This document shows positions 1-64,000 of a stretch of DNA of 64,000 bases, piece after piece; position 1 is the first letter of the stretch, and each line of letters opens with the position of its first letter. The translations under genes and the position numbers were made by a program. The stretch covers positions 10,202,001 to 10,266,000 of the forward strand of contig NC_092573.1 in NCBI RefSeq assembly GCF_037975245.1, read 5' to 3'. Under the pieces are notes generated by a model. The model was not told where the DNA came from. It saw nothing but the letters and a program-made list of their open reading frames with translations, and ran no database searches. The DNA is from Apostichopus japonicus. Taxonomy: Eukaryota > Echinodermata > Holothuroidea > Aspidochirotida > Stichopodidae.

Positions 1-1263
<1,263 letters not shown>

Positions 1264-4200
1264 TTATATATAGGAGTAAATGGAAATGTAAGCCATTACT
1301 AATACAAAATAAATGGTAATGTACGGTACTGATGCACGATTAGGGTCAGGTCTACTCTCAATCCAATCCCGAAAAGTGGACACCCTTGTATAGACTCCCG
1401 GGACTCCTGCTTGACATTCAGGAATCCCAAACGATACCACTCCTACCAGCTCCATGACAGAAGGATCGTCATTTCTGTAGCAAGCCAAAGGACCGCCACT
1501 GTCACCCTTGGAAAAGGAGAAGCAAGTATAAATATGAAAACTATCAAACTACTGTTGACATCAACTCGGTATAGAATTAGGGATCGAGAGGGGCAAGGCA
1601 ACTTTTTATGGAGCGGTGGGGGGGGGGGGGGGAGTTAGAAATTGCCCTGGATTTTCATTTCAATGGCAGGTCACCACGGATATTTCTTTTCTACATTCAA
1701 CAGACAATTTTAAACGGAAACATATATATATATACAAGTAATGTTGACAATCAGGGCAAGTAGTAGAAAATTCCAGGATTAAGAGAATGGAATTTAATTG
1801 TTCCATTTCTTTAAATGATGAACGTGTGTGGGGGGGGGGGGGGTGGGGATCTTTAATTCTGTTTCATCGCATGCTTTGCATTCCAGGACTACGTGGTAGC
1901 GTGTTGCTGTAGTAGCCTCATTTTTGTTGCCAATCGTCTTAGGAGAAGCACCTACTTATCCTCTCTATCGGCCCTTTGGCTAAGATCATGTGTAGTATCT
2001 GTTCCCTTTCGCCGGGAATGGTGATGCACACCCGACGATGATCACACAGTCACAGTCCCGATGCAAGGGGACTGCGGGGGTTGAGAGCGGATCAGTTGTT
2101 CCGTAGTTTTGGTTTCGTGCCCAGGGTCTTTCCTGGGTGACTTTTCTTAAAAAGTAACTAAATCCTCTCTATCCATATAATCAGTACTGAATAGCTGCTA
2201 TACTTGAATAGCTGCTACTCTCTATTTTTATATGAGTTTTCAGTATTTTATGTGGTATTTGTAAGTCAGTTATTTTATAACATTACCTTACAGTGACAAA
2301 TTGTCTTGAACTATTTGAAGTACAGCGTCGCATTTCATCAGGCTTTTTATATACTAAATGTAGATGTTACTTGACACAAATCATTATATTTCAACCTTAG
2401 TTAGCAAGTAAGTGTAGAAGCAGAGTCAATTAAGTTTTCACTCACACAGCATGAAGAACATGCATACTTCACTATCACTATATAGTGATTGCTAGTCAAT
2501 CATTGGAATGAATATTCGTGCCCATGGCTCTATCTTGAATGACTTGTCTTATATACAGTATATCCAGCGGAATGGATTCAACTTACTGAACATGCAGCTG
2601 ACGTTTGGCTTCCTGCGCACAGCATGGTTTCATCGATATATCCAAATCTTTCCTCGCACATAGAGTTGTTATACAGCTCCAATGGGGTGTACTGGAGAAC
2701 ATTCGACAATAGGTAGTCTGGGATTTGAAAAAAGAGAGCATACTAAGTGTCACATGCATACGTTATCAACGTTCGAAGGACTATATATCGCTGCGGCGGC
2801 TGCGCCTATAGAGAATGTGACGGCCAGGCCTGACGAGAGGGGGTCTGGTCGGGTCGGGTCGGGTGGATTGATTCAGAGAGAAAAGGATACCACGGTTTTT
2901 TTTCTCCCACTTTATTAACTTACAATTAATAAAATGGAATCAAGAAAAGTGTCGCCGTTATTGCCATTTGCAGTTTGGGTCAACTTGCAACAAATTGGCA
3001 GATCAACCTAAGAGGTTGCCAAGCCGTCAGAACTGATGCTGATCCTCACTCTAACTATCCCACGTTAAGCACGTTTAGTATCTCGTGTGGGTAGAGGGTC
3101 TAGGCATCTTCACCCGGGTCTAAACGGAAAAAAGGTTGTGCTAATAACTACTTTAAATTATTGTGCAAGGTTGAGAATACGGTGTAAGCTTAGCCCCTCC
3201 CATCCCAAGAATACAGGATTCGCGCCTTCAAACATCCACACGTATATGATTGTCGTAAAATAACAACCCCCACTGGGGAAAGTGTCTCAAGTGAATGTTT
3301 AATTTCTTGATTTTTAAGGAACGCTTTTGTACAGAACGTCAATACGATGTTAGCTTACAGACTTAAAGCATCGAATCAGCAGGACTTCATGTTTAAAGGG
3401 TGTGAAGACTCGCGCAAAAAGAAACGTATACTGCCGGTAATCTGACCTAGTTTCGAATGAGGTGTAACAGAAGTGTTAGACACCACCATCGATCCCAGAA
3501 AATACGCACACAGCTTGCTACCTTCGATAATTAGACATTAGTGTACAGTCAGTACATACAGCAGCGGTCAATACCCACAGCACAGTGTACAAACGATACA
3601 GCGATGGACATCTCAGGTCCAGCTAAAGATAGCAAGGTATCACGTTTCATTACTGTCTGCATTTTGTAGCGACAAGCAGAAAACTTCACTTGCAAGCAAC
3701 GGAACACAGAGCGCGGCACGTGGCTTGGGGTGAGAAAGCAGCCTGATGTGAATATTCGGCTATGGGGAAATCCGAGGGCTAATTATAGTTACGCATAAAT
3801 TACAGTACCGTTCCTGTTTGACTTTATATGTTGACGTTATAGATATTGGCAGCATTATCGGGTAAACAAACAAGTAAGCAATTTTTATCCAACGACTTTT
3901 ATACACTGACACAGATACTGTTTTTCACTTTGCTGTTGCCGGATGTATTCATAAAATACCAAAGAAATTTTGAAACTCCATATCTTCGTGATAAAAATGC
4001 TTATGAGAATGTAGTTTTGACACAAAGATGCAGAAAATTTCCAACATGTGTTTTTAATAAGCAATTCAACTTCAGCCACCGACATAGGCGTAGGAGGCGG
4101 GGGGCTGGGGGGGGGGGCTGCAGCCCCCCAACCATATTTTTTGGTGAAAATTATCTGAGAATTTTTCGGGCACCTACTGAAAGAATAATAATTTGCAGTG

Positions 4201-7200
4201 TGTGTTTCAAGTTTTTTGGTGAAAATTTGGGCAATATGGTGAGAATTTTTTGGGCACCTACCAGTGGCGGAGCGTCCATACAGTCAGAGGGGGCGGATGC
4301 CCCCCGGACGGACTCAAATGGACTGCTGGCGCCCTTTTCAGATGTTTACCACTTTTTACTTATTCGCGATTATTGATTTTTTTATTGAGCTCTCAAATAC
4401 CTATTGACATTTGTCACATTTTGTTGGTGCAATTTTCTGACAAATGGCGATGACACCTATTTATTCTTCGTTTATCTGCAAATTAGCAAGGCCAAGAAAG
4501 GGTCATTTCCGGCGATCTAGATAGTATCTTTACTCAAAAAAATTTCTGTACGCTCCGCGCCAACCTGTGGTGGCGCTCCGCTTAGGTAGTGTCGAAAGCG
4601 CCCCTACAGACCATTCTCTCCCCCTGACCAATACCCTTAGCTCCGCCACTGGCACCTACTGAAAGAAGAATTTGCAATGTATTTTTCAATGGTTAAACAT
4701 ATATTATTATTATTATGATTATTGTTGTAACGACTTCCCCAATAATTATAACCAATATGGAAGGGTAATAACACGGGAAATGATTGTACGTTATTGGCAT
4801 GTGATGTAATAACGGAAGAATACCTATATGAAATGCACATTAACATGTGGAACGGGCGCGGAGCGCGCGAAAAATTTTGGTTATATTTTTCGGGCAAGTC
4901 GTTACAGCCCCCCCCCCTCCCCCCCAAATCAAATGAGGCTCCTACGCCTATGGCCACCGAACTATGATATTCTTTTATAATAGCCGCGTAGTACGTTTAG
5001 TCGGAAATTCCAATAACTAATTATAACATCCTTATATCTTTACTGTTTGAGTGTCCACTTAACAAACGTCTCTATCAGTTCCGTTGATGTCGACAATCAT
5101 CAGAGAATAATTAATTAATAAATACCTCACTGAAGTGACGTCTAATCTTTTAATCATCAGAACTTTGTATCCTGTTGTAATTCAGAAGATTCATTTGCTC
5201 ATATATTGCCGTGATTTATTCAAATATTTATTTTGACACCGTCCAAAGCTACTAGAGTGGGTAGCAAGCACCTTTTTGTCTTCACATTTCGTTTCGTTTC
5301 GTTTCGTTTCATTTCATTTCATATTATTATTTGTTTTTCTAAAATAAAAAAATACAACATACACATATAATTCATAAAGTTTAATATATACAGCATGCAT
5401 AGTTGTAAAAGGCAGGGTTCTCAGAACAAGGGTAGAACATGCACTCCTATTGACAGAATCACGAATCCTTTAAAAAACATTGCAGATACAACACAATACA
5501 TTATATCTGAGCAATATCTTTGACAAACAGAAAAAAAGGACTATAAAATTTAACATACAGCATCCAGTTAAAATGAAAGGAACATACATACCTCCTGTTA
5601 CACCCCATCCAATAAGAAAGCAGCTAGAATAGTCAGACATTTCATTGGAAGAATTGGCAATAGGTATGCTGGAAATGTTCTTTTCATATTTATCAAATAT
5701 AGGGCTCTTTAAGTATATAAGGGCTATATCATTTTTGATAATGACTTGGTCATACTGCTCGTGTGTTACCGCAGTAAACGTTGAATGGTGGTGGGTGGGC
5801 GACGTTCGCCAGAGTTCAAGGTCTCCAAAAACTGCAAGAGATGGTAAATTGTCAGCATCTACGTTAGGCCCAAGTTCGCTGTATAAAATAAGAAAACAAA
5901 ATAGAGGCAATTATATCAAATTTATTTGATGCATCTATATGTCAATTATTTATAAGTAAAAACTAAGCTACTATACCCTTGTCACCGGAAGTTACCATAT
6001 GCCTACATTTAAGACTTCCAACAAGTGCTTCGGTTGGGGTAACGGGGTCTCTAGATTTCAGGGCCGTTATATATCCTAAACAACAATCTGCATGTGAAAA
6101 TGTTCTGCTCTGGTATGAAGTAGTTTTGTTCATACTCACACGTCTTTCCCCAGCTACTACTGTAAAGTTTATCTCACAACATCTTGAATTGGAACAGGGA
6201 GTTGTTCCATAAGAACTCCCTGATTGGAACCACCGTTACACAGAGCACGCAATTAGTATACATTGTAGTGATAACTTGTAGCCTTGCTCTGTGTAAGTGG
6301 GTGTGCGCGTGTGTGTTGTGGGGTGGGGGGGGTGAACTTCAGCTGATAGGTGAGGTGAAAAGTAACTTATGCCCAGGAAGATGGCTTTGCATCTTCTCAA
6401 CTTCTTTTTCCTCCCACCTAAAATTACAGAATCTGACACAATCATTTACTGTAAATCATCAATATGGTTCCAGGATATGCAACCTCAGAACAAAATCTTT
6501 CCATGCATAATAAAGAAATATCAACTGTTCTTCGGTTAAGGGATAATCGACTAGATCCATATTTATCTCGGTCACTCTTCATTGACACAAAAGTAGGATT
6601 TGACAAAAAAAAATTCTACTCGGAGCTGATTAATTACTTGTTTAAATCAGTCTTAAACGTTAGAATATTTTGTGAGGAAGATGATGGACAGGTATTATTC
6701 CATTTTATTCACGAGCGGTTGAGAAAATACATTTTCAAGTGCACCCATAATATTTTTCAAAGACACGTTAACATAACAATCACCAACACTCCTTAGACAC
6801 TTTTAATGCACTCAGCTTTAATGTACATCACTGAACCTCCCGTATTTTGATATTTTGAGCCAGCCCCCCAGAATCCTACTTTTCAGGAGAAGGAAACCCA
6901 ATCCCCCCCCCTCGAACATACCTTAGGAAAATCGCACTCCGTTTTGAAGATATAGCGTTGTTCAAAAGTCATCTTGCTATTTGTCAATCTGTGATTTCAT
7001 TGTGTCATTGGAGTAGAACCCTGTATTTTCTCTTTTTCTATAGGCCTAATTTTCAGGTGAATGTTACAGCTAGTGTTCAAAGGTAAGGTCGTGTAAGAAC
7101 TTGAATATCTGAGTATCAGCGTTTACATTATTATATTTGCATTATAGATAATAAATATTGTAATAAATATACCCGTTCAAAATACAAGCAGAAATGGCTC

Positions 7201-7764
7201 GATGATGTAATTATCACAATTTTGTAAGTTTTCAGTCTGTTTTTTTGCGGAAAGGAACATTAAAACTTTAAGAGCGAAATTAACAAGAACACTTACAAGC
7301 AATGAGCTGCTGTTACAGCGGTATCGTTGCTAATGAGGGTTGCTCCACACATGTGAGAGTCATATATGCCTCTCAAAGATCCGATGAATGGAAACTGTCC
7401 AGGTTTGGCATCGATACCATCATATATCTGGATTGATATACCATCTCCATGAAGATCTGAGGAGAGAGAGATATACCGACACACTGTAAAACGTATATGA
7501 TCACGTAGAAACTTTACTAGTACTCATTTGTAAAACCACGTGGTTCTTTTAAAAAGTCACAGTTTGCATACAGAGCGGTACAAAACGTTAAATTGTATAC
7601 GTTTAAAACAAAATAGTATATCAGACATTTCTGATAAAAAGATAGCAATGTTCAGTAAATTAAATGAATCATGTCTCGAAAGAAATTTGATAAATTATAC
7701 CTTTCGACATAGAAAAGGGTAAAAGAAGGGTTAAGATGATAACACAACTGGTAATGGCAGCCAT
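1264..7764 (-). CDS. Secreted or membrane-anchored S1 (chymotrypsin-fold) serine protease, five exons, 294 residues
   Basis: Exons in coding order: 7764-7701, 7456-7297, 5878-5592, 2717-2587, 1506-1264. All introns are GT-AG and the phases (1, 2, 1, 0) fit without a stop. Residues 1-20 form a signal peptide ([18 protein letters not shown]). The activation point is Q31|I32-Y-D-G, and PGQFPF follows. The triad is H73 (TAAHC), D125 (NDIAL) and S217 (GDSGGP). Cysteines pair as expected of the fold: 58-74, 161-223, 191-204, 213-244. In the S1 pocket the position equivalent to chymotrypsinogen 189 is Ala211 (SAACSGDSGG), so trypsin-like Arg/Lys specificity is not expected. After the usual terminal helix (FRDWIES) come about 10 polar residues and then a hydrophobic tail to the end, which fits a GPI signal or membrane anchor. 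The protease fold is seen directly; substrate and physiological role are unknown. It is most probably active, because no key residue is missing. Introns 3 and 4 hold transposons. Confidence 0.9.
1616..1632. repeat. Poly-G run in protease intron 4
   Basis: A run of about 17 G broken once near its start, inside the last protease intron. A similar run lies at 1828-1846 (GTGTGTGGGGG...GTGGGG). Such runs recur throughout the window, mostly near transposon ends, and could form G-quadruplexes. Confidence 0.8.
1958..1968. repeat. Left target-site duplication of the U2-headed SINE
   Basis: The 11-mer ATCCTCTCTAT here is repeated exactly at 2162-2172 and brackets the 193-bp element between them. Duplications of this length are typical of insertion by LINE machinery. 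Confidence 0.85.
1969..2161 (+). mobile_element. SINE with a U2 snRNA-derived head
   Basis: The first 38 or so bases closely match the 5' domain of U2 snRNA: GGCC-TTTGGCTAAGATCA, then TGTAGTATCTGTTC, including the GTAGTA branch-point recognition segment. After about U2 position 45 the similarity stops and an unrelated body of about 150 bases follows, ending in CTTTTCTTAAAAAGTAACTA. Exact 11-bp direct repeats flank it (1958-1968 and 2162-2172). The chimeric structure and duplication mark it as a retroposed SINE, not a U2 gene. snRNA-headed SINEs are a known but rare class, best described in crocodilians. A relative of the body occurs at 52993-53098. It lies in intron 4 of the protease gene, in the opposite orientation to that gene. 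Confidence 0.82.
2162..2172. repeat. Right target-site duplication of the U2-headed SINE
   Basis: Exact copy of the 11-mer ATCCTCTCTAT found at 1958-1968, directly after the A-rich end of the SINE. Confidence 0.85.
3393..3730 (-). mobile_element. Dispersed repeat, inverted copy of 47456-47807
   Basis: This stretch in protease intron 3 is the diverged reverse complement of 47456-47807. Shared landmarks include TTTAAAGGGTGTGAAGACTC at its left edge, CTGACCTAGTTTCGAATGAG, GTGTTAGACACCACCATCGA, CATTACTGTCTGCATTTTGT and GCGGCACGTGG at its right edge. A TTAA sits at its left boundary (3393-3396), while the right boundary has lost it. No coding capacity is visible. It is probably a non-autonomous DNA element that uses TTAA targets. 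Confidence 0.65.
4075..4082. repeat. Left 8-bp target duplication of the outer hAT element
   Basis: GCCACCGA at 4075-4082 is repeated exactly at 4953-4960, on either side of the 4083-4952 element. Confidence 0.9.
4083..4952. mobile_element. hAT-type miniature element (outer), host of a second element
   Basis: It begins CATAGGCGTAGGAG and ends with the reverse complement CTCCTACGCCTATG, a 14-bp terminal inverted repeat. Exact 8-bp duplications (GCCACCGA) flank it, which is the hallmark of the hAT superfamily. A G-rich (left) and C-rich (right) subterminal zone follows the ends. No transposase frame is visible, so it is non-autonomous. About 400 bp of its length is a second hAT element (4262-4651) inserted later together with its own duplication. 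It lies in intron 3 of the protease gene. Confidence 0.88.
4262..4651. mobile_element. hAT-type miniature element nested in 4083-4952
   Basis: It starts CAGTGGCGGAGC and ends GCTCCGCCACTG (perfect 12-bp terminal inverted repeat), flanked by exact 8-bp duplications GCACCTAC at 4254-4261 and 4652-4659. It is 390 bp long with no coding capacity. A close relative in the opposite orientation is at 55500-55883; the two share most internal sequence (for example the ATTCTTCGTTTATCTGCAAATT region). The right half contains the GCGCCAACC/GGTGGCGCTCCGC module that recurs in other elements of this window. Confidence 0.93.
5285..5323. repeat. (TTTCG)n(TTTCA)n microsatellite
   Basis: About four TTTCG pentamers followed by three TTTCA pentamers. 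A short TTTCA array also lies at 62624-62640. Such pentamers can mark the 3' ends of some non-LTR retrotransposons, but no coding remnant adjoins this one. Confidence 0.9.
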
Positions 7765-8310
7765 TTTAAGGTACATATATATCTATGATGAATAGTTAGA
7801 ATGATATTCAACAAATGAAGACCGGTCTTGAAATGATCATGATAATATAAGCTAACAGAATGTATCGGAAAAAACCACTGGCTCAAAGGTTATCGTGATT
7901 AGCGACTATTTTCAACTTGAATTTCTAAAAAGTAAACATTGCAAAACAAAAGGAATTTTCACACGGGGACTTTGTACAAGCGGCGTGGTCCATGTATTCG
8001 TAAAGCAAGATGTTGGAGTGAATCAAGGTTGTTGGACTGGAGCATAAATCGCAAACGGCTCATTTGATCCAAATACCGGTTGCGCACTTGCGCTGGTGCC
8101 TCGAAAACCAAAACAGCGGATGAGGCCATGAGGATATCGGCGGCATCGCACAATTCAAGGATGAGGGGATCTCACCAGTACGCCCTTCCATATATATAAT
8201 TTGGTTCATGTGTATAGGGTATAATGGTATTTACATCCACTCACAGCGGTACCACCCATAGGCTAGTAAAAAAAAACTTGAAGTACGATAGGCTAAAATA
8301 TATCTTTATT
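7765..8310. other. Region upstream of the protease start, with one unexplained frame
   Basis: This directly precedes the protease start codon and must include its promoter and 5' untranslated region. I see no clear TATA box. On the minus strand an open stretch from 8171 to the stop at 7959 encodes about 70 residues, including EAPAQVRNRYLDQMSRLRF and SLQHLALRIHGPRRLYKVPV. Its composition is protein-like, but I do not recognise the family and there is no start codon or partner exon. It may be a transposon or gene relic. Confidence 0.3.
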
Positions 8311-8351
8311 ATCTCATCTCCCTATACGTGTAATGTATAGGGAGATGAGAT
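8311..8351. repeat. Perfect 17-bp inverted repeat with a 7-base loop
   Basis: ATCTCATCTCCCTATAC at 8311-8327 pairs perfectly with GTATAGGGAGATGAGAT at 8335-8351 around the loop GTGTAAT. The pairing resumes outside through TGAAGTAC (about 8279-8286) and GTACTTCA (about 8355-8362), giving an imperfect hairpin of about 85 bases. It could be a palindromic miniature element or a transcribed hairpin; no expression evidence is visible. Confidence 0.8.
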
Positions 8352-8362
8352 AGTGTACTTCA

Positions 8363-11300
8363 CCCCACATCAGAATTTTTGTGAGGAAGTGTGTGTGAGT
8401 GTATGTGTTTTTAAATATTGTTGGTTAGTTTCATATTTTCTTTATTGGCTTTAAGGTTTTCATTATATTATTTTTATGCTTTTGATTTAATTAAAAGTTT
8501 GTTCAGAACAACAGAATTCTTTACTCTGTCTCTTTTGTTTCTTGTATACTCTCGGAAACCACGTGGCGCCCGATAGCCCGCAAATATAAACTTTCCACCG
8601 CAATATTGCTGGGAAGATTTGCCCCTTTAGTTTAATATGAAAGCGGTATGTCGTTTTACTTGAAGGAATGAATTGTGAAAGAGGTTAATTTTATCTAGAA
8701 ATAGACCAATAAACACCACTAAAATGTCTTATGTTTATTTCCAATCCATTTTATTTTGTTATGTCATAATATATACCATGCTTTGTAATATCACGTTAAG
8801 CGCAATATCGATCACGTCTCGGTGGTGTGAGAAAAAAGGGTGGGGAGGGGGTCATCTCCCACCTCCATCTTCAGTCGGGGTAAAAACGTTCAGCTGGTTT
8901 AAAACAAAAATTAATCAAATTTCAGAAGTATACTTATTAGCACAATCTTGCACTTGAACCTAGTTTATAGTTTAATATGTCTCAGAAAGTCAGAATGCAC
9001 CGTTAATGTCTAAATTTTGATTTTTTTTTCCTGAACCTCCTAAGCATTTAACGAACCCATAGATACACCCCATACTAAGTAAATGTTACCATTTGCGCAA
9101 AGTATGGAAATTATTCACATAATATTTGCTCACAGTAGTTTGGCAGAATATTAATGACATGATAAAAGGACCGATAAGGGTGCGGCTACAGCCCGGGCCC
9201 GGGCTCAATTATTGGGCCGCGGTAATGTGTAGGAATGTGTCAAGTCAGGGCTCCCCTCGAGCAGGAAAAAAAATATCATACGCCCATGAAAGAATTAACC
9301 AAGCTTTAAAGGCGTGGGGTGGGGGGGGGGCTGGTAACTGGTCAATACGCTCTTTCTCTCCTTTTGTGTAATATGTGGGCTTTTGTTTCTGTTATGACTG
9401 TAAATTTTTACGCAACGAACAGTATACACATGCATTTGCTAAAACAATGTTTTTTTAATTTTCAATCTGGACGTTGTTTGATTTTTCTCTCTTTGCTGCG
9501 GAATACTTAACCTCCATTGTTGTAGATCATTCTCATGATCCAATGCATGCACTTAGGCTACTTGTAACTATCAATATGACCTGTCGGAAAGGTCAGCTTA
9601 TTTGCTTGTCTCTTTATTGTCAGTTTTTAAAGTATTGTCAGGGTTGATACAGCCCTGGGCCAAAATATGGTCCCCGAAAAAAATATGAGATTAAGAATAA
9701 TGTATTCTCATTGTCATATTTAGAGTGCAAAGGGAGGAGGGGTAAGGGGGAGTAGGGGTGTCGGTGACATATCCAATTGTCCCCGGGTCTCGGTCTGACT
9801 CTCGATGGCCTCTTCACCCCATTCGGAGCTGTGAGTGGCATGTATCACATGAAATAGTACCTGATGCATATATCATTCGAATATTTGGACAATTTTGTCA
9901 ACTGACTTTTGACCTAATTCCTGAGGGTCAATCTCGGGCAGATGATGAAATATAAGAGCAATCACAAAGTATGACCTATTTAGCAAGCAGAAGGAAATTC
10001 GCACAACCAAGCCATGTTCTTGGTGACGTCATCGAAAGAACATTCACTTCCGAAATCATCACCCAGCACATGTATGCTCCGTAAACAGGAACGAATGTGG
10101 AGTAGCAAACAGACGTCCGAAACAAATTTTTGTAAAATGCCTATCAGATGTGTTCAAGGTGGCCAATACTCATCGAACTTACTTGCTGTTTACTTTTGTA
10201 ACAGTGTCCAACTCCGCATGTCGATGCGTCATTAATTTAAACGAATATACGTTATACTCTAGATTCTTGGGTACCACAGTAAATTATTATTCAGTACCGA
10301 CGACATACGAATCATAAGGCAGATTTAATTGGTGGTATTGCAGACGGAATACCTTGTCACTGAACCGAAAGTTGAACATATATCCCATGGCAAAGTTGTT
10401 TAGGGAAAACAATCGTTTTAAATGAAACTGTGCTTGGCTTGCCAGGTAAATAGGGATTGCGTCATACATCATACACCTGTAATTACCAGTTCCCCGCTAA
10501 ATTATAGTAAACTTGGCGACATTCCAGCTTAAATGAAGTCATCGCTTCCTAAGATAACCAGCCTCATTTAATTGGGGAATAGGGGAACTATGGGAGGGGG
10601 AGACATGGGGTGGGGGAGACATGGGGGGGAGGAGTTGGGTCAGGCAGGAGGGTAAGCATATTTAGCAATGACCAATACTATATATATTTCATGAATGTAT
10701 TCAATCGTGAAGGACTAATAGTTAGTTTGGAAGATTAACATATCTATGTCTCAGATGCGGTAGTGGGAGAGCAGGGGGTACAGTTGAAGTTGCCCTTGCC
10801 AACTCCCCCTCCCCCCCCACTCCCTGTCTCCTATAACAAAAGGTATTGTCATTTAATATAAGACTCAAGGTTTTAAGTTCAATAATCACACTAAGGATAA
10901 CACAATGAGAGCATCACACAGGAATTTATTCTGTACTAAGAAAATATTTTGCAAAATATGTGAAATTGAAGAAACTCCATTGGAGACATTACAATATATA
11001 AGTATATATGTACTGTTAACCTTTGTTGGGTCTCTACACAGAGTAATGTCGGTCTTTTTTCTCACCAATTAAAAAATAAAGGAAGGGGGGGTCCTTTTCC
11101 TGAAGTAATGTGAAAACACTACAGTTCTCAATAGTAATGAAGAATGAAGAAACACTGCCACATCATTGTAAAATCATTGCAAAATCATTGTAAATTGGGA
11201 ATCTAGCTTAAGCATAAACCTGATCAGATACTGTGAGCACAGTTGATATTGCAAGTTTAAAGACATTGGTCAGTGGTATCGTCAACTCCTATAGACATAG

Positions 11301-11363
11301 ATGATGAGGGTATGAAATTGAATTTTTCATGAATGGTGAAACAACAAGTTCACAAGTAATTGG
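8363..11363. other. Intergenic DNA without recognised genes
   Basis: There are no exons I can support. It contains G-rich patches near 8840, 9313, 9735, 10600 and 10800 and decayed repeat pieces. GGCTACAGCCCGGGCCCGGG near 9182 and the pair CAGCCCTGGGCC (about 9650) with ATTGTCCCCGGG (about 9775) resemble the element remnant at 23696-23871. The purine-rich stretch 10590-10640 repeats GGGGGAGACATGG. Confidence 0.5.
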
Positions 11364-11371
11364 AGCTGAGT

Positions 11372-13444
11372 CAGTGGCGTAGCTACGGGGGGGGCCTGGG
11401 GGGGCCGAGGCCCCCCATGAAATCGGCTGGCCCCCCACTGGGAATGGGGTAAAAAAAAAAACACTCATCAGTGCGATTCGCTAATATTTTTTGTTCAATA
11501 ATTTGGGAAATAGAGTTACACAATTTTCTCGTCTGCATCTGGCAGAATAAGAATAATACAATATCTGTAGTAATCATGAGAATGGTCACACAGCATGGCA
11601 TGGCAATGGTCGATGCGACGATTGCGACCATACACCACGAACCTTGTTGTGCTGCGTGATAGCGATATCTGCTGAAAATATGTTCAGTGCTTCCACCTAG
11701 CGCAACAATCTATCAAAAGATTGGCTCCGTTTGTTCTGAGCCGAGGTATCAGGTATTCATGGGCGGCGATCATGGGGGGGGGACGGGGGGGGACATGTCC
11801 CCCCAATATTTTAGGTGGGGGGATATAGTATCTTATATCCCCCCCCAATATTTGGTGGCATAGTTTTTTTTTAAGCATATGTTTTGTATTTTTTTATGAT
11901 ATCGATAGTAATTTCAAAATAGAAAATGCTTAGATGCAACTTACAAGGCCTGGGAAGTGCCATTTCCAGCGATCTGGGAGGCATTTTCGGCCAAAATTTT
12001 CTTTTGCGCTTCGCGCCAACTTATGGTGGCGCTACGCTTAGAAAGTCTGGGTACAAGCTTTGCCCCTCCCTTGGCAAATTCCTCGCAAAGCGCCTGTCTA
12101 ACCGTGTCACAATTTGTTACTATATATGACCGAAAGTAGTTTTTACTTTTTTTTCTCGAAATGAATAGCTAGACGGACCGCATCCGTAATGAAATTTGGT
12201 TTGCATCTTGTGTATGAGTGTAAGTACGTACAATCATACATAGGATCCACATCGATATGGGTTCACTGGGTTTCCATTTGGCCTGTTTCCTACAAGATTT
12301 CTAACCGCAGGTGCGTAGCCAAGGGAGGGGGGGGGAGTGAAGGGGTGGAGACCGCCCTCCCCCTCGAGCATATTTTTTTGGTATTTTCTATGATATCGAA
12401 GTTTTATAGTAGCCGTTATAAGAGGTTTTAATATTTGTACACCAATAATTTAACTGTCTGAAATTTCGAAAATCCCTTGACCAACATTCTTCATCATAGT
12501 ATACTTCCCTCTACACTCGTACAATTTTGACCGGTCTGTTAGTGGTTGAGGGGGGTTTTCTATATTGGTTGTCCGTAGATGAAATTTAGTGCAACATTAT
12601 GGGTATGTTTTGAAGTGAATTTATTATTCAAATTCTGAACAAATAATGGGCTTAAAACCTTGAAAAGTGGGGCTGACGGGTATTGTGGGGCGTTATGTAG
12701 AATTACCTACAAATGCAATGAGGTCGAACATGATGTGTTACTGGTGACAATCTTGACAAAAGGTTATGAATGAAAAAAAAAACTATTAGGAAAAACTTGG
12801 TTCTCAGGCAAAAGTGTACATCTGGTTGGTCATTTTCAAGCCCGAGAAGTGCCATTTCCGGTCATCTGGGGGGCTATCAAAACCAGAAATTTTCTTGTAC
12901 ACTGCGCGCCAACCAATGGTGGCGCTCCGCTTTGACAGTAATTCGCCTGCATCCAAGCAGATGTCCCCCCCCCAATATTTGAAACAGATCGCCGCCCCTG
13001 CAGGTATTCATATATTGCCTCGAGTCAAATGAATATATGTCATTGAATATTCCACAAAACAACTTTTTTATGGCCACGAAACTGTCGAAACAGGATTTTC
13101 CACTACTGGTAGAGATATAAAATATTGGGAATTCTGAAATTCCTGCAAATGATGCCAACTTCCCTCAAGTTAAAAGTCTGGTTGAGTTGGCAAGGCCAGT
13201 CAGCATGAAAGAGAAAAAACTTTTTTTGCATTTCTGTCACCAAAGTTGCACATCTTTTTGGTTGCTATTTTGCCTCACAGGTGCCATCTCCTGCGATCTG
13301 GGGGGTGCTGAAATCTCAAATTTTCTCTGTACGCTCCGCGCCAACCATGGTGGCGCTCCGCTTAGATAGTAACCTCCGGCCCCCCCACTAGAAAGAACAG
13401 CCCCCCATGGCCCCCCCACTCAAAAAATCCTAGCTACGCCACTG
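11372..13444. mobile_element. hAT-type element (outer), host of 11758-13000
   Basis: It begins CAGTGGCGTAGCTA and ends TAGCTACGCCACTG (14-bp perfect terminal inverted repeat), flanked by exact 8-bp duplications AGCTGAGT at 11364-11371 and 13445-13452. Poly-G follows the left end and poly-C precedes the right end. Of its 2073 bp, about 1250 bp is a nested second element, leaving about 820 bp of its own with no transposase. The right part (13266-13372) carries the GCGCCAACC-ATGG-TGGCGCTCCGC module. Confidence 0.92.
11758..13000. mobile_element. hAT-type element nested in 11372-13444
   Basis: The ends are CATGGGCGGCGATC and GATCGCCGCCCCTG (near-perfect inverted repeats), flanked by exact 8-bp duplications CAGGTATT at 11750-11757 and 13001-13008. 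It holds two diverged copies of the shared module (about 11945-12040 and 12838-12935). An internal CAGGTGCGTAGCCAAGGGAG at 12309-12328 looks like the left end of a third element whose right end is missing. No coding frame is evident. Confidence 0.87.
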
Positions 13445-13452
13445 AGCTGAGT

Positions 13453-14176
13453 TATAAATAAATCATGCCAGGTATAGAATTTATTCTCATTTCATTCCTA
13501 CACTTTTAGAACTTAGTTAAACTTGAATAACAACACCCTTTGATGGCTTTCAGCAACATCCTGGAGACGCGTTTGAAGCTGCGGAAAATTCCCCCACCCT
13601 TAAAATCATATCCACATCACTGATAAGCTAGTCTGAAAAGAATGTACACTTGTTTAACATTACAATCAATTGTTGAAGGGGTAACAAACATTTTAAATTG
13701 TCTCTCTTTAGAGAGATAATTTATTCTGAAGACTGACACATATTCCATGAAAGTTCAAAGTTCCCCCTATCACTGTAAAACTATTTGATGACAAATGATA
13801 TAACTTATATGTTCCCTGGTTACCAGCAGTATGTCATATGTGAATTCAACAAGGTAAATCATATTTTCTGGAACCACGAATAACGCAGGAGGATCCAACA
13901 AGTTCGCTTATCAAATGCAATTTCTAGTTGGTAGTGTACCAGACTACTTTTCAAAGTGGCCAAATACCCTTCAAGTACAAATATATATGATTGAACGGCT
14001 TGTACAGCTCTGCATCAAACAGGTTAGGCTGTCTCTCATGTTGAATAATCCTAAGTATCGTCAGAAGCAACACTGGGCTTGGGTTTTTCCTTGAAATCTC
14101 TTCCTGGAAGAATTCAAGAAGCAATCAGAGACCAATACTTGAATTTACAACTTGATATTAGATGAAGAACCCAACA
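13453..14176. other. 3' flank and probable 3' UTR of PRCC
   Basis: This follows the stop codon of the minus-strand PRCC gene. Minus-strand AATAAA hexamers (seen as TTTATT on the plus strand) occur at 13720-13725 and 13480-13485, and either could end the transcript. No other exon or repeat is recognised. Confidence 0.4.
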
Positions 14177-17100
14177 TCAGAATCCATACTTGGCCTGTGT
14201 TTGTTTTCTAGTCATTCTGTTCTGTGCCCAGGAGTTCTTCAACTCAAGTTCTCTTTCTCTGGCCTGTTTGTAAAGGAAAACAAATATGAAGAGATGATTA
14301 AAAATGTTAAATAGTTATGATCTAAAGTATTCACCGACTTCTCATATGACCAGAATTATTTACTGTTAATAAGCATAATGAAACTATGGAAAGAGCAAAG
14401 ACAGTTTATTGCTAGGACAGGATTCAACCCAGTGAGTTCTGGAATTACAAGTCCTGAGCTATCCAACCCGTCATTGGTGGAGATCCTTATCTAGTCATTT
14501 CTGTGCTGGTGGCCCCAGTCAGCTAGAAGCTACAGTACATTGTATATTGTGTGTAACCAGGGATCACTGGTCATCTCTGTGCTGGTGGCACCAGTCAGCT
14601 AGAAGCCACAGTACATTGCATATTGTGTGTAACCAGGGATCACTAGTCATCTCTTTGCTGGTGGCACCAGTCAGCTAGAAGCCACAATATATTGCATATT
14701 GAGTGTAACCAGGGATCACTAGTCATCTCTTTGCTGGTGGCACCAGTCAGCTGGAAGCTACAGTACATTGTATATTGTGTGTAACCAGGGATCACTAGTC
14801 ATGTCTCTGCTGGTGGCACCAGTCAGTTAGAAGCCACAGTACATTGTATATTGTGTGTAACCAGGGATCACTAGTCATCTCTTTGCTGGTGGCACCAGTC
14901 AGCTAGAAGCCACAATATATTGCATATTGAGTGTAACCAGGGATCACTAGTCATCTCTTTGCTGGTGGCACCAGTCAGCTGGAAGCTACAGTACATTGTA
15001 TATTGTGTGTAACCAGGGATCACTAGTCATGTCTCTGCTGGTGGCACCAGTCAGCTAGAAGCCACAGTACATTGTATATTGTGTGTAACCAGGGATCAAT
15101 AGTCATCTCTTTGCTGGTGGCACCAGTCAGCTGGAAGCTACAGTACATTGCATAGTGTGTGTAACCAGGGATTACCTCCCAGTTGATACAACCCATTGTT
15201 TATAATTTCCCAATCAGTTTTCCATCGTTTATATAATTATAGATGTTAAAAGTAGTTACTTTTGTAATATCTTATCATGTATTACTATATAAGAACCAAG
15301 GCTGTATCATTAACATTACCTATCACATTACCTATCACATTTACCTATCACATTATCTGTCACATTTACCTATCACATTTACCTATCACATTACCTGTCA
15401 CATTTACCTATCACATTACCTATCATATTACCTATCATATTACCTATCACATTATCTATGACATCTACCTATCACATCTACCTATCACATTTACTATCAC
15501 ATTACCTATCACATTTACCTATCACATCAGAGATTAAATTAACTGTTTTGATAGTGATACACACACTCACAATAACAACTAGTATGTAACATATAGAGCA
15601 TAACACATTGTCATAATTGTGTGCAACTGATTAAAAATCTTCCTCATAAAATGATATAAGAAACAAAATCATTCCCTCATTACGATAGAACCAAATAATC
15701 TTGTAAACAGGTTTCTGACACTTGTCCTGATATACTGTTCTAAAGCTAAACTTCATTTTGTCATGTTCTTCCCCATATTTGGTCACAACCATTTACAGCA
15801 ATTTATTGCATTCAAACCAACGTTTTTGATGCAAAATGTTTGGAGTTGTCCAGGACAGAAAAGTTTTAACTACAAATTCATAAGATATTTGTATTTCAAC
15901 CTGAAACTAATGCATACTTTTTTTAATTAATTTAAAACTAAGTTACATAATCAAATGATTTTCCTTATTGCTTGAAGTAGTCTCTTTCATTACCTGTCTC
16001 GCTAGGTATGTAATCTGGTGTTTTCTCTTCTGCTGGTGAGTAGGGAGTTGTTCCTTTCTCTGGAAAGCAAGAAGAAACAAAACAGTGAAACCATCATAAT
16101 CAGAAACCACCGTCAACATAGACAAGTTCATTGCCATCCAGGTGTCTCAAATTTTGTTACTTTTTTTAACTGCCTACAAAATATCAATATCAAAATTAAT
16201 TATTTTGCCTACAGTCATCGATTAAAGAACAGACATGACCATTGTTGTATTAATTACAAACATGAACTACCTTGAAGCTTTGCATATATTATAAATTATG
16301 ATTATGATTATTATTATGTAATAACAGACATGTGCCTTGCTGATATGCATCATTACATAATACTTATATATATATTAACCATGTTGCCTTGTAGCTTAAA
16401 CAGTATGTTAATACTGACCAATTCTTCCCTAGCTTCCTTTTCTTCTGTCATTGATTTCAACATCCAATCCTCTGCATTGACTGTGCCCATATGTTCGTCA
16501 GCATTCACATCGATAATGTTCAAGGTTGAAGGGTCAATAATTCCTTTACCAACCATCCTTTGAAACTGAAGACAAATAACATCCAACAACAAAATTTGTA
16601 AAATGATATAAGACAAAGTAACAGATTGAAATGGGGAGAGAGGCCCCCCAAAAGATGTCTATGCTGGGACCCTGAAAAGTGCCCAGTTTTCACTTAAAAA
16701 GCTCAATATATGTTATGAATAATGTAGTACAGTGTCATCATACACCACTATACTATGGAACCACAGGCAGTCATAACAAATACTGTACCATCCTTTCAGC
16801 AATTGTTGGCATATATACGAAAATAATTTACTATACAGTCTTACCACCAGATGTAAAAAGCAATTTCCAACTGTTTCTCTATGCTGTATAGCATTTTACT
16901 CTATAAAGCATTTCATTTGACAAATCATTGATCAGGTGGTGAATTAGTTGAAATAATCAACTGGAGTGTTATTCATTAAGAAAAATTTAGCTAGACAAAG
17001 TTGTTTTTGTGTTGTAGGCCTACAGATAAGTGTTGCCAGTTGTCTTGAAAAGTCACAGATTTCTCAAGGTACCAGGCACTGTGTCAAAAGTAGGAAGCTG

Positions 17101-20100
17101 AAGGGGTTGTAGCATCACTGCAGCCAGGCCTGTGAAGAACCTAATATTTTACGCTCTGCTGTTTCAAAATGATAGGCGCTGCTAGTCAGCAGAGATAATT
17201 TCTCTTCTTATATATTGATTCAGCCTTTGCATAACCATATAAGCACAATCAGCTGCTTTTACATAGGGGAGGATATAACTCAACTTACAGCTTTATCATG
17301 AATCAGGGAAGAATCTTGCGTGTTGCCATGGTAACTAGTTGCAGGGTCGCTAGAAGCAGGGTAGTGATAATTGTCTGCACCTTGCTGGTGGTAATAGTCC
17401 TGCTGATCATAGCTGTTAGTTGATCCGTACTCAACTGGCTGTGCACTGTGTGCTGGATGGCTGCTCGACGAAGCTCCTGAGGACGGTAGCATTTGATAGC
17501 CGTAAGGAGTCTTCTTGCTGGTAAAATCCAGAGGCTCTTCATTCAATTCTGGCTTAATGGAAGTCACTAGTTTATTTGGCTTCTTTTGTGGAGCTGTCTC
17601 GCCATCTCGTGATGTCTCAAATGAAGCAGACACTAATTTGGAAGACTGTCTTGATTGATTCTGATGAACTTGTCCTCGTTCTTCGATGAATTTATTTGCT
17701 TTCATTTCACTGATATTAATACCAGATCTTGGTTTTGTTCTCTCCAAGTTTGATGACACCGATAAACCTTCCCTCACATCGCTCTTCAAAGTCGTAGATA
17801 TTCCCTGGTTATGAGGAGTCTTTTTATCTGATTCATTTTGTAGATGACTGGATCCAATATTTGATGATTGCCTGTTTTTGGTGGTAGGGAGAAAACTTGA
17901 TGAAGTTTGTGCCTTTTCTGCAGAGCTTTCCAAAGAAAAGAAATTATCACCTTCCACTTCTTCCAAAAGTTCCTCATTCGCTGAATTTAACGTAGAAATC
18001 TTTGGTTGTAACTTGGGTGATGGTTTCGTCACTTTCTTCGTTAAGGTATGCGGGATGAGTATACGATTGGTTTGTTTCACGGTAGCATGTTTGGGTTGCG
18101 GCAGCATTGCAAACAGACTTGAAATTTTCTGGAACATGAGATGAGAATGAAGATGTGGAAATAATAAATTTAAAGGATCAATCTGGCAGATGTTGACAGA
18201 GTGTTCCCTGGAATTACTTCTCTAGCATCACACAGCAAAATATATCAAAATGATCATAGCAGTTTTTTTGCACACAGAACCTTATTTTTTTCAGCAGGCC
18301 TATTTTTACGACAAATAAACAAAAATACATATGGCACACTTAATGCGCAAAAGCCATGCACTTCACTATTTCTTGTATTAAGGCTAAATGACTAGCATCC
18401 AAAACAATACAAATAGGTAAGCACAACAACAAATTACTCTTTGTTAACAGTAAAACAACAAATACATACTGAATGACATTGAAAGGAGAAGAGTGAATTG
18501 CAATTTTACCTAGTTGGTGGCAACAATTTATCATTCATTTATACCATGGGCTTGGCTAGACTTCCTTTTTTTAGGTGTAGAAGAGGGTCAATGCTTTTCT
18601 AGGGCAAAGGCAGAACCTATTTTCTCAAAAAATTGTCTTCTCACAATTATTGGGTAGGGGGCAAAAAAATATTTATGGGGGCACTTGGTCAACTTCTTGA
18701 AGAAAACTAGAAAAGAGCAAAGAATATTTTTGGCTACAATGGCATTAGAACCAGTGACTTCATAGTTATTCTTAGTCAGTTAATTTGGTCAACTTAACAA
18801 CATTATTTTACATTGAATCAGCTCAATTAGCACCTACACAATATATTTAATCATTCAGATACTGTACTGTAGTTCCTGATTCCCTACTTGGGTACTCTAT
18901 TGTGCAAATGAAGTGAAAACAATCCTGTTTCCTTGTTGTTATTTAGTATTTAAAAAACAATGAATATTATTAGCAAATGCTTAGAGTTGGATTGAGGAGT
19001 CAACAGCATCACTAATGTGACCTAAACAGAGCACTCCTGAAATTTATCATCTTTTTAAAGATACCTACATATCTTCACAGATGGGATTGGTGTAGAGATG
19101 CTGTATTGCCACTATTCCATACTCCAATTTTCAGGTTTGTTGAAATATGACAGATCACCTTCACTAAAGTCATCTATTAAACTTAGCACTGTTTTCTCTC
19201 AAAAAAATTCCAGAGGAAAATTGTTAGAGGGCATGATCCAGGAATCATGATATTGCCTTCATTAAAGAAGGGCTCCAATTCATCTTGACCCATTAGAATT
19301 CAACTTATTGATAAAATCCTTGATGATATATATATATATGACAAATTTAGTGATTCTTCCTGTCACATCTGTAAGTTTCCTTCTCTTACTTTGGAAAATA
19401 AGCCTTCATGCAATTTCAAAGTTTCCAAATTTCCTCGATGATCTTATAACTTACCTTCCCAGACTTTTTCCTTTTATGTTGTGGCTCCTCAATCTCATCA
19501 TCATCGGAATCAGGCTGATAAAGAAAAGAAGAAAAAGCCTTAAAACACTAATCAACAGTAAGGCTGCTTAAAATTGTAAAGTAGTGCTTACCGAACTAAG
19601 GTGGGGATGGGGTGGATGGTGGTGAGTTGGAGGAGGAAAGGGGTGGGAGGAGTAGTGTTCATTGGAACATAGCTAAGGATGAATTATCCTTTCCGAGTTC
19701 CTGACATTTTAAACTAACCAAGCCAGAATACTGAAGTTCATGTTCCCAATGCTTGTCATAAAAAATGCAATGGAAAGTTTTGGTTCATAATTCTTTAATG
19801 TAACTGATTCAATTTACCTCTCACTATAGAACTCATTTACCCTGTATGATTGTACAATATAGGAATCAATCATCAGTGAACTGTATACTTAGCAGCACTA
19901 TGGCTATTCAAACCACAACAAACATGATAATGGTATTACATAGTTTTGTGGTCCATGAAATATATATGGATGAAAGAACTTCAGAACCTAAAGCTTCTTG
20001 CTACATATGAACACAATGACTTGCATGCTATGGAGTTTTAACTGAAGAGAAATGCAAAAGATGTGCAAACAGTTCTCACTAACATGATTTGGGAGGCATT

Positions 20101-21574
20101 ACATATATATTCATACCTCTGGTAATGCTGGTGCTGGTATTTTAATGGCGCTTCCTTTCCTTTTTGGTGGTGGTAGTGCAAGTTTGGATTTACTGACATA
20201 ATACTCTCCATCTTCCTCTGTTAAAATTAATTCAAGACAATATCATTTGCTAATGAAGTAAATAGCTCAATTACAGAATACAGTGCAACCTAATTGCAAT
20301 GTGTACAAATATAAAGGTAGTACTGTGCACCACAGGATAGATCCAAAATTAACCCATGGCCTACTTAGATTTGCATACAATAATGTGTTATAACCAACCA
20401 ATATCATGTAACAAAGTAAGTAGGTGTATATATTTAGAGTAGGTGTATCTATTTCGAGTAGGCCTAGATATTAACTGTAGGATGGTAAGTTACATTAATT
20501 TTGAAGAGCTATGTGAAGAAATATTCTTTTCAAGGTCCAAGGTAATGGTGATCTCTTTTGATTTGCACACCTTGGCTTGGATTTATTATTCAAGTATGTG
20601 ATTTCACGGATCTCTTGATCAGAATTGGATTTACACTTAACATTTTGCGTCAAAATAGTCGAGGCGAGAAAAACTTCCCTAACTTTGCTCATACATTAAA
20701 TTTAGGGAGCATTTGCAGAATAGCCCACAACTCTCACACAGAGGGCTTTTTGAGAACAAAAATAAATTGTTTACTTTATGGTCTTCTGGTCATAATCTAT
20801 GACTTGAGACTCAAAAAGTTGCAGTGTATTTTGCAACTAAGCAAAAGTTAGACATTAAATATAATTCTGGTAAATGAATGAAATCATTTATAAAGGTGAT
20901 GTTTCCTTCCCTTCACTGTATAAATATCAGCTTTTTTCATTGATGCTGATTGGATTAAACCAGCATTTGAAGAGAAGAAGTAGTTACAATGTGTCATATT
21001 CAAACATGGTGGTTGCAGTGTAAACAGTACACCTCCATATTTTGTATTTACCACACTAGGCCCGACTTAACACATTAAAAAGTCTATGAAAATTAGAATA
21101 TAGGTCTTAAACTATATGTCATGCATGTTACTGAATAAATTCTTTCTAACAGTCTTGACTAACTAGGCCTCAGGCTATTAATCAGTTCAAGTCCAACTGC
21201 CATGAATGTATGTTTCGCAGAAGTAGTCCCTACAATTTACGTGTTGTAATATCATTATCAGTTAAAATAAAATGTTCATATCAAAGACAAAACAGATAAA
21301 CAACCATATCGAAAGGGGGAAACTTAAAAGGCTGACCTTGGGATATCGACCTGGGTGTTGTAGGTAACACAATCGACTCGGTTTCTTTGGAATCGGTGCC
21401 AGCTCCCAAATATTGGTTTTTCAGTTTATGATGACGGTCCTTTGTAGCTGCGTTGGGATTGACTCCAACAGTAGGCTTGGTTGAAACTATACTTGCTTGC
21501 AATTTATTCTCAGATGGTTCTTCGTCATCACTCTCCTCACTACTGCTGTCATAACTCACCAAACCTAAAGACAT
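14177..21574 (-). CDS. PRCC: PRCC orthologue (proline-rich nuclear protein, splicing/mitotic checkpoint associated), seven exons, 512 residues
   Basis: Exons in coding order: 21574-21337, 20217-20117, 19514-19455, 18128-17289, 16565-16419, 16059-15994, 14263-14177. The phases (1, then 0 throughout) are consistent. The N-terminus MSLGLVSYDSSSEESDDEE matches the acidic PRCC start. Residues 80-113 hold ALPPPKRKGSAIKIPAPALP, equivalent to the KKRK region. Residues 114-133 are acidic then basic (PQHKRKKSGK, a likely nuclear signal). Exon 4 starts at residue 134 and carries LFAMLPQPKHATVKQTNRIL, the conserved LLPQPK block. The C-terminus has the PRCC signature: AEDWMLKSMTEEKE, KRKHQITYLARQ and RMTRKQTQAKYGF-stop. 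Human PRCC is nuclear, binds pre-mRNA splicing factors and MAD2B, and is fused to TFE3 in papillary renal carcinoma; the same cellular role here is inferred. The start ATG has A at -3. The middle is serine-rich and low-complexity, and diverges strongly from vertebrates. Confidence 0.95.
14412..14478 (-). repeat. tRNA-derived head of a SINE in PRCC intron 6
   Basis: Read on the minus strand this stretch resembles a tRNA. GGATAGCTCAGGAC fits a polymerase III A box, and GGGTTGAATCCTG about 35 bases later fits a B box (GGTTCGANTCC). It joins directly to the 76-bp tandem array on its right, so the two belong to one SINE whose body has been expanded. A diverged relative of head plus a single body unit is at 44925-45115. 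Confidence 0.65.
14495..15175. repeat. Nine-unit 76-bp tandem array (SINE body expansion)
   Basis: CCAGTCAG (or CCAGTCAGCT) recurs at 14515, 14591, 14667, 14743, 14819, 14895, 14971, 15047 and 15123, exactly 76 bases apart. Each unit also carries AAGC.ACAGTACATTG, GTGTAACCAGGGATCA and GCTGGTGGCA. Variant units repeat with a 228-bp period (three units): ATATTGCATATTGAGTGTAA occurs at about 14688 and 14916. This shows that a trimer was duplicated as a block. It lies in PRCC intron 6. Confidence 0.95.
15310..15533. repeat. About 12-bp minisatellite (ACCTATCACATT)n
   Basis: Around eighteen imperfect copies of ACCTATCACATT, some 11 or 13 bases long, with variants ACCTGTCACATT, ACCTATCATATT and ACATCTACCTATC. 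It lies in PRCC intron 6. Open frames across it encode only repetitive Thr-Tyr-His or Leu-Ser-His peptides and are not genes. Confidence 0.95.
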
Positions 21575-22060
21575 TTTATTTTATGGTTACTTGAGACTAT
21601 TGAAATTAGGATAGGCTGATGTAAGCTGCATTAACCTAACTCAGATTCGACATTCAATTTCCATTGGCTTCAACAACACTGCAGTCTATGTATAGGCCGG
21701 CTACGTACTGTACGTTCAGTTTGCATGAATTACTTTAGGAGAGGCGCTTGACGGCTGAGTGGTAGGGAAGTTCCCTTGCAAATGATTATAGCAATATTCA
21801 TGGCATCGAAATTTCCTTGCTTTATATCGGATAAATGAATGAGACAATCGCTTATAGGGTACATTATAACGGTCAACAATGAAAATGGTAACATGGAGAC
21901 AATTCAATTGATACACGATATTTGACAGAACAAATCATTCTCAATCGATCTGGAACTTTGAATTATAATCTGAATTAACTAATCATATGCATCGTATCTA
22001 GAATCGTATCTATCGTTTTGCTTATGCATCCACTAGAAATTGTTGGGGAGCGACATCATA
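21575..22060. other. PRCC: PRCC 5' flank and probable promoter region
   Basis: This is immediately upstream of the PRCC start codon on the minus strand. I see no TATA box at a usual distance. No upstream coding exon is needed because the reading begins at the conserved N-terminus, so this stretch probably holds the 5' untranslated region and promoter. Confidence 0.35.
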
Positions 22061-23049
22061 CTTTTGCACCTAGTGTCCTAGTTTTAACAGTATGAGGGTG
22101 CACTTACCCCCCCCCCCGCCTCATAGGATCGCGTAAGGGGATAGCCAGACCTTATTGTAGGGGCCAATGCATTTCCAGGGGGTAGGTATTACCAGTCTTC
22201 TAAGGGGAAAAATATCTGTCATTTGTTTGTGGGGGATTACAGATATTTAGGGACCCCTCCTTAATAAAATTCTTGATTTGCCTCTGGCACTCTTGTATAG
22301 GTACAGGCCTCTACCTAAGTCAGTCGGAGGAAATTTTGAATTTGGGCCCAACCGTTGAAATAGTGGGTGGGGGTTAAAGCCCTGTCCCAGGGGCCAATTT
22401 GGTGATCCTGGGAAATATGGGTTATTCAAAAAATGAATCCAGTGACATAATTGATCAGGGCCTTAGACTGCGGTGTGTGTGTGGGGGGGGGGTACGCTTG
22501 TTTTGGTTTCACGACTTTTGTTCAAATAACAATAAGCGTAGAGGACTCCTAAAGATTTAACCTGCGTGAACAGTTTAGTCGTGAAATCTAAAACCATACG
22601 TTCATTAATATATTGATTACGTCTGGATGTTTCAAGTAGACCTTTCAGTTCACTTTTAGCCTCTACATTAGTGGTACTGTGACTATACGTATATACATAT
22701 GCCTTTTTAACATACTGACCGTACTACAGCCCCCCCCCCCCCTCAGTCCCCTACACAGCCCACCCACCCAGCTCATCCCTCCCATCCGGTGGTACCCACT
22801 CTGGCATGTGAAATAATAATACCCCAAACCTAAAAATTAATTTAATTACACCTAGATTCCCGATATGGCTTCCCCTCGACATATGTAGGCTACAGCTACC
22901 ATCAGAATGCACGAGCCTGCTTTCTTATCTTCAATTACCTGTGTAAAACAATGAATAAAGCAGAGGTTATATAGTAACGTAAAATCCTATTTTCCCTACA
23001 AAATGACTTTACAGATTTAAGTGTAAACTTCTAAACAGTGAGATCTCAA

Positions 23050-23215
23050 AATAATGTTTAGAAGCAACTTACGAGGCCCTGGGAAGTTCCATTTCCGGCA
23101 ACCTGGGAGGCATTTCCACCCTTGCAACCGATGGTGACACTCCGCTTAGATAGTGTCGTGACGATCCCTTTTGGAAATTGGCCCACCCACTAAAAATTTC
23201 TTTCAAAAGGCCCCT
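23050..23215 (+). repeat. Decayed copy of the shared hAT internal module
   Basis: GGCCCTGGGAAGTTCCATTT, then GGCAACCTGGGAGGCATTT and GATGGTGACACTCCGCTTAG align with the module at 11925-12045 (GGCCTGGGAAGTGCCATTTC, GATCTGGGAGGCATTTTCGG, GGTGGCGCTACGCTTAG). Here the GCGCCAACC half of the small palindrome is lost. Confidence 0.7.
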
Positions 23216-23695
23216 GTATTTACGAACACCAAAACATCGTTATGTAACATGTGAATGATAGCCGTACATCGATATTCCTTAATCGCCCCCTAGATATTTT
23301 ACCAGGTTACGGCCCTGCAATGTCTCAAGAGCCCCGACTAGGGCTCGAAGGTACTTTATTCTCATGATTCCATCATTTAATGGAAAACGATAACCATGTC
23401 TGATAAAACTTGAATTACTCTTCCGAACTTCATAGACCAGTAACATCCTGCTAAGTGAGGAGGGAGAATATTAATCAATGGAATATGGCTGATTTATTAC
23501 ATAAGATAGGTTTAGTATTTTACACTATACAAACGAGAAGCTAGAAGACTGCAAACGTGAGGCTTAGTTCCTTCTAATGATTTTTCACAAACTTTATGCA
23601 AATTAAAATTAGCCAATCGATACGTAATATCGGTAACCTTCTCCACCCACCTCTCTCTCTATACATATGACCCCCCACTAGGCCTGACGATAAGG

Positions 23696-23871
23696 GGATC
23701 AAGGGGCTACAGCGCCGGGCCCACGGGTCAATAGTGGTCCGGCAAACTTGGAAAAAGGAAAAGGATAGGAAAATTGCGTTCTCAATTAATGATATACTTG
23801 CAACGAAACAAGACGAGTTACAAAGGTGACCTGCTGACGTAATTGTCCCAGGGGCCCGACCAGCTTCTCGG
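23696..23871. repeat. Short inverted-end repeat remnant
   Basis: The left side GCCGGGCCCACGGGTCAATA and right side ATTGTCCCAGGGGCCCGACC are roughly inverted copies. Similar left and right words occur at about 9650-9800. It is probably a small non-autonomous DNA element; no target duplication could be confirmed. Confidence 0.4.
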
Positions 23872-24448
23872 CGCATCTGCACCCCACCGGCCTCAGCTCA
23901 GATTGTATTCTTATTACTACACGCTGCTTGTAAATCAAACCGAATTAACCGTATTTCCTTAAGACAATCCAGCATAAAAAAACGTGTTTCAGTTATAACG
24001 TTACGATAAAGAAATTTGTAGACAGGGTAACGTTTTGTATTAGTTTACATCTTTCGAATACAACCCATTGTCTAAATTTGACATTGAAAACATTGTGAAA
24101 TAACGCCACCAATACACTTTATATGTGTCGCATAAGTGTCGCAAATGTTGTGCATTATTTCGATCATAAGTGAGACATTTGCTGAGAAAGTTGCACAACC
24201 ACTCCCAAAACATGCTGACTCACCTTCCATTAAAGTAATAAATGTAATTTTAGGTAATCATGGTTTTAGCTGGTGGGCTGCATTCTTCCTGTGTGCCACA
24301 CTTTGTCCACCTAAATCATTCAGAAAAATAAATCCGAGCTCCCATCTACTAAGCTTTACATAAAGTTTGTCTTATTTTCTGCAAGCATCCATCATATGCA
24401 GTAAAATTAATCTGAATTTCCTTTCTTCTGTATATACAGAGAAACTAT

Positions 24449-25145
24449 CAGGGCCGTAGCTACGGGGCGGGGTGTCAAGATGCATGTGCCCCCCCCCCAA
24501 TTGTCACAGGCCACCCCCTGAGTGGATCGAAAAAATGAATGAAAAAGACTTACGTTATATAGAAAAGGCAAGGCAACGATAGAAATTAGGAGGGAATTTT
24601 AATATAATGGATAACTTTGCAATGTAAAATGAAGTAAAACTTTTGCTAAAATGTCGTAAAAAGTGTTATTTTACGGCGCGCTTCGATTGCACTCTTGGTA
24701 GACATTTGCCTTATTATTACTTCTTGTTGGACATCTTGAGTGGAATTATTGTTCCAAAGCTCCATGCAACCCATACCATCATCCATCCTCCCCACTGCAA
24801 GCAAGAGTTATTATATAAAAAAATGCTATTATATTGCTATTATCAAAATAAAAATGGGCAACTTGTTATTTTTGTGGTCTGTTTAGTGCACATCCAATGC
24901 CATTTGAACGTAGTTAAATGCTTCATTCTAATGCCCATAATTTATTAAATAAACCAGAGCTTCAGGGGCTATGTCCTCCTTCCCCACTGGAGCGTTACCC
25001 TGGACCCCACGCCTTGGAGGGAGTGCTTCGCCTTCTGCGCCGTTGGGTCGTTCCAACTTGAAGCCCACGTGTGCTTCCCCCAACCCCCCACCCCACCCCG
25101 CCCCCCAAAAAAGTGGAAAAGAAGGAAATTCTAGCTACGCCCCTG
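24449..25145. mobile_element. hAT-like miniature element with degenerate target duplication
   Basis: It begins CAGGGCCGTAGCTACGGGGC and ends TAGCTACGCCCCTG, so the ends are inverted copies with one mismatch. Poly-C follows the left end and CCCCACCCC-type sequence precedes the right end, as in the other hAT elements here. Flanking 8-mers (GAAACTAT and GAAAATGC) agree at only five positions, so the insertion may be old or the boundaries slightly off. No coding capacity. Confidence 0.65.
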
Positions 25146-28030
25146 GAAAATGCATGCTCAACTGTAATCAATACTATAAGTTTCGTCATTATATGCTCAT
25201 TAATTAACCTTCACGGGGTTGTAACCAGGGGTTCTTTGTTTTAACTGCGGCTGCGTGGTGTTATGGATGATTGCGACACGATTTTCATAATAACACAGAT
25301 TCAGATTTTTCCTGCTGAGTACTTCACCTAGTTGTTTCGAGCTTCATTGTAGTGGTACGGTATGCCGACGTACGTATAACTATACCTTTGTACATCATCC
25401 GTGACAACAGATGAGACGACATTTGATTCTTGTGGCACGGTAGGCGTTAAAATTGGGATAATAAGTTCACTTGATGCTTTATATTGTTAATACTGTCCTA
25501 AATATTCAGATATTTAGTAATAACATACAAGGGACACTGCAGTTACTGCTACAACATGAAAAGTTACTCGTTCGGGATTTTACTTCGCAGGACTAAGTTA
25601 TGCTAGGTCGTTACGTATTCATTTCACAGGCCTAGGGCCTACGCCTTACGCCTTGTACTAGTTAGGACAAACTTTAGGCCTAGTAATTTAATTAGCCTCG
25701 ACAGCACAGCTTAGGCCGAGGCCAATAAACATAGACTTACTCCTTTGTCTTTATTATAGCGTATATAGGCTAATGTTGTCGAACCAGTGAGTTTCAAACT
25801 ACCTTAGCCGACATGGACGTGATAGTTGCAAATGATGAAGCAGGTTAAGAATGCTAGACCCTACATTACATAAGTTCTCAAGTCAAAGATCAAGCACTTC
25901 TCTCCATCAATAGGCTAGGGCCTATGAAGGCCCTAGCCATTGCTATGCGCAGAGTAGGTGTCAGTCATAAGATATGGGACAATGCATTATCATGTAACCA
26001 GTGATCACCCCTTTTGGACCACCGAGGTGCGAGTCCAAAAGTGTAGGCCCCTATGTATAGCAAAGTACTGTTAACCTTGCTAATAGCACTAGGCCCTAGA
26101 TAATTTGACAAGTATTGGAGCACCTACCCGTTCTTTACTCCCAGATAGAAAATGTCAGTTTGGGAGGTTATGAATATGTGTAAATGAATATCGGTTTATT
26201 TCATGGTTAATTCCAATGCAAAATTTGTTTCATTACAAGTTGACTTTTTCAACAATACTGCCAGCCAATTTAAGATTAGACTATAAAACTACATGTAATG
26301 GTATGTGCCAATAGATCATTTTTTGACTAATGGGTCATTTATTTGTTGATTCACCTGGTTTGTACCAAATGTTAACTTACAAAGAGGAAATAACCTGAAT
26401 TTAAAAAGTTTGCGATTCTCATCTATGGCACTTTTGTACTGTTCTCAATAGTGGCGCAATACACTCTCCAAACAGTTTCATTATCTAACTCTGCGATCGG
26501 CATTATGATCTGTACTAGCCAGCTGACTGCCCTTATTGACACCAACTGAAAATCATTTTCCATTTTGTTGTGCATTGTCCATTTCATAGGAAGGAAATAA
26601 TATCTGTTGGTATAAATTTTTAGTTTAAAAATTTATTAAAAGTTTAGTCAATATTGTGCTTCTTGTCATATAGACAGTATTGGATTCAGCCCTATTTTGG
26701 ATGCAAAATTTAGGTATCAAATAGGTATGTGTACCTTGAAAGACTGGTAGTCTTCCATCGCCAAACATCATCTGTTGAAGAAATCTAACTTTGGCACTTT
26801 TTTAACTGGGCTCTCCAGCAGCTCTATAGAGGGCACTGCCATATTAATTCTAACATACTCAATCTACTGTTTACAGATCTCTGAGTCAAATTAACATGAT
26901 TGTTTTATGGAGCTCACAAGCATGCAAATACGCCGGTCACTGGATAAAGCTTGCACGCTGACACAGTGGGTGATGGACAAGTTCATGGTCCCACTTGTGC
27001 AACGATAAACATGCTTTAGAAAGCGAAAGTTAATGTGCTTAACATAGTCTGCTTTACTTGTAAATTTGAAAAAAACTAGGTTTAAAAGATCTCTTCATCA
27101 AATAGTTATGAGTAAATTGTATATATGTGATCAACTCATGGTAAGCACTGTTCTGATGAATAAACAGAAACTGCAATTTGTCTCAATTTGTTTCACTATG
27201 ATCTAGAGAGGACTGGTATAACAGAGCCCTCTGTTGGTTTTGGGCATGGATGGAGAGCCCCATTAGTCCAAGTCAGTCCAGCATCCTATGTTCACATTGC
27301 ACAGTTGGGATAATACTAATGTGTGACCTGACCGATCATCATAGCAACCCTCATTCCGTTTTCCAGGGTCCGCATAACACTGTATTACTGTACATAGTAC
27401 ATACATCTACAATATGCTTTTCAGGTTTAGCTGATATTGGAAAAAGCAGAATCGCATGTTTTATGGTGGATAGAATTAGAACAAAAAACGATCGAAAACG
27501 CTGTTCATATTTTCCTGTGATGCTACTTAACTTGAACATTTCCAATCTAGACAAGTAACCACAGTATACTGAAACCAATCCATTGTAGAAACAGCACTGT
27601 TCAACAGGGCCAAAGTTGTTTGTGTACAGGCCTGCATACAATGGTAACATCTTGCCAAAAAACCTTGACAATTTTTCTTTCACCTATGAAGCTAACCTAT
27701 TGTGGGGGTACTAACTACCTACAATGACCAACTTGTTGTCAGAAATTCAATTCGTATGAGCATTAGGTCAGTAGTGCATTTACAGTTCTTGTTTACCCAC
27801 CATTTTCTCTTTAATGCAGAGTTCTTTAGAAGTGTCTCACATTTCAAGCAATTACGGTGAGGTGTATCCTGGGAAGTTCAGTCATTACATGAAAAGGCCA
27901 AGCCAAAGATTCTGTGATGGAACCAAACTAGGACTTCAGAACGGATTGTTGCACTTGGTTTCCATAGTTTATATCTGGAAAGTGGCCTTTTTTATTTGAA
28001 GAATATTTTTGAAATTTCAAAGTCACCAAA
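25146..28030. other. SERINC upstream region
   Basis: This is the sequence between a hAT-like element and the SERINC start codon. It should contain the SERINC promoter and any non-coding first exon, but I cannot place either from sequence alone. Frames here, including about 110 codons on the minus strand at 27351-27683, have no recognisable protein features. Confidence 0.4.
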
Positions 28031-31000
28031 ATGCCTGCAGACAGTAACTGTTGTGTGTCAAAGGTAACTCTTTTTGTTCGTTAAGTTTCTTTTAATTCAA
28101 TCAATTAGCTATTGTATGTGAAGTATTCGTTATTAATAATGACTTATTGAAACAAATGTTGTTGTACTTTAGTTCATATGAGCTTTCAACTCTGCACTTT
28201 AAAATACAAAGCATTGATATATTACAGGTGCATTTGCAGCACAGAAGCACATTAATGTCATTTTGACCTTCAGGAACGTTTAGCCAGTGTGAAATGAAGA
28301 GCCCACTGTGTAATACCTTGTATATGAATACTGTGCTGGTAACATAATGAAGTACATATAGTAGTCTGTGGGTAAGTTCCAGAGGCTATCTGTCTTGCAG
28401 TGGGATATACTGTATCGGATATACTGTGGTTTAATTACCTTTGAATGGTAGTATTGCCTTTCACTTTTATAAACCAGATCTTTACGTAAAACAAATTCTG
28501 GATGATTGCTTGAATTATTTCGGGAAGAAACAGTGTATTTAAACTTGTAATTAGCATTTACTGGTCAATTATGTATCATAAAAGGTGAACATCAATTTGG
28601 ATTTTATGTACTGTCCTGCAGTCCTGGAATATCTCTGAATTTGTACAAAGGCCCAGAACAATTTTAATCGTATCTGTTTGGCGACCTCCTGATCGTTTCG
28701 ACAGCTTGAACATAAGCTGTCTACAACTAAATACAATTAAATTTCATCCATGACTTACAGATAAAGGCAACCCGGATCATTGAATAATGTTATACCCACA
28801 TATTGACATTCATAGTATCATGTTGCACTGGGTTTTTATCTTGGACAAAATACTTGGTTCTGGATGAGAAGTTCTAAACTCTGACCAGGCTTGAAACATA
28901 GAACCACAGAAACACTGAGATACCTCCAAATACCACAACTCCCTTTAAACATACAGTGTATACTAGGAATATATCTTTGATACCAAAATGGTTGGAGAGG
29001 GAGGGAGAGGGTGAAGTCGACATCAATACCAAATGCCCAGATTTCTTCGAAAAAAATATGCTCATCGTATAGTAAAATGTCAGGTACTGTAGTGTAGTTG
29101 CCTTTATAGTTTACTATTGCAATTCCAAAAATACTATACTACCTATAAATTGAACTCTACAAATATATAAACCTACATATTACAGTAAATTACCTGTGAA
29201 TTTGGTTGTATTCTTCATGTCACCCTTAATAAGGTTCCTTTCACCATGAATAGTAGGTTAATGGTCATTAATATTGCTCCCAAATATGCTAGAAAGTCAA
29301 ATAATGGTCGCTGAGTGTCAAACTCGGAATGTACAGTAGCAATTTATATGCCATTCTCTAAACCAATTCCCTGTGGCAATGTATCCTGTAGTTTAACACC
29401 TTCTCCCTTTAACAAAATATTGGGCATAATTTGAAGCACTCAAAATACAATATTGATGATCTCTACATTTTATCAAATTCTAGCCAATGTAAATAATTTA
29501 ATTATGTATTAATATATGTATATCTGTCTGTGTTTTATATTTTAGCTGGAATGTTGCTGCTGGAAACAACCCTTCTCCTTATGTTGTCTCCCACCATTGA
29601 AGGAATCATGCAGCACTCGCTTCATGTATATCATCTTCTTCATAATCAGTTCTGCGATATCATGCGCCCTCGTGTCCAAAACAGTGGAGGAAAGTCTTCT
29701 TCAGGTAAAATATATTTAAAAATATAAATATATGATATGGTAATTCATATAGCCCTATAAAGTTATAGACTTCTAACAAAATACCTGAAGGCTGATAGTT
29801 TTGAGCAAATAGGTTCAAAATGTACACTGATTTGTGAAACAATTTAATAATAATATGGAAATGATCCATTTTGTTAATCTGTAATTATTTTGTAGATTCT
29901 TTTAATTAATGCTGTTAGCATTTGATTGCCAATTTATGAAAATGATTATTACTTAATGTAAGATAACAATTATTGATCAAGTTAAAACACCAGGTTAGAT
30001 TTTCGTTATAGCCAATACTCAAGAACAGAGAAGATACTGTACATACAGGAATGATATATCAACTGTATTGTTCTAAAACTGTGATTAATTGGATGATTGG
30101 ATGCTGGGAATAACTTATCTGGTATCTCATCGCAAAATGGTTTTGCAAAATGGTTATGCAAAAGGGTTATGCAAAAGGTTATGCGGAATGGTTAAATGCA
30201 AATGGTTATGCAAAATGGTAAAAATGGCAAAATGGTTATGGCAAAATTGTTATGTAAATGGTATGCTATAAGAGTTCACAGATGTAGTTTTTGTGTACAG
30301 CATTTAAAATGAGGAAAAGGTCAGAGTCTTAGAAAATGGCTACACAAACTTTGAAAATCAATTTATTCTCAGAGATGAGGATACAATAGATACAAAAAAA
30401 AAAAAATGTAATCATTTCTCCATTGATCATATCCAATGGTCATACAGTATCTGTAATTGGAACTGGTAACAAGCCATGGGGCCTGCATAGTACAATTCTA
30501 TCTAGTAAGTTACACATTGTTCAACATTTCCACAAAAACAGTGCCAAATTTCCTGCCTATAAATCTACCCCTGGGAACAGTCAGCTCAAATTACTGTTAG
30601 TGTGTGTAAACTGACTTCTGTGAATCCTTCAATCACTGCATTGTTTGACTTAATGGGATCTTCCTGTAGAACAATAACTACAAAACTTAAACCAGAAGTA
30701 ACTTAGAAGGATCGTACTGTTTCCACATCAAAGGTAGTTCTATTGACAACCATATGTAGTTTAGATAGTGAATTGTATATATGCATGGCATTTTGTCCTA
30801 CATTCCTAGGTACCTATGAATCCATGCCCACACAATATCAAAAGTTGTATAAATGATAAAATTGGTCCTTATGTCAAGGTTACGGGAAATGTATACAGCT
30901 GCAGTACATGCTGCCAGCAGTTCAAAGTAATGTAAATGGCACCAGTCGGGACAATGTTTCTATACACAGTACTGTCATGTCCTGCCTCTGAGCACTCCTA

Positions 31001-34000
31001 TTGTCAGTACGAGCAGTATGAATATCATGCTTCTATCAGATCAAGGTTAGGAACTGTTTGTACTGTCAATACAGCATGATATGGGAGGACAATTTAGAGA
31101 GGTATTAGCATTAGGAAATTGTTCCAACTGGCTGTAAATGGAGGTCTATACATGTATGATTAGTCATATTCATGCCCACAGTTTCAAGGTGTGGATTGTA
31201 TTTAAATCTCAGTGTCAATGGTACCTACAGTCATGATATGTATACATACTAAACAGTTCCAATGTGATATACGGATTGTAAAATTCTAAAACTCCAAGGT
31301 TACCATACCATTATACAAGACTGCAGGTTAAAAAGTCTTGTGCGTCGTATTTGTTCTGCAGTCAAATGTCGACAGTTGTAATTTAAGTAATTTGGATAGT
31401 ATGAGCCTCTGATTGCTAATCAAACTGACCATACATAGAGACAGGTATGCCATGACTTGCTCTATAATCTCGGGAAAACTTATGCCATAACTGTCTTCAG
31501 TATTTATCCTCACAAGTAGCACCTCGAAAGTATCAAAGTGATTCGAAGGACATTCTCTGGAGTTTTTTCCAATCCTTGAACGTAATCCCTGCTTTTCATT
31601 TGAGATGGGTCAATTTTCTATCATATTTAGTAGCAACACTGAACTATTTTCAAATAAGCAGTTTTTCCTCATGTCAGATGTATCCTGGGTATGGTTGTTG
31701 CTGCCACACACACAAAGAATGATTTATTTTCCCCCTCGAAATTACCAAAACCTTTCAAACTTACTACAAAAACCTACTACAAAAAAGAATCAACATTTTT
31801 CGGAAGTGTTAGTTGCAAAAGTCTCACTCACGGTATGAAGAGCATGTTGTTATAATAATAACATTTGCTTTTTATATAGCGCTTTATACCAGCGATAGGT
31901 CTCAAAGCACTTTACAGACGCTTTACAGAGACGATCCCTCCAGTCGACAGCAGTTATATACTGCGCCCAATGACAAGTTACCTCACAGGCACCCATTAAG
32001 CCCCTGGGTGGAGAGAGGCGAGTGAGATAAGGCATCTTGCCCAAGGACACAACGTAATGAACTAGGCAGGAATCAAACCAGCAATCCTTGGATCACGAGT
32101 CCGACGCCTTAGCCAATTGGCCACCACGGTCTCACCTAAGGTTGTTAGTCGACTGATCATCGGTTACATTATTCAAGGTTATGTTAAATGCATACTGCAG
32201 ATGTCAAGGCTTGTCTGAATAACAGTTTGTAAATAGTGCATTTAGGTTTTGTAGGGTTTATTAGTACTTAGACAAAAAGTAAGCAGTCAGAAACCACACA
32301 ACCAAAGTGAATTGAAGAAAATATCAAGTCAAAATTTTATTTGAAACCATATACATCTTTTCCAATAGAATACTGAGATAGACCATTTAAATGTCCCGTC
32401 TGAGTAAAGAATGTCTTCCAGATGTTTAGTTACTGTTGTCTGCTACAAACTCTACACAACTAGCACTAATCTCATGATAATCTGTCATTAGAAACGCTGG
32501 AATATAAAGTCAGTACAAATCACCAAAGCCATGAAAAATATTGATATTTAACTGATTGCAAATTTAAATTGCCCTACTGTACTACTATGTTAAAGCCTTG
32601 GCAAACTTGGTGTCCATTTTGAGCATAATAGAAATTTACAAGAGCGGGTAGAATAATCCATTGTGTTCCAACAATATGCCCTTTATACAGTGATCTAACA
32701 TCTAACATCATTATGTAAAACAAGGGGGGGGGGGAGGGAGGGAAAATGAGGAGGAAGTTAAAAGATATCCATTCATGCATGAATTGTCTATGACTCACTA
32801 TTTTCCATTTACCAACAGTCATGTGTCAACATTGTCTGTTTATAATACTCAATTATGATTACTGTAGACTCAAACCTACAGCTGCACTCTTGAGGCAATT
32901 GTTATTGACAAAGATTGTGCAAGGCATTGTACAACACAATAGGTGTACTATACATTGTAGAGCTCTACACAAGGAACTAGGGAAGCAACTTAAAGAGCCC
33001 AATAATACATGCGAACAATGTTGTTGGATATATGGGAAAAGCCCACTTCACCTCTTGGTGTGTAGTTTAGATACATTTGTCATGCTATATATTGTATAAA
33101 TACTGTGCTGGGCAATTTTCAATGGTTGTCTGGGTCATAGGAGACAACCAAATTTCTGTTCGGAAGACCAAAATCAGCTTTGGAGGTCTTCTGATAGACT
33201 CTGTACTAGTAAATGTTTACATCAAATTCAGATTGCATTATAATTATATACCCCCAAATAGCTGAAAGGATAAATATGTATCACCCTCCCTCACTTTGGA
33301 GATGATGAAATAAATCAATAGTAGTGGTAGGCTTATGATCCACCTGAAGAGGAGTTTACAGGTGTTCTGTGTTTCACCAATTTAACCTTTTTATACACAT
33401 CTCTCCTATTAGTGCACATATTGGTCACTCTTTGTTATTTTGCTACATTTTTTTTGACATCGGCTGTGCGGACAACCAAAAGGGTACCTGTACCAGGTTG
33501 TCCAAGGGACAACCAGAAAAAAGTCCTTAAACTGTTTCCCTTGACCTTGAAATATCCTTAATATTCCATCTCCACACATTTGTCAAAGAAATCCACAAGA
33601 GGTACAATTAGTCTGTATGTCTCTCTCCTTAGTAAAGTGCTACTGTAAAGTCTTTAAGCTATTCACACCATATTTCAATAAAGACATGTTGTTGAACATA
33701 AAATATGAGGGACAAAAAGTGTTTAAAAGTAGCACGGGTGAACACATTTCTGGACCCACTTCACTATCCATGCTATGGGTGTGCAATATGGAGAGATTGT
33801 GAAAACATATGATTCAAATTCTTTCTTCATACTAGATTATTAAGAGATTCATTTTTGTTGTGTCACTGGGAGTATGTATATGCATTAGATATCTTCATCT
33901 CCCCCCCACCCCCCCCCTCCACCCACCATGTAGCCAGATCTGAATGGATATTTTGGAAAAAGTTAGAACCCAATGGTGACTAACATAAGTTGCTATAAAA

Positions 34001-37000
34001 CTTGCCGCCTTACACTGCCCGATCACAGCCAAACTCAAATCCACCACTGTGACCTAGTTTTCGATTATTGTGAAAATGCATGGACTTGCAGCTGACCCTC
34101 CGCACGCTGATTGACTGCTGTTAACAACTGGAGTGCTCATTAAGGTCACATGCAAATTTATTAACCTGTTATTGGTAACATTTGTTGAAACTTTAGTCGT
34201 GAAGCAGTGTGCAATACCAACTGCCAGCCTGAAAAAATGCTACATGTTCAGTTTTCTCACCTGAAGTCCACAGGATTTAAAACTGGTAAAATCCTGTTTA
34301 GTTATTCAGCACATGCACACTATGCAAATATGCAGCATTTTCCGTTTAATGGTGATCAAGTTGAGTTCTGGTCATGATCAATAGGGCAGTGGGATATCCG
34401 CTCCAATGCTATTCTAGCTTATGTTGCATAATTTTCCTTTCAATTTCCTCCATGTTGTAGCTTCCCAGGTTTGGCAACTTTTGCGATTTCGTAGGAAAGG
34501 AAGGTAATTGCGAACATTTCCTTGGTCACGTGGCAGTCTACCGTATCAGCTATGCAACAGCTTTATTCTTCCTGGTCTTTGCCGTTTTAACTTTCTGGGT
34601 GAAAAAGAGCAGCACATTTCGAGGAAACCTTCAAAATGGGTAAGTTTTCCAGGAATGTTGAAGAACTAGTAATTGGCATTTTTTCACCTGTTTGTTTCCT
34701 TTTGTAACAACAATTATGATAATAAAATGAAACCTTTGTAATTAAATCTATATACTGCTTTCCATAAACTATGATCACTTTGTTTTCACTGACATATTGA
34801 ATGTCAGTTTTATGAGCCAACAAATCATATCTCTATGGAATGTAAATTATATAGAATAGAATTTTGCGATTTTTTGGACCAGAAGTGTGTACAGCCTTGT
34901 GAATACATAGAAGATCTTTTCTCAAAGTTCTCGACTGGAAATACTTTTGCCAAATCTGTGCTATGAATAATAAAATATAAATTAGAATATCCAATTGGAA
35001 GAAAATCTTTGTTGTATCTGTTTAACTTATTCCTTATTTGAAATCTAAATGTGCTCTGCTCTGTTAAGATACTGTTCATTATGAATCCTATCCCAAACCT
35101 CCTCCCCCCCCAGCCCCATCCTCTGCAAATGATCCCATCCTCCCCCCAAAAAGGAGAGAAAATCATTAAAATAGTCTATCAGTTGCTGATAGGACAAGAA
35201 ATGCTTGCCTGGGTCTGTACTTCCAACTACTGTACATACAGTAGTTATCTGCATTAAACTTGCAACCGCAAAGATAGCATCTCTATTGAAAAAAACGTTA
35301 CAATTATTGCGTGTTGAACTTCTTCTCCTAAAGATCCATTTTACTGTATGCCTGGTTGATTTTATGGGTTAATCCTGTGAGGGTGAATAGTTTCTTTGTT
35401 CCTGCGGTAGTAGTATGTTTGACATCCTGTTTAAGTCAAACCTATGTATGGTGTGCCAATAAGAAACATCATAACGTGTGGGTGTTGTGTTTAAACTCAA
35501 CAGACCGGGGTGTGATGCAGAAACTCAACATATACAGTACAGCACTAAATTGATTGTGACATTTAAGTATAGCTTAAATCTGTTACATACATGAGTATGT
35601 AATATATTGACAACCTGTTGTATTAATGACATGACACAAATATACCTAAAACCTTGAGAAAGCACTGTATGTTACTTTTCCAAATAAACATGAACTCTTT
35701 GGACACACATACAATAGCAGATGGTCTAATCAGATAGGCTACTAATTGTATAAGATAAATTGTAATGCCATTAACTGGAGAGGCTGATTACCAATTAATT
35801 TCACCTTTTGGGGAGTGATCAGATCAGGAGTGAACTAGTAGCCTTCAATGGAACATTTCTATAAATCCTGCCGTGAAGTCATTGGGATTTAATCATGTAA
35901 CATAAATCCTGCCGTGAAGTCATTGGGATTTAATCATGTAACATAGAGTAATGTAATGTTGCATGCTACTTGCTCTGACTTTGTTGCTTCTCAAAGGATT
36001 CTCCAGAAATTTGAAAAAGTTTGCATACTCCTTACCTAACACCAAGATAAGGTGCCAGTGGTATTTTGTTGTGATCATGTACAAAGTGAGAAAGGTCAAT
36101 GTTCTGTGGGGTCCCCAGACCCTAGCATGATATAACATGGGTAAGATATTAGCAAAACACAATAAATAGGAATTCAGAGGTAAATTGATCGAAATTGAGA
36201 AAGGTTGTATTACACATTCACCCCCTTCTTTGCTTCAGAAGGGATTACCACCCCCCCATATACCCCCGTCCCTTATCGATTATCCTAATTCCATTTGTGC
36301 AGCATGTGACTGTCTAGTATTTGTGAGTTATGAAATACCGTTCCGTTTTCTTTTTTTTGAAGGTACTGGTTTTGGAAGCTGTTGATTTTGATATGCCTTT
36401 GGAGTGCTTCATACTACATTCCAATCAGAGAGGTGGAATTCAGGATTTTACTATACGTGGGTATGACAGCAGGGGGAGCTTTCATATTCGTCCAGCTCTG
36501 GCTTTTGATCGATCTTGCTGCTTCATGGAATGAAAGATGGTTAGGTTTATGTATTATTTTTTGCTTTTGCTTCTTTGTTTATGTTTGTTTGCAACAATGG
36601 AAAAGCAAGATATTGATTTGTGTTGTGTTTATTTGTTGTTTCATTGTTAACTCAATAAATTTTCCATGTCAGATTAACAGAAATTAAAAAGGAAAAAAAA
36701 ACAGAAACAAAACAAAAATATATCTCTTGGGCCTTGCTCAGTTGAAATTTCATTGGTCTTTGTTAACATATGATTGGAATCCATATCGAATAACTTTATG
36801 GAATCACTCATGAAGATATATTTTTTGAAGCAAAAAACACCAGAAAAAGTAGAGAGATAGAAACCTGTTTCATTAATGCAAATTATTTTTCAAATAAGCC
36901 TAGTTTGATTGAGGGATAAACCAGTTAGTTATCAATTATTTTCACACCTTAGCCACGATGATGCAGTGTACCAAACTTAATACAAAATACATCTTTAAAG

Positions 37001-40000
37001 ATAATCAGGAGATATCCTCTGTGAAGATTTGTACAGTTTGTATATTTCTCGTCATTCATTATTTTTTATGTTTCCTCAGTGTGAGTGAGGTCAAGTCATG
37101 TCTTTGTTATCTCTACTTGTGACACTTCACAGAAATCCGTTGCCATGTCATTATTGCTTCCGGCTTCATAGTAACTGTGGCACTGGTATTTCAAATTCTT
37201 AGGAAGTTATGAATGTCTAAATCATTCTCAACGAAGCGTCATCCACCCCCCCCACCCACATCTATGGGAATTCGGTCACGGTCTTGTCTCTGTTGTATAT
37301 TGCTACGTAAATTGTTGTGTACAGTGTATCATGGAATTCTGTCTTTATGTCAGTATTGTTTCTGGTTTATAGTAATTGTTGCAATGTTTCAGGAAGTAAA
37401 AAAATTATGGCACAAGTCCTTGTCAGAGAAGTTTATGTCCATTGATAACGTTATATTTTCAAATGTTACTGATGAATTAGAAATTATTGTTATCTTTATT
37501 GCTTTATTAAGTATTCTGCTTTCATCGTGGAAAGTGGAAAGTGAGTTTTGCTGTTATATATTTATCACCTAGTAAGACAAGTTCTATATACAGTTATGAA
37601 TTTTCAAGGCTGCAAGTTTCGTTTCCAATATAACACCCACTGCCTAGTTACATCTCAAAAACTCATGATTATCTTGTCACATAAGTGTCAGAGCAAATAT
37701 GTTACAATGGTAAATGTGTTAATCAAATAAAGAAGGTGTGGCACTTTCTAAAACAATGTGAATGCTTGTGGTTAATCTACAATACTAACATAGCAAATGT
37801 ACTACATAAGGGTAAGCCTCAGGAATTCAGCAGATTTGCAGTATCAATCCAGCTGGATACCGGATGTGCTGGATTTGGAAATTAACATATTCTAACATTT
37901 AAATTAAGAGTGGAAGAGTTGGGAGGGAGGCAGGAGGGGTGTGAGATGCACAGTACATGAAAAAGCAGTACAGTAGATACTCTTTCCTTTTTGTTCATGA
38001 TTTGCAGATCGGGTGATGTTTCATAAGGCATTTTATAAAAAAAAAATGTAAATTTTAAGAAAAACAGTTTAAGGTTTAGTACTTCAAAGAACTTACTCAT
38101 TTTCTGCAACAAGTGCTTTAAATATTCCTTTACGGGAAACAAAAAACCAACCCATCTTCCTTTGTCTGTATGATAGAGAACATTTTGATCAAGAACTCCC
38201 CCGAATATCCAAGGAAAAGTTTGCTCCATTTGGGAGTCATCTGAATACACATCAAAGGGCTACCTTGTTTGATTTCCCGAAAGGCAAAACTATAGAGTCA
38301 CTCTTATCGACCTTGCTAAGTAGTGAAAGAGACCGCAGATTGTGTTGTCGGCAAGGACCATAAGGCGGATTGCAAAGTCGGTAATTACCATTACTATTCC
38401 AGACTAGTTATTAACGATGTACGTAGCAGTTAAGAATTTCATTAAATTTTTTAAAATTTTCATTTTTTGACAGGTCAGAGAAGATAGAGAGTGGCGGTTC
38501 AAAGTGCTGGTATATCGGTGAGTTTTTTTAAGGTTTTTTCAGGATTTTGTTGCAGATGAAAAAGACCTGGTTGCAAATTTTATTTCTTAGACTTTTTTGA
38601 GTTTGTTACACTTAGTGTTTGCTTGAGTTTGAATAACATCATTGACAGTAGTGTTTTACAACAAACTTAGTAGAACTACATTGAATCATTAATTATTTAC
38701 TTTAAGGGTACATTCAGACAGAATTTTAGCCTTGATATGATGTAATCCAAGAAGGTAGAAGTGCCGAGTCCATGTTTGAGTCCAGTCCGTGGTGTTCCGG
38801 TCAGACGAAAGTGGAAATTGTCAATGTGAAGATTTGACATATTTAATTTATGAAGAGTAATGTTGATCTTGTTTAAAAGATCTTCAAATTTAATTAATAA
38901 TCATTTCTCTAAATGATGGCATTTTTCAATCTATTGTACAATATTAATGTTGCAGTGTTTGTGTTGTTTTCTTGACAGTTATTACACTTTGTGTGTTGGT
39001 ATTTTACGGAGTAACTGCCCTCTTTCTGTTCATCACCGTCGTCTGTTACGGCCTTCCCTTTGATCGATGTTATCGTAACTTAATTTATCCAATTGTGAGT
39101 GGCCTACTCTGTTTCATCATTACAATAATGGGCTTTCTACCGATCAGAACTACAGGTATGTATCATGTCATCTGAGGTATTCATCAAAAAAACAGATTAT
39201 TAATTAAGAATTTATTTGCATTTCTTATAGAAATGATACAGAGTATTGCACAAAGTTGGGATTTGTTGGGATTTGGCTTTTATTATTTCCCATATAGAAA
39301 CAAGCTCCATCCAGGAAGTGACCCAAAAGGGACTTTATTTTTTAATTTTTTTTATTTGTGTCCTTGCATGTCATTATTTTTTGTTTTCTTCATGCAGGTC
39401 AGGAGAAGAGAGTGCCTTTGTTGCAAGCGGCTATGGTGTCAGCCTATGTGATGTTTCTAACATGGTCAGCAATGGTTATCAAGCCCCCAGACATAGGTAA
39501 GTATTGATGCTTTATTTGAACTGTTAAGCTTTTATCTGAACTAATGTTCACCTGTAATATTTAAAAAATAAAATAATGTAATACGAATATCGTAATTCTG
39601 TGTCATAATCTGTAATTGAGGATGAATTTCTTACTTACATGGATGCATCATTTGTAAACTGCAGTCATTTGATACTAAACTTCAGAATTCTAGTACTTTT
39701 CAACAATTTTGTATCGCCTTTGAGTTCATACCATAAATACCACTAGCCTAGTTTTTTAGTATAGTAATGATCCACACAGTGTGCAAATTCAGAGCTCCCA
39801 ACTGACCCGCATTTCGCGGGTTGGACCCGCATTCTAACACCCAAACCCGCTGACCCGTGCAAGTGTCCGAAAAACCCGCATTGTAATTGTCAAGTATACA
39901 TAAAAAAATTGCATCGAATTTTGACTTAGCAACCATCATTTCTTTAGCATTTAGCATAATAGAGTATAAAACCTCCTTTACAGCATCATTTGAACCTCAA

Positions 40001-43000
40001 ATTAGCCTATATTTCTTTTCATTGGGGCGAGCAGCAAACATTTTCATGCCACGGGAAAGAATGAATTATCACCTACTATTCAATTTATTGATGTTACACA
40101 CAAAAAAATTCATATTTCTCAGAAAATTTTGGGTGACAAAAGCCTTTCTAAGTGCCACCATTTTACATGTAGGCATCAGCAGGATTCCAAAAAAAATAAA
40201 AAAACCTTATACCCCTCCCCCAGGTGGCAATTCGTGGCATGGACCAGCATTTGCCTTCTCAAGACTTGGGAGCTATGCAAATTGTCATATGATGGTAGAC
40301 TAGCTAATAGGCCTAAGCATAATGTTATGATTTCCCTAAATCTTGTATGTTTATCACATGTAAAGATTAAGTCAATATCACCTACCAGTAGTTACCTGTG
40401 TGATATCTCTTTATGGTCTCAAAATTGCCTCAACACTGTTAGAAAAATTTACAGAAAATTATGAATGGAAAATTATCGTCTTGTGATCTCAAAGCCCAAT
40501 ATCATCTTCACATCATGATTCTGGGTATATATATATATTTTTTTTAAATGGTAATGAGTTGGAAAATCCAGAATAGTGAAAAACTCCACAAGGGATTCGT
40601 ATGCGGACACCCTAACAACCAACTAGGCTATGGATGCTGATCGTATGTCTAGAGGTTTTTAACCAGTAAGGAAGGTTGTCATTTCACTGTAGACCATTGC
40701 CACCTGTAACGTACAATGCTAATCCTGTTTGGTGACATATTTTTGTCTTACTCTAGAGATAATTCATGATGCTAACCAACTCAAAATCATATATACACAT
40801 ACATATTAAAATCTGTTGCAGTTACAGTTACAGTAATAATGTTACAGTTTTGTTTGCAAATGATATTTATGTCTGTACATATTAACGTGTTTGTGTTCTT
40901 GACTTTTGATCAGTAAACGCTGAAGTGGGTATAACTGTGAATGATACTCTGGGTACTAGTACATCAAACACATCGTATATACAGTGTCAACCGGCAAAGT
41001 CCAACTACGTCATGAGTAGTCAACAGAGCGAGCTGTCGAACGCTATACTCAGCGCTATCATTAGTCTCGCAGTCGTTCTATATTCCTGGTGAGTACTCGT
41101 TCATTTTGAGCAAAAGATTCACTTGTTCAAGGGAAGCCGTCAGTCGCAAGTTGACACAAGTTTTCATGACGATTTTATTGTAATAATGATGACTGGACAA
41201 AATTAGAGGAATGTTTAAAGGAAAAAATAAATAAAATAATAACAGAAAGTTGAGGATATAAAATTGCCTATTCGGAGCAAACGTGAACGCTTTCGATTAT
41301 AGTTTCCTTTTGGGAGTAAAGTGCATCCTATGGGTAAAAATATCACCTAGGAAATAAATGATTGTGTGTTTTGGGTTTTTTGTTGTTTTGATGTATCTGT
41401 GTGTTGATCGGATATAATGTGATGACACAAATCGGACTGATCAGTTTAAGTCGATAAAAGAAAAATGATTGTGTAGTTGTACTTCTACTGAAGAAAGACA
41501 CATTTATGTTTGAGCATTCATTACATAGAAGAAGGAAAAGCTAGGCTGACTTTCAAGCTTTCAGTCTGTTTTCATTTACTGTAAATCCCATCTGGTAGTC
41601 CTTGGGATAGCTCCAAATGTACAACTTTCGGTTGTCCATGGTTAAAATAAAAAATTTACTCGTCACAGACCAACAAACAATAATTTTTTAAATGTCACTC
41701 GTGAGAAGATGGAAATCGATGATGCAGCTAACCTGGATGACAAACTATTTTGTTTTTTCATTTTTTTTTCCCTTGTGAAGTGAATTCTTGTTATTCTTTT
41801 GTCTTTAATTAACTAAAGTAAAAGATTGTCCAACTCCAGATCCTTTTAAGAGATTGTATGGATTGTTTTCTAAGATGCGTTTAAGTAAAGAAAGCCGCCA
41901 TGAAGTGAGAGCGTTTATTGCTATAGTTTGCTGCTTCTTGTTGTTTAACAACCAATTACCCTAAATGATGTGCTTTTGATGGTGTTAGACCTAAGCAGAC
42001 TACTTGTTTATTAAAGCTTGTAATTGGCATTGGAGAGGAACCCCTGCATTATTTTTAGAAACCAAATAATAGTCACATGTAATTGGATATCCATCTATCT
42101 AACAAAGAGAGATATGTGAGGTTATGAAAATAGGACCTCTTGAACTCAGTATGTTATAAACCATGTATTTCAATACAGAGCATTTCGCACCCTAGAATGA
42201 TAATGTCGTTGTTTTACAAAGCGCTAAGGTTTATTCCTAATTTCTTCCTGGCTTTTACAATTCTGGTTTATGAAGTGACATGTCTTGCCTTTTTAGGGAC
42301 CTGATCTTTTATTGAAAGGGATAAAATAAAATAAAAAGTACAAATATATTCTGAACAACACTTTTGTAAATATTTTAACTGAATTTCTGGCAGATAACAT
42401 CCTGGCCTAATAAACTACTTCAAGGAACCAGATGGTAACAAACCATTTAAGTCAGGGGTCGGCATGTAATTAATCTGATCGGCCAAAGTGAAACTTTGTA
42501 CTGTAATTTAGCCATACTTTTCCCACCTGTTCTTTAAATGAATTAAGGTTATAAGCATACACAGTTCCTCTTCCAGATAGAATTATCCTGACACATTTGT
42601 GACCTGTGTATAAGTAAGGACTAAAATTAGGAAGTCAAAATGTAAGAAAGTTATTAAGTAAATAACCAAAAAGGAATGATTTTGTATATTCTTACATATA
42701 TATTTATACATATTTCCCAGTGTGAGAATATCATCGGATGATAATGTCAACAAGAGGCTCAGTCGTATAATTCCTCAAGATGAGAAAACTGTAAATAATC
42801 ATTTTATTGATAATTTTTTTTTGCATATATAATCTATAATAGCAATGCGTCAATGTGTCTTTGCAGCTTTTGCCTGGTAGTGAAGTTTTCTTGTTTTATT
42901 TCATTTCTGTTTATAATGTTGCCTTCATCTTAATCTTGCTCTTCAAAATATTTCCTGCAATTTTTAGCTTTCCCTGCTTTTTACCCTCTCCCTCCTGGAA

Positions 43001-46000
43001 GCAAATAACATTGACTTTGGTCCTGTTTGAAGGTCTTACACTTCAACATGCCATCAAATTTGTAACATATGAAAATAAACCACAAGCATGTGGAGGACCT
43101 GTTTTTGCTTGTATTGAAGAAAACAGGGTCTTTTCATGTTAGATAGCTGTGGTACATTGTTATGTTTACTATTAATGGCAAGTAACAACACATTTCAGTG
43201 GAAGGCGACCTACATGTTGTAATAAAAATATCTGCAAGTCTTAGTTGTCAATAATAGTTGTCAAGTTGTAATAAATGTACATTGTTACCCTCGTCCTGTA
43301 GCAATGAGGAAGTAATTCCCTGTTTCTATCTCTACAGGTGTATTTTGATCAATAATTGACATTTATTTGCATTTCATATGCGTTCCTCAAATTGAACATA
43401 AGAGGCTGTCATGAAAACCTTCTGTTTTTGCCTCTTTTAGCGGTACTTATTTCTGCCTGAATTTAGTTTCTGTTTTGTTGATGTTTTATTGGTTTTGTAC
43501 ATATGTTGATACATTATCAGACATCACTGGCAATCGATTGCCACTTGCAAGTATTGAAACAGTATCCAACACTAAATTTAATCTATGCTCAGCTTTAGAC
43601 TGCAAAAAATGAATTAATTACTTATTACAACTTATTTAAAAGTTATAGTGCCTAATGTTTCGGTCCTAGCAGGATCTTCTTCAGAGGCTTAACTGAATAA
43701 ACCAAAACAAAGTACGCAGATGGAAATAGAGTTAAATTGGACAAATGAGCAATGAATAGAGCAAAACATAGGAACGGTGAGGTTGAAGGAGAAAATGATG
43801 AGAGGATTAAGGACTGTGGAGATAAACTCTGAGAGGGGTAACAATGGGATTAAGGGCTGTGGAGATAAACTCTGAGGCTTTTTGTAGTGGATAAGCAGTT
43901 TACTAACAGTTCTTTTTTCTGTTTTACTTACAACTAAATGTTATTAATAATGCTATGGCTAAAAAGAAAGTAACTATGCATGGTGGTCTTTCTGCAATTA
44001 AACTGTCAAACAGCATTTTATGCATGTTTCATGCAAATCCCAAGTTTGGAATCCTGTAAGTGTATCACCAGTAAAAAACAGTCTTCATTGCTGTCATATG
44101 AAGGTAAAAAATATTGGACTTGTTGGTCACTTTCGATACGTGTAAATTGAAGTTATTTACAATTTATGCAACATAAAACTAATCATGTTTGACTTTCAAA
44201 GGTGGTATATATATTGTTTATCATATTTCACAACAATATCCACAATAACACCATACTGGTCGGTGTAGAAATGTTGCACGATGTTATTTTAAATACCAGC
44301 AAATACCCTGAGCCGCAAGCTACTTAGTTTCAGGATTGAATTATATGCTACCAGCAAGTTATTGCTCTCAGTATACAAAGGAAACCTGTAACTACCATCA
44401 ACTTTGTCAAACTACATTTTTGCTTAAATCTTACTTCAGTAAACATACAGTGCTATCACATTGAGAAATGTCAATCCGTTTGGAAAGGCTGATGCTTGGT
44501 GTATGGCAAGTCATGGAGATTATGTGAACTAGGGGATGGGGGATGGGGGGGGGGCAGTGGGAGGTTAACCACCAGCTGGTTAATTTTTGAGTGACATCTA
44601 ACAGGGATCATCTTCATTCCAGAGATACCATTATCCTTCATTTATGACAAGGACTTTAAAGTTTCAAATAAAGGACATTTTTTCTTTAAATTTGGAGAGG
44701 AGGGAGGGCACATCACATGCTTTTGTCTTTTGTATTTTCCCCTTTCTTTATCATGGAAAAAAAAATTCTTTAGCAAGCCACCTTTGAATCATGAATATTT
44801 TATAAAATTGATGAAAGTTTTATGTTTGCTTGCTACCCAAATTTTATCCCCCCCCCTCCCCAGCAAGGTAGGAGGATGAGGGGCTTCTGTTTGCATTCTG
44901 TCACAATTTTAATGGGAAACAGCTAAGAAATTTATGGCTAGTATGTACCAGTGACCTCTGAAATGCAAGCCCAGTGCTCTACTGACTTATCTATCCAGCA
45001 CTTAGTTGATGGTGATCAATATTTAGTTGTTCTTTCCTGGGTGAACCAGACAGAATCCTCAGTACCTTGCATAATGTGTAACCAGGAATCTTACCCCAGT
45101 TTAATTTGATACAATTTTTTACTACAACTTAAAAGTAAGATGTACTAGTCTAACCCAGGGATTCCCTAACTGGGGTGCATGAGCCCCCAGGGGCTGCGTG
45201 AGTCCATCCCAGGGGGTTCATGAGACGTTTCTGAAAGTCAAAACTAGAGTACAAAACTAAACTCTGATATATCATATAATTTAGTAATGTACAAAAGATG
45301 TACCTATCGACAAACTCTTTTCGTGTTCCATACGCATATGTTGCCATAGTAGTACCGTGCATGTGATAAATAACTGAATGATGAAACAGACACAGGCTGT
45401 TATGCGTATTATAGTATAATAATGACTCAGATCGTGTCTCGGAAAGTTGGGGGTTCGTGGACAACTCTGACATCCACAGAGGGTTTGTGGGGGAAAATAG
45501 TTAGGGAAACCCTGGTCTAACCGTTTCTGACAAGAAAGAAGGTGAAGTTATCTTGAAATAAGAAAACAAACACAATTTCAAAGAAAAATCACTTACATAG
45601 CAGACATAGTTTTCAAATGTATTTAATTCTTAAGAAATGTATCTCCATCTTTAGTTGTATACTTTGTTTATTATTCTGGAAGTCATATATCACCTACTTT
45701 GAAAAGCTATAGTTATTTACCTTTATCATTGCTGCAACTCAATATGTCAGTTTTCTTGGTTAACTTTATATCTTACTTCATACCTTTCTTACAATGGTAA
45801 AGTTCCTAATTTGCAAACTGGCTTTTACTCATGTGGCTCTGCTCTTCTACGCTTGCATTACGTATCCTTGCTCTTTACTATCTCTCTCTTCTCTGCATGT
45901 TAGCATTCAGTCCTCTAATACCGTATCTTTGGGGGAAATGGAAGATAGTTCTTTACCTCATATCAAGGTCACTGTAAGTATAATCATTACCTGCAGCCAC

Positions 46001-49000
46001 ACAGTGGTGTAACCAGCTGGGAAGGAGATGAGGTGGAGGTTGGGGGGGTGGGGAAGGGGGTAGTCTTGGTCCCATTCCCTTCTCTCAAACCTTCACACTT
46101 CCCTATGGTTACACCATGCATTGCTAACGCATATTTAAAAAAAAAATTAAATTTCCACTCGGCTTTTAATAGTGCATTCATGCTAAGAAATATTGTAATT
46201 GGAAAGTTATTAACACTATAAATGTATGTTGTGCAATTAGGGAAGTAGCTAAGGAAGTAGCTACTGAGGAGTAATTAAGAGAAATGAAGAATTGAGTGAA
46301 TTATAATGGACAGGTCTGCTAAATATCAAATCTTCTATAGATGTACCAAATATGCTCCAAATTTACAAAGGGTCTCATTTATCTATGTATTTTGTGATTC
46401 TTTCCAATGCTTTTTAGCTTTAGGGAAACTTCTGTAGTTGATTCTTTTTACTCTCTAAAATGAAATTATTGTTTTGGAAAGTCTTTATTCATAATCTTGC
46501 AAAAGTTTTTGCATGGCTGATCGTTAAACCTGTCAGGTTATAAGTTATTGGTCCTCGTTCATAATGAAATCATTTAAACCAAAAAAGGTTCCTCTGAAAC
46601 ACAGTTTTGCAAACTTCTCTTTTATTAAAATGAAACATTGAAGATTATTCACTACCTAGATATGATTATCCTTATGCCTGTCAATTACATTAAATGTTTT
46701 TACAGTAAAAACAAATATATAAAAGGACCTAGTTTTCAGGTATTGGTGCTATTGAGTTGACCAGTTGGTTATCTACTTGGTCAGACCCGATGCAGTTGTT
46801 TTCATACTGTATGTGAAAGAGGCCAGAAACATTCAATGATGATCTGTACACACTGTTAATCAAAATATAATATTGGAAAAAGAGAAAAGACATTTTTAAT
46901 TTACTTACATAGTTACATAATTACAAAGGAAAATACCATATTAAGCAGCTTAAAAGATACAAAATATGGGCAAATCGAAATCACTTTCTGACAGTAAACT
47001 CAAACTCACCAAACCTCAATCTGACTCTTCATTTGTTAAAGTTGACGGAAAGCCCTGTTTTGGTTACTTTAATATTAACCTTGAGGTTATCAAAGCAGTT
47101 CTCAAATCTACCAAATCACTCATTGAAAACTATTTTAGAGATAATTTTTTTCAGATATGACTTTTTTTTTATATGGAGTTTCATATGTTCCATTATGATA
47201 CCATGCTTGTATTTCTACTTGGGTGACATTAACCTGCAACTTCAACGTAGAGCTGTAATCATGAAACACAGTTAGAACTGAGTGCATCTCAAAGCACATA
47301 TCTTCATTACTGTAATACCTAATTAGTCTTTAATGTTTATATATATATGGTAATTAGTGACGCTCAATTAATATTGTCTTTGTCTTCAGAGATCGAGTAT
47401 TTGGTGCTGCTGTTTGGATTCTCCAGCAAGAACACCAGGTAATTTATAATTTCCCTTAAAGGCATTGAACCACGTGCCGCGCTCTGAAAAAGTTAACTTT
47501 CCATTGCTTGCAAATGATGTTTTCTTTGTGTCGCTACAAAATGCAGACAGTAATGAAACGTGACACCTTGTTATATTTTATCTAGACCTGAGATGTCCAT
47601 CGCTGCTATGTACACTGTGTTGTGGGTATTGACCGTAGCTGTATGTATTGACTGTACACTAGTGTCTAATTACCGACGGTAGCAAGCTGTGTGTGTTTTT
47701 TCTGGGATAGATGGTGGTGTCTAACACTTCTGTTACACCTCATTCGAAACTAGGTCAGATTACCGTCATGAGACGTTTCTTTGTGCGCGAGTCTTCACAC
47801 CCTTTAAATCAGTTGGTTTGGCTTGCAGGATCAAATTTTCTCATCTCAAAGATCCTAGAACATTTATATAATTTATCAGTTTCCATTAGCTTTTGTATCG
47901 CTCACTTTCAGAGTAAACCATTTTCAGAGTAAATGTTTTTTTTTTAAAGAAAATGTGTTGATATTTAAAATAAATATTAGTTCTTAAACATTGAAATACC
48001 ATGCTTCTCATTTGATAAAAATGAACAGCCACAAGTAGAGTTGTGCTATTTTCATCGTTTGCAGAGGAGACCATGATTCGTAGACGTGGGTGGGGTGCAA
48101 TACGCAACGAGATTGAAGGTGTAAGGTACAGTTACACCTACTTTCATGTGACCTTCTTCCTGGCCACCCTGTATGTGATGATGACCTTAACCAACTGGTA
48201 CAGGTGAGTTATGGATTAAAATACTAATGATCAAGGAAGTTATATCTTACAAACTACACATATTCAATGCTGGTACTGAAAGCATACGTTCAGTAACCCA
48301 CCAAAAGATTTACCCTTGTTTACATCAATTAACCAAGTCTGGGCCAGCTGTTCGTTGTTGTGGAGTGTTTCAGTGTTTGATGCAACTTAGCTTAATGGCA
48401 AGCTTGTCGATGAGAACAGCTACTCTTGCATCTTTTGTTTCTTTTCCTCTGAAAGGTTGTGCATGATATTGTTCCCAAAATGGAGGCTACTACTTCTATT
48501 AAGGGGTTCCATATTAACGGTCCTCCCTCAAGTCATAACTGAGTGCTGTAACATAGGTTGACTAAATTGGATGTAGGCTTAACGGTTTACGTGCCTACTG
48601 TACGAAAACAGTTCGCACCAAAGTAGGGCAACGCAATAAATACTACTCGAAATACATCGTTCAGCCAAACACTCAGTTGTTTCAGGTAGTGTCTGGAGGC
48701 GGGCAAACTATGAAAAGTGCTGGCGCCTAAATTTAGGTGCCAAATAGGTTCTTTCATGGAGACACACTTGTCCAAAATAATAAATCTGGTGTAAACTCTT
48801 GTGCCTTTTGATGCTCTAGTTGTTATTAATCAGTGATGTCCAAAAAAATGCGTCAACACTTCACTTAAGCATATATACACTCAAATCAATTCCCTCAAAT
48901 CCCTCTCCCTCCTTCCAAAAACATTTGAATGGTATAAACATGGTTGTGATGTCACATATTTACTTTGTCCAGACTGGCTAAATCATGTCAAGTGTTTCTT

Positions 49001-50744
49001 TGCTAGATCCCATTTACATACAACTTTTCTAGCATAATAACAGTAACAATATTTCATACCATTTACCTATGTGGTAGTTAATAAAGTTGGATAATTTAAT
49101 ACAAATTATTGTGACTATTTGTGATAACAATGTGAAACCTCAGAACTATGCTTTGAAGCATTGATATCCATAAATTGTTCATTTCTTGAAAATGAAGTTT
49201 GTATAGTTATTGCATATAAAGTCAAGGGAATAGTTTGGAACAAAGTTATATTTACAATACACTGGAGTGTTTAACTATATGGTTGGGGATTTTTTGGCAG
49301 TTTGTTGATCTGTCTCTCTCTCATGTTTGTTTTGTTTTTTGAGACATGAAACTACACTTTTATGGTATCAGCTTATCCTTAATTTTTTTTGTACAGTCCA
49401 AACGAAGCAAAGTTGGAGACTCTTAATCGTACATGGCCGCCATTTTGGATCAAACTGGTTTCAGCCTGGTCTGGTGCATTGCTCTTTAGCGTGAAACTGT
49501 TCTACAAACACTGCGTTCAGCCAGCACAGCAGAGAAACAACGGATTAAGAAACAGAAGGGGCAGGTGAGTTCTATGGGCTGTGTAGAGTGAAACTGTTTG
49601 TTTGAATATGTGAACAACGATGAGTTGAAGATGTTCACAACACAGATGTGTAAGTGATGTTGAGTGGACTATGGCATGCCAACAGGGCCATAATGTCTGT
49701 CTACTCTCCTTGCTTCGAAAAAACAATCAATGCAGCTATTTTCACTCATGTTTTAAGTTTGTCAATTTGTCATTGAAGTTAGACAAAGTGTGAAACAATT
49801 CCTGAGAATGGTCATATAAATTTGACGTGAACCAGAATCCCTATAAACCTATTCCCCATAGCCTGGTGGTGTAATTCAAGTGCCGAATTTGGTGTGTAGC
49901 CTGTATTACAAACTGAGGCCTTTTCCCGTCCTATTTCACATCAAAAACTTCTTGGCTTTTCATAGCTGCTAACTTGGTAACAGTGCTCCATGTACATCGT
50001 TGTTAAGTTGACAAGTGGGTCACATGAGTGAAAATGCTGCCTTTGATTGGTTATTTAGTAGGATTAAGCTAGAAGGAAACAAAAAATGAACACACTCATA
50101 ATTGTTGTCTGAAAACCTGTTGCATTATAGAAAGATCAATGTAAGGCATTCACCAATGTAAGGCTTTTACATGACTATGCTTGCAACTACTATATTGCAT
50201 AAATTACAACCAATTAACTGAGGATTACTAAACTGTATGGAACTCAATTATTTGAGGGATGCTGTGGAGTGCCAGGGAGCAGTGTTAAAGTTTTTGAAGA
50301 GTGTGACATTCAAGTTGCATTATTTTTCTGAAATGGTTGGTTAAACGAAGTCAGCAACAGAGCGTTTATACATATATAGAATTACTAAGTGAGAGTTTGA
50401 TCATTCCATGGTCTGCTCAGGAAAAAAATTGGGTGTGGAAGGTTGGGGGCGGGGTCCCAGGGTCTTTGGGGACAGGCCCCTCAGGTTACAGTTATAACCT
50501 CACTTGTATTTTTCTACTATTCTGATATTTCTCTTTATTAGCATAACCACAACCCTCTGTTGATTGGCTACATATTTATCCCCATGGTACCCCTGTTGTT
50601 GCAGTATTCCAGGGACCAGCACCTCTAATGTGATCCTCTGTCCCCCTAATTTGTCCCATGCTTTTCTCTCTTTTGCAAAATACATTCAGTATGTTACAGC
50701 ATTCCTTTCTCTTCTCTTTTAGGAATATGGAAACCCAATTCTAA
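28031..50744 (+). CDS. SERINC: Serine incorporator (SERINC/TDE1 family) ten-pass membrane protein, fourteen exons, 517 residues
   Basis: Exons: 28031-28063, 29546-29704, 34461-34639, 36363-36539, 38474-38517, 38979-39155, 39398-39496, 40914-41088, 42721-42790, 45911-45973, 47390-47438, 48065-48203, 49397-49564, 50723-50744. All are GT-AG and every phase agrees. Family marks: Cys-rich N-terminus ([19 protein letters not shown]), [11 protein letters not shown] (span 1), [14 protein letters not shown] (span 2), [28 protein letters not shown], and the strong C-terminal signature YSYTYFHV...[14 protein letters not shown], then [10 protein letters not shown]. About ten membrane spans are visible. 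NDT and NTS glycosylation sites lie in the loop at about residues 300-310. The N-terminus and YSYTYFH block resemble vertebrate SERINC5 most, but I cannot assign a paralogue. Family members are lipid-scramblase-like proteins of plasma and Golgi membranes, once proposed to load serine into lipids. The tail after the last span ([16 protein letters not shown]) is longer and more basic than usual. Confidence 0.95.
30125..30262. repeat. About 13-bp tandem repeat (GCAAAATGGTTAT)n
   Basis: About ten degenerate copies of GCAAAATGGTTAT in SERINC intron 2, with insertions such as GCGGAATGGTTAAAT. It is a non-coding minisatellite. Confidence 0.85.
31853..32140 (-). mobile_element. tRNA-derived SINE in SERINC intron 2
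   Basis: On the minus strand the head reads GTGGCCAATTGGCTAAGGCG (A box TGGCTAAGGCG) and later GGTTTGATTCCTG (B box), a clear tRNA-like polymerase III promoter. The body contains the words AAAGTGCTTTGAGACC and AAAGCGCTATATAAA, familiar from marine invertebrate SINEs, and it ends in ATTATTA-type repeats. GTTGTTA at 31846-31852 and 32141-32147 is a possible 7-bp target duplication. It is oriented opposite to SERINC. Confidence 0.78.
35861..35943. repeat. 41-bp tandem duplication
   Basis: Two identical 41-base copies starting ATAAATCCTGCCGTGAAGTC at 35861 and 35902, in SERINC intron 3. Identity of the copies indicates a recent local duplication. Confidence 0.95.
39790..40275. mobile_element. 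hAT-type miniature element in SERINC intron 7
   Basis: The left end is CAGAGCTCCCAACTGACCCG and the right end TTGGGAGCTA is its partial inverse. Exact 8-bp duplications TGCAAATT flank it at 39782-39789 and 40276-40283. The left 110 bases repeat ACCCGC and CGCGGGT words. An internal stretch (TTCTAAGTGCCACCATTTTA) is shared with the element at 59476-59918. It is non-coding. Confidence 0.83.
44925..45115 (-). repeat. Diverged tRNA-headed SINE copy with a single body unit
   Basis: On the minus strand, TAAGTCAGTAGAGCAC resembles an A box and GGTCACTGGTACATAC a decayed B box. To the right, CAGTACCTTGCATAATGTGT and AACCAGGAATCTTACC match one unit of the 76-bp array at 14495-15175, as does the following TTTGATACAA. 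It shows what the SINE looked like before the body was amplified at the PRCC locus. Confidence 0.6.
45156..45514. mobile_element. hAT (Charlie-like) miniature element in SERINC intron 9
   Basis: It begins CAGGGATTCCCTAACT and ends AGTTAGGGAAACCCTG, a 16-bp inverted repeat with one mismatch, flanked by exact 8-bp duplications GTCTAACC at 45148-45155 and 45515-45522. The ends resemble the CAGGGGTTCTCAAACT type known from Charlie-group hAT elements. It is 359 bp long without coding capacity. Confidence 0.92.
46002..46118. repeat. Small inverted-end repeat next to SERINC exon 10
   Basis: CAGTGGTGTAACC at the left and GGTTACACCATG at the right are near-perfect inverted copies 117 bp apart, with a GGTTGGGGGGGTGGGG interior. 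No matching target duplication is found. It starts 29 bases after the exon 10 boundary (45973). Confidence 0.55.
47456..47807 (+). mobile_element. TTAA-flanked non-autonomous element beside SERINC micro-exon 11
   Basis: TTAA occurs at both edges (47456-47459 and 47804-47807). Just inside, AGGCATTGAA and its loose inverse TTCACACCCT form weak ends. The interior is a diverged reverse complement of 3393-3730, which proves it is a dispersed repeat. The left edge lies only 17 bases after the end of the 49-base exon 11 (47438). TTAA targets suggest a piggyBac-type origin, but the ends are too weak to be sure. Confidence 0.6.
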
Positions 50745-51700
50745 CTTTGAAGCAGACAGAATGTTTCATGACAGCAAAATGCAGACATTTGGTTTAGAGG
50801 CAGAGAAGAAGAACTAACAGTTATGTATTCCATAATTCAGAAGAAAATTGATCATAACACTATATTTATTTATAATCGGTTACAAATGTGTTCATTAATG
50901 TAACACAATTATGTAACACAATAGGTTAGTACAGTAATTCATTGCAGGATATTCAACATTCCTGTAAAATTGACATGAAAACACTGACATAGGTCATCTA
51001 GTAAGCCTGTCTTCCCATAGACTCACAAATGTAACAGAGGAGATCATTAATGTGTTATAAAACATGTTAAGCATATTTGTGCATATTTAATCTTATGCAC
51101 ACCCCCTTTGTGGTTCAATTAGCTATAATCATTATAGCAGAGCTGGTCCTAACATCATTTGATATATGTACATTCTTATGTATTTTTTTCTTATTGTTAA
51201 TAATTGTCTTTCCAATTGGAGAAACATCAGAAGTATATTTTTTTCTTTGTGGACTCACACCCTTAGTGCCAGCTGTGTGAATGTTTTATCTGTGGTGACC
51301 TTTGACATCTTTTTGTTTTGAGCTCATTACCCGAATTCATGAAAATGGTTCGTTGTTTTTTTTAAATATTTTAATCTGAAAGCTGGAAAGTGGTTACAAT
51401 TTTAAACGTTTTCAACTTTTTAAGATTTGCAGACTAAAGATACTTAATACTCAGTAATCCACAAAAAGTCATGTATTCATTTGTCAGATAAATATTTCCG
51501 ACAAATATTTTTGCTTTAAATGTACATTTTCTGCAACTGAATTTCGAGCACAGGAGAGATTATAAGAACTGACTGGTACTCCTTGTCAGAAGTAAACAGC
51601 ATTATTAGAAATAAATCCATGGAAGGAGTAAAATGGCTTCACCAGAATACAATTGTTCAGTTTGTTAAAGTTAGGGGTGCTGCATCTGCATTGTAAATAC
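50745..51700 (+). other. SERINC: Probable SERINC 3' untranslated region
   Basis: This follows the SERINC stop codon in the last exon. The first clear AATAAA hexamer downstream is at 51610-51615, so the transcript may end shortly after it. The stretch is AT-rich with no recognised repeat or coding feature. Confidence 0.45.
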
Positions 51701-52840
51701 TATTTTTAGTTACAACTAAATTAAATATCTAGGTTAGGAGGCTAACCACTATTAAACTAACACTTTAACTTTCTGTCCATTTTCCCTTTCTTTTGTATTA
51801 ATTATTTATTTGTTTCATTGGAGGCTGACAGTTTTGTTATTGTTTGGGATCTCCGTGGCTGTATATTGTAGGAATATTCAAAAGTGCTGTGGTATGGTCT
51901 AATTTTGGTGCTTCATTACTTGTAATCACGGTCATACATGCTTTCTTCATATTTTGCTTTATTACATGAATATTCATGCACTTTAGGATCACAGCACCAA
52001 GACCTCAAGTTTTGTTCATCTCTCAAGACAAGTTATAATGTGGCAAGTTGCATTGCCTCAAGAAGTACGGTGTTGCATGATACTACATTGATCGTGTTAT
52101 GGTTAGAGTTAACCCTAGGGGTTAACCCTAACCATAGGGTTTCCCCGGCCCACAAGATACGTCATTCATTGGGCTGTGTCATGCATGATGACTTTGTTCG
52201 ACATATTAAACTGTGTACAAAACGGTTCTCTTGAGAAATACTGTCACGTGAGGATTGGCTGATCACAGTTAGACATTTATTTAAGGATATACCCCAAGGA
52301 AAGTACATTTCTATGACGTAAAGAACTTGTTCCCTTCACAAATAGCCTTCACAGACAAGAACATTTTCTATTTCTATTTACAAGCAAAAGTAAGGACCTA
52401 TGTAGATGCTTCATTGCATGTTCTTGTTTATTGTTTATATCGTTTGGTTTTTCAGTTTGTTTATTAAGGCAGGTTGAATATTCAAATTTCATTGTTTACT
52501 TCAATAAGTGTCACATTTTGTATGTGGTATTAGCATATAACAACATGCATATGAAAAACGTTTCAATATCCTTGGTACCAAGCAATGGAACGCGTCTCCC
52601 TTCAAATTTGGGGATATATGCGATAAAATTTGTTGTTCAACTTTTTAGGGCTTCAGAGTAAAAGTCTGAAGTTAATTTGAAAAAATGTGCTATTGTTTTT
52701 TGTTTTTGTACCTTTTGGCAGCTGTAAGAAAACTGGTACTGATAGTGTCTTATGCAATTAACCTAATTGTAGTCTTTGTTGTTATCCTTTGCCCTGGAAA
52801 GAGCATGTATCCCTTCCAAAAGGACCTGTGAAACTTCCCT
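51701..52840. other. Intergenic AT-rich DNA
   Basis: No exon is recognised. The one notable structure is a near-perfect palindrome at 52099-52135, ATGGTTAGAGTTAACCC then GGGTTAACCCTAACCAT, which contains telomere-like CCCTAA words. Confidence 0.5.
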
Positions 52841-52846
52841 GGTTGT

Positions 52847-52998
52847 AACACCATCAGGATCCCATCAGGGTCCTAACACCATCAGGGTCCTAACACCATC
52901 AGGATCCCATCTGGGTCCTAATACCATCAGGATCCCATCAGGGTTCTAACACCATCAGGATCCCATCAGGATCCCAACTCCATCAGGATCCCATGGTT
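52847..52998. repeat. 28-bp minisatellite (ACACCATCAGGATCCCATCA...)
   Basis: About five to six copies of a 28-base unit built from CACCATCAGG, ATCCCATCAGG and GTCCTA; one copy lacks its middle 11 bases. Units differ by single bases (CATCTGGG, GTTCTA). Confidence 0.9.
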
Positions 52999-53098
52999 AC
53001 AGTCTCAATGAAGAGAGGACTGGGCTTGAGATTGGATCCAGTTGTTTGTGTTTCTTGCCCAGGCTCTATCTTGTGTGACTTTTCTTAAAATATTTTAT
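52993..53098 (+). mobile_element. Body fragment related to the U2-headed SINE
   Basis: GGTTACAGTCTCAATGAAGA, GGATCCAGTTGTTTGTG, TTTCTTGCCCAGGCTCT and GTGACTTTTCTTAAAA align in order with the body and tail of 1969-2161 (CAGTCACAGTCCCGATGCAA, GGATCAGTTGTTCCGTAG, TTTCGTGCCCAGGGTCT, GTGACTTTTCTTAAAA). The U2 head is absent and a 28-bp minisatellite stands in its place, so the copy is truncated or rearranged. Confidence 0.7.
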
Positions 53099-53712
53099 AG
53101 TCGATTAATTTTGAAATACCATCCAGTGATCATTGTTTACATCAGGTTAGCATTACAAGGTTCTCAACATTGTTCAGTATCATTGAGAATTAATAACAGT
53201 ATGGTGTGTGTTTAGTATGAACTCACCTAATGTTCCATAGTAAATATTTAATAGTATATTAATTTTGAAAAACCATCCAATAATCTGTTGTTTACATCAG
53301 GTTAGCATTACAAGGTTCTCAATATTGTGAAGTATCATTGAGAAGTAATAACAGTATGGTGTGTGTTCGGTATGAACTCACCTAATGCTCCATAGTAATT
53401 ATTTAATAGTAGATTAATGTTGAAAAACCATCCAGTGATCTGTTGTTTACATCAGGTTAGCATTACAAGGTTCTCAATATTGTGAAGTATCATTGAGAAG
53501 TAATAACAGTATGGTGTGTGTTCGGTATGAACTCACCACATGTTCCATAGTAATTATTTAATAGTAGATTAATGTTGAAAAACCATTCAGTGATCTGTTG
53601 TTTACATCAGGTTAGCATTACAAGGTTCTCAATATTGTGAAGTATCATTGAGAAGTAATAACAGTATGGTGTGTGTTCGGTATGAACTCACCACATGTTC
53701 CATAGGAAATTG
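53099..53712. repeat. About 155-bp tandem array, four units
   Basis: Units start at 53099, 53252, 53408 and 53563 (spacing 153-156). Each contains ATTAAT.TTGAAA, CCATCCA (CCATTCA in the last unit), TTTACATCAGGTTAGCATTA, CAAGGTTCTCAA and ACAGTATGGTGTGTGTT. The later units are almost identical and the first is more diverged, so growth seems to have proceeded from one side. It begins exactly where the U2-SINE-related body ends. Confidence 0.95.
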
Positions 53713-55491
53713 GTACCTTCAAAACCTGCTTTAGGGAGGGGACTTTCTCTGAGGATTATGTCAGACCGTCTCTGTTGCTCAATTTGTGTCTCCATCTTAG
53801 TCTTGTCTCCTTTCATTTTGTAAGGTAGGTAGGGGTGGAGAGGGGAGGGGAGGTCGGGAACGGAGGGAGCGAGTGTTCTTTCACAAGCCCTCAAAGCTTG
53901 TTTTGTTCAACACCTTATACCTTTCTATCTTACAAGGCACTATTATTGAAATGTATATTATTGTAAGTTGATTAACAGATTGTTAAATCAGGTCATATCA
54001 AGAGAATAAGGTATTGATAAGCGTTGAGTGTTCTGCTAGATTTGAGGAAAATCCCTTAAACAGATGAAAAAATGGGAAATGGGAGGATAGTCTTCCAAAA
54101 AAGGGAGCACTTTTATCTTGAAAAACAGTGAAAATTACCATATAACTTTCATGGAATTATCATGTTTTACTTTTGTCATAACTATCAGTTTCTTCTTCCT
54201 TCTTGTAAGGTTTATAAATATTCAATGAACAAATTTTACAATTACTCTCATGCAATTTCTAACATTCTGTTCTTTTCTAATCTTTTTCAAATTTTTGTAA
54301 CTTTTTCAATTATTTGATCTCTGAAATTTTGTAATGTTGTGATTTACTCTGTAAAAAAAAAACCCAGAAATATTCTTGATTGAATATTCTTTTAATTATT
54401 ATCATTGTGTTAAATGAAATGATTCAAAATTTGAGTGGGAAAGTGTTGTCCTAATTTTATCTGTTCATTTTACTCCTGTCCAAAGCTAACAAAGGAATTA
54501 TCATATTTTTCCATAAACTTATGTGTCTATTAAGTCTTTGCTATGCTCATTCCACATTAAAGCTCAATATTTTGTGTTCTCTTCAGTTCTCAAATTGCAC
54601 ATTTGTTTCTTTTTTCTTGATTATTCTTTGGTTTGCTGGTCGGTTATTTTACTGTTACTAATGATCTGTTTGAGGTAAAGATTGCACTTTGTTTATTTTA
54701 CTTTAATAATCTAACTTGACATTTAGTTTTGTTTGTGTTTTGCTTTATTTGGTGTTCTGGTTTTAATATGTTAATATCCCTTTTTACCCCAATGTCAGTG
54801 AAGTAGAAGTTTTGAAAAAGAACATTCTTGGTCAAAAAAATTTACCACAATCCTTAGATAAACATTCACTCACAACTCACACTGTAGCAGGGGATGTTAA
54901 TTTATGTAGAAGAGACCCAGTAACATGCAAGACCCTTTAAACTGCTGGGGTTGATCACTGTACTTTATAGTCAAATAAACAGACCATTATGTCAGTGACT
55001 TCAATGCAACACAAAACTCAATGGGGAAGTAAGAAGTTTTAAGTCCTCTTTTAACCCTTGATGCATCCTGAGGCTAACGCAATGGTGGACTGGTGTTAGT
55101 ACAGATGGAAACACTGTTCACAAGTACATACAGGAACAAGGAAGAGGACATAAAAAGTCTGAACATGATCCAAAATGTCTTGATAAGGCTACTTGAAAAA
55201 TCTGCTGCTGTCTAGAATCTCTATTCTGGCTTTGAATGTATATATGTAGTGGAGTAGGGGTGGGAGGGGGGGGGGGCAAAAAGCACTGATGCCAAATATA
55301 ACAAATTAACAACACAACACCAATCTTCAAGGATGTATGAAATGGATACAAAATCCGTTTCTTATATTTTAACAGACCATGAAAAACTGTCCAGATGAAA
55401 ACAAATGTTTGAAAAGCACAACTAAACAAAATGTTGTGGCCTGAACATGTTTCCAGTGCATTACAATTGTGGCAATGACTACAATGCAAGG
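53713..55491. other. Intergenic DNA without recognised features
   Basis: AT-rich, with a G-rich patch at about 53830-53870 and a G-run at 55262-55276. No exons, RNA genes or full repeats are recognised. Confidence 0.5.
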
Positions 55492-55499
55492 TGTTGCAT

Positions 55500-55883
55500 C
55501 AGTGGCGGAGCTAGGGGTATTGGTCAGGAGGGGCGAGAATGGTCTGTAGGGGCGCTTTCGACACAGTCTAAGTGGAGCGCCACCATAGGTTGGCGCGTAG
55601 CGTACAGAAATTTTTTGAGTAAAGATACTCCCTAGAACGCCGGAAATGACCCTTTTCGGGCCTAGCTAATTTGCAGATAAACGAAGAATAAATAGGCGTC
55701 ATCGCCAAATTACACTAACAAAATGTGACAAATGTCAATAGGTAGATGAGAGCGCAATAAAAAAGTCAATAATCACGAATAAGTAAAAAGTGGTACAGAG
55801 CTGAAAAGAGCGCCAGCAGTCCATCTGAGTCCGTCAGGGGGGGGGGGCATTCGCCCCCCCTGACTATGGACGCTCCGCCACTG
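55500..55883. mobile_element. hAT-type miniature element, sister of 4262-4651
   Basis: It starts CAGTGGCGGAGC and ends GCTCCGCCACTG, with exact 8-bp duplications TGTTGCAT at 55492-55499 and 55884-55891. Its interior is the reverse complement of the 4262-4651 element over nearly its whole length (for example GCAGATAAACGAAGAATAAA against TTTATTCTTCGTTTATCTGC-type sequence). The poly-G and C-run near the right end match the G/C block of the sister copy's left end. Confidence 0.95.
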
Positions 55884-55891
55884 TGTTGCAT

Positions 55892-57014
55892 ATTCATTCA
55901 TTGTTTGCGTTTCTTGTTAACAGAAAGGACTTCTTACAGAGCTACATACATACCTGTCGACTGAGACGCAAACATACATCATTGATTTAGCCAATATTTT
56001 GAATACTTTCAAAGATACATATCTAGCATACCAAAATAGATATAGAAGTTACAATGACCAGCATTTCTTTTATGTTTTACATTTTCAAACTGTTATATGT
56101 CTTTGATAATATCAACAGTCATAAAGGTGGTTACATGGGAGGGATGAGAAGGGGGGGGGGGGCTGCTGCACAAACTTCAAAGGGCAGTAGAAGTAAGAAC
56201 TTCCCAATGTACAATGGTATTAAAGGTGAGGCTGGACCACATACTAGAAGATCGACTACCCTACTGGTTCACCTATTGCTTGCTTTGTACCCCCACCCCC
56301 CCCGCCCTACGCGCCCCATCTTGCAGACTTGCACATATGACCAATGGCTGACATAAGAAAGAATTCCCCAGTGTTTTGTCGAAGAGCGACGACTTTTAAC
56401 ATTCGAGGGAGCTATACGCATTTTGCCAGCAGAACCGTATACAGAAATACAGGTCTGTTTGCAACTTTCGAGAACTACTGTAGTGTGTAAGTCAAACCTG
56501 ATCGAGCTGTACAAAGCGCAGTTCTGCAGGTTCGAAAACTACGGCAATACAGAGTAGGCTTATATAATACTCTTAGCTGTAATCCGGACAACGCTATATG
56601 GGCATACACTAAGTGGGAAGGACACTGAGAGAAATATTGTGAATTTTTTATTCCAGAAAGATATTAACTAGACTAATATCACTTTTTAGAAAGCAAGCTG
56701 ATTTGAAAACTTTAAGTTGTGAAGTGAAACATGTTTAAAACAAGATTTCCGCGCAATTGGTTACATTCAATCAAGACTTTTATGTAGGCCTATAATGTAG
56801 TATCATCATGGAGTTAGTGAACCTAGGGAATATCCATGATATCACATTTGTTGAAAAGAATAAAAGATACACATTTGATTTCGCATAATTGGAATGACCG
56901 ACAAAAGATTAAACAATACTTGTACTCCTTTTTTATTAAAGGAAAATCACCCAGGATAGAGCCAATTAGGCACGAAAAAACAAATATCTTAATCCTAATT
57001 CTTAGTCCAGTCCC
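55892..57014. other. Intergenic DNA without recognised genes
   Basis: It contains a G-run at about 56148-56162 and a C-rich patch near 56291 but no inverted ends with matching duplications. Nothing else is recognised. Confidence 0.5.
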
Positions 57015-57018
57015 TTTA

Positions 57019-57416
57019 TGTAATGACAGAGAGTAAGGAAAAACAAACAAAATAAATCAAATAGATTCCGTACTTCTCTGTACGTGGTGGCAACTTTATT
57101 GGGGGTTATGTTTAAGCATGATAAGAGGGCGGTGGATAATATCTACTCCCGGAGAAGAGTAAATTACTCTACCATGTTGACTGATGAACTACATCTCTCA
57201 ATAAATGACGGTAATGAGAACAAAATAGTAAGATACAATATGGCTGCCGTTGAACGTAAAGCAAGGTGATTTCGTAATGAATAAAGAGAGAACGAACAGG
57301 GCTTACTGAGCGAAACCGCAAGCGCTGAACATGGGACGCCAAATAGAACAAAAGTATACTAGAGAGTACATGCACATTACGTAAATAATCGTTAGCCTAA
57401 TGGGCACTACCTCACA
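57019..57416 (-). repeat. 3' LTR of a Ty3/gypsy element
   Basis: A 398-bp direct repeat of 58918-59321. On the coding (minus) strand it starts TGTGAGGTAGTGCC and ends CATTACA, so it has the usual TG...CA ends. It differs from its partner by about three substitutions and two indels (1 and 5 bases). The 4-mer TTTA at 57015-57018 matches TTTA at 59322-59325 and is a likely target duplication. Confidence 0.95.
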
Positions 57417-57428
57417 CTCTCCCCTGCT
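57417..57428 (-). other. Polypurine tract of the LTR element
   Basis: On the minus strand AGCAGGGGAGAG directly abuts the start of the 3' LTR, the expected position and composition for the plus-strand DNA primer of a retroelement. Confidence 0.8.
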
Positions 57429-57605
57429 AAAGGAAGTTTGTCCTCAAACGACCAATCTATACGAGATATCTGAAATACGATAAAATGGATTAATATGAAA
57501 GAAAACTTTTACAATAAAAATATGCATGCGTATCCGCACTACCAACTAAAAGTATTTGGCAAACTATTGCTAGCAAAACACTGTTTATCTTCAATCAAGG
57601 TTGAT

Positions 57606-58742
57606 CTAATAACGTTTGACACGCTCAAGCAAATTTTGGGTTTGCCGACACAAATCTGCTAACTTATTATCATACAAGGTACTATTTGTCACACTGCTAA
57701 TACTTCTTGGCAGGTGGCTGATGTTAGAGTGAAGCCCTCTGGTGACTCGAGCACTGCGACGTAGTGGTTGGGTGACCTCGCTGTCATCAGACCATGAATC
57801 AGAGTCATCACTGGTTGATTGCTTACGTCTCGTTAGGGCACCTTCAAAATGTCGGCGGAAACCGTAATCCTCTTCACTACTAGAGTCACTGGAAGACTTC
57901 CTTTCCCGATCACACTGAGCTGGGGCAACGGGTTTGAAGACAGCAAAAGGTACGTCTATCAGCTGTGGACATGTCCGTATTTCCCGCCGGTGTACCGTTC
58001 GCTGTCCACCACTACCATCGGCCGGTTCAATGACGTACACAGAACCTTCATTGGGGCGAGAGACGATTTTAAAGACTGTGGAACTCCATTCATCCGCTAT
58101 CTTGTGCATTCCACGGGGATGGTTCTTCAGGTATACCCTGGTCCCAAGAGTTATTGGATGAGATTTGGCCTTCTTGTCATACTGAGTTTTACGAGCCTCT
58201 GCTTCCAAAGACATCTGCTCCCCTGCTTTCTTGAACGCCATCTGTAAATTCTCGGTATGTGACGTCACCCAGTTAGCAATGGGATCCGTGTCGTCTGAGT
58301 CAGATGGAGAATCTACACGCCCCAGCAGGTAATCCACTGGAAGGATTGGGTCCCTTCCAAACATCAAGAAGAAAGGAGACAGACTTGTGGAAGTGTGTGG
58401 TGTGGAATTATAAGCATACAGGACTTCTGGGAGATGGTCTGACCAACGGCGCTTCTTGTTTGGCGGCAGAGTCTTCGGAAGATCATGCAGAATCCTGTTG
58501 AACCGCTCTGCTTGGCCGTTGCCTTCCGGATGGTAGGGTGTTGTTCGGCTCTTGTTGACCCCATACACTTTACATAGGCATTGTATAAGGGACGATTCAA
58601 AATTTCGGCCCTGGTCAGAGTGGAGTCTCTTTGGTGGTCCATACAAAAGGAACCAGTTCCGAACTAATACCTTAGCAGTTGTCTCCGCAGTCTGGTTAGA
58701 TGTAGGTATAGCCTGCGTAAACTTGGAGAAGACATTTGTCAT
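57606..58742 (-). pseudogene. Ty3/gypsy integrase, N-terminally truncated by deletion
   Basis: The open frame of about 379 codons is a retroelement integrase. FSKFTQAIPT, LHSDQGRNFES (second catalytic Asp, residue 44) and YHPEGNGQAERFNR (catalytic Glu, residue 80) show the D(35)E spacing. The downstream GTRVYLKNHPRG and FKIVSRPNEGSVYVIEP region is the GPY/F-like C-terminal domain. The HHCC zinc finger and the first catalytic Asp lie upstream of the deletion breakpoint and are absent, so the protein cannot be catalytically complete. A serine/acidic tail follows (SSSDSSSEEDYG). The plus-strand frames over it are shadows. Confidence 0.92.
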
Positions 58743-58843
58743 CACAAGTATGTTTTCCTTGCCTCTTGTGTCTTCTCATGCTCGAGACTTTCTGCAAGAG
58801 CATCCAGCTGGCGCTGCAGGTCCTTCATCGCTGATTTTGACAT
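58742..58843 (-). pseudogene. Gag N-terminal fragment fused out of frame to integrase
   Basis: The frame opens MSKSAMKDLQRQLDALAESL just after the primer-binding site, the position of a gag start, and stops after 33 codons. The TGA overlaps the ATG ACA codons of the integrase frame, which is in a different register. The last few codons (about KTYL) come from integrase DNA read out of frame, placing the deletion junction near 58750-58765. The predicted helical, charged sequence suits a gag start, but I do not recognise the family from this piece alone. Confidence 0.7.
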
Positions 58844-58896
58844 TTTATATCCACCGCCCTTTTATGCCGTTTTAGATTTTAAAAATAGTATTGCCT

Positions 58897-58914
58897 ATCC
58901 CACTTCTGACACCA
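58897..58914 (-). other. Primer-binding site matching tRNA-Leu
   Basis: The plus strand reads ATCCCACTTCTGACACCA, identical to the 3' end of animal tRNA-Leu with its added CCA. The complementary site on the element strand, TGGTGTCAGAAGTGGGAT, lies 3 bases inside the 5' LTR, where minus-strand DNA synthesis would be primed. Confidence 0.9.
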
Positions 58915-58917
58915 AAA

Positions 58918-59321
58918 TGTAATGACAGAGAGTAAGGAAAAACAAACAAAATAAATCAAATAGATTCCGTACTTCTCTGTACGTGGTGGCAACTTTATTG
59001 GGGGTTATGTGTTAAGCATGATAAGAGGGCGGTGGATAATATCTACTCCCGGAGAAGAGTAAATTACTCTAACATGTTGACTGATGAACTACATCTCTCA
59101 ATAAATGACGGTAATGAGAACAAAATAGTAAGATACAATATGGCTGCCGTTGAACGTAAAGCAAGGTGATTTCGTAATGAATAGAATAAAGAGAGAACGA
59201 ACAGGGCTTACTGAGCGAAACCGCAAGCGCTGAACATGGGACGCCAAATAGAACAAAAGTATACTAGAGAGTACATGCACATTACGTAAATAATCGGTAG
59301 CCTAATTGGCACTACCTCACA
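58918..59321 (-). repeat. 5' LTR of the Ty3/gypsy element
   Basis: The 404-bp direct repeat partner of 57019-57416. Relative to it, this copy has an extra base in TTATGTGTTAAGC and an extra five bases in GAATAGAATAAAG. Transcription of the element would start within it on the minus strand. Confidence 0.95.
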
Positions 59322-59416
59322 TTTACATTGCTTAATGTATGGTCAGTCAGTATTCACATTATTTCTTGAGCTACCTGATCGTCTAACCAGGAGCTGCGTT
59401 AGGGCTCCCTGGTCTA

Positions 59417-59450
59417 ACCATGGAGGTAAAACTGTTTTTACCTCCATGGT
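59417..59450. repeat. Perfect 15-bp hairpin
   Basis: ACCATGGAGGTAAAA at 59417-59431 and TTTTACCTCCATGGT at 59436-59450 are exact inverse copies around CTGT. TCTAAC words flank both sides. Function unknown. Confidence 0.85.
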
Positions 59451-59475
59451 CTAACAGACCCCACAGGTTTTATTT

Positions 59476-59918
59476 TAAGGTGACCAGACGTCCCCGATTT
59501 TCGGGGACAGTCCCCGATTACAGTGTGCTGTCCCCGATGAACAAGTGTCCCCGAAAATGTCCCCGATTCGTCAAAATGTTCAGGAATTTTGAAAATATCC
59601 CACATTATTAGTAAAATAATTGTAAAAACAAAATTTAGTAAAGTGTACAGTCGCAGAACGGAACTAACCAGTATTTCAGGTGAGCCAGTGAAAAGTGGGA
59701 TATGCTAGATCGATCTAGCCTAGCACTCTTTCGTAAAGTAAGTAAATTTCATTGATTTAAAAAGTGCTTCTAAGTATCACCATTTTACATCTAAGCACGT
59801 TAGGCACTTGAAAATTTTCCAAAGGGGGAGGGGGATACCCCCTCCCCTTAGACCCCTCTTTCATATTAGTCACGCAATAAATGTCCCTGATTCCAGTCAG
59901 GCAAATATGGTCACCTTA
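59476..59918. mobile_element. hAT-type miniature element with TAAGGTGACCA ends
   Basis: It starts TAAGGTGACCA and ends TGGTCACCTTA (perfect 11-bp inverted repeat), flanked by exact 8-bp duplications TTTTATTT at 59468-59475 and 59919-59926. The left part repeats GTCCCCGAT and TCGGGGAC words. An internal segment shares TTCTAAGT..CACCATTTTACAT with the element at 39790-40275. Non-coding, 443 bp. Confidence 0.9.
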
Positions 59919-59926
59919 TTTTATTT

Positions 59927-62620
59927 ACACAATTCTGTGCGAAACTGTAACGTTGTAAAAGTGTCTTCCGCATCATTAACGTACGCGGAATGATGAATTA
60001 CGTCATTGCGAGATGTGACGGCACACCAGACTTCCTATATCTGTTTATCAACAACATTTCCGCTAATCCCTCTCACCTATGATATCAGTCACCAAAATAT
60101 ATCCTTATTATTACATGAAATTTGGCAAGCTGTCAAGTACTAACTGAGAATGCTCTGATTGGTCGCATCTATTGCACACCTTCTATATGCCTTCGAACTG
60201 GAATTGTTCGTCTCCAATCCAAATTTTCTAACAATTATGAAGATTCCTGTGTACAGTCGACGTAAACAGAATATTTCTGTTTACTTGAATTTTATTTTAC
60301 ATTTGGGCCTGATTCGATCGATCTGAGAGTAGGCCTACTCTTCGACCGGGAGTCTTCCAGTCATAACTGATTGATGATTGATGTATGGTTGATGTATAGA
60401 CGGATATACATATAAACACAAGCGTTAGCTCCATCCCCTCTCAACACAAAAATAGGGTTTATGTGAAATATATAATTGTAAATTTTGCATAACGTAGCAT
60501 TGAATTGTAGTTGTTTTTATATTTGAAATATTTTTGTTAGTTGAATGATTAAAAAAAAGAAAGAATTAAGCTTCAACGTACGATAAATGTTACTAATGAT
60601 ATTACAATTTATCAGATATTTCACGCCTGTATCTAAAAGATAACCTTTTATATAATGGACGTGTCCTATGTAGTACCACTAACTTTCGCTGATTAATTAT
60701 TCATTACATGGCGCGTATACTTAGCACCGCCCAAACGTACAATGCACAGCCAATAGAAGCTGTGTTATGTACAAGGCAATTCGACCAATGCAATTAACGG
60801 TCTACAGATTCATTCATACAACTGTTAAGCGGCATAACTAATTTTAACGTTAAACACGACGTACGACAGTTACAGATAGCAATAGCATTGTCCAAACCTA
60901 TAATAGTAAACAATCTTCACGCAACGGTATTATTCTAACAAGTAACAAGAATTTGTTATTTATCTGATTCTTACAATAAGCAAGCTGCCGAAATACGGAT
61001 TCAAGTATAATTTCGGGTAAGCTATTGAAGATTCTTTTCAGTATTTAAGAACTTCGAAGAATAAATACAGAATTTCGAAGACTTGTGTTCTCAGTGTGGT
61101 GGAAAATTGTAAGTAATGGAGTTCTGATAAAAACAAAATGTCTTATCATCGAACATGTGCAATAAGCCGGTCTGCGTTTTCAATTTCATGCTAGGAATAG
61201 CCTACTAAATATACTAATATTTAATACATTAGGTCTATCAGTATCATACTTCATAGAGAAAGTATTGGCTAGAGGACTAGCCATTACCTTTTAGATATAA
61301 ACAATGTAATTGTAAGAGCGGTTCTACTTCTAGGCTCAGCATAAGTGGATTTTTGAGTTGACATATATTCTGTGTAGCCAATGTTACTGTTACCAGGAAT
61401 TTTGATTGTGCATGTTATTGTTAGACAACTGATACTGAAAGTGAAACTCTTAATTTGTTAAGGGAATAAGTACTATAACTGTAAGTGTATGACGGATGTA
61501 AGATCGCTTCTGCAGTAGGCTTGGTTAGGAGCCGGACTGATGGGTATATAACCAACTGAGTAGGTTATGACACTGCAATTGCCCAACATAATAAGTGAGA
61601 GAAAATGAAGCACCTCCTATTGGTGATGGTTGAGTTAGTGATGAAACACTCATACATGTGTTACTGTTCTGTCACTAATATTGGTCTGTAATTGAAACTG
61701 CAAACTTGTGCATTTTGCCAACAAACACTAAATTTAATAGCAGAATGCATGTCAACACAATGAGAACATGAAACTAGGTCACCAGGAAACTATTTTAACA
61801 CCCTTTCACATGTACTTTTTAAAACTGTCAAGGAAAATTCTTTAATTGACCTGGAAGCTGCTATGCTTAACAGTGCTGCTTACTGTATGTTATTGTAACC
61901 CCATTTTGATAGATTTTTTCTCATTCAAAAAATCTGGAAGGAAGTTCTGAAACATCTGGCTGTGTTTAATTTTATATTCATTTGTAATTAGAGCAGGTAT
62001 GCATTTGGAATTTTGCCACCAGACTGATTCACCAAGTTACTAGTGGAAGTACAGTAACTGAAACACCAGGCCAAGACTTTTAGCCAGCCAGCCTTTGGGT
62101 CAAGGAAGTGCTATGCCCTCCCCATATACCACTCCTCTTTGGATAAATTCAATCCACAGGAAGATGAATCCCTCCCACCCCCAACTTCACGACTATTTCA
62201 GGATTAAGACCTGGTACTTTGAGTTACATATGAAGCTTTGTTTTCTCACATATTGTATATATCTCAACATGTCATAAGACACATAAATGAAAGCTGCATG
62301 ACATAAAAAACTTTAGATGTTCAACTATCAATATCTTTTCATTATAAAATACTAAATGAAATTTCATAAAATATCATTTTCAGGTTTGATTATCTTCATT
62401 TTGTTTCAACAAAGTTTACAGTAACATTTTTGCCTTTAACACTGCTGTATTTCCATGTTTGGTCACCATTTAAATGTTTAGCAAAACACTCATTGAGTTC
62501 ATAGAAATTTTAGTGTCAAGGGCACAAGGAAAAGAAAGACCTACTTTAGGTACCGTACCCGAAATTGAATTTCTCACCATTTTGGTTTAACATCTATGTT
62601 TATCTTAAACAAACAAAATA
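59927..62620. other. Intergenic AT-rich DNA
   Basis: No exon, RNA gene or complete repeat is recognised. A possible splice donor (AATTGTAAGTAATGG near 61108) suggests at most a non-coding exon, which I cannot support further. Confidence 0.45.
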
Positions 62621-62623
62621 TTC

Positions 62624-62640
62624 ATTTCATTTCATTTCAA
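62624..62640. repeat. (TTTCA)n microsatellite
   Basis: About three TTTCA pentamers about 310 bases beyond the stop of the minus-strand reverse-transcriptase fragment. It could be the 3' terminal repeat of that LINE (GAAAT units on its strand). Confidence 0.7.
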
Positions 62641-62953
62641 TAATTTTTCCATTTTCTCACAATGTTTATATAATAATAGGACTGTGAAGACAATACCATG
62701 CAAAGAAAATAATAAGTAGTAAATCAAATAAAAGAAAAATAATGGAAATTACGGAGAGAAAATGGTGGAAGGGCTTGGAAGCCGTCGCTTGTACAAGAAG
62801 CCCACCAAGAATAAAGATAACAAGTATAAAGTATATGGGCATGATAATAAAGCCCCTTACAAAGAAGACCTATACCCCCCCCACCCCTAAATTAAACAAA
62901 AAAAGGCATTTTGATAATGTGGGAAATACTTAAAGTCAGAGACAAATGTAGAT

Positions 62954-63690
62954 CTAAAGATGTTGATACTTGGATAAAAGATGATTTTTCAACTTGAATG
63001 AAAATGAATTAAGGTACTTAATATTTCTTAATGTATGACTTAGGCTATTCCAGAAATTAACACCATAACAGACGATGGAACGTTTAAAGACATCGGTATT
63101 TATGGGCAATGAAAATAAATTTCCAGAGGATCTGGTGTGGTAGTTATGTATATTATAATTGAAATTAAAGTAATTATTAAAATTGACTGGTAATTTATTA
63201 TTAATAGACTTAAAAATAAAAACTGCACAATGGTATCTATGTAAATCAAAAATATCTAGTAAGTTCAGTGAGCTGAATAGTAGTGGGGTATGTGCTAAGA
63301 AATCAGACTGTGTAATAACACGGACAGCCTTCTTTTGTAATAAAAGCAATTGCTTTAGGTAGGTAGAATATGCATTACCCCAAACAATATTACAATAATT
63401 AAGATGAGGTAGTATGAGAGTATTATACAAGTTCTTGAGAATATACATTGGAACAAAGTCTTTGATTTTATAAAGGACTCCAACAGTTTTTGAGATGGTA
63501 GTTTTAATCTTGGAGATGTGGGAAGACCACTTTAGAGCAGGATCAATAAATAAACCTACGAATTTTATAACCTCAACATGCTTTAACTGTGAGTTGCCAA
63601 TACATATATCTATGTTCTTGATTTTTTTGTGGTTTGGGTGAAAAATCACTGCATAAATGATAAAATGCACATTAGCTAGTTAAGTTTGAA
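62954..63690 (-). pseudogene. 5'-truncated non-LTR retrotransposon reverse transcriptase (C-terminal part)
   Basis: About 238 codons on the minus strand match the region after the catalytic core of LINE reverse transcriptases (CR1/Jockey/L2-like). Landmarks in order are KFVGLFIDPALKWSSHISKI, LYNTLILPHLNYCNIVWGNA, LLLLQKKAVRVI and HNYHTRSSGNLF, then VNFWNSL near the end. The catalytic palm and endonuclease are missing because the element is cut off at about 63690, where an in-frame stop ends the similarity. Such 5' truncation is normal for LINE insertion. The remaining frame has no internal stop, so the insertion may be fairly young. Confidence 0.88.
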
Positions 63691-64000
63691 GGCAGTTGTG
63701 TCCTTGAAACCCCAAACTTACAAGCGATATGTACTATACAACTGTTATACATGAATCATTTTACCTAATCATTGTACTCTAAAACATTGATACTCACTAG
63801 TCACATTGACAACATTTGGTAATTGAGGGGAAGTTTGAAAAAAACAAACATGACAAACCGCTTCACACTAACCGAGGATAATCTCTCATTCTGTGTCAAA
63901 TCACCTTGGATTTAATAAGTACTGTAATTTAAGTGGAATATTGTAATTTCCATCAAACGGATATCCGCCATACGGGCTACTGTGGGATTCAACCCAGCAA
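63691..64000. other. Right window edge, nothing recognised
   Basis: AT-rich sequence without coding or repeat features that I can support. GTGGGATTCAACCCAG at the very end faintly resembles a polymerase III B box on the minus strand and might begin another SINE outside the window. Confidence 0.35.

Follow-up and report, generated by a model that had tools for sequence, protein, structure and literature searches.

The window, the 64,000-nucleotide stretch of Apostichopus japonicus DNA analysed here (contig NC_092573.1, positions 10,202,001 to 10,266,000), carries on its forward strand a SINE bracketed by an exact 12-bp direct repeat, ATCCTCTCTATC, at 1958-1969 (left target-site duplication, +) and 2162-2173 (right target-site duplication, +). 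The preliminary description had given an exact duplication of 11 bp; an exact repeat does flank the element, and its length is corrected to 12 bp, the twelfth and last base being the first C of the element, common to both. Within the window ATCCTCTCTAT occurs solely at these two positions, and the chance of an 11-bp match, given 41 x 41 choices of boundary, is ~8e-4. The element opens with a U2 snRNA-derived head (1968-2004, +), which corresponds to U2 nt 9-45, lacks nt 1-8 and overlaps the target repeat with its first bases. Identity to human U2 is 35/37, compared with 22/37 for the runner-up on both strands of the window and at most 25/37 in 60 first-order Markov windows, which confirms the U2 5'-domain head noticed earlier at the left end. 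Of the two differences, one belongs to the host itself, whose U2 genes carry T at nt 30. On 351 bases the Rfam U2 model (RF00004) scores 38.5 bits (E 1.8e-6). With the greater part of U2 missing, this stays under the curated cut-off of 46, and a whole-window Rfam scan at the curated cut-off does not list the head.

Between the head and the body lies a junction segment (2005-2016, +) that runs from U2 nt 45 to the body start GGGAATGG and reads CCTTTCGCC in the window copy and CCTTTCGAG in the main class of the family. The body itself (2014-2152, +) was delimited in an alignment of 42 copies, and contains a 3' hairpin, CCCAGG-GTCTTT-CCTGGG (2120-2137, +), seen both in the fold of the window copy and in that of the family 3' end. 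It is followed by AGTA (2153-2156, +), equal to U2 nt 35-38 and kept at the 3' end of recent copies, the same bases that join element and U2 gene in the array described below, and then by an extra ACTAA (2157-2161, +), read from the sequence of the window copy, which precedes the right repeat. With z -2.4 to -2.5, the fold of the whole window copy is somewhat better than those of shuffled sequences. A functional fold by pairing of head and body was considered and rejected, as the direct duplex is no better than one with a shuffled partner (571/1000 as good), and nothing of the kind is drawn. ARAGORN (bacterial settings) reported no tRNA head or internal tRNA-type gene in the window, and a search of viral and prokaryote contigs for relatives of the element returned 0 matches.

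A related body had been claimed elsewhere in the window, and this is borne out by three 3'-anchored relatives found by blastn and a profile. Matches to the body were obtained with blastn at 52970-53090 (+, E 1e-14) and 56986-56936 (-, E 2e-4); a profile built from the window copy and these two relatives added 2515-2554 (+, E 4e-6), its sole inclusion-level match outside the model. By blastn and profile together, the old body relatives extend over 52987-53099 (+) and 56926-57014 (-), both 5'-truncated, and the profile match at 2515-2554 is a short old relative of the 3' end only. All begin downstream of the head position and are therefore uninformative on its presence or lack. The genome relatives of the 52987 copy include copies with a U2 head, and when eight old-relative loci were aligned to the consensus, six started within U2 positions 2-27, one at 37 and one wholly in the body; by these alignments, the U2 head of the family is old. 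Because old relatives already reach the U2 part, residence in U2 genes would need to be old too, or recurrent. Several old copies, read by eye, end at CTTAAAA and pass straight into the target. A minisatellite of CCATCAGGATCC-like units (window 52861-52990, +) adjoins the left end of the old relative at 52987.

The genome searched amounts to 671.6 Mb in 35 contigs. With the whole copy as query, at least 42 places were found that are 82-100% identical (the best 40 of 2458 first-look candidates were scored), and among the matches listed 38 begin at query base 1-3 and four at base 4-6. This query contains the head and is thus biased towards headed copies, so that the body alone (127 bases) was used as a correction. 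It matched at least 53 places (best 40 of 2124 candidates), six of which, the query itself included, are identical over the 127 bases. Such identity argues for recent activity and supports the earlier suggestion of an active or once-active family; we conclude that the family has been active recently. Thirty loci of the 53 places were fetched, 28 with distinct flanks, and an ungapped test found the head in 25 of these 28 loci chosen by body alone, the three headless ones (L084, L086, L089) being 5'-truncated at or inside the body. Pooling gave 79 body hits in 70 loci; once 7 duplicates had been removed, 72 copies with distinct flanks remained, and the same ungapped test was passed by 63/72; in an earlier head test, 3/8 misses show the head by eye.

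Pattern counts over the whole genome agree with this. U2 nt 34-45, then the body start within 14 bases, occurs at 722 places, exact AAGATCATGTGTAGTATCTGTTCCC at 622, and a 38-base segment of the body with at most one mismatch at 992, each with a reversed control of 0. Many dispersed copies share the U2 head, and the element belongs to a family and is no one-off chimera. A single copy, or a body that is mostly headless, had been named beforehand as outcomes that would speak against a U2-headed family; the 722 head-to-body junctions are contrary to the former, and the headed majority of the distinct body-selected loci to the latter. Some copies have spread by other means, as seen in pairs whose flanks agree by eye (L007/L014, L087/L088), in tandems, and in the one inverted-repeat element read that has the SINE at either end.

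The U2 genes of the host form an array on contig C16 at 31.02-31.16 Mb, where they are often 645 bp apart; RF00004 matches fall on this array in 42/46 listed cases, with the other four on C15 (best 46 of 40968 candidates). In the stretches of the array that were read, there are five SINE insertions in U2 genes across three stretches, one of them a tandem. Three of them, two located in L053 and the third in L054, have the structure U2 1-45, 142 bases, U2 35-193. Another in L053 is 5'-shortened and preceded by U2 1-53, and the tandem, in L057, consists of two SINEs that follow U2 1-43 and are separated by U2 35-45. A sixth, shortened copy stands after the end of LINE C in L068. Searched genome-wide, the 3'-junction pattern occurs at 8 places, and its reversed control at none. 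The C16 array accounts for six of these and a diverged U2-like copy on C20 for a seventh; the eighth, on C5, is no U2 gene but a tandem whose elements are separated by U2 35-50. Copies of the SINE are thus found within U2 snRNA genes as well, where both junctions were read, and the U2 head is most simply the 5' part of the target gene. In the open-licence papers searched, no SINE is described as residing in U2 genes. SINE tandems outside U2 genes were seen at C2:21947678-21948937, C3:3634903-3635276, C3:23599919-23600450 and L067 (C5:22560000-22561100), the last having one repeat unit joined via U2 nt 35-50, like the array tandem L057.

Aligned over 42 copies, the family has the order U2 nt 1-45, a short variable joint, the body from GGGAATGG, the 3' hairpin, the end CTTAAAAAGTA and the target. 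Its consensus head is identical to the host's own U2 nt 1-45 at 45/45 positions, and the six U2 genes printed have T at nt 30, as does the SINE. Among the 72 copies with distinct flanks, U2 nt 1-45 is unchanged in 9 and nt 10-45 in 29. An exact ATCGCTTCTCGG start is present in 19/72, and the 20 bases upstream match the flank of array U2 genes at 3-10/20; as these bases are unlike the U2 flank, the copies stop at U2 +1. The joints fall into several classes: in 100 listed of the 722 places there are 72 with the long joint CCTTTCGAG or a variant, 9 with CCTTC, 8 with TTTTC, 7 with CCTTA, 3 with TTTTA and 1 with CCCTC. TTTTC prolongs U2 to nt 50 and TTTTA to nt 49; CCTTA and CCCTC joints are found also in copies inside U2 genes, and the C20 copy has the long joint. 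With the CCTTAGGG and CCCTCGGG junction types present in the U2 array and among dispersed copies, at least two U2/body junction types are common to U2-gene and dispersed copies.

Of the eight TTTTC places, six are arranged as three inverted pairs with a spacing of 2-3 kb, and the one pair that was read is an inverted-repeat element in which each end carries the SINE. The paired places of the TTTTCGGG junction class do not represent independent insertions, and the class is not counted as six events; L096 has the TTTTC joint in an ordinary place. The inverted-repeat element, of ~2 kb, at L106 (C3:5845363-5847650) has 277-bp perfect inverted repeats at 14-290 and 2025-2301, each with the SINE and its left flank, and further same-joint inverted pairs 2-3 kb apart lie at C2:13099704/13102881 and C3:25407313/25410326. 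In L023 (275-300, element orientation) a second partial U2 5' segment was noticed by eye directly upstream of a complete head, and this double start looks like an extra template jump, in which reverse transcription would have moved onto another U2-headed RNA.

At the other end of the element, recent dispersed copies keep AGTA (U2 nt 35-38), the base after AGT being A in 65/68. Read on from AAAAAGT (n=68), the following bases are A in 65, T in 39, C in 38 and T in 39, compared with 22, 25, 5 and 20 in the +30 control, and the likeness of dispersed targets to U2 nt 39-45 lies above background with z 5.6. G42 and C45 of the U2 target are without preference at dispersed sites (5/68, control 14, and 8/68, control 12, respectively). 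By these counts, recent dispersed copies favour ATCT-like targets, which resemble the U2 site. Strict target repeats are present in 19/42 copies (mean 14.3 bp; mismatched-pair control 1/~210), and under the settings used there are none in 23/42. The repeats point to insertion by target-primed reverse transcription.

Three LINEs interrupt U2 genes of the array, namely A (L049, L051, L056, L055), B (L052) and C (L054, L057), and a fourth, D, is located between U2 genes. U2 resumes at nt 38 after LINE A and at nt 35 after B and C, a few bases being ambiguous between element and U2. The ORF2 products of LINEs A-C match Exo_endo_phos (E 3.6e-20, 3.4e-19 and 2.5e-11) and RVT_1 (E 9.8e-34, 3.5e-38 and 6e-36), and the ORF1 products of A and B, the two scanned, carry a zinc knuckle. 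According to PMC4640811, two kinds of LINE target U2 genes: Keno, of the APE type, and Utopia, an autonomous LINE of the RLE type with a restriction-like endonuclease and variable 5' boundaries; at their common insertion site U2 resumes at nt 39, and weakly specific Utopia families leave U2-like sequence off target. In terms of domains and site, LINEs A-C are like Keno, with an APE-type endonuclease and a reverse transcriptase in the same part of the U2 genes. The same U2 site, variable 5' boundaries and U2-like sequence at off-target sites are points of likeness between the system described here and Utopia; unlike Utopia, all three ORF2 products have Exo_endo_phos (APE-type) in place of a restriction-like endonuclease. 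The APE domain points LINEs A-C to Keno and away from Utopia.

Over C16:30.87-31.17 Mb, three Keno-like LINEs, all with a long open ORF2, and the SINE use one insertion site, and copies of LINE C extend out to 30.87 Mb, where they are more diverged. All matches of the 300-base 3' ends of the LINEs (A 7/7, B 7/7, C 13/13) lie on C16 at 30.87-31.16 Mb. Because these 3' ends occur solely around the array and the SINE genome-wide, the LINEs may not be its disperser. The SINE has no sequence in common with the Keno-like LINEs A-C, and blastn of the SINE against LINEs A-D detected no similarity (best E 0.9); the idea that the body arose from a resident LINE by internal deletion was rejected accordingly. 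A terminal hairpin common to the SINE and LINEs B and C was likewise dropped, being strong in the SINE and weak in B, while C folds otherwise.

SINEs with snRNA heads have been seen elsewhere. The crocodilian SINEU described by Kojima in 2015 reportedly carry U1 or U2 heads, occur in many copies and gained snRNA heads repeatedly; their families are said to prefer a Mariner element and to be tied to a Tx1-clade LINE. Like SINEU as so reported, the present SINE is short, has no long open frame, bears a U2 head and is found in many copies; unlike them, it is also present inside U2 genes and has U2 sequence at both ends. SINEU is the named class of SINEs with U1 or U2 heads in PMC5753468 and PMC8010984, and the family agrees with it in its consensus head (45/45 to its own U2 nt 1-45), in its dispersed headed copies (722 junctions; 25/28 body-selected loci) and in the target repeats expected of target-primed reverse transcription (19/42 copies). 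While snRNA-headed SINEs are thus already known, a route via residence in U2 genes is new, as far as searched in open-licence papers.

The promoters of U1 and U2 genes lie outside the transcribed part, which makes it a puzzle how a SINE gains and uses an snRNA head. Residence of the SINE in U2 genes is probably the reason why such elements come to have a U2 head. We consider it likely that the SINE, once inserted in a U2 gene, is transcribed from the promoter of that gene and thereby takes the gene's 5' end along to other sites. Residence, ends, joints and target bias were observed, and we infer the transcription, the enzyme and the order of events. The U2 promoter would drive RNA polymerase II from U2 +1 through the inserted element, and the resulting RNA would begin with the first 45-50 nt of the target gene; TTTT in the U2 head would tend to stop Pol III, which would fit transcription by Pol II. 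The enzyme of a U2-specific Keno-like LINE would then prime reverse transcription, either at the U2 site itself or at other places with a U2-like ATCT, giving dispersed copies with a U2 head that start at U2 +1 when complete. If one of the LINEs A-C disperses the SINE, it would do so without dispersing itself. Fresh insertions in U2 genes would renew the source copies and create new junctions, and the head, being target-gene sequence carried along, might also aid 5' joining on the return of the RNA to a U2 gene. The window element would then probably be a worn (diverged), 5'-shortened member of a U2-headed SINE family with source copies inside U2 snRNA genes. We also lean towards the broader view that the SINE uses the host U2 genes as home, promoter and transcription start, with the Keno/Utopia site as its target, the first 45-50 nt as its head, a genome-wide scatter, and a head renewed on each return, so that the snRNA head would be target-gene sequence and not an ancestral promoter.

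A parallel is offered by R2, whose short internally deleted forms are non-autonomous, sit in the multicopy 28S rRNA genes and are co-transcribed with them. The SINE resembles these as a non-autonomous element resident in a multicopy RNA gene, where we infer its co-transcription; unlike them, it lives in the U2 gene, is at the DNA level no deletion form of LINEs A-C, and has spread widely outside its gene.

Template switching provides a different origin for such structures, and one-off snRNA/LINE chimeras made in this way are well documented (PMC13174262, PMC4476161). Viewed alone, the window element, with its 3'-truncated snRNA, 5'-truncated tail and target repeats, has the anatomy of known L1 chimeras, with an snRNA piece 5' of a retroelement end and target repeats on both sides. 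Chimeras of this kind are described in PMC13174262 as independent single events, usually without further spread; unlike them, the present element is a family with common junctions. Since the whole copy matches at least 42 places, 38 of which start at query base 1-3, and the genome has 722 junctions, a one-off U2/LINE chimera confined to the window is refuted and has practically no probability left. The switch could instead have happened once, with the head taken from U2 RNA by an ordinary dispersed family that later entered U2 genes via the homology of its head. We regard this as unlikely: after a single gain one would not expect several U2/body junctions (U2 1-45 in various joins, as well as 1-49 and 1-50), and recent copies still end in U2 nt 35-38 and insert at targets resembling U2 nt 38-41. 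It would be in keeping with a single gain that the head is present already in old copies, that seven U2-gene or U2-like residences stand against hundreds of dispersed copies, and that switching of LINEs onto U5 and U3, including internal, 3'-truncated entry, is described in PMC4476161 and PMC13174262.

That the 3' ends of LINEs A, B and C are found around the array alone, and are without a match to the SINE, would be expected if a SINEU-like family were moved by another dispersed LINE with a preference for U2 targets, the array copies being side products and the U2 promoter having no role. This seems quite improbable to us, given that 5'-complete recent copies start at U2 nt 1, that the analysis identified no promoter belonging to the SINE itself, and that TTTT in the head would argue against Pol III. 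Under the preferred reading, with source copies in U2 genes, the head, the exact U2 +1 start and the repeated re-acquisition of the head would all follow from the choice of target, and the idea can be tested via RNA 5' ends. An essential spliceosomal gene array would then house a short non-autonomous element together with three LINE lineages at one site, and the U2 array with its SINE and LINEs would be a natural system for studying the persistence of parasites in a small gene family that is indispensable to the host.

The window contains further traces of mobile elements. An ORF at 62954-63679 (-) resembles the C-terminal portion of a reverse transcriptase protein of the non-LTR type, with no Pfam match, and the stretch 31860-32140 (-) begins with a tRNA-like part (Rfam tRNA, 30.8 bits, 32126-32063), followed by a tail like that of tRNA-headed SINEs with a repeated TTA end. 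At 57606-58775 (-) an LTR-type element is represented by an ORF with an integrase core (rve, E 1.5e-10).
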